In this document: in pieces, positions 1 to 29,994 of the stretch | How positions within the stretch are numbered: position 1 is the first letter of the stretch | Layout: each line of letters begins with the position of its first letter | From: a virus | IMG/VR virus record: IMGVR_UViG_3300034107_001163 | Location: 1-29,994 of that record | Strand: one strand, 5' to 3' | Length of the DNA stretch: 29,994 bases | Notes under the pieces: model-generated | Databases searched by the model: none | Told to the model about the DNA's origin: nothing | What the model saw: only the letters and a program-made list of their open reading frames with translations | Translations under genes and position numbers: made by a program

Positions 1-1
1 A

Positions 2-286
2 AATTTGCAATGTTCTAGAGACTCACTGATTAAAATTAATAAAAGTTTACAAATTGATGTCAATGTATTACAAGATTCTATTAATAAAAGAACAAAAATT
101 ATAAATGGTTTAAAAAATGATTTAATTAAATCCGATTTTAAACTAGATAAAGCAAACAAACAGGTTTATATTCTAGAAAAAGAAAAAAGAGATACCGATA
201 GAAAGATAGAAGATCTTTTAAAGAATCCAATTAGAAGAGTCGATGATGATTTAATTAATTCACTAAAAAATAAAGTTAGACAATGA
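2..286 (+). CDS. Coiled-coil protein, 5' end outside window
   Basis: Not recognised. The reading frame is open at the left edge of the window, so the true start lies upstream; a TTG at position 5 is the only start-like codon nearby. The visible 94 residues are highly charged (Lys, Asp, Asn) and almost free of Pro and Gly, which predicts a long helical coiled coil. A Cys lies near the edge (N-L-Q-C-S), which could be the lipid-modified Cys of a lipoprotein if a signal peptide lies upstream; this cannot be judged here. The stop codon overlaps the next start as ATGA, so the two genes are probably translationally coupled. Confidence 0.6.
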   Translation, partial: NLQCSRDSLIKINKSLQIDVNVLQDSINKRTKIINGLKNDLIKSDFKLDKANKQVYILEKEKRDTDRKIEDLLKNPIRRVDDDLINSLKNKVRQ

Positions 287-771
287 AGAATTTATTTTTT
301 TTACTTTTACTTTTCATATCATTAGTTTCATTTTCTCAGGAATATCCTAAAATAGAATTAAATAACAAAGGTGAAAAGGTTGTTGTTTTTACCCTTAAGC
401 AAGCACAGAAAATAGATAATGATTTAGAGATATATGAACTTTTAAAGGTTTCTAGAATTAAGTGTGATAGTCTTAATCTATCATATGTTAAAGTAATCGA
501 TGAGAAAAATAATCAGATAGTATTATTGAAGAGTATTAATTCTGAGACTGATAAGCAAGTTGTTGATAGGGATAAACAAATTAAACTTTTGGTTGAGCAA
601 ATTAAAAATCTACAAACGAATATAGATTTATGTGATAAACAAAAGGTAAATAATCAAGAGCAAATTGATGGTCTTAAAAAAGATCTTAGAGAAATGAAGT
701 GGAAATCAATTGGTGGTGGTTTCATTGGTGGTGTTGTATTAACACTTATAGCGGTACTAGTTACAAAATAA
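283..771 (+). CDS. Secreted coiled-coil protein with C-terminal membrane anchor (possible spanin-like)
   Basis: 162 aa. Residues 1-18 form a signal peptide (MKNLFFLLLLFISLVSFSQ), with a cleavage region typical of flavobacterial exported proteins. Residues about 55-135 are predicted coiled coil. Residues about 143-161 form a C-terminal membrane helix preceded by Gly residues. An export signal plus a C-terminal anchor and a central periplasmic coiled coil is the topology of unimolecular spanins, although there is no lipobox Cys. It overlaps the preceding coiled-coil gene by ATGA, as paired lysis genes often do. A lysis role is inference; it could also be another envelope protein. No holin or endolysin is visible next to it. 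Confidence 0.6.
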   Translation: MKNLFFLLLLFISLVSFSQEYPKIELNNKGEKVVVFTLKQAQKIDNDLEIYELLKVSRIKCDSLNLSYVKVIDEKNNQIVLLKSINSETDKQVVDRDKQIKLLVEQIKNLQTNIDLCDKQKVNNQEQIDGLKKDLREMKWKSIGGGFIGGVVLTLIAVLVTK

Positions 772-796
772 AGTGAAAAAAAATGATATTTTTTAC

Positions 797-812
797 TTAA
801 TATATAACTATA
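797..812 (+). promoter_or_regulatory. Late-promoter-like motif
   Basis: TTAATATATAACTATA lies 20 bases before the gene at 832. It matches the recurrent TTAATATATA-TCTAT element found before many genes here and resembles the T4 late -10 box TATAAATA. Upstream there is an A-run and T-run (777-797) that could form a weak hairpin. Confidence 0.5.
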
Positions 813-831
813 TAAAAAATTAAACTAAAAA

Positions 832-1425
832 ATGAAACATATTAGAACATTTGAATCTCATAGAACAGTTAAAGCGAATTTAAAAGCGATAAACCCTTCA
901 ATTTTTGAAGAAGCAATTAAAGAATCTGTTATAAGCGTAGGGGATATTTATAAAGTTAGATCTATGGTTGATATTCCACAATCATTGATAAATTCTTATG
1001 TTAAGAAAGTTAAAGATACAACTGGTAAAAATTTGCGTCAGTTCTTTGGTGATGTTGAAATCGCAGAAGAATTAGTAAAACATATCACTACATCTGGATT
1101 AGATATTGATAAAATTGATGGATCTGCTTTAATGGGTGGCGCACAAGGTCAAGTACAAACAACTGCTCAAACAACAACAGAGCAACCACAAGTTCAAGTT
1201 GATACACAAGCAGAAACTCAACCTGCTGCACAAGAAGCACCAGTAGCACAAGAAGCCCCTGCACAGGAAGAAGTACCTGCTCAAGCACAAGAAACCGTAG
1301 CACAACCAAGTGCTCAGTTTGAAGAACCTGCTCAAGCACAAGAAGGTCAAGCTCCTGCTCAAGAAGAAGAGGAAGAGGAAGAAGAAAAGAAAGAAGGTGA
1401 GGAAGAAGAAGAATTACCTTTATAA
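832..1425 (+). CDS. Tagged protein with Gln/Ala-rich and poly-Glu tail
   Basis: 197 aa, not recognised. It starts MKHIRTFESH, one of at least seven N-termini in this window that look like T4 capsid-targeting peptides. Residues about 12-100 appear globular and helical. From about residue 101 the chain is low complexity: Q/A/P/E repeats (PAQAQE, QEAP) ending in a run of eight Glu and then a Glu/Lys/Gly mixture. The tail is strongly acidic, like T4 prohead core or internal proteins. It resembles the APAQ-rich tail of the portal protein at 13737. A role as an internal head or core protein is plausible but unproven. Long open frames on the opposite strand come from the biased repeats. Confidence 0.75.
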   Translation: MKHIRTFESHRTVKANLKAINPSIFEEAIKESVISVGDIYKVRSMVDIPQSLINSYVKKVKDTTGKNLRQFFGDVEIAEELVKHITTSGLDIDKIDGSALMGGAQGQVQTTAQTTTEQPQVQVDTQAETQPAAQEAPVAQEAPAQEEVPAQAQETVAQPSAQFEEPAQAQEGQAPAQEEEEEEEEKKEGEEEEELPL

Positions 1426-1452
1426 GATACTAGTAAACTAGAAATTAAAAAG

Positions 1453-1480
1453 AACTTATCAAGAAATTGATGAGTTTTTT
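1453..1480 (+). terminator. Rho-independent terminator
   Basis: The hairpin AACTTATCA / TGATGAGTT (one G-U pair) with a 6-base loop is followed by a T-run. It ends the transcript of the gene at 832, and the next late promoter starts within a few bases. Confidence 0.6.
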
Positions 1481-1482
1481 TA

Positions 1483-1497
1483 TTTAATATATAATCT
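1483..1497 (+). promoter_or_regulatory. Late-promoter-like motif touching the start codon
   Basis: TTTAATATATAATCT is followed directly by ATG at 1498. If transcription begins about 6 bases after the TATATA box, as for T4 late promoters, the message would begin at the start codon. Confidence 0.5.
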
Positions 1498-1971
1498 ATG
1501 AAACATTTAAAATTATTTGAGAACTTTGATAATGAAAGTGAAGTTGAGAAAATATGGGGAATAGATCCATATGAATTACTAGATCTTTGTTTGTCTTGTA
1601 TTGATGAATTATTTCTAAATGCAAGTGTAAGATTGGACTTTGGTTTAGTTACTTATAAAACACAGACACGTTGGAAAGCACCTTCTTGGGAACAAGCGAA
1701 TTGGAATTCGATTTATACACTAAAGTCTGGTAATCTAACTAAATATGTTGATGTTGATGTTGATAGTTTACTTAATTCTAAAAATAGCAAAGCGTTTGAA
1801 ATTGTTTTATATAATTTAGGAGCGACTGATGAAGATGATAAAAAAGTTGAAGATTTTAATAAATTAATTGCAGATAGATTGAAATCTTATGGTGTTGATT
1901 TTGTAATTACTGATTCTGATTATTCTTCAACAGATACCTCTTTTTTAACAATATATTTAAATAATATATAG
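1498..1971 (+). CDS. Tagged hypothetical protein
   Basis: 157 aa, not recognised. The N-terminus MKHLKLFENF matches the capsid-targeting-like tag shared by several genes here, which fixes the start even though there is no leader or ribosome binding site. The rest is acidic with mixed alpha/beta character and a Trp-containing stretch around residues 55-75 (TRWKAPSWEQANWN). Only three bases separate it from the next tagged gene at 1975, so the two are probably co-transcribed from the promoter at 1483. Confidence 0.75.
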   Translation: MKHLKLFENFDNESEVEKIWGIDPYELLDLCLSCIDELFLNASVRLDFGLVTYKTQTRWKAPSWEQANWNSIYTLKSGNLTKYVDVDVDSLLNSKNSKAFEIVLYNLGATDEDDKKVEDFNKLIADRLKSYGVDFVITDSDYSSTDTSFLTIYLNNI

Positions 1972-1974
1972 AAT

Positions 1975-2610
1975 ATGAGATATATAAAAACTTTTGAAAA
2001 TCACAATAAGAATAATGACATTCTTATAATCGTAGATGTGCAAAGATCATTTAAAAAGTTTTTCACTGAAATGTATATTCATGAATTAAAAAAGTATTGT
2101 AAGAACTTCAGTAGAGTTTATCAAATATGGGATAACCATCATCTAGGTAAGAATGTTGATAAAGATTACTTATATGATGAGAATCCTGATATACCAATAC
2201 ACGATGATTTATATCATTTTCCAAACCAAACAGATTTGATAGAGAAGAGATATAATTATGATGTTGATTCTGACTTCTATAAAAAGGTTCTAGATGAAGA
2301 TACTTATAAAGAAGTTAGTGATAAAGAAGATAAGAAAGAATTGAAACGAGGTGACTTCTTTAATACAAAAGAAGGAACTATAATAGTTTTTATAGACAAT
2401 CGACATCGTTGGTTTCACTGTCCTAAAAAGTTATATGATCTATTTATTGAAATTACAGAAGCACAAGTAAATGATGTAGAAGTAACTATAGTTGGTGGTG
2501 CTGATTCTGAATGTCTTCTAGACGTTGAAGTTGCAGCTAAATCAATGGGTGTTAAATTCAAAAGAAATGATGGATATATCTATTCTGCATCATATTGTCC
2601 TATAAAATAA
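1975..2610 (+). CDS. Isochorismatase/nicotinamidase-fold hydrolase with capsid-tag-like N-terminus
   Basis: 211 aa. After a short tag (MRYIKTFENH) comes the first strand of a cysteine-hydrolase fold, ILIIVDVQRSF, with the likely catalytic Asp at residue 21. Near the end, VTIVGGADSECLLDVEVAA carries the candidate nucleophile Cys180, in the position and context of the GxxxxxC motif of isochorismatase-like hydrolases. Residues around 53 (WDNHH) resemble the metal- or substrate-binding region. Family members hydrolyse nicotinamide, isochorismate, N-carbamoyl compounds and others, so the substrate cannot be named. The catalytic Lys is not obvious. A role after injection into the host is inferred from the tag only. 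Confidence 0.7.
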   Translation: MRYIKTFENHNKNNDILIIVDVQRSFKKFFTEMYIHELKKYCKNFSRVYQIWDNHHLGKNVDKDYLYDENPDIPIHDDLYHFPNQTDLIEKRYNYDVDSDFYKKVLDEDTYKEVSDKEDKKELKRGDFFNTKEGTIIVFIDNRHRWFHCPKKLYDLFIEITEAQVNDVEVTIVGGADSECLLDVEVAAKSMGVKFKRNDGYIYSASYCPIK

Positions 2611-2619
2611 TAATTAATT

Positions 2620-2826
2620 ATGCCAGCAAAATCTAAACAACAAGCAAAATACATTTGGGCTATGCGAAATAAATATAAGTCCAAAAAGAAAGCACCTAAG
2701 AATATGAAATGGGTTTTTAATAAAGAATGGACTGATGATATTAGTTTTAAGGATTTACCTAAAAAGATAAAAGAGAAACATATACACGATTTTATTTCGT
2801 TTATAAATGAGAATTATTTACTTTAA
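2620..2826 (+). CDS. Small basic phage protein, MPAKSK family
   Basis: 68 aa and very basic. It starts MPAKSKQQAKYIWAMRNKYK, the opening typical of a small conserved family found in many phages (often annotated as hypothetical, close to DUF3008-type proteins). The C-terminus (KHIHDFISFINENYLL) resembles the N-terminal tags of other proteins here, including an I-N-E site like the predicted capsid cleavage site. Its end overlaps that of the gp25 gene on the other strand by sharing the palindrome TTAA. Function unknown. Confidence 0.7.
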   Translation: MPAKSKQQAKYIWAMRNKYKSKKKAPKNMKWVFNKEWTDDISFKDLPKKIKEKHIHDFISFINENYLL

Positions 2827-3197
2827 CCTACAACAGTGTAAACTTCATAGTCTCTTATATTTAAGAGTATCTCCATATAATCTTGATATCTTTCAGGATC
2901 TTCAAAAAAGGAAACGGTTAATGTGTAATTTGTGCCAGACAACTCACTTATATATTTTTCTATTTGAGTATTTATCATACCCTCTATTGCTTCTGCTGAT
3001 AATTTAGTTTCAAATAGTAGTTCTTCTAAATTTGCTCCAAAGTCCAAGTCAGCAAATACCTCACCTTTGTTAGTGAATAGTATCATTTCATATTTTTGTA
3101 TTATTACTCTAATAACATCATCTTCTATTACACCCGGATCTCTAAATCTTGGGTGACCAGGATAACCAATATAAAAGTCTGTAAAATTAAAATTCAT
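2823..3197 (-). CDS. 25: Baseplate wedge protein, gp25 family
   Basis: 124 aa, close to the 132 aa of T4 gp25. The core motif at residues about 33-63 (IIQKYEMILFTNKGEV, then FADLDFGANLEELLFE) is the GPW/gp25 signature: hydrophobic strand, T-x-x-G-E, then FG-x-x-L-x-x-LLFE. The protein joins the baseplate wedge to the tail sheath. A late-type promoter motif lies upstream on the minus strand at 3224-3240. It is convergent with the small gene ending at 2826. Confidence 0.85.
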   Translation of the reverse strand: MNFNFTDFYIGYPGHPRFRDPGVIEDDVIRVIIQKYEMILFTNKGEVFADLDFGANLEELLFETKLSAEAIEGMINTQIEKYISELSGTNYTLTVSFFEDPERYQDYMEILLNIRDYEVYTVVG

Positions 3198-3223
3198 AAT
3201 TTTTATAATCTCTTTTTATATAC

Positions 3224-3240
3224 ATAAAGTATATATAAAA
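3224..3240 (-). promoter_or_regulatory. Late-promoter-like motif for gp25
   Basis: On the minus strand the sequence reads TTTTATATATACTTTAT, matching the plus-strand motif before the capsid genes. It starts just after the terminator of the gp44 gene. Confidence 0.5.
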
Positions 3241-3266
3241 AAAGAGAACCTTTTTAGTTCTCTTTT
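3235..3266 (-). terminator. Terminator of the clamp loader gene
   Basis: Minus strand: AAAAGAGAAC, 7-base loop, GTTCTCTTTT, then more T. The gp44 stop codon (3256-3254) lies in the loop, so the gene and its terminator overlap. Confidence 0.8.
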
Positions 3267-4222
3267 AATATATCTATAAATTTACCTATAACGGTCATTC
3301 CTAAAACAAGTGGATCTGTATTAGTTTCTAACTTACTTGAATAATCCGAAATAACAAAATTGCATTCAAATAACTTGTCAATACTTTTTTTATTTTCTAA
3401 TGACCAATCTACAAAAGGTCTTCCTAGTAGTTGTAACATATCTGATACTTTATCAGGTCCAAAATTACCCATAATAAAATGATACGTTGTTTCATAATCG
3501 CTATTTTTGTATAACATATTATACAAATCTAGTTTTACTTTATTAGATACATTGCTAGAACCGGTGTTGGTATCACCGGTTTCTAAAAAGTCTTGGACTT
3601 CTACTAATATGTTTCTAAAATCTGGAAACTTTTTATTTATAAGTGAAACTAGATTTTCTTTCTCTATTTCCTTACCTTCTTTTGGTAAAACAAGATTTTG
3701 AATTCTTTTAAATATTTCTATCTTTAAGAACTTTTCTTCTTCTAGATCTCTGCAGTCAAAATTAATAAGTTTTATTCTAGATTTTAAACCACCTCGTATC
3801 TTATCTATATGATTCGTTGATAAGATAAAACGAACACCTTTATTATTATACTTTTCGATAAATGCTTTGAATGCATCTTGGTACTGAGCAGAAACACGTT
3901 CAAACTCATCTAAGAATACATATTTTATATCAGATTCAACCTCAAACATTGGTTGAGTTTTACAGAATCTTGATATTTCTTCTCTTAGATAATCGACTGA
4001 TGTTTCTTCTGAGCAATTTACCTCTAAGTATGCGGTTTTTTTAGAGTGTCTACCTATTAATATTCTTGCTAAACTTGTCTTACCCGTTCCGTAGTGTCCG
4101 TGAAATATATAATGTTGGTTGACACCATTTTCAAATTGTTTTCTAATCCTAGGTAATAAGATTATATCTTCGAATGTTTTGGGTCTCCATTTTTCCCAGA
4201 GTAATAAATTTTTTACTGACAT
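3254..4222 (-). CDS. 44: Sliding clamp loader large subunit, gp44-like AAA+ ATPase
   Basis: 322 aa, the length of T4 gp44 (319 aa). It opens LLWEKWRPKTFEDIIL, the typical clamp-loader start. Walker A is GHYGTGKTS (residues 42-50), Walker B is VFLDEFE (102-108), sensor 1 is ILSTNH, and the arginine-finger motif is present as KSRI rather than SRC. It loads the ring-shaped clamp onto DNA for replication; in T4 the clamp also activates late transcription with gp55, a homologue of which is present here. Its upstream region lacks the TATATATA late motif, which fits earlier expression. No small subunit (gp62) is seen next to it. Confidence 0.9.
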   Translation of the reverse strand: MSVKNLLLWEKWRPKTFEDIILLPRIRKQFENGVNQHYIFHGHYGTGKTSLARILIGRHSKKTAYLEVNCSEETSVDYLREEISRFCKTQPMFEVESDIKYVFLDEFERVSAQYQDAFKAFIEKYNNKGVRFILSTNHIDKIRGGLKSRIKLINFDCRDLEEEKFLKIEIFKRIQNLVLPKEGKEIEKENLVSLINKKFPDFRNILVEVQDFLETGDTNTGSSNVSNKVKLDLYNMLYKNSDYETTYHFIMGNFGPDKVSDMLQLLGRPFVDWSLENKKSIDKLFECNFVISDYSSKLETNTDPLVLGMTVIGKFIDILKEN

Positions 4223-4268
4223 ATTATATTTTTATACATGATATATGATAGAATAGAAAGAAAGTTTA

Positions 4269-4284
4269 TTTAATATATACCGAT
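4269..4284 (+). promoter_or_regulatory. Late-promoter-like motif touching the start codon
   Basis: TTTAATATATACCGAT ends immediately before ATG at 4285. It would drive the endonuclease fragment and the downstream gp15 gene. Confidence 0.5.
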
Positions 4285-4494
4285 ATGGGTAAAGAATTAA
4301 CAACTGATATTTTCATAAAAAGATGCGTTGATAAACATGGTGATTTATATGACTATAGCCTAGTAGACTATAAAAAAATGAAAGAAAAGGTTGATATTAG
4401 ATGTGTGAAACATGATATTAAGTTTAAGCAGCTTGTAAGAATTCCATACTATGAATATAAGAACATTCGCAAAATATTAGAAAATGAGATATGA
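4285..4494 (+). CDS. DUF723-like homing endonuclease fragment
   Basis: 69 aa. The pattern FIKRCVDKHGDLYDYSLVDY followed by KVDIRCVKHDIKF matches the DUF723 repeat found in phage homing endonucleases and related DNA-binding proteins (HGxxYDYS...V.Y, I.C..H). Only one such domain is present and no nuclease domain, so it is a remnant or a stand-alone DNA-binding module. Its stop overlaps the gp15 start as ATGA, and it occupies the leader of the gp15 gene, so it may now serve mainly to couple translation. Confidence 0.65.
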   Translation: MGKELTTDIFIKRCVDKHGDLYDYSLVDYKKMKEKVDIRCVKHDIKFKQLVRIPYYEYKNIRKILENEI

Positions 4495-5408
4495 TAGGTG
4501 AAAAATACAACTTTGAAGATGTCTTCTTTCGTGATCTAACCGTATGTGTTTTAGACACACTTGAAAATCAAATAAAATGGACAAATAGATTCAGCAGTGG
4601 TGATCGATTTGTAAAAGTTCCAATTTATTACTCAATGACAGGAGATGAGAGATTCTTATTAGATTCCTTCTCAGATGATATAGTATCTGAGAATAGATTT
4701 GTTGAGTTAAATACTGATATTATACCAAGAGGTCATTTAACAATGACTGGTTTTAATATAAAATCAGATGAATTTGCTAATCCAAATGTTTGGCTTAGAA
4801 TGGTTGTTGAGAATGAAGCAGAGATAAGAAAGATACTTACAAAAGTTAGATGTGTTCCTATTTCAGTTACGTATGATTTAACTATATTATTATCCAGTGA
4901 ATTAGATTCATTTAAGTGTAGTCAAGCAATAATGGACACAATGTGGCTTTATAAGTTTATGTATTTTGAACATAATTTTATGAACATAGATGCTGTTATA
5001 CTTATGCCAGATACTAGTCAGGTTGAGATGAGTAGAGAAAAGAATTTAACGAGTGATAATAGTATAAAATTAAAATGTTCATTTACCGTAGATACTTATT
5101 ATCCGGCATTTAGACCAGATAGAGTTAATGGTGTTGGATATCCAGTGGATTATGGGTCAGGTATGAAAGATCTAAATGGGTATTCATTCAAAGGATCCGT
5201 ATCTGATTTTTTTGCACAACCTGATAATGCTAGTTGGAATAATGGCCCTTGGGTTGATAATAGTGTTTATGGTGCAACAGGTAGTTTCTTTAATCAAAAT
5301 GATGTTAATGGATCACTAGCAAATGCTGACTATGCTATGGTCATACCAAAAAGATCTAGATGGTTTGAAGATATACTTAGGTCAAGAGAAAGAAACTCTG
5401 GTAAATAA
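4491..5408 (+). CDS. 15: Tail sheath stabilisation/completion protein, gp15-like
   Basis: 305 aa (T4 gp15 is 272). Residues about 25-45 (NQIKWTNRFSSGDRFVKVPI) match the T4 region with S-G-D-K-F-I-R-V-P-I. Residues about 120-135 (PISVTYDLTIL) match T4 PIKMIYELSI, and the following region has the same layout (I-M-D-T-M-W, then the F-T-V-D-T-Y-Y-P block). gp15 caps the contractile sheath and joins the tail to the head. The C-terminal 90 residues are Gly/Asn/Asp-rich, as in T4. The similarity was judged by eye, so a profile search should confirm it. Confidence 0.75.
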   Translation: MIGEKYNFEDVFFRDLTVCVLDTLENQIKWTNRFSSGDRFVKVPIYYSMTGDERFLLDSFSDDIVSENRFVELNTDIIPRGHLTMTGFNIKSDEFANPNVWLRMVVENEAEIRKILTKVRCVPISVTYDLTILLSSELDSFKCSQAIMDTMWLYKFMYFEHNFMNIDAVILMPDTSQVEMSREKNLTSDNSIKLKCSFTVDTYYPAFRPDRVNGVGYPVDYGSGMKDLNGYSFKGSVSDFFAQPDNASWNNGPWVDNSVYGATGSFFNQNDVNGSLANADYAMVIPKRSRWFEDILRSRERNSGK

Positions 5409-5432
5409 ATGGAAAAAAATGACTTTTTGTTG

Positions 5433-5448
5433 TTAATATATACTCTAT
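5433..5448 (+). promoter_or_regulatory. Late-promoter-like motif
   Basis: TTAATATATACTCTAT, one of the best copies of the recurrent motif, lies 25 bases before ATG 5473. The preceding segment (GAAAAAAATGACTTTTTG) resembles that before the promoter at 797. Confidence 0.55.
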
Positions 5449-5472
5449 AAATAAAAAAAAATACTTTAAAAT

Positions 5473-6756
5473 ATGAAGAATCTTAAACTTGAATTGTTTA
5501 ACTTTAAAAAGAATCTGTCTCTTGACCAAGAAGAGGTTTCGGTAATAGTTGAAGGACACATGAATGCTTGTAATCAAGCATCTGAAAAAGCTATTATACT
5601 TTCGTTAAATGAAAGACTTAAAGCATATACTTATGATAAAGAAGTTAGATCTCTATTAGAGAATCTTAATGATGATATGAGAAACAATGAGTTATTATAC
5701 GAATTGAAAAACTTATACAATGTATTGAACACTAAAAATGGTGGTGAATTATATAGACAACCAATTAATGTTCTTTTACAAACAATTAACTTGGAAACGG
5801 ACCAAGATAGAATGTCTAAAGTTCTTAATGAATTAGCAGTTTATGACTGGGTTCCAGAAATCAAGTTATTTGTACATAACTTAACTAAATCACCAGAGCA
5901 AAGAACAAATTTGTTAAGCGGTGGTAAAGGTGAGTCTATTTTTACAATTGTTGAACAAGTGGAAGAAGGTCATATTGCACTTGTACAAGATTCTTGGTTT
6001 ATTTTAAGTGAAAATTTAATTGAAAAAACATTATTGGAAAATCACGTTAAAGATGCGGAAGATTTAAAATCTATGAGAATGCTTGAAACTGCAATGAAAT
6101 ATGCTTCTATCACAGAAGATAGAGTTAATTTCAGAGTTTCTGAATACTTAACAATTGGTTTAGGTGTTGGTAAAAAAGCAGGTATCTATATCAATGACGA
6201 TGAGATGAACGAAGAAACTACGTTAGAAAGTTTATTCAACTCACCAATCGTTCCAATCGTGAATAAAAACTTTTATCCAATTTTATTAGAAGTTAATAAA
6301 AACTTAGATAAATTTGTAGAATTAGATGTTGTTAAAAGAGTTAACAACTTAATCAATCCTTATTTAGAATGTTTCGCATTCAATTATAAAAACGCAACTT
6401 ACTTATACAGATGTGATGAAAGATATGGTAATTCATTCTTTAAATACGAATCTGCACTCGAGTTAGTAAATGAAGTTAGAAATGAGTTGAATTATGACTT
6501 AACTTATTTCTTTGAAAATAGATTAAGTAAAGAAATGGTAGTTAAAAGAAAATTAGAAGATAAAGAAAGAGAAATCACACTTAAATTAGAAGATGTAAAT
6601 TTCAATATTGAAAAATTAAATGGCTCTATTAAAATGATCGGTGAATCAGAAGTATTAACAACGGCACTTAAAAATTTAGAAAAAAGAAAATCAGTTCTTG
6701 ACTCAGAATTAAACGGAGTAAAAGAGTTACAATATAACGAAAGAGTTAAATTATAA
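5473..6756 (+). CDS. Hypothetical 427-aa protein with C-terminal coiled coil, probably late
   Basis: Not recognised. It has its own strong late-promoter-like motif and terminator, so it is a single-gene unit, as are the portal and capsid genes. Most of the sequence is predicted helical with hydrophobic patches and no obvious catalytic motif. Residues about 355-427 form a Lys/Glu-rich coiled coil (KEREITLKLEDVNFNIEKLN). The abundance of AAC, TTA and GAA codons resembles the capsid gene more than the small accessory genes, suggesting high expression. A structural or internal virion role is likely but not shown. The start MKNLKLELFNF faintly resembles the tag family. Confidence 0.75.
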   Translation: MKNLKLELFNFKKNLSLDQEEVSVIVEGHMNACNQASEKAIILSLNERLKAYTYDKEVRSLLENLNDDMRNNELLYELKNLYNVLNTKNGGELYRQPINVLLQTINLETDQDRMSKVLNELAVYDWVPEIKLFVHNLTKSPEQRTNLLSGGKGESIFTIVEQVEEGHIALVQDSWFILSENLIEKTLLENHVKDAEDLKSMRMLETAMKYASITEDRVNFRVSEYLTIGLGVGKKAGIYINDDEMNEETTLESLFNSPIVPIVNKNFYPILLEVNKNLDKFVELDVVKRVNNLINPYLECFAFNYKNATYLYRCDERYGNSFFKYESALELVNEVRNELNYDLTYFFENRLSKEMVVKRKLEDKEREITLKLEDVNFNIEKLNGSIKMIGESEVLTTALKNLEKRKSVLDSELNGVKELQYNERVKL

Positions 6757-6773
6757 GTAATACAATTAAATTT

Positions 6774-6808
6774 AAAAAGTCACCTAATAAATTAGGTGAC
6801 TTTTTTTT
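6774..6808 (+). terminator. Rho-independent terminator
   Basis: AAAAAGTCACCTAAT / ATTAGGTGACTTTTT is a perfect inverted repeat with a 2-base centre, followed by more T. It is A-flanked and may work in both directions. Confidence 0.9.
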
Positions 6809-6851
6809 ATTTATCTTTAAAACGAATAGCCACATAATTTGTATATATAGT

Positions 6852-8588
6852 ATGATTATAGATTTATATATTAAGATAGCAACAAAGGGATGTAGAAAAT
6901 TAGACAATTTCAAAAAATTGGGTTATGATATAACTGGTGATTTTATTGAATTAAAAGTTTCTGATTTAAATACAGGATCAAGGCAATTGGTTAATATAGA
7001 ATGTGATTTCTGCAAAAAGATAGTTTCTGCAACTTATAAAGAATATTCTAGAAATATATCTATTGGTAATAAATATGCTTGCTCAAAACATTGTGGTTCG
7101 TTAAAAGCAAAAGATACTAATTTAATAAAATATGGTGTTGAACACCCAATGATGTTAGGTGAAACACAAGATAAAGTAAAAAATACAAATTTAGATAGAT
7201 ACGGTTTTGAGTTTTTGCAACAATCCAATATAATTAGAGAGAAATCAAAAGTTACTAATTTAATTAGATATGGTTTTGATAGTTATTCAAAGACTGATGA
7301 ATTTTTGATTAAATTTAAGAGCACTAATTTGGATAAATATGGTGTTGAGTTTCCTTCGCAATCAGAAATTATAAGAAATAAATCAAAGGAAACTTGGATA
7401 TCGAATTTAGGTGTTGATAATCCTAGTAAATCTATTGATGTTAGAAATAAAGTAAAAAATACCAATTTAGATAAATATGGTGTTGAAATTCCAATTAAAC
7501 TAGATGAATTTAAGCATAAAACGATAAAAACTAATTTAGATAGATATGGTGTTGATAATCCTATGAAGTCTTATTTTTTGAGAAAAGATAAATATTCAAT
7601 TACATCCGATAGTAGACTTTTAAAATATATAAATAATAGTAAATCTCTAATGAGATGCGAACTTGGACATGAATTTGAAATACATATAGATAATTACTAT
7701 AAGAGAATCTCATCTAATTTACCATTATGCACAATATGTTATCCAATTGGTAATACTAGATCAATAAAAGAATTAGAATTATATAAATTCATATCATCTA
7801 TTTATAATGGTGTGATAATGCAATCATATAGAGATGGTTTAGAAATTGATATTTATTTACCTGATTTAAAATTAGGATTTGAGTTTAATGGTCTTTATTG
7901 GCATTCTGAAGAATACAAGGAGCGAAATTACCATTCAAAAAAGACACAATATTTTAATGAAATTGGTATAAGAATAATACATATATGGGAGGATGATTGG
8001 GTATTTAATAATGATATAATAAAAAGTCAAATAAGAAATTGGATTTCAACAACATCTTTTAAAATATTTGCAAGAGTGTGTGAAATAAAAGAGGTTGGTT
8101 TAACAGAATGTAGAGAATTTTTAAATAAGAATCATATACAAGGATATACAAATTCGATAAAGAAGATAGGTTTATATTTATCCAATGAATTGGTAAGTTT
8201 GATGACATTTGATAATTTGGAAGGTAGAAAAAGAATGTTAGATAATGAATGGAATCTTAATAGATTTTGTAATAAATTAGATACCAACGTCGTTGGTGGC
8301 GCTTCTAGACTATTAAATTATTTTATTAAAAATAATAATCCAACTAGGATTATTAGTTATGCTGATAAAGATTGGAGTCAAGGAGATCTTTATTATAAGT
8401 TAGGATTCTCAAATATAAATGAAAGTAAAGAAGATTATAAGTATATTGTGAATGGTAAGCGAGTTCACAAATCTAGATATAGTAAGTCAAAATTAAAAAC
8501 TAATTTATCAGAGTCATTAGAAATGAAAAATAAAGGTTTATATAAGATATGGGATTGCGGTAAGATTAAATTTGAGATGTTATTTTAA
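6852..8588 (+). CDS. Homing endonuclease, Vsr-like (EDxHD type), with seven 23-aa repeats
   Basis: 578 aa. The N-terminus has a zinc-finger-like CDFC...CSKHC pattern (about 52-78). Residues 89-249 are seven tandem 23-residue repeats with the core TNLDKYGV.., a DNA-binding module of phage homing endonucleases. Residues about 295-380 are a Vsr-like PD-(D/E)xK nuclease: LEIDIYLPDLKLGFEFNGLYWHSE carries the acidic and His residues, followed by IIHIWEDDW. The C-terminal part (about 400-570; NKNHIQGY, IGLYLSNELVSLMTF, RFCNKLDTNVVGGASRLL, YADKDWSQGDLYYKLGF) is the domain usually attached to such nucleases. It looks intact and sits as an insertion before the gp55 gene. Confidence 0.85.
   Translation: MIIDLYIKIATKGCRKLDNFKKLGYDITGDFIELKVSDLNTGSRQLVNIECDFCKKIVSATYKEYSRNISIGNKYACSKHCGSLKAKDTNLIKYGVEHPMMLGETQDKVKNTNLDRYGFEFLQQSNIIREKSKVTNLIRYGFDSYSKTDEFLIKFKSTNLDKYGVEFPSQSEIIRNKSKETWISNLGVDNPSKSIDVRNKVKNTNLDKYGVEIPIKLDEFKHKTIKTNLDRYGVDNPMKSYFLRKDKYSITSDSRLLKYINNSKSLMRCELGHEFEIHIDNYYKRISSNLPLCTICYPIGNTRSIKELELYKFISSIYNGVIMQSYRDGLEIDIYLPDLKLGFEFNGLYWHSEEYKERNYHSKKTQYFNEIGIRIIHIWEDDWVFNNDIIKSQIRNWISTTSFKIFARVCEIKEVGLTECREFLNKNHIQGYTNSIKKIGLYLSNELVSLMTFDNLEGRKRMLDNEWNLNRFCNKLDTNVVGGASRLLNYFIKNNNPTRIISYADKDWSQGDLYYKLGFSNINESKEDYKYIVNGKRVHKSRYSKSKLKTNLSESLEMKNKGLYKIWDCGKIKFEMLF
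7116..7598 (+). repeat. Seven 69-bp coding repeats in the homing endonuclease
   Basis: Seven consecutive units of exactly 23 codons, each starting near TNL(D/I)(K/R)YG(V/F). The units have diverged (the fifth begins TWISNLGV), so they are old protein repeats rather than recent DNA duplication. The truncated gene at 18008-18397 carries two units of the same kind. Confidence 0.85.
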
Positions 8589-8643
8589 ATAAACTTTTAT
8601 ATAAAATTGTTATATAAAATAACATGAAGCAGAAAAGACTGAT

Positions 8644-9042
8644 ATGATCGAGTCTTTAAAAAATAAATGCTTATTAATGTATCTTAATAATAGAGAATTA
8701 TATATTGAATTGGTGGTGAGTAAGGCACAAGGTAGACTTACAAGACCTGCACAAAAAATGCTAGAACTTCTAGCAAAAAAGACCATCAAAAAGATGAGAT
8801 ATTGGTCAAATGATGATAAAATGGATTGTTACCAAAGTGGTTTACTTTATGTCTTCCAAAACTGGTATAACTTCAATGAAGAAAAATCTGTAAATGCATT
8901 TGCTTATTTCACAGAGATCTTTAAAAGAGGAATTGCAAAGGGTTATAATGACCTTTATAAAAAGAAAGGAGATAATGAACACCAAATTAGACTCATCTCA
9001 ATTGAAGGAAGTAACGAAGGAATGGGACTCCATTCATTATGA
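8644..9042 (+). CDS. 55: Late-transcription sigma factor, gp55-like
   Basis: 132 aa (T4 gp55 is 185). Residues about 55-107 (KMDCYQSGLLYVFQNWYNF, then NAFAYFTEIFKRGIAKGYNDL) match the sigma region 2 pattern of T4 gp55 ([21 protein letters not shown], then [20 protein letters not shown]). gp55 recognises the late -10 box when bound to host RNA polymerase, with the sliding clamp as activator. That agrees with the shared TATATATA motifs before structural genes. The start is fixed by an upstream in-frame stop. The C-terminus is shorter than in T4, so the clamp-binding tail may differ or be supplied elsewhere. Confidence 0.7.
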   Translation: MIESLKNKCLLMYLNNRELYIELVVSKAQGRLTRPAQKMLELLAKKTIKKMRYWSNDDKMDCYQSGLLYVFQNWYNFNEEKSVNAFAYFTEIFKRGIAKGYNDLYKKKGDNEHQIRLISIEGSNEGMGLHSL

Positions 9043-9169
9043 TATTTCATTACCATACGATATAGTTTCTTCACCTGGATTTACAAATGCTAAATTTGAG
9101 ATACCTTCTAGAAGAAGAATTAGAAGAGAAAAAATAGAAAAGATATGGAAAGAAAAATACCAAATTTAG
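8975..9169 (+). CDS. Small basic protein overlapping the gp55 gene
   Basis: 64 aa, not recognised. Its ATG at 8975 is preceded by AAAGGAGATA, one of the few Shine-Dalgarno-like sequences in the window, though it is also part of the gp55 coding frame. The C-terminal end is very basic (IPSRRRIRREKIEKIWKEKY). It overlaps gp55 by 68 bases in another frame and overlaps the following gene by 25 bases. A start further upstream would extend the overlap. It could be a small transcription or DNA-binding partner, but that is speculation. Confidence 0.55.
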   Translation: MNTKLDSSQLKEVTKEWDSIHYDISLPYDIVSSPGFTNAKFEIPSRRRIRREKIEKIWKEKYQI

Positions 9170-9555
9170 AATCTTTTTCATTATCACCAATTGTAGGTGA
9201 TGATAAAACAGAAGAAAATTATAAAATTCAGATTTATAAATTTGAAAGAAGTGTTGAAAAACACCTTTTGGAAATATTTAATAAATTAAATATAAATGCT
9301 ATTGTTAAAACTGATCCTTATTCACTTCCTTATAATAATGAAATCGAATACTCTCGTGGTTTTTCTTCATATATAAATGATGCATATGATTATAGATATA
9401 TAAGTAGAGAAATATTAAAAGATGTTTTAGAAGTGTATATGCATCAATTTAGATTTTACATCTATGTTGATGTTTGTGTGAAGGATAATAATCCATTTGG
9501 TAGTAAAGTAAAATACTATTTTAGATACCATAAAAAAGAAAGCCCACTTAATTAA
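9145..9555 (+). CDS. Hypothetical protein
   Basis: 136 aa, not recognised. The start MERKIPNLESFSLSPI contains ESFSL, also present in the tagged protein at 9607, but it is not a clear tag. The C-terminal half has alternating aromatic and charged residues (QFRFYIYVDVCV, KVKYYFRYH), suggesting beta strands. Its stop codon lies inside the terminator hairpin. It is the last gene of the gp55 group. Confidence 0.65.
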   Translation: MERKIPNLESFSLSPIVGDDKTEENYKIQIYKFERSVEKHLLEIFNKLNINAIVKTDPYSLPYNNEIEYSRGFSSYINDAYDYRYISREILKDVLEVYMHQFRFYIYVDVCVKDNNPFGSKVKYYFRYHKKESPLN

Positions 9556-9566
9556 GTGTTTTTTTT
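9545..9566 (+). terminator. Rho-independent terminator overlapping a stop codon
   Basis: CACTTAATTAAGTG followed by eight T. The TAA stop of the preceding gene (9553-9555) is inside the palindrome. Confidence 0.75.
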
Positions 9567-9576
9567 AATTTTATAA

Positions 9577-9592
9577 TTTAATATATAATAAA
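9577..9592 (+). promoter_or_regulatory. Late-promoter-like motif
   Basis: TTTAATATATAATAAA lies 14 bases before the tagged gene at 9607. Confidence 0.5.
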
Positions 9593-9606
9593 AAATTAAA
9601 ATAAAA

Positions 9607-9891
9607 ATGAAATACGTTAAAACTTTTGAAAGTTTCTCATTAACTATTGATCCTAAAATTCCTATCTCTAGTCAATTAATGGATCTTTGTGATTCTGAAA
9701 AACTTAATAGACAACAAGAAGAACTAGCAAAAGAATTTATAGAATTAGAGGACAACACAGATGATTCGAAAAAAGTAGTTGGATCTAAATCTTATATTAG
9801 AAGACTTCAAATACTTAAGCTACTAGGATTTTCAGATACTTCTAGATTTGAGGAAATTTGGAAAATGTTTGATAAATCTGAAGGATTTTAA
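9607..9891 (+). CDS. Tagged small protein
   Basis: 94 aa, not recognised. It starts MKYVKTFESFSL, a clear member of the capsid-targeting-like tag family (M-K-x-I/V-K-T-F-E). The remainder is predicted mostly helical and charged. It is a single-gene unit with its own late promoter motif and terminator, as expected for a small internal head protein made late in infection; that role is inference. Confidence 0.75.
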   Translation: MKYVKTFESFSLTIDPKIPISSQLMDLCDSEKLNRQQEELAKEFIELEDNTDDSKKVVGSKSYIRRLQILKLLGFSDTSRFEEIWKMFDKSEGF

Positions 9892-9893
9892 TT

Positions 9894-9923
9894 AAAAAAC
9901 CCACTTGATTAAGTGGGTTTTTT
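9894..9923. terminator. Bidirectional terminator
   Basis: AAAAAACCCACTT / AAGTGGGTTTTTT with loop GATT. It serves the tagged gene on the plus strand and the glutamine synthetase gene, which ends at 9929, on the minus strand. Confidence 0.9.
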
Positions 9924-9928
9924 AATTT

Positions 9929-10996
9929 TTAATTTTCTTCTAAGATTTCAACATCTTGTAGAATTGTTCTAACCATTCTATCAACAATTAAATATGGATC
10001 TCCATTAGATGCTGGTCTTCTATCTTCAATATAACCAATCGCATTCGGATCATTAATAGTTGAAGGAATTCTAATAGATTTAGTTCTATCGCCAATACCC
10101 CATCCAAAATCTTTAATAGATGATGTTTCATTTGAACCAGTTAATCTAGCATCGTTGTTTTCGCCATAAACCACAATATGTTCAGTGTGTGTTTTTTCTA
10201 ATTTTTTGCACATCTCAATAGCAATCTCTTTCTTATTGACTTTATCTTCTCTGATAGTTTTGGTTGAAAAGTTAACGTGCATTCCTGATCCATTCCAATC
10301 ATTACCTTTAATTGGTTTTGGATCTAATACAATTGTATATCCATATTCTTCACTTAATCTGTGTAAGAAATATCTAGATACCCATAATTGATCAGCACCT
10401 TCTTCTGCGGTAACTGTTCCAATTTGATATTCCCATTGACCTAACGCTACTTCTGCATTGGTTCCACCAATTGCTAACCCTGCTAAAATACAAATCTCTG
10501 TGTGTTCTTCTACGAACTCTCTACCCGATACATTGCTAGAACCAACAGCGCAATAGTAATCACCTTGTTCTCTTGGTTCACCTTCTGTTGGCCATCCTAA
10601 TGGTTTGTTTGTTTTGTTGTCATAGATAAAATATTCTTGTTCCCAGCCCCAATTGGTCTCATCATCATATTTATACAATGCTTCCATCATTTTTGTTCTG
10701 GTGTTTGTCGTGTGTGGTGTTCCATCTGTATTATAAACATCACACAAAACAATAATAGAGTTCTTTACAAATGGATTTAAAAAGTAATTTTTCGGCATTA
10801 ATAACAATTCTGATTTAGATGTTTCTGCTTGATAAGTAGAAGAGCCATCGTAATTCCAAACCGGTGCTGATTTAGTACCTGTTTTATATTGTCTTAATAA
10901 ATCTTCGGTTACCCACTTAGACTTTGTAATTTTTGTTTTACTTCTAATTTGTTGAGTTTTAGATCCATCTAACCAAATATATTCTAATTTTATCAT
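9929..10996 (-). CDS. glnII: Glutamine synthetase, type II (GSII/GlnII)
   Basis: 355 aa, full length for the eukaryote-like GSII class. It makes glutamine from glutamate, ammonia and ATP. Visible motifs in order: WNYDGSSTYQA (substrate loop), SELLLMP, NWGWEQEYFIYD (metal-binding Glu), GDYYCAVGSS, GLAIGGTNAEVALGQWEYQIG (metal-binding Glu), NGSGMHVNFST (ATP), GENNDARLTG, FGWGIGDRTKSIRIP and YIEDRRPASNGDPY. No key motif is missing, so it is probably active. GSII genes occur in Bacteroidota, so transfer from a host is likely. In a phage it would act as an auxiliary metabolic gene supplying glutamine for nucleotide and protein synthesis. It has its own leader with hairpins and a divergent neighbour. 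Confidence 0.95.
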   Translation of the reverse strand: MIKLEYIWLDGSKTQQIRSKTKITKSKWVTEDLLRQYKTGTKSAPVWNYDGSSTYQAETSKSELLLMPKNYFLNPFVKNSIIVLCDVYNTDGTPHTTNTRTKMMEALYKYDDETNWGWEQEYFIYDNKTNKPLGWPTEGEPREQGDYYCAVGSSNVSGREFVEEHTEICILAGLAIGGTNAEVALGQWEYQIGTVTAEEGADQLWVSRYFLHRLSEEYGYTIVLDPKPIKGNDWNGSGMHVNFSTKTIREDKVNKKEIAIEMCKKLEKTHTEHIVVYGENNDARLTGSNETSSIKDFGWGIGDRTKSIRIPSTINDPNAIGYIEDRRPASNGDPYLIVDRMVRTILQDVEILEEN

Positions 10997-11025
10997 AATT
11001 TATGTTATTTTTTAATGTATTTATT

Positions 11026-11049
11026 AAAAAAGTGTCTTTCTTCGAGACA
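11026..11049 (-). promoter_or_regulatory. Terminator-like hairpin in the glutamine synthetase leader
   Basis: In the sense of the glutamine synthetase gene, TGTCT, 7-base loop, AGACA, C and six T occur about 30 bases before the start codon. Next to it, 11049-11073 holds a second inverted repeat (ATATGCC / GGCATAT, one bulge). A terminator before the gene could be an attenuator, or could simply end a divergent transcript. Confidence 0.35.
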
Positions 11050-11156
11050 TATGCCTAAAAAATAGGGCATATTTTAAAAAAAGTTATATTTTACTATATT
11101 TTTTATTTAAAAACTTTTTACTATATTAGTATATAATTTTTATAAATTAGATTATT

Positions 11157-11450
11157 ATGAATAAAGTTATTTTACAATTGTGGGAAGAATCTGAAAGAGG
11201 ATGGGGTGTTAGACCAGATGGTTGCTCATTGCATATTGATGATTTGGAAAGAGATATGTATTTGAAATCAATTTATGATGATAGAGGTGAGGAAGTACCT
11301 TATGAGTATGATCGTATAGTTGGTGGTTCGATCTATGCATTTGTTGATGATGATCTTTTTAAATCTTTATCAGAGGAAAAAACCGTTAGAATTACCCAAA
11401 ACTCTCTTAATAATTTAATTTCACTAAATGAATTAATTATAAAAGAATGA
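11157..11450 (+). CDS. Hypothetical protein
   Basis: 97 aa, not recognised. It contains an aromatic, Gly-rich start (LWEESERGWGVRPDGCSLHI) and is acidic throughout. Its stop overlaps the start of the next gene as ATGA, so it is coupled to a membrane protein. The upstream region (11081-11150) carries two copies of TTTTACTATATT spaced 26 bases apart and a TATATAAT box, unlike the late motif, which suggests expression at another time. Confidence 0.65.
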   Translation: MNKVILQLWEESERGWGVRPDGCSLHIDDLERDMYLKSIYDDRGEEVPYEYDRIVGGSIYAFVDDDLFKSLSEEKTVRITQNSLNNLISLNELIIKE

Positions 11451-11788
11451 GTTATTTATTTTATATAATATTAGGTGTTTTAATTGTAAATGAATTTTTA
11501 TTTATTTATAATAGAAAAAGACTTAATGTTAATTTTAAAAATAAAGATATAGAAAAGGTTACTTTTATCGATGTATCGATGTATCTTCTTAAAAGTATCT
11601 CTTTTATTTGGCCAATTATAGGTTTATTTTCTAGTTTCTACTTACTATTTTTATTGGTAATAGTTCTAAATATACTTAAATTTGTAGCTTATCATATAAA
11701 TCGTTTATTGTACTCTGTTTATATTTATATTCTACCCTTTTTGGTGATAGTCATATACTCTATAATTCTATACAGAAAACTTTTTTAA
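11447..11788 (+). CDS. Small membrane protein
   Basis: 113 aa, with hydrophobic segments at about 3-21, 47-62, 63-82 and 90-109, so three or four membrane helices. There is a basic loop at about 22-40 (NRKRLNVNFKNK). Not recognised. It starts inside the stop of the preceding gene. Its last 21 bases overlap the end of the gp4-like gene on the other strand. It could be an envelope protein active early in infection, but nothing in the sequence specifies a role. Confidence 0.65.
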   Translation: MSYLFYIILGVLIVNEFLFIYNRKRLNVNFKNKDIEKVTFIDVSMYLLKSISFIWPIIGLFSSFYLLFLLVIVLNILKFVAYHINRLLYSVYIYILPFLVIVIYSIILYRKLF

Positions 11789-12295
11789 GTTATCTTCTGT
11801 TATTATAATAAACTCATATCCTTTTTTCTGACACCACTGGATCATGATCTCCCATTTTTGTTTATTCTTATAAGCCATTTTCATATCATATTCAAAACTT
11901 TTAAGTTTTTTCAATCCTTTTTCTGGTACTTGTAATTTACCTTCACTTAAAGCAATAACCATATTATAGTCTTTTTTTGGTTTTACTTCAACAACAACTT
12001 CTCTTAAAACACCATCTGATCCTCTTAATCTATAAAAAAAGTCTGGATAATATCTGTGAGATTTAACCCTAGCATCACCATTATCAAAGTGTGTCATTTG
12101 ATAAGGTATTTCTAGACACTCTGCACCCCATTGAAAGATCTCATCTTTTTGATCTAACCAAACCATTATCTTTTGTTCCCAAGAACTTCTATAATAAACA
12201 CCACCTTCGTTATTTAACTTAAGAACTTTGTCTTTGTTAGTTGGAATAAAGTTACCATTGTGGTATTTGCTACTACTTGGTTTAGAATTTATCAT
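11768..12295 (-). CDS. 4: Head completion protein, gp4-like nuclease fold
   Basis: 175 aa (T4 gp4 is 150). Residues about 34-60 (YYRSSWEQKIMVWLDQKD, then FQWGAECLEIPY) match the T4 YRSSWE...W.SE..IPY pattern. HRYYPDFF and VVVEVKPKK follow, giving the Asp and E-x-K residues of a PD-(D/E)xK/TnsA-like fold. In T4, gp4 is needed to finish filled heads before tail joining. The C-terminal extension (MIQWCQKKGYEFIIITEDNL) also fits the fold. It shares a TTTTATATATAAAG palindromic promoter region (12312-12325) with the divergent gene at 12341. Confidence 0.85.
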   Translation of the reverse strand: MINSKPSSSKYHNGNFIPTNKDKVLKLNNEGGVYYRSSWEQKIMVWLDQKDEIFQWGAECLEIPYQMTHFDNGDARVKSHRYYPDFFYRLRGSDGVLREVVVEVKPKKDYNMVIALSEGKLQVPEKGLKKLKSFEYDMKMAYKNKQKWEIMIQWCQKKGYEFIIITEDNLKKFSV

Positions 12296-12311
12296 AAATT
12301 ATTTTTATTTA

Positions 12312-12325
12312 TTTTATATATAAAG
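12312..12325. promoter_or_regulatory. Divergent late-promoter-like box
   Basis: TTTTATATATAAAG is almost self-complementary and lies between the divergent gp4-like gene and the gene at 12341, so it could be read in both directions. Confidence 0.4.
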
Positions 12326-12340
12326 AAAAATCATTTATAA

Positions 12341-13039
12341 ATGGGACATTTAGCAGAATTAGTAAAATTAAATCTACTAGTATATGGCGGAGATGAAGTA
12401 GAGAACTTCAAAAATAACACATTGTTTTTTTATCAAAAATATCAAAAGACTGATGAATCTGTAAAGTCAATAAGAATTTCTGAGATAAAACCAGGTGGAT
12501 TTTACTTTCTACATTATTTAGATGATTCCAATTGGATTAAATATTCACCGGTTTTTGTTGTTGACTTTAAGAAGTTTGATAATCAAATAGTTCTTTTTTG
12601 TATTAATTTAAATTTTATACCATTAAAAGTAAGAGTTGCATTATTCGATCCTTATATAAAGGAACAAGATTTTACTAAAAAGAATTTCTTCTTAAAAGTT
12701 AAATATGATGCTATGTATAAAGAACTAAGAAAATATGGCTTTCAGTATTCAATTATGGAATATAATTTAGCACAGGTTAAACTGGTTCATAAAATAGAAT
12801 TGGATTTATTACCTAGATTCCTTTATTCTCAACACCCAAAGGCAAAGTATGATCCAAAGAAACTTATAGAGATTTGGAAGAAGAAAATAGTTGAGCAAGA
12901 TAAAAGAGATAAAGAAATGATGAATTCATCAATAGATGAGTTTTATGATGTTAATAAGGAAATAGATGGTAAATATGATCTATTAAAAAAACATATAGAA
13001 AGATTGCAGAAATCTGCAAAAAAATATGGTGGTAAATAG
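12341..13039 (+). CDS. Hypothetical phage protein, likely structural or assembly
   Basis: 232 aa, no family named with confidence. Residues about 48-105 (IKPGGFYFLHYLDDSNWIKY, VFVVDFKKFDNQIVLFCINL, NFIPLKVRVALFDPYI) form a beta-rich domain that I associate with conserved proteins of unknown function in large phages. Residues about 185-232 are a Lys/Glu-rich helix. It is divergent from the gp4-like gene and shares its promoter region, which suggests late expression. Confidence 0.7.
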   Translation: MGHLAELVKLNLLVYGGDEVENFKNNTLFFYQKYQKTDESVKSIRISEIKPGGFYFLHYLDDSNWIKYSPVFVVDFKKFDNQIVLFCINLNFIPLKVRVALFDPYIKEQDFTKKNFFLKVKYDAMYKELRKYGFQYSIMEYNLAQVKLVHKIELDLLPRFLYSQHPKAKYDPKKLIEIWKKKIVEQDKRDKEMMNSSIDEFYDVNKEIDGKYDLLKKHIERLQKSAKKYGGK

Positions 13040-13047
13040 TTTTTTTG

Positions 13048-13063
13048 TATATTTGTATAAATA
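13048..13063 (+). promoter_or_regulatory. Promoter region with Bacteroidota -7 box and T4-late-like box
   Basis: TATATTTG (13048-13055) matches the TAnnTTTG -7 element of Bacteroidota housekeeping promoters. TATAAATA (13056-13063) directly after it is identical to the T4 late box. Either could serve the gene at 13077; no clear -33 element is seen. Confidence 0.4.
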
Positions 13064-13076
13064 AAAACAAAACACT

Positions 13077-13526
13077 ATGAATTATACAACTTATATTTCC
13101 GCAGCAGAAAAGTTAATTACTTTTGGTCAAAAAAGCAAAGCAAATTCTTTTATAGAACATGCTAATAAAATTGAAGAAAGAAAAATATCCGAATTAAAGT
13201 TTAATATTTTAGTTGGTGAGGTAAAGGCATTCGAAGATGCTAAGTTTATAGAAGCTCGTGTTTTAAGAGAGAAAGAATCAAACACTATTATGTTTATCTT
13301 TAAATCCGGCAACGACAACACACACCGAATAAACACAACTATTAATAAAGATGGTAGTGTTAAGTGGCAAAGTGGTAACTTATTCTTAGATAGATATTCC
13401 GTTAAAAACTTTGATAAATTACTTAGACATATAACAAATTATCAAAAAGATATTATAAGTGTTATTACCGCTATGTCAATTGGCAAAGAAGCAATCAATT
13501 TAGTTAACAGAACATTTTATATCTAA
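13077..13526 (+). CDS. Hypothetical protein
   Basis: 149 aa, not recognised. The N-terminal third is helical and basic. The middle (FIFKSGNDNTHRINTTINKD) looks like short beta strands with polar turns, and the C-terminus is helical. It is followed at once by the frameshifted mini-gene at 13531, which may have been its operon partner. The A-rich leader (ATAAAAACAAAACACT) is typical of this window. Confidence 0.65.
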   Translation: MNYTTYISAAEKLITFGQKSKANSFIEHANKIEERKISELKFNILVGEVKAFEDAKFIEARVLREKESNTIMFIFKSGNDNTHRINTTINKDGSVKWQSGNLFLDRYSVKNFDKLLRHITNYQKDIISVITAMSIGKEAINLVNRTFYI

Positions 13527-13530
13527 GATT

Positions 13531-13658
13531 ATGAAATTTGATCACGAAATAATCAAGGATTTTATTATAATTCCGTTCAATCTATTATGTTGGAGAAATA
13601 CGAACAAAGACTCAAAGAAAAGTTGAGAGATGAAAACTTGGGTAAATTAGGAATATAG
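13531..13658 (+). pseudogene. Frameshifted mini-gene
   Basis: An ATG frame at 13531 encodes MKFDHEIIKDF and then runs into unrelated codons, ending at 13626. A one-base backward shift in the T-run at 13561 joins it to a second frame that reads YYNSVQSI, MLEKYEQRLKEKLRDENLGK and ends at TAG 13658. The joined product is a coherent 42-residue charged helix, so a base has probably been lost, by mutation or sequencing error. Ribosomal slippage is a less likely explanation. The ATG at 13587 could still start a 23-aa product. Confidence 0.45.
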
Positions 13659-13685
13659 AAAAAGAGGCTTTAAAACCTCTTTTTT
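13659..13685 (+). terminator. Rho-independent terminator
   Basis: AAAAAGAGG, 8-base loop, CCTCTTTTTT. It separates the small-gene group from the portal gene. Confidence 0.8.
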
Positions 13686-13704
13686 AATTTTGGGGCAATT
13701 GATT

Positions 13705-13720
13705 TTTTATATATACCTTA
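13705..13720 (+). promoter_or_regulatory. Late-promoter-like motif for the portal gene
   Basis: TTTTATATATACCTTA lies 16 bases before ATG 13737. Confidence 0.5.
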
Positions 13721-13736
13721 AAATTTTATAATTTTA

Positions 13737-15455
13737 ATGGCATCATATAATTATTTCAATAACAATGCATCTGAGCAAACCTTTGGTATGCAAAATTCTG
13801 CGGTTGAGAATAAAGGGTTATTCAATAGAATATTAAGAAATCTTTCAAATCATGGAATGAACTATGATGATATGATTATCAGAAACCAAGTTGGTATTGG
13901 TATAAATGAAGATCCATATGCAGCAAAGGGTAACTCAATGTATGATTTCTTCTCACAAAGAGCTGTAGCATCTGTACTTAATAGAAAGTCTATTCCTTAT
14001 TTAGATAAATCATATAATGATAAAAGAAGAATTCTTAGAGAGTATTCTATAAAAGATGAGATTAGAGATTTTGTTAGTCAAGTTGCTGATGAGTGTGTTG
14101 TTTATAATGATGATAGAGACTTTTGTTCACCTAGACCAATTTCAAATGATTACTCACAAGATATAAAAGATAAATACCAACAGTATTTCGAAACTATTTA
14201 TAATAAATATGGTTTCTCTGATAGTATAACTGCTTGGAATATGATTAAAGACTTTTTAGTTGATGGATATGTTGCAATTGAGATCGTTTATGATGATAAG
14301 AAAAAGAACATTATTGCTTTTAATAGATTAAGACCAGAGACTATAGTTCCTGCTTATGAGCCTAATGTTGGTCACTTATGGATTCAGTTTCCTGAAGATC
14401 CACAATTAAGAAGAATATTCTTAGATTCACAAATTGTTTTCGTTTCATATTCTACACAAAATGATTTCTCAGAAACTTCTTATGTTGAGGGTTTAATCAA
14501 ACCTTATAACCAATTGAAAATATTAGAACAAACAAAAATTATGTTTAACATAATTAATGCTACTCTTTATCAAGAGTTCAAAATTCCGATCAAAGGTCTT
14601 TCTAGACAAAAAGCAGAAGAGCAAATTGGTCAACTTATTCATGATTATTCAGAAGAAGTTGAATGGGATGAAACTCTTGGTACATTAACACTTAATGGAT
14701 CTAAACACTTACCTTTCAATAAACAAATATGGTTTCCGGAAGGTGATGCTGGTTCTCCATCTATGGAATTGAAATCACCACAAGGGCACGATTTAAATGA
14801 AGATGGTATGTTGAAATGGTTTCACCAAGCACTTAAAAGAGCTAGTAAAATTCCATTAAATCGTTTCGAAGGTGAGAGTGGGGGTGGTAATTTAGTTACT
14901 GATGCAGCTGAGATGACAAGAGATGAGATTAAGTTCCATAACTTTATTGGTAGATTAAGAGCTAATTTTAGAGAGTTGATTGTTAAACCTATAAAGTTAC
15001 AAATGTTAATTGAATTTCCTGAATTGATAGAAGATGAAATGTTCTTAAATCAAATCGATGTTATATTCTATTCTAATCAAGTATTTGAAGAATGGAAAAA
15101 ATTAGGTAACTTAGAGAAAAAAGCAGGTATCGTCGGTACTTTACTTGGTGTTATGAATGGTGAGAAACCATATTTCCACATTGAGTATATTATGGATCAT
15201 ATATTTAAACTTACTCCTGAAGAAAAAGCAGAAAATCAAAAATACTGGGCGAAAGATGCCAGTGCAATTGGTTCTGGTGTTCCTGGTGAACCTGGTATGG
15301 AAGGTGGTGCTCCTGGTATGGAAGGTGGTGCTCAGGGTGGTGCTCAAATGGGTGCTGAGTCTCCAGTACAGGGCGGTGCTGAGGCTCCTGCACAAGCACA
15401 GGCTCCAGCACAAGGAGGTGCAGAAGCACCGGGTGGTGCTGAATTCGAATTCTAA
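13737..15455 (+). CDS. 20: Portal vertex protein, gp20-like
   Basis: 572 aa (T4 gp20 is 524). The protein forms the ring through which DNA enters and leaves the head. Recognisable features are the conserved central part (MIKDFLVDGYVAIEIVYD, then IIAFNRLRPETIVPAY), the LKWFHQALKRASKIPLNRF segment followed by a Gly-rich turn, and the helix FHNFIGRLRANFRELIVKPI. From about residue 515 a tail absent from T4 is added: Gly/Met/Glu repeats (GMEGGAP), then PAQAQ-type repeats ending EFEF. The same PAQAQ composition appears in the tagged protein at 832. The order portal, then protease-scaffold, then capsid follows T4, but here a minus-strand block interrupts it. Confidence 0.9.
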   Translation: MASYNYFNNNASEQTFGMQNSAVENKGLFNRILRNLSNHGMNYDDMIIRNQVGIGINEDPYAAKGNSMYDFFSQRAVASVLNRKSIPYLDKSYNDKRRILREYSIKDEIRDFVSQVADECVVYNDDRDFCSPRPISNDYSQDIKDKYQQYFETIYNKYGFSDSITAWNMIKDFLVDGYVAIEIVYDDKKKNIIAFNRLRPETIVPAYEPNVGHLWIQFPEDPQLRRIFLDSQIVFVSYSTQNDFSETSYVEGLIKPYNQLKILEQTKIMFNIINATLYQEFKIPIKGLSRQKAEEQIGQLIHDYSEEVEWDETLGTLTLNGSKHLPFNKQIWFPEGDAGSPSMELKSPQGHDLNEDGMLKWFHQALKRASKIPLNRFEGESGGGNLVTDAAEMTRDEIKFHNFIGRLRANFRELIVKPIKLQMLIEFPELIEDEMFLNQIDVIFYSNQVFEEWKKLGNLEKKAGIVGTLLGVMNGEKPYFHIEYIMDHIFKLTPEEKAENQKYWAKDASAIGSGVPGEPGMEGGAPGMEGGAQGGAQMGAESPVQGGAEAPAQAQAPAQGGAEAPGGAEFEF

Positions 15456-15459
15456 GACT

Positions 15460-15651
15460 ATGGGACAATATGATGACTTATTTTATGAGATTTATGATGA
15501 AGTTAATAGTAGCAACCTAAGTGAAGAATTTAATATACAAATTTCCAAAATGGAGTTTCAGGATAAACATAGATATAAATCCATTAAAGAAAAATGGGAA
15601 TATGCGCTTAATAAAATAAAAGAAGATATTCAAAAAAAGCCACTCAATTGA
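15460..15651 (+). CDS. Small acidic protein after portal
   Basis: 63 aa, starting MGQYDDLFYEIYDEV. The ATG lies 4 bases after the portal stop; the same frame continues upstream inside the portal gene but only as an overlap without meaning. It is acidic at the N-terminus and basic at the C-terminus (SIKEKWEYALNKIKEDIQKK). In T4 the small core genes 67 and 68 follow the portal gene, and this occupies the same place, but no sequence match is claimed. Its TGA lies in the centre of the terminator palindrome. Confidence 0.7.
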   Translation: MGQYDDLFYEIYDEVNSSNLSEEFNIQISKMEFQDKHRYKSIKEKWEYALNKIKEDIQKKPLN

Positions 15652-15662
15652 GTGGCTTTTTT
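15633..15662. terminator. Bidirectional terminator shared by convergent genes
   Basis: The palindrome AAAAGCCACT CAATTG AGTGGCTTTT lies in an A-run and T-run. It holds the stop of the plus-strand gene and abuts the stop of the minus-strand gene at 15661. Confidence 0.9.
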
Positions 15663-16107
15663 ATGCTGCTTTATCCAAATTAGGAACATCGATATAAAAG
15701 TAAAAGAAGACATCTTCTTTAAATCTCATATTTATATCAATTTTAATATCTGATTCTATTATATTTCTAAGGATTTCACCATTTTTGGTGTTTAAAACTC
15801 TCCATTTTATTTCTAATTTGTCTATTTTATCACCACTTAAAATAAAACTCATCGACTTTAAAAGAATACAAGTTTTTGTTAGATTTATATCTACCTCATC
15901 ATCTCCTAAAAATCCATATTCGGATATATCATCGATATCAAATTGAATTCTCTTATCATCAAGTAAAGTATTTAATCTTATTTCTCTTTTGAATGATATC
16001 CACTCACTATATCTTGATAAGACCCTTTCAAATTGAGAAAGTGTTTGACCATTTAATGATATTTCTGTGTGATGTTCAACTAGATCCTTTTCAAACAATT
16101 GACCCAT
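15661..16107 (-). CDS. Hypothetical protein downstream of RNase R genes
   Basis: 148 aa, not recognised. It starts MGQLFEKDLVEHHTEISLNG and is acidic, with several beta-like stretches at the end (KEDVFFYFYIDV). Its ATG overlaps the stop of the RNase R C-terminal gene (TAATG), so the genes form one translational unit: endonuclease fragment, RNase R N-part, RNase R C-part, this gene. It may be a partner of the nuclease, but there is no direct evidence. Confidence 0.65.
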   Translation of the reverse strand: MGQLFEKDLVEHHTEISLNGQTLSQFERVLSRYSEWISFKREIRLNTLLDDKRIQFDIDDISEYGFLGDDEVDINLTKTCILLKSMSFILSGDKIDKLEIKWRVLNTKNGEILRNIIESDIKIDINMRFKEDVFFYFYIDVPNLDKAA

Positions 16108-16475
16108 TAGAATTTGGTGAAATTAATTTGTTTTTTAAATAGATCGATCGAATTCACGACTACCTTTATAGGATCACCTAATCTAATTTGCTCACCTAGT
16201 CGACTAATTATTACGAAGTTATCAACATCTAGATTCCATTCACCATTTAATGAATCCATTTTGATCATGCCTTCACATTTGTTCTCAGTTATTTCAACAT
16301 ATAAACCTCTCTCTAATACACCAGTTACGATACCATCAAATACTTGACCTATTTTATCTTGTAGATATTCTGCTTGTTTATATTTTATAGAATCTCTTTG
16401 TGCTTTTGCACTTAATTCCTCTCTTTTAGAGATATGTTTGCAAATTTCTTCTAATTCATTTTTATTAACTTTCAT
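16107..16475 (-). CDS. RNase R C-terminal part: last RNB helices plus S1 domain
   Basis: 122 aa. Residues 9-45 (LEEICKHISKREELSAKAQR, then YKQAEYLQDKIG) align with the closing helices of the RNB domain of RNase R (C-x-H-x-S-x-x-E...A...RD), and residues about 43-122 form an S1 RNA-binding domain (VFDGIVTGVLERGLYVEITE, then the EGMI strand). In ordinary RNase R this is continuous with the catalytic domain. Here it starts with its own ATG one base after the stop of the upstream part, in another frame. Nothing conserved appears missing between the parts, so the two polypeptides probably assemble into one enzyme. Confidence 0.8.
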   Translation of the reverse strand: MKVNKNELEEICKHISKREELSAKAQRDSIKYKQAEYLQDKIGQVFDGIVTGVLERGLYVEITENKCEGMIKMDSLNGEWNLDVDNFVIISRLGEQIRLGDPIKVVVNSIDLFKKQINFTKF

Positions 16476-16476
16476 A

Positions 16477-18015
16477 TTATTTTATTTTTTTTACAGGATA
16501 TCCATCGTTACCAAGAGCGATTGTTAATAACCTCATTGTCAAAATGTCGGAATAGCGCCGAATTGGCGAGGTAAAATGCGTATAGTCCTGAAAATCAAGG
16601 CCATAATGTGCAATTTCCTCAGTAGAATAGTAAGCTTTTTTCATAGATCTAATAACCAATGTGCTTAATATATTTTCTTCAGGAGTATCCTTTATTTTCT
16701 TGATAAGTTTATTTAATTCATCCTTTGTTGTTTCCGGGTCACTTATTTCTAATTCGTGTCCGAAATTAAGAGCAATCCTTTTCAACTGAAGTAATTTTTC
16801 ATCATCTGGCTCTGGGTGTACTCGATTAACACAAGGTAGTTCTTTTGATTTTATGAATTTAGCAACTTCTTTATTAGCAAGTAGCATATATTCTTCAATT
16901 AGTTTATTTGCATCTTTTTGCTCTTTGAAATAAACACCAAGTGGTTTACCATTTTCATCAAGATTGAATTTAACTTCTTTACCACCCATCTCAATAGAAC
17001 CATCTTTGATTCTTTGCTTTCTCATAACTTTTGCAATTTTATCCAATTCTAATATAATTGAATCTGTATCACTACCATCACCACCGTTTTCAATAACTTC
17101 TTGTGCTTGTTCATACGAGTAATCTTTGTCTACATTTATAATTGTTCTACCAAACCATTTTTTTGTTACTTTTCCTTTATCATCAATTCTGAATGTTGCG
17201 GTGTAACATAGTCTATCAGGTCCTGATTTCAAACTACATATACCATTACTCAATCTTTTTGGTAACATAGGTACACATCTATCTACTAAATATACAGAAG
17301 TGCCTCTTTTGTATGCTTCTTTGTCTAATTCGGTTTTTGGAGTTATATAGTGTGTAACATCTGCTATATTTATAGATATAAATCTTTCACCATTTATAAA
17401 CTCTAAACTTAAAGTATCATCCGCATCTTTCGAATCAAATGGATCTATACCGATTGTTGTTACATTTCTAAGATCTTTTCTTTTATCAATTTCTTTTTGT
17501 GATATTATTTCAGATACTAGTTCTGATTCATTTATCACTTCTTGTGGAAAATCAACCGGTAGACCATACTCATACATAATTGCATTCATTTCGGTCTCAT
17601 TCTCACCAACGGTTCCTAGAACTTTTATTATTCTAGCGATTGGAGATTTCATTCCTGGTTCCCATCTTTCAAATTCAACTAAAACTTTTTGATTATTCTC
17701 AGCGATGTGTTTTCCTTTTATATAGAAATCTGCTTTTATTTTTGGATTATCAACAACTACAAATGTATGATCTTTTTTAACTTGTGTTGTTCCGACAAAT
17801 TCGGTCTTAAATCTTTCGATTACTTCGGTTACTTTTGCTTCTAGTTTTTTTTCACCTTGGAATAATACAATTTTAACTTTGTCTAAGTGCAACGCAGTAC
17901 TTGTTCTTTTTTTATGAACAAAGAATTCTTTATTTTCTATTCTAATTGCACCGTTACCTGATGTGGAGAATTCAATTTGTGTTTCGAAAATATCTCCCTC
18001 GTTGTATTTACTCAT
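16477..18015 (-). CDS. rnr: RNase R N-terminal part: cold-shock domains and RNB catalytic core
   Basis: 512 aa from ATG 18015. A start at 18051 is possible, but MSKYNEGDIF is the natural beginning of the first OB domain. Residues about 1-130 hold two cold-shock/OB folds. The RNB core starts near 185: GIDPFDSKDADD supplies the four metal-binding Asp (191, 197, 199, 200) with family spacing. CVPMLPKRLSNGICSL, NRVHPEPDDEKL and YTHFTSPIRRYSD follow. It degrades structured RNA 3' to 5'. The protein stops at VKKIK just after the SPIRRY helix; the rest is encoded by the next gene. It starts within the end of the endonuclease fragment (8-base overlap). Confidence 0.9.
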   Translation of the reverse strand: MSKYNEGDIFETQIEFSTSGNGAIRIENKEFFVHKKRTSTALHLDKVKIVLFQGEKKLEAKVTEVIERFKTEFVGTTQVKKDHTFVVVDNPKIKADFYIKGKHIAENNQKVLVEFERWEPGMKSPIARIIKVLGTVGENETEMNAIMYEYGLPVDFPQEVINESELVSEIISQKEIDKRKDLRNVTTIGIDPFDSKDADDTLSLEFINGERFISINIADVTHYITPKTELDKEAYKRGTSVYLVDRCVPMLPKRLSNGICSLKSGPDRLCYTATFRIDDKGKVTKKWFGRTIINVDKDYSYEQAQEVIENGGDGSDTDSIILELDKIAKVMRKQRIKDGSIEMGGKEVKFNLDENGKPLGVYFKEQKDANKLIEEYMLLANKEVAKFIKSKELPCVNRVHPEPDDEKLLQLKRIALNFGHELEISDPETTKDELNKLIKKIKDTPEENILSTLVIRSMKKAYYSTEEIAHYGLDFQDYTHFTSPIRRYSDILTMRLLTIALGNDGYPVKKIK

Positions 18016-18397
18016 TTTTTTTATTCTTTTTTGAAATATTGTCAACTCCATATTTATCTATTAGAGTTTGTTTCATTTTTGACAACACCTTTTTATTTTG
18101 TATTGGATAATCAACTCCGAAGTTTTTTCTTAGAGTTTCCTTTCTTTTGACTTCGGAGCATTTTCTACAATAGTAGTCACCCCAATTATTATCATATTTT
18201 AAGTAGTTTTTATAGATGACATCTTTCTCTATACCACATCCATCACATTTACATTTTATTTTATAATGTGAGCCTTTTGGTAAAAGTTCTACAGGAATTA
18301 CTATAATTTCACCAATTGTTGTGTCATAACCTAAATCATCATAGTACTGATAATTTGATTCATTGACTTTAATTTCTATTTCTCTTGTTAATATCAT
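18008..18397 (-). CDS. Truncated homing endonuclease (DNA-binding part only)
   Basis: 129 aa. A four-Cys zinc-finger pattern (CKCDGCG at about 57, CRKCSE at about 87) is followed by two of the repeats seen in the intact endonuclease at 6852 (ETLRKNFGVDYPIQNKKVLS, then QTLIDKYGVDNISKK). The protein stops there, with no nuclease domain. Its last 8 bases overlap the RNase R start. It is probably a decayed mobile gene that now forms the head of the RNase R operon; a regulatory role is possible but unsupported. A TTTTTTATATACAATAAG element on the minus strand (18413-18430) may be its promoter. Confidence 0.7.
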   Translation of the reverse strand: MILTREIEIKVNESNYQYYDDLGYDTTIGEIIVIPVELLPKGSHYKIKCKCDGCGIEKDVIYKNYLKYDNNWGDYYCRKCSEVKRKETLRKNFGVDYPIQNKKVLSKMKQTLIDKYGVDNISKKNKKNE

Positions 18398-18473
18398 TTT
18401 TATAAAAAATCCACTACTTATTGTATATAAAAAATTGACTTAGTTTGAAATTATACAAAAATATATTTATCTG

Positions 18474-18527
18474 TAAAAAATCCACCTTAGTAAAAATGCG
18501 GTTAAATAAGGTTTATATATACTCTAT
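18474..18527 (+). promoter_or_regulatory. Promoter region of protease-scaffold gene with inverted repeat
   Basis: TAAAAAATCCA, then the inverted repeat ACCTTA (18484-18489) / TAAGGT (18507-18512) with a 17-base centre, then TTTATATATACTCTAT (18512-18527). The same arrangement, with different stem bases, precedes the major capsid gene. Confidence 0.5.
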
Positions 18528-18547
18528 CACAAAAAATAAATTAATAC

Positions 18548-20716
18548 ATGAAACCAGTTTTAATAGTAGAAAATTCGACTAACTCTCTTATCAGAGAGAA
18601 TAACAGCACTGGTAAGAAGGATTATGTCTTAAATGGTACATTCACTGAATTTAATGTTAAAAACAGAAATGAGAGAATATACACCGCGGATAAATTCCTT
18701 CCTGCTCTACAGGAGATGAATGAAAGAATGAGCAACCTAGGTGTTGTTTATGGTGAGTTTGATCACCCAGATGTTTTTGATACATCACTTTCTCGCGCTT
18801 CTCACGTAATTACAAAAGCTAGTTACGTAAAAGAATCAAATTTAATTGAAGGTGAGATCAGATTATTAAGTACTTATTGGGGAAAAGAAGCGAAGGCGCT
18901 TGTCGATGACAACTGTCCTCTTTTTGTTTCATCAAGAGCTGCTGGTATAACTGAGTCTGACGGTACTGTTTCACTTAAAAAACTTTTCACTTATGACATC
19001 GTTGCGGATCCAGGATTTGCATCAGCGAAAATGAGTATAAAAGCACTTAATGAATCTTTAGGATTCTGTGAAAGCGGTCAAATTGAAAAAAATAACTTTA
19101 GGATATATGAATTATCCGATGAGTCAAAAACAGAAGAATTATTTAACATGAACAAAAATGAGTATGTTACTAAACAACAATTAACTGATTACTCACAGTA
19201 TTTAGTTAAGGAATTGGCATCTACAAAGAAAGAAGTTAAAAGTGCCATCACAAAAGGGAATATGAGCCCTAAAAAATTAGAGCAACTTTTAGAGTATTAT
19301 GATGAGTTGAATAAAACTAACTCACAAGTTGTTAAATATTTAGATTATTTGGCTGAGAAAGTTCAAATAATGGTAAATGAAAACAAGGCTCTTCAAGAAA
19401 CTACTAACAAATTAATCGAACATAACGATTATTTAGCAGAAAACTTAGAGAAAGCAGTTAACTATTCTGAGTACTTAGCAGAAAACTTAGAGAAAAATAT
19501 TGCTTATTCTGAATATGTTGCAGAAAATGTTGATAAAAACATTTCTTATACAGAGTATTTGGCTGAAAATTTAGACAAGAATATTTCTTATTCTGAGTAC
19601 ATCGCTGAAAACTTAGATAAAAACATTGGTTATTCTGAATATTTAGCTGAAAATTTAGACAAGAATATCGCTTATTCTGAGTACATCGCTGAAAGTGTTG
19701 ATAAAAACATCGCTTATTCTGAGTATATCGCTGAAAATTTAGACAAAAACATCGCATATGCTGAGTATATCGCTGAAAACGTTGATAACTCTATTGCTTA
19801 TTCTGAATATTTAGCTGAGCACGTTGAAGGTAATATCGCTTATTCTGAGTACATCGCTGAACATTTAGATGATAACATCGCTTACTCTGAATATATCGCC
19901 GAAAATTTAGATAAAACTATTTCTTATGCAGGTTTAATTACTGAAAAATTAAATGGTGGTAAATTAAATGAATCAGAAGGTGGATATCCATCATTGAATG
20001 CACATGGTTTTGAATCTCACGAAGAGAAAGAAGAGGAATATGCACACGAAGAAGAAGAAGCACACGAAGAAGAAGCACACGAAGGTAATGGTATTGCTGA
20101 GGTAGCACCAGAGCACGCTTATGCACACGAAGATAATGAAGACGAAGAAGAAGATGAAAATTGTGGACCAAATAACTATGAGGTAAACGGGAATTCTGAA
20201 TCAGAATTGTCAGAATCTATTGATAAATTAATCGAAGAAGCTAAAAAACGTAAAGTTTCTGAGACATCAGATTTGAATTTCTTAAAATTCTTATCTAAAT
20301 CACAAGTTGATAGCTATTATGCATTGACAAACGAAGAACAAGATACTGTTAAACTTCACATAAACGAAAGAAGTTACTTCACACAAAAAGAAGTATTATC
20401 ATTGATCTCCGAGTCTTTATCAACTAAAAACGAAACTCTTGAAGAAAGAGTAATCAGATTAATGCCTGAGAACACAAAGGCTATCTGGGATCAGTTAAAT
20501 GAATCAGGTAAAAAATCTATTTTATCACAAGCTAGATTATACCCTGAAGAAGTTTTAATGACTGAATCACAAGTTGAGCATTTCTGGAATACTAGAAATC
20601 TTAAAAAGAATGAATCTACAACTAAAAAGCTAGTTTCTCATGAAGCATTAATCCAAGAGGATAAATTGTCTGATAATGAAGTTTCTGCTATTATGGAAAG
20701 ATTCAAAAACATTTAA
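18548..20716 (+). CDS. 21-22: Prohead protease fused to scaffold protein (gp21-gp22)
   Basis: 722 aa. Residues 1-175 are a prohead serine protease: NGTFTEFNVKNRNERIY, GEFDHP with His73, LFVSSRA with Ser128/129, and YDIVADPGFASA with Asp150/154. Residues 201-722 form the scaffold. Two clear helical regions flank twelve 14-residue repeats (292-459, consensus YSEYIAENLDKNIA), followed by a Glu/His-rich acidic stretch (about 488-540) and a helical C-terminus. In T4 these are separate genes. An in-frame ATG (residue 201, base 19148) could yield a free scaffold, as in lambda-type protease/scaffold genes. LNE at 167-169 and the I/L/V-A-E of each repeat look like prohead protease sites, so self-cutting would release scaffold fragments during maturation. 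Confidence 0.85.
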   Translation: MKPVLIVENSTNSLIRENNSTGKKDYVLNGTFTEFNVKNRNERIYTADKFLPALQEMNERMSNLGVVYGEFDHPDVFDTSLSRASHVITKASYVKESNLIEGEIRLLSTYWGKEAKALVDDNCPLFVSSRAAGITESDGTVSLKKLFTYDIVADPGFASAKMSIKALNESLGFCESGQIEKNNFRIYELSDESKTEELFNMNKNEYVTKQQLTDYSQYLVKELASTKKEVKSAITKGNMSPKKLEQLLEYYDELNKTNSQVVKYLDYLAEKVQIMVNENKALQETTNKLIEHNDYLAENLEKAVNYSEYLAENLEKNIAYSEYVAENVDKNISYTEYLAENLDKNISYSEYIAENLDKNIGYSEYLAENLDKNIAYSEYIAESVDKNIAYSEYIAENLDKNIAYAEYIAENVDNSIAYSEYLAEHVEGNIAYSEYIAEHLDDNIAYSEYIAENLDKTISYAGLITEKLNGGKLNESEGGYPSLNAHGFESHEEKEEEYAHEEEEAHEEEAHEGNGIAEVAPEHAYAHEDNEDEEEDENCGPNNYEVNGNSESELSESIDKLIEEAKKRKVSETSDLNFLKFLSKSQVDSYYALTNEEQDTVKLHINERSYFTQKEVLSLISESLSTKNETLEERVIRLMPENTKAIWDQLNESGKKSILSQARLYPEEVLMTESQVEHFWNTRNLKKNESTTKKLVSHEALIQEDKLSDNEVSAIMERFKNI
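19421..19924 (+). repeat. Twelve 42-bp coding repeats in the scaffold
   Basis: Twelve head-to-tail units of 14 codons, consensus Y-S-E-Y-I-A-E-N-L-D-K-N-I-A. Fourteen residues are two heptads, so the unit fits a continuous coiled coil. Degenerate copies flank the array (one at residue 264, one at 460). Units differ in synonymous bases (ATCGCTTATTCTGAG and variants), so the protein sequence is being maintained. Confidence 0.95.
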
Positions 20717-20720
20717 TCTA

Positions 20721-20772
20721 TAAAAAATCCAATCTTGTGAAAACGAGTAAAATAAAGATTATATATAGAATA
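20721..20772 (+). promoter_or_regulatory. Promoter region of major capsid gene with inverted repeat
   Basis: TAAAAAATCCA, then AATCTT (20731-20736) / AAGATT (20755-20760) with an 18-base centre, then TTATATATAGAATA. The layout copies that before the protease-scaffold gene. Confidence 0.5.
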
Positions 20773-20799
20773 TTAAAAAAAAAATAAAAAAAATAAATT

Positions 20800-22512
20800 A
20801 TGTCACACATTAGAATAGACAACGCGAAAGCAACTAAGAAATGGGCTCCAGTTTTAGAAAACATGGGAGTAACAGGTGATAGAGTTGAATGGATGGCGGA
20901 ATACGCTGAATTTCACTCAATCAACGAAAACGCATACGTAAATGCTTCAAACGTAGGAGGTATGGGTGCAGTATTGAATCCAATAATTGGTGGTCAAGCA
21001 GGACAAACTTTAAACGCACTTGGTGCTGTAAATGGTTCAGGAGACGTAGGTCAAAACTTGTTACCAGTTGCAATGAAAATTGCTGCTCAAACAATCGGTT
21101 TAGATTTAGTAGCTGTTAAACCAACACCTGGTCCGAAAATCGATTTACTTTATATTGATTTCCAATATGATGATTCTAGATCAACTAACTCACAAGATGA
21201 GAGACCACAAGTTTTCAAATTAAAAGCTGATGGTTCAACTAATCAAACAGCTATTGCTAATCACATTAATGCTAATTTAGGTTCTGCTAACTTAAACTCT
21301 GGTGGTATCGTATCAGGTAGAGTATTTGTTGCTAACTTCGCAGGTAATAATGCATTAGCAAACACTGCAGGTGATATTGCTGCGCTTGAAGCAGGATCTA
21401 AAGCAGGTGTTTTAGAATTCTTAGGATTCTCAAGAGTAGATGGTTACCCAATGTTTAGAGCATACAGACAAGCAAACACTGCACACACTGGTGTTGGTGG
21501 TGGAGCTAATTCTCTTTGGTCTTTTGACGCAACAAGAAACTCTTTCAACCCAACACAATCTATGGCAGACCAAATTAACTATATTGGTACTGTTGCAGTA
21601 ACTGGAAATCCTGAGATACAATTAGTATCTGCATTAGAGGATCACATCCCAGGTTTCTCTGCTAACTGGACTGCTAATTTAGCAACTGGTGATTATCCAA
21701 TGGGTCGTCAAGCTGATGATGATTCTTATGCTGGAGTTATCGGACCAAAAATCTCTTCTAAAACTATCGCAGTTGGTACTATTGAAGTATCTTCAGCTTT
21801 AAGAAGAACAGAAATCGAAGATATCAAAGCAAACACAGGTATGGATATCGTTCAAAAAATGGAATCTATCCTTGTTAACGAATTGTCTCAAACAATTTCT
21901 AAACAAATCGTTGCTAAAATCTTCGAAATGGGTTCTTTAAATAGAACTAATGCTCCTGCTTTCGCTGGTACTCCTACTATCACTGGTCACACTATCTTTG
22001 ACTTAGATACTGCTTATGCTGGTACTGGTGTTGTTGGTGGTGAAACTACTCACGCTGTACAAAGAAAATTGATCACGAAAATTGCTCACGCTTCTAACTA
22101 CATCGCAACTGAGGGTCGTGTAGGACCTGCTCAATACCTTATCACAAATGGAGGTTTAGCAGCTGCTCTTCAAGACATCGCTGGTTACACAATTAACCCA
22201 GTTAGATCTAAATTAAACGGACAAGGTCAATTATACCCTGTTGGAACAATCGGAGATATCGCTATCTATGTTGATCCTTACATGAGATATAATGATAACA
22301 GAATCGTTTTAGGAAGAAAAAATAACCCAGATCAACCAGGTATCATTTTCGTACCTTACTTGATGGCACAATCTATCTCAGTTATTTCTGAAGCGACTTT
22401 CGCACCAAGAATGTTACTAAGATCTAGATATGCTGTTGCAGAAGTTGGATGGTTCCCACAAAAACAATTTATGACTATCCAAGTTAAAGATGCTTCTCAA
22501 TTATTGAACTAA
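20800..22512 (+). CDS. 23: Major capsid protein, gp23-like
   Basis: 570 aa (T4 gp23 is 521). It starts with a helical region containing KKWAPVLENMG, comparable to T4 NKWKPLLEGEG. SINE at 40-43 followed by Asn is the likely maturation site, comparable to FLTE-A in T4, so the mature chain would begin at residue 44. The rest has HK97-fold features: a Gly/Ala-rich entry, TIEVSSALRRTEIEDIKA, YLITNGGLAAALQDI and IAIYVDPYMRYNDNR. Codon choice is the most biased of the window, and an inverted-repeat promoter and strong terminator flank the gene, as expected for the most abundant virion protein. Confidence 0.93.
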   Translation: MSHIRIDNAKATKKWAPVLENMGVTGDRVEWMAEYAEFHSINENAYVNASNVGGMGAVLNPIIGGQAGQTLNALGAVNGSGDVGQNLLPVAMKIAAQTIGLDLVAVKPTPGPKIDLLYIDFQYDDSRSTNSQDERPQVFKLKADGSTNQTAIANHINANLGSANLNSGGIVSGRVFVANFAGNNALANTAGDIAALEAGSKAGVLEFLGFSRVDGYPMFRAYRQANTAHTGVGGGANSLWSFDATRNSFNPTQSMADQINYIGTVAVTGNPEIQLVSALEDHIPGFSANWTANLATGDYPMGRQADDDSYAGVIGPKISSKTIAVGTIEVSSALRRTEIEDIKANTGMDIVQKMESILVNELSQTISKQIVAKIFEMGSLNRTNAPAFAGTPTITGHTIFDLDTAYAGTGVVGGETTHAVQRKLITKIAHASNYIATEGRVGPAQYLITNGGLAAALQDIAGYTINPVRSKLNGQGQLYPVGTIGDIAIYVDPYMRYNDNRIVLGRKNNPDQPGIIFVPYLMAQSISVISEATFAPRMLLRSRYAVAEVGWFPQKQFMTIQVKDASQLLN

Positions 22513-22534
22513 TCTTAACTAATAGTATAAAAGA

Positions 22535-22568
22535 TAAAAAAAGCTTCTCTGAAAAGAGAGGCTTTTTT
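22535..22568 (+). terminator. Rho-independent terminator of the capsid gene
   Basis: AAAAAAGCTTCTCT, loop GAAA, AGAGAGGCTTTTTT with one G-U pair. The tetraloop is GNRA type. Confidence 0.92.
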
Positions 22569-22576
22569 GTTTTATA

Positions 22577-22593
22577 TAAATAATATATACTCT
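22577..22593 (+). promoter_or_regulatory. Late-promoter-like motif touching the start codon
   Basis: TAAATAATATATACTCT precedes ATG 22594 with no room for a leader. Confidence 0.5.
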
Positions 22594-23151
22594 ATGATAA
22601 TATTAAAATATAATAACTTTAGTGAATCTTTGATTAACCTAATAAAAGATGATTTAAATAGGTTTGTAGATTTAGGATTTACCATAAAACACAAAGAAAT
22701 ATTAGATGATTTAGGTAATAAATTTAATATCTATTATGGTAAAAATGCAAAATCTAATGAATATTTAACTAATATGCACTCTGGTAAATATGCAAACTCA
22801 ATAGGTGGTTTCGCTCCTAGTAAAAATGATATATGGATGCACGTTGATAGTGTCGGAAATAATAATAAGGTAATGGGTACACACTTAATAATAAAAACAA
22901 ATGCTGATAATATTGTTCCGGATGAGGTTATTAAACTAGCAGCAGATATTGTAAGAGATAACAGTGTTATGTTAGTTGATGATAAAAAGTACAATTTGAA
23001 AAATGTTGATAAAGTAAATGTTGTTTTTTGTGGTAAAGATTTTGTTAAAAAGGAAAAAAACACTAACTTAGGCGAAGTAAATGTTGATATCAATAATAAA
23101 AGTTATGTTGTTTTCTCAGCAGATAATATTAAAATAACTGATAATATATGA
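22594..23151 (+). CDS. Tagged hypothetical protein
   Basis: 185 aa from ATG 22594. A TTG further up at 22567 would place the start inside the preceding terminator and is rejected. The N-terminus MIILKYNNFSESL matches that of the minus-strand protein at 25904 (MSILKYSKFLKDL), forming a second variant of the tag family, with F-S-E as a possible cleavage point. The body is mixed alpha/beta and not recognised. Its stop overlaps the start of the peptidase gene as ATGA. Confidence 0.75.
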   Translation: MIILKYNNFSESLINLIKDDLNRFVDLGFTIKHKEILDDLGNKFNIYYGKNAKSNEYLTNMHSGKYANSIGGFAPSKNDIWMHVDSVGNNNKVMGTHLIIKTNADNIVPDEVIKLAADIVRDNSVMLVDDKKYNLKNVDKVNVVFCGKDFVKKEKNTNLGEVNVDINNKSYVVFSADNIKITDNI

Positions 23152-23972
23152 AAAAGAACCTTATTAAAGTAGAAGATTTCTCTTACAATCCAACAGATCC
23201 TAGATATACTTTTCTATCTTTAACAACAAAAACATATCCAAATGGCCACGAGGACGAAGTATTAAAGTTTTTACCTAGTTTAACAAAAGATAGAGTTGGT
23301 AATTATTATAAAATAATTGGTTCTAACCCAACAACTATGTTTACATCTCATTTAGATACCGCAGATAGAAGACAAAATGATACTACTTTATATAGTTATG
23401 TTGAAAATGGTGAAGAAATGATTGTTACCGATGGTAAGTCTATACTTGGTGCAGATGATAAAGCAGGTGTTACGGTAATGCTTTATATGATCGCTAATAA
23501 TGTACCAGGACTTTATTATTTCTTTATTGCAGAAGAAGTAGGTGGTATTGGATCAGGAGATTTAGCAGATGTATTTGAGGAAGTAGATTATTTAAAAAAT
23601 ATAGAAAGATGTGTTTCCTTTGATAGAAGAGATTGTCATTCCATTATAACGAAACAACTTAGAAGAGATTGTTGTTCAAATGATTTTGCAAATGCGCTTT
23701 GTTCAGAATATAATAAATTAGGATTTAGTATGAAACCAGATAATACTGGTATATTCACAGATTCTGCATTCTTTATGGATTTAATACCTGAGTGCACAAA
23801 TGTATCTGTTGGATATTATAATGAACACACATCACAAGAAAAACAAAATATGACTCACTTAATTAAATTATGTAGTGCTAGTGTTTCCGTTGATTGGAAT
23901 TCTCTACCAACAATGAGATCTTTTAATGAAAATTTAAAAAGAATAAGAGGATTCAAAGATTTTGAAAAATAA
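23148..23972 (+). CDS. Zinc-dependent peptidase, M20/M28/M42-like
   Basis: 274 aa. The two-metal peptidase pattern is complete: SHLDT (His68, Asp70), ILGADDKAG (bridging Asp103), FIAEEVGGIGSGD (Glu129 as base, Glu130 as ligand), SFDRRD (Asp159) and YYNEHT (His227). The order is that of cytoplasmic aminopeptidases and peptidase T-type enzymes, which trim short peptides. At 274 aa it lacks the extra dimerisation domain of most M20 enzymes. There is no signal peptide, so it acts in the cytoplasm. Such enzymes are rare in phages. It is coupled to the tagged gene before it and lies just upstream of the tmRNA gene. Confidence 0.85.
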   Translation: MKKNLIKVEDFSYNPTDPRYTFLSLTTKTYPNGHEDEVLKFLPSLTKDRVGNYYKIIGSNPTTMFTSHLDTADRRQNDTTLYSYVENGEEMIVTDGKSILGADDKAGVTVMLYMIANNVPGLYYFFIAEEVGGIGSGDLADVFEEVDYLKNIERCVSFDRRDCHSIITKQLRRDCCSNDFANALCSEYNKLGFSMKPDNTGIFTDSAFFMDLIPECTNVSVGYYNEHTSQEKQNMTHLIKLCSASVSVDWNSLPTMRSFNENLKRIRGFKDFEK

Positions 23973-24008
23973 AAAATAAACTTTATTAGGTTTTTCGAAT
24001 ATTATATA

Positions 24009-24016
24009 TATCTTTG
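24009..24016 (+). promoter_or_regulatory. Bacteroidota-type -7 box for tmRNA
   Basis: TATCTTTG matches TAnnTTTG, the host housekeeping -7 element, 30 bases before the mature tmRNA end. No clean -33 TTTG is seen at the usual distance. It suggests that host sigma, not gp55, drives the tmRNA. Confidence 0.45.
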
Positions 24017-24045
24017 TAAAAGAAAATAATTACAACAATAAACAA

Positions 24046-24406
24046 GGGGGTGTCATAGATTCGCCTAGCAGATTGGTGGTGATTATGCAGGTATCGGGTT
24101 GTCTAGTGTCCGATTTATAAATTAAGAGATAACGTCGTAAATGGCAAAACAAATGAAGTAGGAACTCGTGAAGACTTAGTAGCGACCCTAAAAGCAATTG
24201 GAGTTAACACTCCAGAGTTGGTTTAATAAGAGAGCCAATCGAAAAAATTCTCCGACTGTATCACGCAGTAAATGTGAAAACCATTTTGTTGAACTTTGGG
24301 TTAAAATCAACTATTTTGTAAGTGTAAGAAAAACTTACTAAGCCTGTGAAGATTAGTTATTAACAACTGAGTAGTACATCCCGGGCAGTGCGGGATCACT
24401 TCCACA
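24046..24406 (+). ncRNA. ssrA: Transfer-messenger RNA (tmRNA) with long tag
   Basis: About 361 nt. The acceptor stem GGGGGUG (24046-24052) pairs with CACUUCC (24397-24403) and keeps G3-U70, the alanine identity pair, with A at 24404; CCA is not encoded. The D-region GAUUCG follows. Pseudoknot 1 is complete: AUCGG/CCGAU (24093-24097, 24110-24114) and GUUGUCU/AGAUAAC (24098-24104, 24127-24133). Helix 2 pairs GCAGGU (24087-24092) with GCCUGU (24342-24347). The tag frame runs from about 24143 to UAAUAA at 24224-24229, which sits in the loop of helix 5 (UUGGU/GCCAA, 24218-24222 and 24234-24238), as in E. coli. The tag is about 27 aa, beginning GKTNEV and ending NTPELV. tmRNA rescues stalled ribosomes. 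The T-loop is abnormal. Confidence 0.88.
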
Positions 24407-24430
24407 AGTGTCAGAGCGATCTGACTTTTT
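24406..24430 (+). terminator. Terminator directly after tmRNA
   Basis: AAGUGUCAGA, GNRA loop GCGA, UCUGACUUUUU, with one U-U mismatch in the lower stem. It starts at the last base of the RNA. Confidence 0.75.
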
Positions 24431-24431
24431 A

Positions 24432-24466
24432 CACCTCACTTCCTAAACGGGAGTGAGGTGTTTTTT
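24432..24466 (+). terminator. Second, stronger terminator
   Basis: CACCTCACTTCC / GGGAGTGAGGTG: twelve pairs including one G-U, a 5-base loop and six T. Two terminators in tandem suggest that tight insulation of the tmRNA matters. Confidence 0.92.
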
Positions 24467-24467
24467 A

Positions 24468-24827
24468 ATGAAAAAGAATTATGAAGAAATTATTAGATCG
24501 ATTGTAAGTACTCAAAAAATAACTTACAATATGAAAAGACACTTTAATAAAAAATGGTTGCTTGAAAAAGAATATCTTTTACTCAAAGTAGAAGATAATG
24601 CAATACCTTGGGGTAGATTAAAAACAACCAGAGAAGCAGAAATAGATAGTAGAATAACTCACAAATTCTATTATAGACAATATGGTAAAAATGCACCTAA
24701 AAGTTGGAGAAAACTTCGTAATAGATCTCAAAAAGCAAAGTCTAAACAAAACTTAATAAAAATACTAAAAGGTTATGATACCGAATTCAATGACAATTAT
24801 AAAGATGTAAATTGGTGGTATTGGTAA
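24468..24827 (+). CDS. Hypothetical basic protein
   Basis: 119 aa from ATG 24468, which begins two bases after the T-run of the terminator. A GTG start at 24453 would lie inside the hairpin and is rejected. It is strongly basic (KRHFNKKWLLEKEYLLLKVE, SWRKLRNRSQKAKSKQ) with an aromatic end (NWWYW). Not recognised; the composition suggests nucleic-acid binding. With a terminator immediately upstream and no visible promoter, it is probably expressed by read-through. Confidence 0.65.
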   Translation: MKKNYEEIIRSIVSTQKITYNMKRHFNKKWLLEKEYLLLKVEDNAIPWGRLKTTREAEIDSRITHKFYYRQYGKNAPKSWRKLRNRSQKAKSKQNLIKILKGYDTEFNDNYKDVNWWYW

Positions 24828-24841
24828 AATAATTAAAATGT

Positions 24842-25351
24842 ATGATAGAAAAATTTGAAGGTAGATGGCGTTTCTTATCGAATTTCCATCCTTGTAAAAT
24901 AGAACACCAAGGAATTACTTATCCTTCCGTAGAACACCACTACGTTGCTATGAAGTGTAATACTTCTCAATACTTTAATGGTAATCAATATACCGTTGGT
25001 GATTTTAGAGAAATCATTGCTAAAACGGTAAGCGCAGCGGTTGTTAAAAAAATGGGACAACAAATGAAAGTAAGATCTGATTGGGATGAAAAGAAATTAG
25101 ACTTTATGAATTGGGCGGTTCGTGAGAAATTTAAACAAGAAGATTTAAAAGAATTACTTTTATCCACAGAAGATCTACCTATAATTGAAGGGAATTTTTG
25201 GCACGATGTCTACTGGGGCCAATGCTCTTGTGATAAGTGTAAAGGTAAAGGTGAAAATCATCTTGGTAAAATACTTATGAAAGTAAGAGATGAGATAAAA
25301 GGAGTAAAAAGACCAGATAGTCTTGGGGATTTTCTCAATCAAAGTCGGTAA
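24842..25351 (+). CDS. NADAR-family N-glycosidase (YbiA-like)
   Basis: 169 aa. Residues 4-40 (FEGRWRFLSNFHPCKIEHQG, then YPSVEHHYVAMK) carry the family signature: the F.G....LSNF start and the catalytic S-x-E-H motif (Glu31). NFWHDVYWGQC and NHLGKILMKVRDE complete it. CSCDKC between them could bind zinc, as in other phage members. YbiA cleaves riboflavin precursors. NADAR proteins also act on ADP-ribosyl compounds, including removal of ADP-ribose from guanine in DNA in DarT-type toxin systems. In a phage this could counter ADP-ribosylating or NAD-depleting defence. The end overlaps the convergent gene by 17 bases. Confidence 0.85.
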   Translation: MIEKFEGRWRFLSNFHPCKIEHQGITYPSVEHHYVAMKCNTSQYFNGNQYTVGDFREIIAKTVSAAVVKKMGQQMKVRSDWDEKKLDFMNWAVREKFKQEDLKELLLSTEDLPIIEGNFWHDVYWGQCSCDKCKGKGENHLGKILMKVRDEIKGVKRPDSLGDFLNQSR

Positions 25352-25904
25352 TATAATCTTTTATTATTTTCTCTACATTATCAAATGTGTAATCTAGATC
25401 ATCTAAATTTAGTTTATATATCACATATATTTGATTATTGTTTATATTATTTATGTTGTATGTATAATTGATATATTTTTCCGGTATTTGTTCAACCATA
25501 TTTAAATAAATACTTTGTCTCTTTGTTAGTAATTTATCATCTTTTTTAGTTTTCTTCATTTCATCCTCACTAAGAGCACAAAAAACTATAGCATTTGGTG
25601 ATTTATTTTCAATTAAATATATGATACCTCTTTTTGAGGTAGATAAAACTACATATTTATCAGTATCTATACCCGTTGCATTTGGCGATAGTTCTATTTT
25701 ATTATTAACTCCTTTTTTTGCTAAATAGAATTTATATGACCAAGCATCACCTGTTAATTTAAAATCTAGTTGATATGTATTTTCACCTACTTTGAACAAA
25801 CCGATTAATCTATCTGTGTTATCTATCCATTTTATATCTACATTTGATGTGTATAAAGACTCCGATAAATCTTTTAAAAATTTACTATATTTTAATATAC
25901 TCAT
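25335..25904 (-). CDS. Tagged hypothetical protein
   Basis: 189 aa, not recognised. The N-terminus MSILKYSKFLKDLSESLY resembles that of the protein at 22594 and the wider tag family. On the minus strand the start codon directly follows TTTTAATATATAAAAT, a late motif, leaving no leader. The body is alpha/beta, Lys- and Asn-rich. It is convergent with the NADAR gene and shares 17 coding bases with it. Confidence 0.72.
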   Translation of the reverse strand: MSILKYSKFLKDLSESLYTSNVDIKWIDNTDRLIGLFKVGENTYQLDFKLTGDAWSYKFYLAKKGVNNKIELSPNATGIDTDKYVVLSTSKRGIIYLIENKSPNAIVFCALSEDEMKKTKKDDKLLTKRQSIYLNMVEQIPEKYINYTYNINNINNNQIYVIYKLNLDDLDYTFDNVEKIIKDYITDFD

Positions 25905-25920
25905 ATTTTATATATTAAAA
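25905..25920 (-). promoter_or_regulatory. Late-promoter-like motif touching the start codon
   Basis: The minus strand reads TTTTAATATATAAAAT, then ATG at 25904. The remaining gap to 26035 holds no gene; it contains a GGGGG tract (25961-25965) and an A-rich leader for the methylase. Confidence 0.45.
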
Positions 25921-26035
25921 TTAAACTATCCTTTTTATGGGAATAATTAAATAACTTCGGGGGAAAACTTTTGAATTGGCGGTCACTATAAGTAATAGTA
26001 AAACTAAATATAGAAAAAATAATAACTAACTGAAA

Positions 26036-26965
26036 ATGAGCATAATATCATACTTTGGCGGAAAAGCAAACTTCCAATCATTCATCACACCAAACATTCC
26101 TAAGGATTGTACAACCTATGTTGAACCATTCTCTGGATCATTTGCAATCTATTTAGATTCTAAATTAGAATTTAATACAGTTGTATTTAACGATCGTAAC
26201 AGACACCAAGCAAACTTAATTAGATGTTGTGCAAGTCCATTAGAATTCTTACCAGAGTTAAAAGCACTTTTAGCACCAGGTGGTCTTTTATATACAGAAG
26301 TAACAACACCAGAAGAAAAATGGGACTTCTATAAAGCGATTTATAGAGATTACATTAGAAACACATTCTTAGATGATATGGATTTTGAGATAGGTGATTT
26401 TAAGGTTGCTGCTATTTATGCATTCTTGATCACATCTTCGTTTTCTAGTGTTTATCCAAGAGGTGGTGGATTCACTGGTTACAAAAAAGCAAAAGATAAG
26501 TTAAATCTAACTATTCTTATGAATAAATTAGAGAAAAACAAATATACTGAGAGATTACAAAAGATTTCAGAGTTCAATAACTTAGATTTTGAAGAAGTTA
26601 TCCGTATGCACGATTCCGAAGATACATACATCTATTTAGACCCACCATACGCTCGTTTTAACGACGTTAAAAACGATGATGATGGTAGACGTTTATTTTG
26701 GTATGGATGTGACGATGAGAACACGTTTGGTGTTGCTTCTCATAGAAGATTATTAGAGTTGTTGAAAACTACTAAATCTAGATGGTCTTTATCTTACTAT
26801 TACTTTCCTTTATTGGAAGAAATTTTACCAAAAGATAAATACATTTGGACTTCAAAAGAATTCCATAGACCATCATCTGTAATTAAAACAGAAGGTGTTG
26901 AAAAAGAAAAGGGTATTGAATTGTTAATTATGAATTACGACCCAGAGACAGGAGAAAGGGTGTAA
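26036..26965 (+). CDS. dam: N6-adenine DNA methyltransferase, Dam (D12) family
   Basis: 309 aa. SIISYFGGKANF at the start and TYVEPFSGSFAIY (residues 27-39) form the AdoMet-binding motif I. YLDPPYARF (Asp202-Tyr205 = DPPY) is the catalytic motif IV, and SLSYYYFPLL follows. This order (motif I, target recognition, DPPY) is that of Dam and T4 Dam. It transfers a methyl group to adenine, often in GATC; the recognised site is not deducible. It may protect phage DNA from host restriction. It ends one base before the next ATG, so the two genes are linked. Confidence 0.9.
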   Translation: MSIISYFGGKANFQSFITPNIPKDCTTYVEPFSGSFAIYLDSKLEFNTVVFNDRNRHQANLIRCCASPLEFLPELKALLAPGGLLYTEVTTPEEKWDFYKAIYRDYIRNTFLDDMDFEIGDFKVAAIYAFLITSSFSSVYPRGGGFTGYKKAKDKLNLTILMNKLEKNKYTERLQKISEFNNLDFEEVIRMHDSEDTYIYLDPPYARFNDVKNDDDGRRLFWYGCDDENTFGVASHRRLLELLKTTKSRWSLSYYYFPLLEEILPKDKYIWTSKEFHRPSSVIKTEGVEKEKGIELLIMNYDPETGERV

Positions 26966-26966
26966 T

Positions 26967-27674
26967 ATGGAAATAATTGATTTGCTCAATAGCGGTGAAG
27001 TAGAACTATTTGAATATAATGATTATTATAAAGAAGATAAATCTCTTAATAATTTTGAATTTTATAAAATATCAGTTACTTCACCGACTTCATATCCAGA
27101 TATCTTAGAGATAGATGTTTTAAATCATTTTATAAGTCATTTAAGATCTGAGATTAGAAATCATATTGATAATAAAGTAAGTAAAGAAATGTCATATTCA
27201 TATGAATATGAGGTTATAGATTTGAGAAAAAGTGGATATAGAGTAGGTACAGATTTATGTAATTATATAGTAAGAGAGCAAGGATATACAAATTTAATGT
27301 CTAATTCTAGGATTTGTACTAATATACAAGATGGTTTTCCGTTTGTTACATTACCTTTTAAAAATGCATCAATGGGTACATCTTATATTGTTGGATCGGT
27401 TTCTGATAAAAATATCTATGTTGATCCAATCGCTCGATATAATGACACTAAAATATTATTATTCAATGACATTAAAATAAATATAGGTGATTTTAAATTC
27501 TCTATAAATAGTGATTACACTTTTAATCCTAGAATACTTATAGAGATACCTATATCATATAATAAAATTGATTCAAAATTAGTATATGTAAGAGATGATG
27601 AACAACCGGATTTACCATCCGAAGTAATTTCCAGAATTAGAGATAAAAAAATAGATGATCTTTTAGATGAGTAG
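26967..27674 (+). CDS. Protein with capsid-like C-terminal segment
   Basis: 235 aa. Residues about 140-167 (YIVGSVSDKNIYVDP, then IARYNDTKILLF) match the major capsid protein of this phage near its C-terminus (YPVGTIGDIAIYVDP, then YMRYNDNRIVL), and TFNPRILIE matches TFAPRMLLR further on. The bases coding IYVDP are also nearly identical. The N-terminal 90 residues are unrelated to the capsid protein and acidic. It is probably a diverged partial paralogue; it might bind capsomers or serve as a minor head protein. It overlaps the next gene by 8 bases. Confidence 0.7.
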   Translation: MEIIDLLNSGEVELFEYNDYYKEDKSLNNFEFYKISVTSPTSYPDILEIDVLNHFISHLRSEIRNHIDNKVSKEMSYSYEYEVIDLRKSGYRVGTDLCNYIVREQGYTNLMSNSRICTNIQDGFPFVTLPFKNASMGTSYIVGSVSDKNIYVDPIARYNDTKILLFNDIKINIGDFKFSINSDYTFNPRILIEIPISYNKIDSKLVYVRDDEQPDLPSEVISRIRDKKIDDLLDE

Positions 27675-27960
27675 GAAAAAAAGAACTTCTGCGTTATTTG
27701 CAACGAATAATACAAATAGTCAAAATAGTGGCAACAATGTTAGTGTTTCTAATAGCATTCTTAATGTTAGTGAAAAAAGTAGTGAATTAACTGCGGATAT
27801 CGAAGGTATTACTAGGATGGATCGTTTAGTTTTGATTGATCAAAGGACTGGTGTTGAATGGGAGTTATCAATTTCGGATGGTAGTATTTCAATAGAACCT
27901 TATGAGTTGATAGAGAAACGAGATTTTCGTATAAATAAAGTTATAGAAAATGGAGATTGA
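27667..27960 (+). CDS. Hypothetical small protein
   Basis: 97 aa, not recognised. It has a basic Ser/Asn-rich N-terminal arm (MSRKKRTSALFATNNTNSQN, about 35 residues, probably disordered), followed by a compact acidic part with short strands (MDRLVLIDQRTGVEWELSIS). It overlaps the preceding gene by 8 bases and the following gene by 11, so it belongs to one operon starting with the methylase. Confidence 0.6.
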   Translation: MSRKKRTSALFATNNTNSQNSGNNVSVSNSILNVSEKSSELTADIEGITRMDRLVLIDQRTGVEWELSISDGSISIEPYELIEKRDFRINKVIENGD

Positions 27961-28258
27961 AGAAGAGTTTGATAGAATAACCGGGTTAGGTTTTTTTGTA
28001 ACAATAGATTGGAATATAGGCATATCAATAACTTATGATAATGATGAGTTTACTAATATATTAGTTTGTTCTTATGATAATTTTAATAATATAAAATTCA
28101 TAGAAATAGTTGAATCTAGTATTGATATATTTTATGAGTGGTATAACAAACACCAAGATCATATTGATGATTTAACTGATCAAGATTTATATGATATCAC
28201 ACTTGGTAATATAACTAAGAGAGTTAAAAGAGATCTGAATATAGATAAGTTGCTATAA
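27950..28258 (+). CDS. Hypothetical acidic protein
   Basis: 102 aa, very acidic and not recognised. Residues 1-50 look like a small beta domain (GLGFFVTIDWNIGISITYDN) and the rest is helical. It is the last gene of the methylase operon, followed within 3 bases by a bidirectional terminator. Confidence 0.6.
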   Translation: MEIEEEFDRITGLGFFVTIDWNIGISITYDNDEFTNILVCSYDNFNNIKFIEIVESSIDIFYEWYNKHQDHIDDLTDQDLYDITLGNITKRVKRDLNIDKLL

Positions 28259-28260
28259 AC

Positions 28261-28290
28261 AAAAAGAGAGTCAAATGACTCTCTTTTTTA
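28261..28290. terminator. Bidirectional terminator
   Basis: AAAAAGAGAGTCA / TGACTCTCTTTTTT with a 2-base centre, between convergent genes. The minus-strand stop codon at 28290-28288 lies in its T-run. Confidence 0.92.
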
Positions 28291-28569
28291 TTTTTTAAAC
28301 ACTTTAAACTTCTTTACGGTTTTATTATCATCACCTTCTAACTCTTCGATAGCATCTAGTTTATCTTTTACTTCATCTGGTGTAACCTGAGTTACTTTAT
28401 GAGTAATTGGATCAAACTCGTTTCTATCATTACCAATATGTTGTTGGTCTTCTGAATTAGGTTTAGTTTGAAGTTTTGCTTTCTTTAAACTATCTTTGTT
28501 AGTAGCAAAATCACTAAAGTTAGCAATCTTTCTATTAACATTAAATGTCGGTTGATTATCTCTATTCAT
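28288..28569 (-). CDS. Hypothetical small hydrophilic protein
   Basis: 93 aa, rich in Asn, Lys, Asp and Gln, probably largely disordered. It contains KIANFSDFATN at about residues 14-24, reminiscent of the tag family but not at the terminus, and ends VKKFKVFKK. The start codon directly follows the minus-strand late motif AATAATATATAAGAT. Function unknown. Confidence 0.6.
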   Translation of the reverse strand: MNRDNQPTFNVNRKIANFSDFATNKDSLKKAKLQTKPNSEDQQHIGNDRNEFDPITHKVTQVTPDEVKDKLDAIEELEGDDNKTVKKFKVFKK

Positions 28570-28584
28570 ATCTTATATATTATT
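28570..28584 (-). promoter_or_regulatory. Late-promoter-like motif touching the start codon
   Basis: The minus strand reads AATAATATATAAGAT, followed by ATG 28569. Confidence 0.45.
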
Positions 28585-28592
28585 TTAAAAAA

Positions 28593-29231
28593 TTAATTTT
28601 TTGGCGTTATTATTATTTCAGCAGCATCATATAATCCTCTACCAATATTTTCTTTGAAATCTAAATTCCAATCAGAAAAATCAATACCTTTTACCAGTGA
28701 GCTCCACTTTCTTCGTGTATAAGCCATAGAACAATTAACGATCACTGCATCATCTTTTACTACAACAGTAACACAATTTGCGAAATCACTTTTCGAACTT
28801 CTATGTCTTGAATCTATTTCAGACTTCAGTTTTTTTAATTTGAATTCTAGCGTATTTGTATCAGTTTGACCATGTAAATATGATAATTGTATTTCAGCAG
28901 TTGTTAAGTGTATAAATACTTTATCTGATTCCAATCTTCTTTTAAGTGTACATACTTCATCTAATATTTCCCATATTCTATCATCATAGATAGTACCATA
29001 ATATAAATATGATCCTTTTGAAGTACCTAATTCTACCTTATCCAAATTCAAAAATATTCTAATTGTAGTTATTTCTCTACCTTCATACTCGCCTGCTAAA
29101 ATAGTGTGTTTATCATTAACACGCACTTCTAAACCCATATGTTTAAGTGGTATTAAAAAATCATTTAGATCATCTTTATCCCATTCTTCACTTTCGGTTA
29201 AAAACTTTATAAATTTAGTTATATGTCTCAT
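28593..29231 (-). CDS. Tagged hypothetical protein
   Basis: 212 aa, not recognised. The N-terminus MRHITKFIKFLTESEEW is the copy most like T4 tags, with F-L-T-E as a probable prohead protease site, identical to that used in T4 gp23. The body is mixed alpha/beta. Its ATG overlaps the stop of the upstream gene (ATGA), so it is expressed from an operon rather than its own late promoter. Confidence 0.72.
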   Translation of the reverse strand: MRHITKFIKFLTESEEWDKDDLNDFLIPLKHMGLEVRVNDKHTILAGEYEGREITTIRIFLNLDKVELGTSKGSYLYYGTIYDDRIWEILDEVCTLKRRLESDKVFIHLTTAEIQLSYLHGQTDTNTLEFKLKKLKSEIDSRHRSSKSDFANCVTVVVKDDAVIVNCSMAYTRRKWSSLVKGIDFSDWNLDFKENIGRGLYDAAEIIITPKN

Positions 29232-29932
29232 TCACCTCTTTTTAATTTCTTATCAAGTATCTTAGCAATATTTGATCCTATGAAATAGTGAATATTTTTA
29301 AGATCGTCTGTTTCTGATATGATTATTTCATCCATAAATGTGAATTGAAATTTATAAGTATTTACATCCTCATCATCCTTTGCATCAATTTTATGAATTG
29401 ATAACTCGATTGTATAATTATTATTAATGTTTATTTTAAAATCAAATGTTGTTTTATCACAAGGTGTTGTTTTAAATTTAGGCTCATACATCACATCAAA
29501 TATAGAATAATCATCTATCTTAGATCTTTTCATATAATAATTTAAGAACATAGCAGGTGCTTCAATAAAGTCAGATAGTCTTATTAAATCATCACCAAAT
29601 TTATTTGCATCAATTATATCCTCAATATTCTTTTTAAGATCGATTATACTAGAAAAATCTATTTTATGATAAACACAATTTATATCATAGAGATATAAAA
29701 ACGAATCATCGATTATTTTATTTTTATTTAAATCAGTTTTAAATAAAAACTTAGTATGTATAATTGTACTATCATCTGTTGATAGACCTTGTATAGATAT
29801 TATCAATTTAAGAAAGTCGGAACTTTTATCTTTTGGCTTTTCATAAACCGTTTCTACTGATTTAACAACACCTTCTTCTTCATCAAATATTTCTTTGAAG
29901 ATGTCTTCTATTTCTGCTATTTTAATATCCAT
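29228..29932 (-). CDS. Hypothetical acidic protein
   Basis: 234 aa, not recognised. It is rich in Asp, Ile, Lys and Asn, with a helical acidic start (MDIKIAEIEDIFKEIFDEEE) and beta-like strands at the end (YTIELSIHKI, KFQFTFMDEIII). It is translationally coupled to the tagged gene downstream, and five bases separate it from the gene entering from the right edge. Confidence 0.65.
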   Translation of the reverse strand: MDIKIAEIEDIFKEIFDEEEGVVKSVETVYEKPKDKSSDFLKLIISIQGLSTDDSTIIHTKFLFKTDLNKNKIIDDSFLYLYDINCVYHKIDFSSIIDLKKNIEDIIDANKFGDDLIRLSDFIEAPAMFLNYYMKRSKIDDYSIFDVMYEPKFKTTPCDKTTFDFKININNNYTIELSIHKIDAKDDEDVNTYKFQFTFMDEIIISETDDLKNIHYFIGSNIAKILDKKLKRGE

Positions 29933-29937
29933 AATAT

Positions 29938-29994
29938 TTATTTGAATTGTTGATCATAAGATTTGTTTTTCATTTCCATAACCTTTTCTACGTA
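29938..29994 (-). CDS. C-terminal end of a gene cut by the window
   Basis: On the minus strand an open frame from the right edge encodes 18 residues (YVEKVMEMKNKSYDQQFK) and stops at TAA 29940-29938. The close spacing to the next ATG suggests the same operon. It is too short to identify. Confidence 0.45.
   Translation of the reverse strand, partial: YVEKVMEMKNKSYDQQFK

Follow-up and report, generated by a model that had tools for sequence, protein, structure and literature searches.

Genes and Features of the Fragment

The DNA analysed is the 29,994-base record IMGVR_UViG_3300034107_001163, an unfinished virus fragment, the whole stretch of which is called the window here. Seven of its open reading frames, of 94 to 212 amino acids, start with near-identical peptides. 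These had been pointed out in an earlier, sequence-only reading of the DNA, and all seven were found at the positions and on the strands given there (Table 1); the range 832–2610, to which that reading had been assigned, covers only three of the tagged starts. A glutamate at residues 8–13 had been named as a common feature of the tags, which holds for most of them, the protein starting at 25904 having this glutamate at residue 15. Two aromatic residues are spaced as [FY]..F in five of the seven tags (1498, 9607, 22594, 25904, and 29231) and as F..H in the tags at 832 and 1975. The strict specificity of the T4 protease gp21, L/I-x-E, is found in three of the seven, the other four reading TFE, TFE, TFE, and FSE. 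The full T4 core F..F[ILV].E is matched by only one tag of the window, that of the 28593–29231 protein, which has 17 homologs, nearly all with the same kind of start. The ATG at 22594 sits within a longer TTG-started reading frame and its use as start is backed by the orthologs. No homologs of the 9607–9891 and 25335–25904 proteins were found among the relatives compared, so that the former stands outside every training family of the models described below.

Table 1. Tags, upstream elements, and head genes of the window. The arrow follows the terminal glutamate of a tag or marks a candidate protease site.
Feature	Position	Strand	Remarks
Tag MKHIRTFE↓SH of a 197-aa protein (832–1425)	832–855	+	26 homologs of the type MKH/YI/VRxFESY
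TAATATATA element, 13 nt upstream of the start codon at 1498	1485–1493	+	
Tag MKHLKLFE↓NF of a 157-aa protein (1498–1971)	1498–1521	+	pN/pS 0.03 in the tag vs 0.68 in the body
Tag MRYIKTFE↓NH of a 211-aa nicotinamidase/isochorismatase-like protein (1975–2610)	1975–1998	+	Glu8 invariant, 19 orthologs
Further TAATATATA copies (tagged start in brackets)	798 (832), 1962 (1975), 9579 (9607), 22581 (22594), 25917 minus (25904)		
Tag-like motif FISFINE near the C-terminus, followed by NYLL-stop, of a 68-aa protein (2620–2826)	2791–2811	+	
Tag MKYVKTFE↓SF of a 94-aa protein (9607–9891)	9607–9630	+	Found by the log-odds model with and without window homologs in training
Portal protein (gp20 type)	13737–15455	+	LR745206 counterpart matches phrog_213 / PF07230
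gp21-like prohead protease fused to scaffold region	18548–20716	+	phrog_207 head maturation protease E 1.3e-30; PF03420 weak
Repeats of 14 residues, type SEYIAENLDKNIAY, within the scaffold region; I/L-A-E↓N as candidate protease sites	19430–19909	+	
gp23-type major capsid protein	20800–22512	+	PF07068 E 2.4e-30
FHSINE↓N at the capsid protein N-terminus, candidate maturation site	20911–20928	+	Same form as the tags
Tag MIILKYNNFSE↓S of the NFACT-R domain protein (22594–23151)	22594–22626	+	Orthologs: varied tag classes, single body
Tag MSILKYSKFLKDLSE↓S of a 189-aa protein (25335–25904)	25860–25904	-	Lowest of the seven (log-odds 4.0)
Tag MRHITKFIKFLTE↓S of a 212-aa protein (28593–29231)	29193–29231	-	Homologs MKYLHKFLQHLNES, MKLHKFYEFIKEAA

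A gp21-family protease, a scaffold, and a gp23-type capsid protein are all encoded in the window (phrog_207 1e-30, PF07068 2e-30). The fused protease-scaffold protein contains 34 [IL]xE sites as compared with 16 in shuffles, with YIAEN/YLAEN occurring repeatedly. In an alignment of 62 capsid protein N-termini the residues SINENAY are conserved; the window reads FHSINE↓NAYVNASN, and the capsid protein would be cut at SINE↓N.

The capsid protein is 72–73% identical to its counterparts in LR745206 (634,780 bp) and LR756502 (642,428 bp) and 51–52% identical to those of a 636-kb and a 735-kb genome, all of which we take to be among the huge phages of Mahaphage type described by Al-Shayeb et al. 2020. 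Judged by its sequence the window comes from a huge phage of the Mahaphage type, with the nearest complete relatives having 634–642 kb. Elsewhere in the window, a large protein with repeated NLDRYGVDNPxKS segments is encoded at 6852–8588, and a shorter relative of it at 18008–18397 on the minus strand, overlapping the start of an RNase II-like gene; the two look like related mobile endonuclease-type genes.

Recognition and Frequency of the Tag

For recognition of the tag a four-class ungapped mixture of N-termini was trained on LR745206 and IMG relatives with the window excluded; it replaced a gapped HMM which, with 39 match states built from inputs of 17 residues, was dropped as not strict enough. 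Log-odds above zero were obtained for exactly the seven tagged reading frames among the 39 of the window (23.5 down to 4.0, the next being -2.3), where 0.3 tags are expected from internal-methionine decoys. When all homologs of window genes were removed from training, the top six reading frames were six of the seven (binomial p ~1e-6, threshold 5), among them the 25335–25904 protein; in this training one class was over-fitted, with a decoy rate of 10% at zero, and the 28593–29231 protein was lost.

In LR745206 a strict position-specific profile matched 115 of 923 N-termini, against an expectation of 0.4 derived from the internal methionines of these proteins, and the information in the profile of these 115 tags lies in residues 2–10 (K2, Y/H3, L/I4, K/R5, F/Y7, E/N8, and F10). 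A wider model combined with a sequence filter found about 158 of the 923 reading frames to be tagged, about 7 being expected. As the wider model lets in some false positives (a Clp protease start and some hydrophobic starts), the number of tagged reading frames is given as 115–160. By BLAST the bodies of the roughly 158 proteins fall into 144 clusters, 134 of them singletons, and the earlier description of the bodies as unrelated is thus mostly right; it does not apply to 23 tagged proteins which belong to one small paralogous family. This family comprises 28 small proteins of LR745206 with the motif DIxxELxDxGFxV (e.g. 491501, 37041, 397732, and 625486). Tagged genes tend to adjoin, with 55 adjacent pairs vs 27 expected (shuffle maximum 42).

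The glutamate and its surroundings distinguish tagged from untagged proteins of LR745206. A glutamate at residues 8–15 is present in 95% of the tagged vs 41% of the untagged proteins, a glutamate followed by S/A/G/N in 68% vs 11%, [LIVFYM]-x-E in 85% vs 29%, and the strict L/I-x-E in 47% vs 17%. Aminoacyl-tRNA synthetases, Hsp70, ribonucleotide reductase, topoisomerase, an EF-G-like factor, and the portal protein are among the identified proteins that carry no tag.

The fixed-register mixture does not score the internal proteins of T4 because their register is shifted, whereas the core F..F[ILV].E does match them. For the comparison with T4 the register-free core pattern M.{1,5}[FY]..[FYH][ILVM].E was therefore used. 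Among the T4 N-termini examined it is found in IPII, IPIII, and 61.1 (0.3 expected), and in LR745206 in 22 N-termini vs 0.7 expected, an about 30-fold enrichment. The form [FY]..[FYH][ILVM]NE occurs eight times in the 196,299 amino acids of LR745206, seven times within the first 25 residues of a protein. The start MKTYQEFIAE had been ascribed to the T4 internal proteins and Alt in general; it is present in IPII and IPIII, but IPI begins with MKTFKEFTST and Alt with MELITELFDE. T4 gene 61.1 (NC_000866 18966–19130) starts with MKTFKEFIKED, the only other examined T4 N-terminus that fits the IPII/IPIII core, and by this start its product is possibly a further head-targeted T4 protein.

A sister tag was found in Sphingomonas phage PAU (NC_019521), where 19 of 265 reading frames examined start with MK[ST][LI]xxL[YF]E or a close variant of it (0 expected). 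This tag, of the MKT[LI]..LYE[AS] type, is present on three of the four genes annotated in the record as internal capsid protein and on the scaffold (hypergeometric p 9e-5). Of these four, gp70 is without it.

Conservation and Exchange of the Tag

Lack of conservation of the N-termini in related phages, which the sequence-only reading had named as speaking against it, was looked for, and the N-termini were found to be conserved. The four window families with enough orthologs consist of the tag, a variable linker, and the body, and pN/pS is lower in the tag (0.37, 0.03, 0.17, and 0.38) than in the linker (0.61, 0.50, 0.27, and 0.48) in all four. At the same time many synonymous changes have accumulated in the tag (pS 0.45–0.79). 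By these measures selection acts on the tag as on a module of its own.

The plainest example comes from the NFACT-R family of the protein at 22594, for which 51 distinct sequences were available. Its body is conserved while its start varies, the orthologs beginning with MIKKFNSFNES, MKHLKQFES, MKLKKYSQFNES, MRNLKKFKSFLYEG, or MKHINNFKLYLES, all in front of the KKDKFP body, and the body (KKDKFPNI...) starts directly after the E-S or E-G of the tag. As the orthologs exchange tag variants in front of one body, the variants look interchangeable and the glutamate appears to be the end of the tag. A few orthologs of this family have no tag.

The frequency of the tag differs among relatives. Tagged were 15 of 65 reading frames in a 50-kb sample of LR756502, about 4–5 of 49 in a sample of the 735-kb genome, 2 of 45 in a sample of LR756500, and 1 of 52 in a 50-kb sample of LR756504, though a gp23-type capsid protein is present in the latter. 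No tags were found in 50-kb samples of Lak-A1 and PTm1, despite their gp23-type capsid proteins, or in a 50-kb sample of phage G. The near-absence or absence in the samples of LR756504, Lak-A1, and PTm1 indicates that the tag is lineage-specific.

A motif resembling the tag occurs at the other end of the small MPAKSKQQ-type protein encoded at 2620–2826, and is kept in most of its about 20 homologs (IQDFISFINE, YVDFLNESYF). In L116 and L117 the FISFINE-type motif is followed by a further domain with a sequence resembling a tagged LR745206 protein (66070).

Proteins Carrying the Tag

Among the tagged proteins of the window, that at 22594–23151 is an NFACT-R domain protein (profile match to RqcH E 2.4e-23; structural model with pLDDT 89.8; Foldseek match to CCDC25 E 1.6e-9). 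In most relatives, too, a stand-alone NFACT-R gene of the RqcH/NEMF/CCDC25 type lies directly behind the major capsid gene, and no description of NFACT-R in a phage was found in the literature searched. For the protein at 1975 a weak Foldseek match to nicotinamidase was obtained (E 0.004, prob 0.99), and a PDB sequence search with it yielded nothing useful.

Tagged proteins of LR745206 include a fusion of a 2H phosphoesterase (2'-5' RNA ligase family, with a weaker match to Acb1) and an RNase T-type exonuclease at 448257–449573, which carries a T4-like tag (MKLKKYKQFIKES), an RNA ligase of the T4 Rnl1 type (MKLFKYIEFINEN), a poly(A)/CCA-type polymerase (MILKKYKMFLES), a guanylate-cyclase domain protein, and a DHH-domain protein. 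As IPI–IPIII of T4 are anti-restriction proteins (PMC12373910), the list of tagged proteins is also a list of anti-defence candidates, some with recognisable enzymatic domains. That many of the tagged proteins serve in anti-defence may reasonably be supposed; to call them early effectors, as had been done, is a guess.

Interpretation and Alternatives

What the sequences contain is a tag with its enrichment, its conservation, its exchange between orthologs, and its occurrence regardless of the body behind it, and a protease, scaffold sites, and a capsid protein occurring together with it. A chance likeness of lysine-rich starts in an AT-rich genome, where MKK-type starts are frequent, is a practically negligible explanation in view of the decoy counts for the window and LR745206 given above and of the phage G sample without tags. 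Plain paralogy, with one duplicated gene family of which the N-terminus is best conserved, would describe the small ELxDxGF family, 23 of its 28 members being tagged. It is nevertheless highly improbable as a general explanation, since the tag is found on NFACT-R, RNA ligase, poly(A) polymerase, 2H phosphoesterase-exonuclease, and other folds and since tags are exchanged between ortholog bodies; for the tagged set as a whole it was rejected on account of the 144 body clusters, with the exception of this one family of 28. Spreading of a DNA cassette made up of a promoter TAATATATA and the start region, the peptide being a by-product of selection for expression, has to be considered because elements of this type precede 43% of the tagged vs 13% of the untagged genes of LR745206 (2% background), with a peak at 13–14 nt ahead of the start codon. 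More than half of the tagged genes, however, are without the element, it also precedes portal, protease, helicase, UvsX recombinase, and clamp-loader genes, and the codons of the tag change synonymously while the amino acids are kept, all of which leaves this explanation a very small probability. The TAATATATA element is a candidate phage promoter, from which nearly leaderless transcripts would arise. Its use as proof of late, head-linked expression was rejected, as its occurrence ahead of the helicase, UvsX, and clamp-loader genes means that it is not head-specific and is uninformative on the head.

An alternative that we consider unlikely is docking of the tag to a target other than the prohead, such as a replication compartment, a membrane, a host factor, or an adaptor, the likeness to T4 being a convergence of short amphipathic helices. 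Basic amphipathic starts are a generic design for localisation, some of the tagged proteins resemble intracellular enzymes (RNA ligase, poly(A) polymerase, and cyclase), and the tag is missing from some relatives with gp23-type capsids. On the other hand, the conserved glutamate followed by S/A/G/N would be superfluous for docking and is required by a gp21-type protease, the large identified proteins of replication and translation are untagged, and the sister tag of PAU is found on annotated internal capsid proteins and the scaffold.

The reading best supported, by the head genes, the key residues, the enrichment of the core, and PAU, is that of a T4-like capsid-targeting signal, from which the sharing of MKTYQEFIAE by Alt has to be removed. 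The common start is probably a capsid-targeting propeptide of the T4 type carried by a large number of proteins. That the seven window proteins are all packaged and injected, as originally proposed, is not supported in that wording; docking, cleavage, packaging, and injection of tagged proteins are steps that we infer. During head assembly the tag, consisting of Met, a basic and a hydrophobic residue, Lys, and an aromatic pair spaced by three, would dock the protein on an inner scaffold, a role for which the repeat-bearing C-terminal portion of the gp21-like protease is the candidate. The activated protease would then destroy its own I/L-A-E scaffold repeats, shorten the capsid protein at SINE↓N or close to it, and cut the tags after their terminal glutamate, so that the mature cargo would stay with the DNA and presumably be ejected into the next host.

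Significance

No function is assigned to the majority of huge-phage genes, and a tag that can be read from the sequence would class 12–17% of the reading frames of a 634-kb phage as candidate head cargo and predict the mature N-termini of these candidates. The findings suggest a large protein cargo inside the virus particle. It is conceivable, with a likelihood somewhat short of even, that in the largest phages known as much as a sixth of all genes encode head-packaged proteins, that one interchangeable tag, existing also in a C-terminal form, makes any protein a virion cargo, and that the particle delivers a kit for counter-defence and takeover ahead of phage gene expression. If this is true, the kit would contain the 2H phosphoesterase-exonuclease, an RNA ligase of the tRNA-repair type, the poly(A)/CCA polymerase, and the cyclase, and in addition the NFACT-R factor with its binding to tRNA and ribosome, a nicotinamidase-like enzyme, and a multigene family of small proteins. 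With the tag there may also be a second signal for packaging, by which foreign proteins could be loaded into a very large capsid.

Comparison with Known Systems

In the literature searched, which was covered in part, no description of the tag in Mahaphages was found. A protein directed into the head by its N-terminal segment is known from phage P1, where 30 residues of DarB are sufficient (PMC9024508), but unlike the Mahaphage tags the N-termini of the P1 Dar proteins have no consensus (PMC9024508). The phages phiKZ and SPN3US (PMC5694885, PMC10052503) are, like the Mahaphages, giant phages with many head proteins, glutamate-directed removal of propeptides, and ejected proteins. In SPN3US the cleavage occurs at A-x-E with a preference for Ser at P1' (PMC5694885, PMC10052503). 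In contrast to the Mahaphages the propeptides of these phages are mostly long, often more than 100 residues, and no single short tag is common to them. Closer is PAU, which shares with the window phage a gp23-type head and one N-terminal type on many proteins; it differs in the wording of the tag (MKTLxxLYE[AS]), in the far smaller number of tagged proteins, in their clustering near head genes (e.g. 106051–108180 and 110719–113735), and in having protease and scaffold as separate genes, which are fused in the window phage.

The Mahaphage tag set would be a much expanded form of the capsid-targeting system of T4. In the internal proteins of T4, as here, a short N-terminal propeptide is found on otherwise unrelated proteins (Mullaney and Black 1996; PMC9026906, PMC12373910). 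The first ten residues of IPIII are enough for packaging, residues 4 and 7 (Tyr4 and Phe7) controlling targeting and residues 8 and 10 processing, and gp21 cleaves after L/I-x-E (PMC9026906). IPI, IPII, and IPIII have only the leader in common, and they act against GmrSD restriction enzymes, a different one being blocked by each (PMC12373910). Common to the tags of the T4 internal proteins and of the Mahaphages are the aromatic pair three residues apart and, in most of the Mahaphage tags, the hydrophobic-x-Glu and the small residue, and a gp21-type protease, a scaffold, and a gp23-type capsid protein are encoded in one genome in T4 as in the window. The Mahaphage tags, for which packaging is predicted from sequence, differ from those of T4 in a longer start (MKYLK...), in the existence of several interchangeable variants, in a tag-like C-terminal motif in one protein, and in the candidate enzymes among their cargo. 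The most conspicuous difference is in the number of cargo proteins, about 115–160 candidates in the 634-kb relative as compared with three internal proteins in T4 and at least ten reported across T4 relatives.

Follow-up and report, generated by a model that had tools for sequence, protein, structure and literature searches.

The window analyzed here, a stretch of 29,994 bases that is a fragment of a huge phage genome, encodes what is probably the inner-core scaffold of a Mahaphage joined to its own gp21-type prohead protease. The glutamates of an array of 14-residue units would serve as protease sites along a rod that would be cut after assembly. To our knowledge, nothing is known of head building for genomes of 600-735 kb, and the protein provides a concrete, testable scaffold design for megaphage heads.

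A protease and a scaffold in one reading frame

The closest records to the window are LR745206, LR756502, LR756501 and LR756504, 634-735 kb in length, which agrees with the largest complete genomes in the Mahaphage clade; Bacteroidetes are the predicted hosts of this clade (PMC7162821). The relatives of the window phage are Mahaphages with genomes of 597-735 kb. Other genes in the window encode a T4-type portal, gp23, a gp25-like wedge protein, a clamp loader and a late sigma factor. The protease-scaffold reading frame directly precedes the gp23 gene and is uninterrupted, as it is in relatives. Within it, the protease comes first, and after it a rod predicted to be helical, a linker rich in acidic residues and a domain at the C-terminus:

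18513..18521, + strand: late-promoter-like TTATATATA, 35 nt upstream of the protease-scaffold gene
18548..20716, + strand: fusion of a gp21-type prohead protease and a scaffold, 722 aa in all (E 1.3e-30 to PHROG 207, head maturation protease)
18548..19054, + strand: protease domain, residues 1-169 (5jbl profile, Foldseek, catalytic residues)
19172..19954, + strand: predicted helical rod, helices 209-236, 241-374 and 382-469 (AlphaFold, low pLDDT of about 50-60)
19421..19924, + strand: twelve 14-residue units in tandem, [ILV]AE occupying positions 5-7 of each (Tandem Repeats Finder, translation, relatives)
19982..20180, + strand: acidic low-complexity linker, E/H/D-rich, differing between phages
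20198..20713, + strand: C-terminal helical domain (a similar stretch, judged by eye, ends the Lak protein)
20759..20767, + strand: late-promoter-like TTATATATA, 41 nt upstream of the capsid gene
20800..22512, + strand: major capsid protein gp23 (PF07068, E 2.4e-30), the predicted substrate of the protease

The earlier note on this DNA had proposed a scaffold fused to a protease of the T4 type, and this holds: a single frame matching PHROG 207 encodes both, and residues 1-169 are a T4 gp21-type prohead protease by profile, fold and catalytic residues. PDB 5jbl is the best profile match of the domain (E 9.6e-20) and accounts for all of the top three Foldseek matches (E 4e-9, TM 0.65-0.69), the next match having an E value of 0.08. 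His73 and Ser128/129 are invariant and align with His85 and Ser140/141 of T4 gp21. The Pfam S77 profile scored below its cut-off on the fusion protein (16.6 versus 27 bits). The strict recognition form of the T4 protease is L/I-X-E (PMC9026906), and cutting after the glutamate of this motif by the protease of the fusion is predicted from motif conservation.

Residues 209-469 are modelled by AlphaFold as an almost continuous helix, at low confidence; the full-length model (pTM 0.29) was left out of the fold search. The rod has the traits of gp22, being dense in L/I-x-E and, by this low-confidence prediction, helical. It matched none of the known gp22 families (PHROG 237 and others), and the description "gp22-like" therefore refers to gene position and composition. 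Homology between the rod and 121Q-type scaffolds was considered and rejected (hhalign E 0.03, probability 0.8%).

Several features of the window lie outside this gene. Copies of TTATATATA occur at 12314, 13707, 18513 and 20759 on the + strand and at 3238 and 12323 on the - strand, 27-41 nt upstream of late genes, and probably act as late promoters recognised by a gp55-type sigma factor, whose gene is at 8644-9042. At 6852-8588, 4285-4494 and 18008-18397 there are a homing endonuclease gene and what are probably pieces of genes of this type, one of them immediately upstream of the protease-scaffold gene. A phage-encoded glutamine synthetase with both Pfam domains is located at 9929-10996 on the - strand. 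Short N-terminal tags are present on the reading frames at 832, 1498 and 1975 (+) and at 25904 and 29231 (-). Examples are MKHIRTFE↓S, MKHLKLFE↓N and MRHITKFIKFLTE↓S (arrows mark candidate or known cleavage points); these resemble T4 capsid-targeting propeptides, which are cut after glutamate, and may mark proteins packaged inside the head.

The array and its glutamate

The array comprises exactly twelve units, and [ILV]-A-E is found in all twelve (YSEYIAENLDKNIA), both as the earlier note had described; the coordinates given there are exact. The units are in frame (residues 292-459), with zero indels. The first unit is HNDYLAENLEKAVN, and the remaining eleven fit Y-x-E-Y-[ILV]-A-E. Eleven units have the strict T4 form I/LxE and one has VAE, and a degenerate 13th unit, YAGLITEKLNGGKL, follows the array and carries ITE. 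By Tandem Repeats Finder, the 42-bp repeat spans 19463-19927, with 11.1 copies, 75% matches and 0 indels. About 100 related phage contigs carry the same array, its 14-residue register exactly preserved. Differences among the window units fall mainly at third codon positions (220, 81 and 448 at positions 1, 2 and 3), so selection acts on the protein; together with the presence of the array in relatives, this argues against chance. A PSCyt2 match on the array fell below cut-off and was put down to composition. A literature search for tandem repeats in phage scaffolds returned nothing relevant.

The arrays of 101 distinct relatives contain 9-12 units each, with a single case of 15; 74 have 11, a number found in most relatives regardless of their divergence. 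The first and last units are recognisable across phages, and changes in number occur in the middle of the array. It has been suggested, in the earlier note, that the array is a ruler, the number of units setting the size of the core and hence of the head. The narrow range of unit numbers would fit such a role, as would the presence of 9 units in the smallest near-complete relative (597 kb) and of 11-12 in the largest (735 kb). However, the correlation of array length with genome size is not significant (rho 0.67, p 0.22, n=5 near-complete genomes of related phages), the fusion protein of Lak phages (541 kb) lacks the array, and a 462-kb relative carries about 11 degenerate units. A ruler is thus very unlikely, although these data do not refute it; the core of the earlier interpretation, a scaffold bearing protease sites, stands, and its extension to head size is not supported.

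Unit position 7 is glutamate in all 1,114 in-register units of the 101 relatives. Within the Mahaphage clade alone, this invariance proves little, given the strong conservation of the entire unit. Tyr-4 is invariant to the same degree. It may be that the array is no more than a coiled-coil rod whose glutamates are structural, forming salt bridges or surface charge. The 14-residue period would then reflect two heptads and the side-by-side packing of tyrosine, isoleucine and leucine residues, and the rod would be cut at a few sites beyond the array (LNE169 and KLNE475 are examples). The equal invariance of Tyr-4 is consistent with this, as are the period itself (14 = 4 x 3.5 residues), the nearly continuous predicted helix, a register shift of heptad size in the array of one relative (L130), and the partial persistence of hydrophobic positions 9 and 13 in a distant clade. 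In the favoured reading, too, the array would be a rod-shaped alpha helix made of double heptads (14 = 2 x 7), as the low-confidence prediction has it, but one carrying protease recognition sites at regular intervals.

The distant clade, of 462 kb and 33-35% identity, also bears on the glutamate. The 14-residue register is retained there, Ala-6 is down to about 23% and Lys-11 to 24%. In units picked on positions 1, 4 and 5 only, and so without selecting for Glu-7, this residue is retained in 39 of 53 distinct units, compared to 8.7 expected when polar residues were shuffled within units (maximum of 5,000 shuffles, 20; the permutation p is optimistic because units share descent). P3 and P1 of the motif are thus retained and P2 is free; the motif is selectively kept as the unit diverges. 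In the window, all units of the scaffold carry a protease-type [ILV]xE, and the scaffold adjoins gp23; the earlier interpretation is partly supported by these findings. For a coiled coil with structural glutamates, it is unexpected that Glu-7 is the best retained polar position when Lys-11, with which it could pair at i+4, has disappeared, and that Glu-3, likewise on the polar face, drops to 14 of 53.

Fully conserved [LIVM]xE motifs beyond the array include three candidate sites:

18560..18571, + strand: candidate N-terminal activation site LIVE8↓N, kept in 101/101 relatives
19043..19054, + strand: candidate site ALNE169↓S, which would separate protease from scaffold, kept in 101/101
19961..19972, + strand: candidate site KLNE475↓S, just 3' of the array, kept in 101/101

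T4 gp21 has LIE-9 at the place corresponding to LIVE8 (PMC9026906, PMC9958956), and its activation is thought to proceed by loss of nine residues (PMC9958956). The counterpart of ALNE169↓S in the distant clade is VNE↓A. In the window capsid protein, the candidate processing site is HSINE↓NAYV, a position placed by homology with FLTE↓A of T4 gp23. The junction in nearly every relative is [ILM]xE↓N, rarely ↓S, with a variable P2 (INE, MNE, LNE, LYE, IHE), and capsid junction and array share their P3/P1/P1' pattern. Neither this match nor the free P2 between a kept P3 and P1 in the distant clade is predicted if each unit instead docks another head protein, for instance capsid hexamers or core proteins, and owes its conservation to that binding. 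Docking would account for the strict conservation of Y-x-x-Y-[ILV]-A-E and for the position-specific variants EHVEGN and EHLDDN, shared across phages near the C-terminal end, but on balance seems quite unlikely.

A leucine or isoleucine two residues before glutamate is the commonest spacing in T4 gp22 (16 versus 5.7 shuffled) and in the 121Q scaffold (24 versus 6.9), and also in GAP32, S-CRM01 and both megaphage clades; the enrichment was not found in mature T4 gp23. In the array alone, other L/I-Glu offsets are equally common owing to the repeat, and the spacing argument therefore draws on the non-array parts and on other phages. Enrichment of L/I-x-E in gp22-type scaffolds that lack a repeat also weighs against the purely structural coiled coil, which we regard as unlikely. 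Since T4 gp22 and other scaffolds share this spacing, the array resembles a known T4 strategy made periodic. Dense L/I-x-E is a signature common to gp22-type scaffolds, and could flag scaffold genes missed by homology.

The capsid junction, the conserved sites, the distant clade and the spacing agree, and a role of [ILV]AE as predicted protease sites is well supported by these four lines. Some points count against this reading. At P3, about 12% of units carry V, which the strict L/I rule of T4 does not cover. About a quarter of distant-clade units lack Glu-7, so that a cut in every unit is unnecessary for function there. Sites within a stable helix may also be cut poorly.

Proposed maturation and a possible scaffold-only product

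We infer a course of maturation, including the cutting itself, its order and completeness, the oligomeric state and what becomes of the peptides. Once the shell has formed, the protease would activate by cutting LIVE8↓N, release itself from the scaffold through a cut at LNE169↓S and process the capsid protein at INE↓N. It would also cleave many, if not all, of the [ILV]AE↓N, ↓H or ↓S sites along the rod. The core would then collapse into short peptides and leave room for DNA, much as when T4 gp21 acts on gp22. A breakdown of the present scaffold to small peptides is supported by analogy with T4, where gp21 degrades gp22 (PMC9958956). With protease sites spaced like the rungs of a ladder in a natural protein, the scaffold looks designed to disintegrate into small equal peptides after head building. 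The design predicts limit peptides such as NLDKNIAYSEYIAE (monoisotopic 1641.789), for which metaproteomes already available could be searched.

Two further features lie between the protease and scaffold parts:

19094..19135, + strand: element conserved at synonymous sites, AACTTTAGGATATATGA-nnTR-TCCGAYGAGTCAAAA
19148..19150, + strand: in-frame Met201, conserved and 3' of the element, a candidate internal start of a protease-less scaffold

Synonymous conservation at codons 181-204 is 0.53 and 0.29, versus about 0.05 around them, and is the highest in the gene ahead of its C-terminal third. Exact copies of the core of the element occur in 97 contig stretches, and each of the 81 inspected core matches is in the protease-scaffold gene or at a contig end; some groups (L005, L048, L059) lack it. 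Rfam gave no match at the element. A gp55-type late promoter was considered and set aside: the late motif is [TA]ATATATA[GC], and TATACGA is present in some phages, hence no clean match. The C-terminal third of the gene (19955-20710) also has raised synonymous conservation, about 0.25-0.4.

Met201 is kept in 98% of Mahaphages, and a methionine is present at the protease-rod boundary in 8 of 8 inspected distant phages, though the surrounding sequence has changed. T4 proheads contain about 580 gp22 to 55 gp21 (PMC9958956). A 1:1 fusion could not yield such a ratio, and a scaffold-only product from an internal signal would therefore make sense. The element and Met201 together suggest a separate protease-less scaffold product, although the element could have a role other than as a scaffold start signal. 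A stronger version, in which one gene yields protease and excess scaffold via an internal start or promoter at Met201, every unit is cleaved, and the rod core is dismantled into nearly identical 14-mers, is a tentative and rather doubtful possibility. If true, it would be a modular, self-erasing scaffold in the largest phage heads known, and the gene would be laid out much as in herpesvirus UL26/UL26.5.

Comparison with known systems

Protease and scaffold are fused in Mahaphages, the 462-kb clade and Lak, and are encoded by separate neighbouring genes in T4, 121Q, GAP32 and four further jumbo phages. The T4 gp21/gp22 system is similar in protease fold, catalytic residues and location beside gp23, in a scaffold with L/I-x-E about every 15-17 residues, and in a conserved site near the protease N-terminus. 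It differs in having two genes and a gp22 without a tandem repeat, and the scaffolds have no detected sequence homology. The 350-kb jumbo phages of the 121Q/GAP32 type (gp602, GAP32_249) share the gene order and an L/I-x-E per 15-16 residues, but their scaffold is a separate gene without an array and belongs to PHROG 10922. In the Lak megaphage (Mahaphage clade, 541 kb), the protease is fused to an acidic stretch and apparently the same C-terminal domain; however, there is no array, and L/I-x-E occurs once per 43 residues.

Herpesvirus UL26/UL26.5 and lambda C/Nu3 each provide a protease-scaffold fusion plus the scaffold alone. The Mahaphage gene resembles them in its fusion, and its conserved internal methionine may be placed for a scaffold-only product of this kind. 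Their scaffolds are unrelated to that of the Mahaphages, in which the internal product is predicted. In herpesviruses, the protease and scaffold genes overlap (PMC8539031). The array design of the Mahaphages is a new form of the T4 scaffold-maturation strategy.

Follow-up and report, generated by a model that had tools for sequence, protein, structure and literature searches.

The question raised by the locus at 24046–24406 of the window (the whole stretch of viral DNA analysed, 29,994 nucleotides) is whether it encodes a working phage tmRNA and, if so, what becomes of the proteins that receive its long tag. The preliminary description recognized a real tmRNA here, and about 70 loci bear this out through homology, covariation and conserved gene order. 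The mature one-piece tmRNA (ssrA) is 359 nt long and lies on the plus strand at 24046..24404. The start proposed initially was correct; the mature 3′ end is placed at 24404 instead of 24406, this being the discriminator A, after which the gene in the window continues CAA and not CCA.

ARAGORN reported neither a tRNA nor a tmRNA in the window, and Rfam 15 returned nothing at its cut-offs and no tmRNA family at E ≤ 5 for the region. Sub-threshold Rfam matches there (GlmZ, CRISPR repeats) were discarded as chance. The search with a tmRNA covariance model, suggested at the outset as a check, thus found no match in the window itself, and RF00023 aligned end to end on a relative (L023, 359–725) from the first to the last model position and with the exact RNA ends, at 16.2 bits (E 0.002), far below the family cut-off of 47 bits.

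The set of related loci was built by scanning 2.9 million viral contigs for two conserved motifs and by a profile search. The family comprises about 70 viral loci on contigs of up to 476 kb and belongs to the same lineage as two ~640-kb "Mahaphage" genomes. A BLASTN search for distant matches in 50,697 phage records revealed the same RNA in two only, the unannotated huge-phage genomes LR745206.1 (634,780 bp) and LR756502.1 (642,428 bp). The capsid-tmRNA-NADAR-methylase order is fixed across the relatives, and in the window two intrinsic-terminator-like hairpins (24410–24425 and 24431–24461, plus strand) lie 3′ of the tmRNA. No published description of this RNA or its tag was found in a literature search that left out most subscription journals.

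Other genes of the window encode a T4-like portal (13737–15455), a gp23-type major capsid protein (20800–22512) and a Dam-like D12 DNA methylase (26036–26965); a glutamine synthetase-like gene (9929–10996, minus strand) is situated amid the phage structural region. The NADAR-domain gene (24842–25351, plus strand) belongs to an N-glycosidase family and shows a weak match to an anti-phage NADAR family; in 57 related loci such a gene follows the tmRNA. Dense phage tRNA arrays were seen in L003, L005 and L009, with Asp, Gln, Lys and Phe isoacceptors repeated and mostly no encoded CCA.

The features on which the RNA was first recognized, the pseudoknot 1 (PK1) pairing, the G3-U70 pair of the acceptor and UAAUAA in the helix 5 loop, are all present, the acceptor and PK1 in the covariation alignment and H5 by direct reading. 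All coordinates in the RNA refer to the plus strand. The 7-bp acceptor stem is formed by GGGGGUG (24046..24052) and CACUUCC, the latter with the discriminator A occupying 24397..24404 (covariation, helix 1), and in the window it contains G4·U69 in addition to G3·U70. G3·U70 was found in 22/23 aligned rows, the exception being L016, the start of which is misaligned by two columns. The relatives show compensatory changes in the stem, with AU, GC, GU or CG at column 7 and UA or AU at column 8. The two strands of helix H2 (24065..24092, columns 23–50, and 24341..24375) were delimited by RNAalifold. PK1 (24093..24133; covariation, helices 4 and 5) consists of stem one, AUCGG 24093–24097 with CCGAU 24110–24114, and stem two, GUUGUCU 24098–24104 with AGAUAAC 24127–24133, the outer three pairs of which are poorly kept in relatives. 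Helix H5 (24217..24239) pairs GUUGGU 24217–24222 with GCCAAU 24234–24239 and holds the stop codons UAAUAA (24224–24229) in its loop; its equivalents in relatives were read by eye. PK2 (24256..24277, CUG/CAG and UCAC/GUGA; covariation, helices 6 and 7) and the PK4 stem followed by the tmRNA-typical CUAAGCCUGU (24318..24338; covariation, helix 8) complete the structure. H2, PK1, PK2 and PK4 are supported in the homologue alignment, in which PK3 was not made out.

With no structure supplied, RNAalifold recovered the acceptor, the long H2, a PK1 stem, a PK2 stem, PK4 and the T arm. The 64 named pairs, pseudoknotted ones included, were standard in 95.4 % of cases across 23 distinct homologues. Two-sided compensatory cells numbered 109 in comparison to 30.9 ± 4.2 in shuffles (0/500), with 25 of the 64 pairs showing two-sided changes, and sliding the 3′ partners by 1–3 columns lowered the pairing to 34–48 %. 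The single-sequence fold (z −0.25, not significant) was uninformative alone. The gene is not permuted: the 5′ strand of the acceptor precedes the tag and the 3′ strand follows it. The conserved parts, mostly with compensatory changes, are those serving alanylation (the G3·U70 acceptor), SmpB/EF-Tu docking (the stacked T arm), template switching (PK1 and the resume codon) and termination (the stop in the H5 loop).

The T arm (24378..24396) has a 6-bp stem, with two-sided changes in 4/6 pairs, and the loop GGCAGUG, which is of the alpha type and not UUCRANN. The stem adjoins the acceptor strand directly and covaries, UA, CG, AU and GC replacing one another at the same positions around a constant GGCRGUR loop. 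This loop was found in 59/59 scored loci and the canonical UUCRANN in none. The D-loop analogue UCAUAGAUUCGC (24053..24064), read directly against the RF01849 consensus, resembles the alpha-type AAUAGGAUCGAC. The consensus loop is UUCRANN in RF00023 and that of the T arm in RF01849 is GGCgGUA; UUCRANN does not define all tmRNAs, since those of RF01849 have a GGCRGUA-type loop. The idea that the GGCRGUA T loop is in itself a new feature was dropped, as two-piece tmRNAs of Alphaproteobacteria have this loop as their consensus. What is unusual is an alpha-type loop inside a standard-order one-piece RNA whose ~640-kb relatives have Bacteroidetes as their predicted hosts (PMC7162821). The phages' own tRNAs have a UUCRA loop in 22/25 cases and for the most part encode no CCA, which marks the GGCRGUA loop as peculiar to the tmRNA. 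The encoded 3′ ends of the latter are ACAA in 47 loci, ACUA in 8 and ACCA in 4.

The motif scan also revealed the same alpha-type T loop in the permuted phage tmRNAs L237, L240 and L243, all matching RF01849, and on two other viral contigs with a one-piece tmRNA, L218 (1833–2133) and L242 (8709–9057). The L218 tmRNA has a short tag, NDEYEYALVA, and was missed by ARAGORN. Permuted tmRNA genes of alpha and beta type are present on the viral contigs L237, L240, L243 and L245, the one of L243 in a tRNA array.

The tag reading frame (24137..24223) comprises 29 codons, VNGKTNEVGTREDLVATLKAIGVNTPELV; it opens with the resume codon GUA at 24137, has no start codon at its head and closes with UAA at 24224. 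The tag had been described as unusually long, which is correct, and as having about 27 codons, which is not: the count is 29 because the frame resumes at GUA 24137, in homology with tags starting (A/V/L/I)-N-(D/G). The resume motif of the family, (V/L)N(G/D), matches (A)ND of E. coli and other megaphage tags. A short alternative frame, GCA AAA CAA AUG AAG UAG, has a PK1 spacing nearer to that of E. coli and was rejected because the long frame is conserved and the short one is not. The 8–15 codons initially quoted for most bacteria are indeed typical, although the published range is wider, 8–35 residues (PMC3968760), the commonest length being 10 (PMC11915505). A tag of 29–31 residues is therefore long, yet precedented.

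The 68 loci contain 34 distinct tags of 29–31 residues, and the length differences stay in frame. The other two frames are interrupted by stops in 20/20 sequences, and pN/pS is 0.58 for the whole frame and 0.53 for the part before H5. On the evidence of these sequences, the tag is under selection as a peptide. Its body, NEVGTREDLVAALQNN, is more conserved than its end, with the exception of the final residue.

The end NTPELV had been taken to lack a degradation signal, a claim that goes too far in view of the relatives: every one of the 34 distinct tags ends in V (25) or A (9), PELV being one ending among several, with eight different residues at position −2. The other endings include LAVA, LVVA, LVIA, LATV, LMAV, PATV, ELETA and EELQFA, and among these LAVA, LVVA, LVIA, ELETA and EELQFA are close to ClpX-type ends. 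V-ended tags like PELV would be weak ClpX ends in E. coli. The tag variants LVA and AAV serve as degradation tags in this species (PMC9382460). The suggestion that rescued proteins might escape degradation finds no support; given the ClpC-like unfoldase and, in most cases, ClpP encoded by the phages, a switch to another protease is no less probable than the lack of any.

Among the partner genes, those for SmpB and Clp are unlinked to the tmRNA. SmpB (PF01668) is present in 4/4 clade records of at least 385 kb, each time with an intact GKKxxDKR tail, and the one SmpB tested passes the NCBIfam SmpB equivalog cut-offs. A Clp AAA+ protein is encoded in 8/8 megaphage records, from the clade and others; the one clade protein compared has its best match in B. 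subtilis ClpC/MecB and keeps the VGF loop, which binds ClpP. ClpP itself was detected in 6/8 clade records searched. Lon was considered as the partner protease and rejected, no Lon gene being present in the 8 megaphage records. The window encodes an RNase R-like exoribonuclease with CSD2 and RNB domains (16477..18051, minus strand; PF00773 343 bits), which scores 499 bits with TIGR02063, under the equivalog cut-off of 598. The gene lies about 7.6 kb upstream of the tmRNA, and in 14 related loci an RNase R-like gene is found at −7.2 to −9.6 kb. RNase R is present in 3/4 large clade records; G002, which is a fragment, gave no match to ClpP or RNase R. Recruitment of RNase R by tmRNA-SmpB is established (PMC3968760). 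The contig of the window, a 30-kb fragment too short to tell, contains no SmpB or Clp gene.

The best explanation, and a likely one, is that the phages possess a trans-translation and clearance pathway of their own, in which a functioning tmRNA would cooperate with phage SmpB, RNase R and Clp protease. During infection the phage tmRNA-SmpB complex would rescue ribosomes stalled on broken mRNAs, the nascent chain would gain Ala plus 29–31 residues and the non-stop mRNA would be removed by phage RNase R. The tagged proteins would then pass to a Clp protease (probably ClpCP encoded by the phage itself), which may recognize the conserved Val/Ala end together with the longer conserved body of the tag. 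Transcription, charging, tagging and the reading of the tag by phage ClpCP are predicted from sequence. The tag is probably a degron for this ClpCP, a role favoured over escape or re-routing because the V/A end is fixed and the Clp genes are present. It speaks against the pathway as a whole that RNase R and ClpC/ClpP may have other functions in these phages.

A more far-reaching proposal can be put forward only tentatively: the phages might run an orthogonal quality control with a tmRNA, SmpB, RNase R and ClpCP of their own, in which the 29–31-residue tag is a private degron, read by the phage unfoldase and poorly by that of the host. If so, the products of stalled ribosomes would, in infected cells, be handled by the phage machinery alone.

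It is rather unlikely that a working tmRNA spares or re-routes the tagged proteins. In that case the tag body would bind some other receptor, for instance a chaperone or a phage structure, with the V/A end only incidental. The tag body NEVGTREDLVAALQNN, kept better than the end apart from the last residue, and the distance of PELV from LAA would suit such a role, but the last residue is V or A in 34/34 tags, as in a C-terminal degron, the more distant megaphage tmRNAs retain AVAA, LVLA or RMAA ends, and the phages have genes for ClpC and, in most cases, ClpP. That the RNA acts as a decoy against the host tmRNA is very improbable. Phage DS6A encodes a tag-less tmRNA-like RNA that inhibits host tmRNA, with an effect reported in E. 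coli (PMC11915505), yet a decoy would need neither a selected frame of 29–31 codons nor a stop in H5 nor a phage SmpB. There is hardly any likelihood that the locus is a structured leader or a small-protein mRNA resembling a tmRNA: the missing Rfam and ARAGORN calls in the window would agree with this, but the acceptor and T arm covary, the conserved frame has no start codon at its head and opens with the resume motif (V/L)N(G/D), the CUAAGCCUGU element is present, RF00023 aligns end to end on L023, and SmpB co-occurs. A tmRNA gene once captured from a host and now in decay, to which the high divergence and the two G-U pairs in the acceptor stem of the window might point, has an equally negligible chance, being largely refuted by the covariation counts, with compensatory changes, frame and synteny kept over about 70 loci.

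The preferred reading, that of a phage-owned pathway, changes how these genomes are seen. By its anatomy the RNA is a tmRNA, strongly diverged and phage-borne, and hence not a new kind of RNA. New are the standard order combined with an alpha-type elbow and a 29–31-residue tag in an RNA missed by the usual finders, and the presence in the same phages of SmpB and ClpC, in most of them also of ClpP and RNase R. Surveys of phage tmRNAs depend on ARAGORN and on Rfam or BLAST (PMC7162821, PMC9004378, PMC11915505). The huge-phage study deals with tmRNA and SmpB in general terms, with tmRNA called by ARAGORN, and Clp is absent from its main text (PMC7162821). The SmpB genes of the clade would look orphan, since its tmRNA is invisible to ARAGORN and to Rfam/BLAST; the present finding supplies their tmRNA partner, also in the two ~640-kb genomes. 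The finding also shows that an elbow of alphaproteobacterial type can occur in a tmRNA of standard order, and it provides a testable natural case of a tag drifted from LAA beside phage-encoded ClpC and ClpP.

Compared with the one-piece tmRNAs of RF00023, the phage RNA shares the order of parts, the G3·U70 acceptor, H2, PK1, the tag, the H5 stop loop, the later pseudoknots and the CUAAGC element. It differs in the T loop (GGCRGUA versus UUCRANN), in a D-loop other than GGAUUCGAC, in a tag of 29–31 codons versus about 10 and in a score far under the family cut-off. With the alphaproteobacterial two-piece tmRNAs of RF01849 it has in common the GGCRGUA T loop and a D-loop of AUAG-AUCG type, whereas the phage RNA is unpermuted, with the acceptor strands in standard order in one transcript. 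The tmRNA of methylophage Melnitz is likewise phage-borne, but it is a permuted two-piece RNA, detectable by ARAGORN and accompanied by a glutamine riboswitch, and no phage SmpB is mentioned in the available part of that account (PMC9004378). Mesoplasma florum also has a long tag that does not end in LAA, its protease partner having changed to Lon (PMC9382460), whereas in the phages no Lon was found and ClpC, usually with ClpP, is encoded.

Further parallels come from other megaphages. SmpB was detected by tblastn in 15 Lak phages and in the 636-kb (LR756504.1) and 735-kb (LR756501.1) genomes. The tmRNAs of Lak-C1, Lak-B8 and the 636-kb record exceed the Rfam cut-off and that of the 735-kb record is a sub-threshold full-length match; ARAGORN found none of the four. 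All four share with the window family a phage SmpB in the same genome and the resume motif (L/I)N(D/G). The Lak tags, read directly as LNDDEI(D/E)FRMAA, differ in having 12 codons, and Lak-C1 has a canonical T loop. The tmRNA of LR756504.1 (L128 1501–1857, minus strand), just 5′ of which a tRNA-Met gene was observed, has the 26-codon tag LNDNVNSFEQSILNELFAPVEMAVAA, ending MAVAA, and a GUCGUA loop on a 6-bp stem, neither UUCRA nor GGCRGUA. That of LR756501.1 (L134 1272–1844, minus strand, 21 bits; acceptor GGGCUCG/CGGGUCC with G3·U70) has the 35-codon tag INGDYKMNAEDMMSIPTSLTGKVATESFVEDLVLA, ending DLVLA, and differs by a group I intron (RF00028, 96 bits) after UUUGA in its T loop (UUUGA/AU). 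Long tags are thus shared by these two and the window family. The comparison suggests a lineage of phage tmRNA-SmpB pairs, joining the Lak phages, the 636-kb and 735-kb genomes and the family described here, in which the tags would have lengthened and their ends drifted in the presumed direction from -AA to -(V/A).
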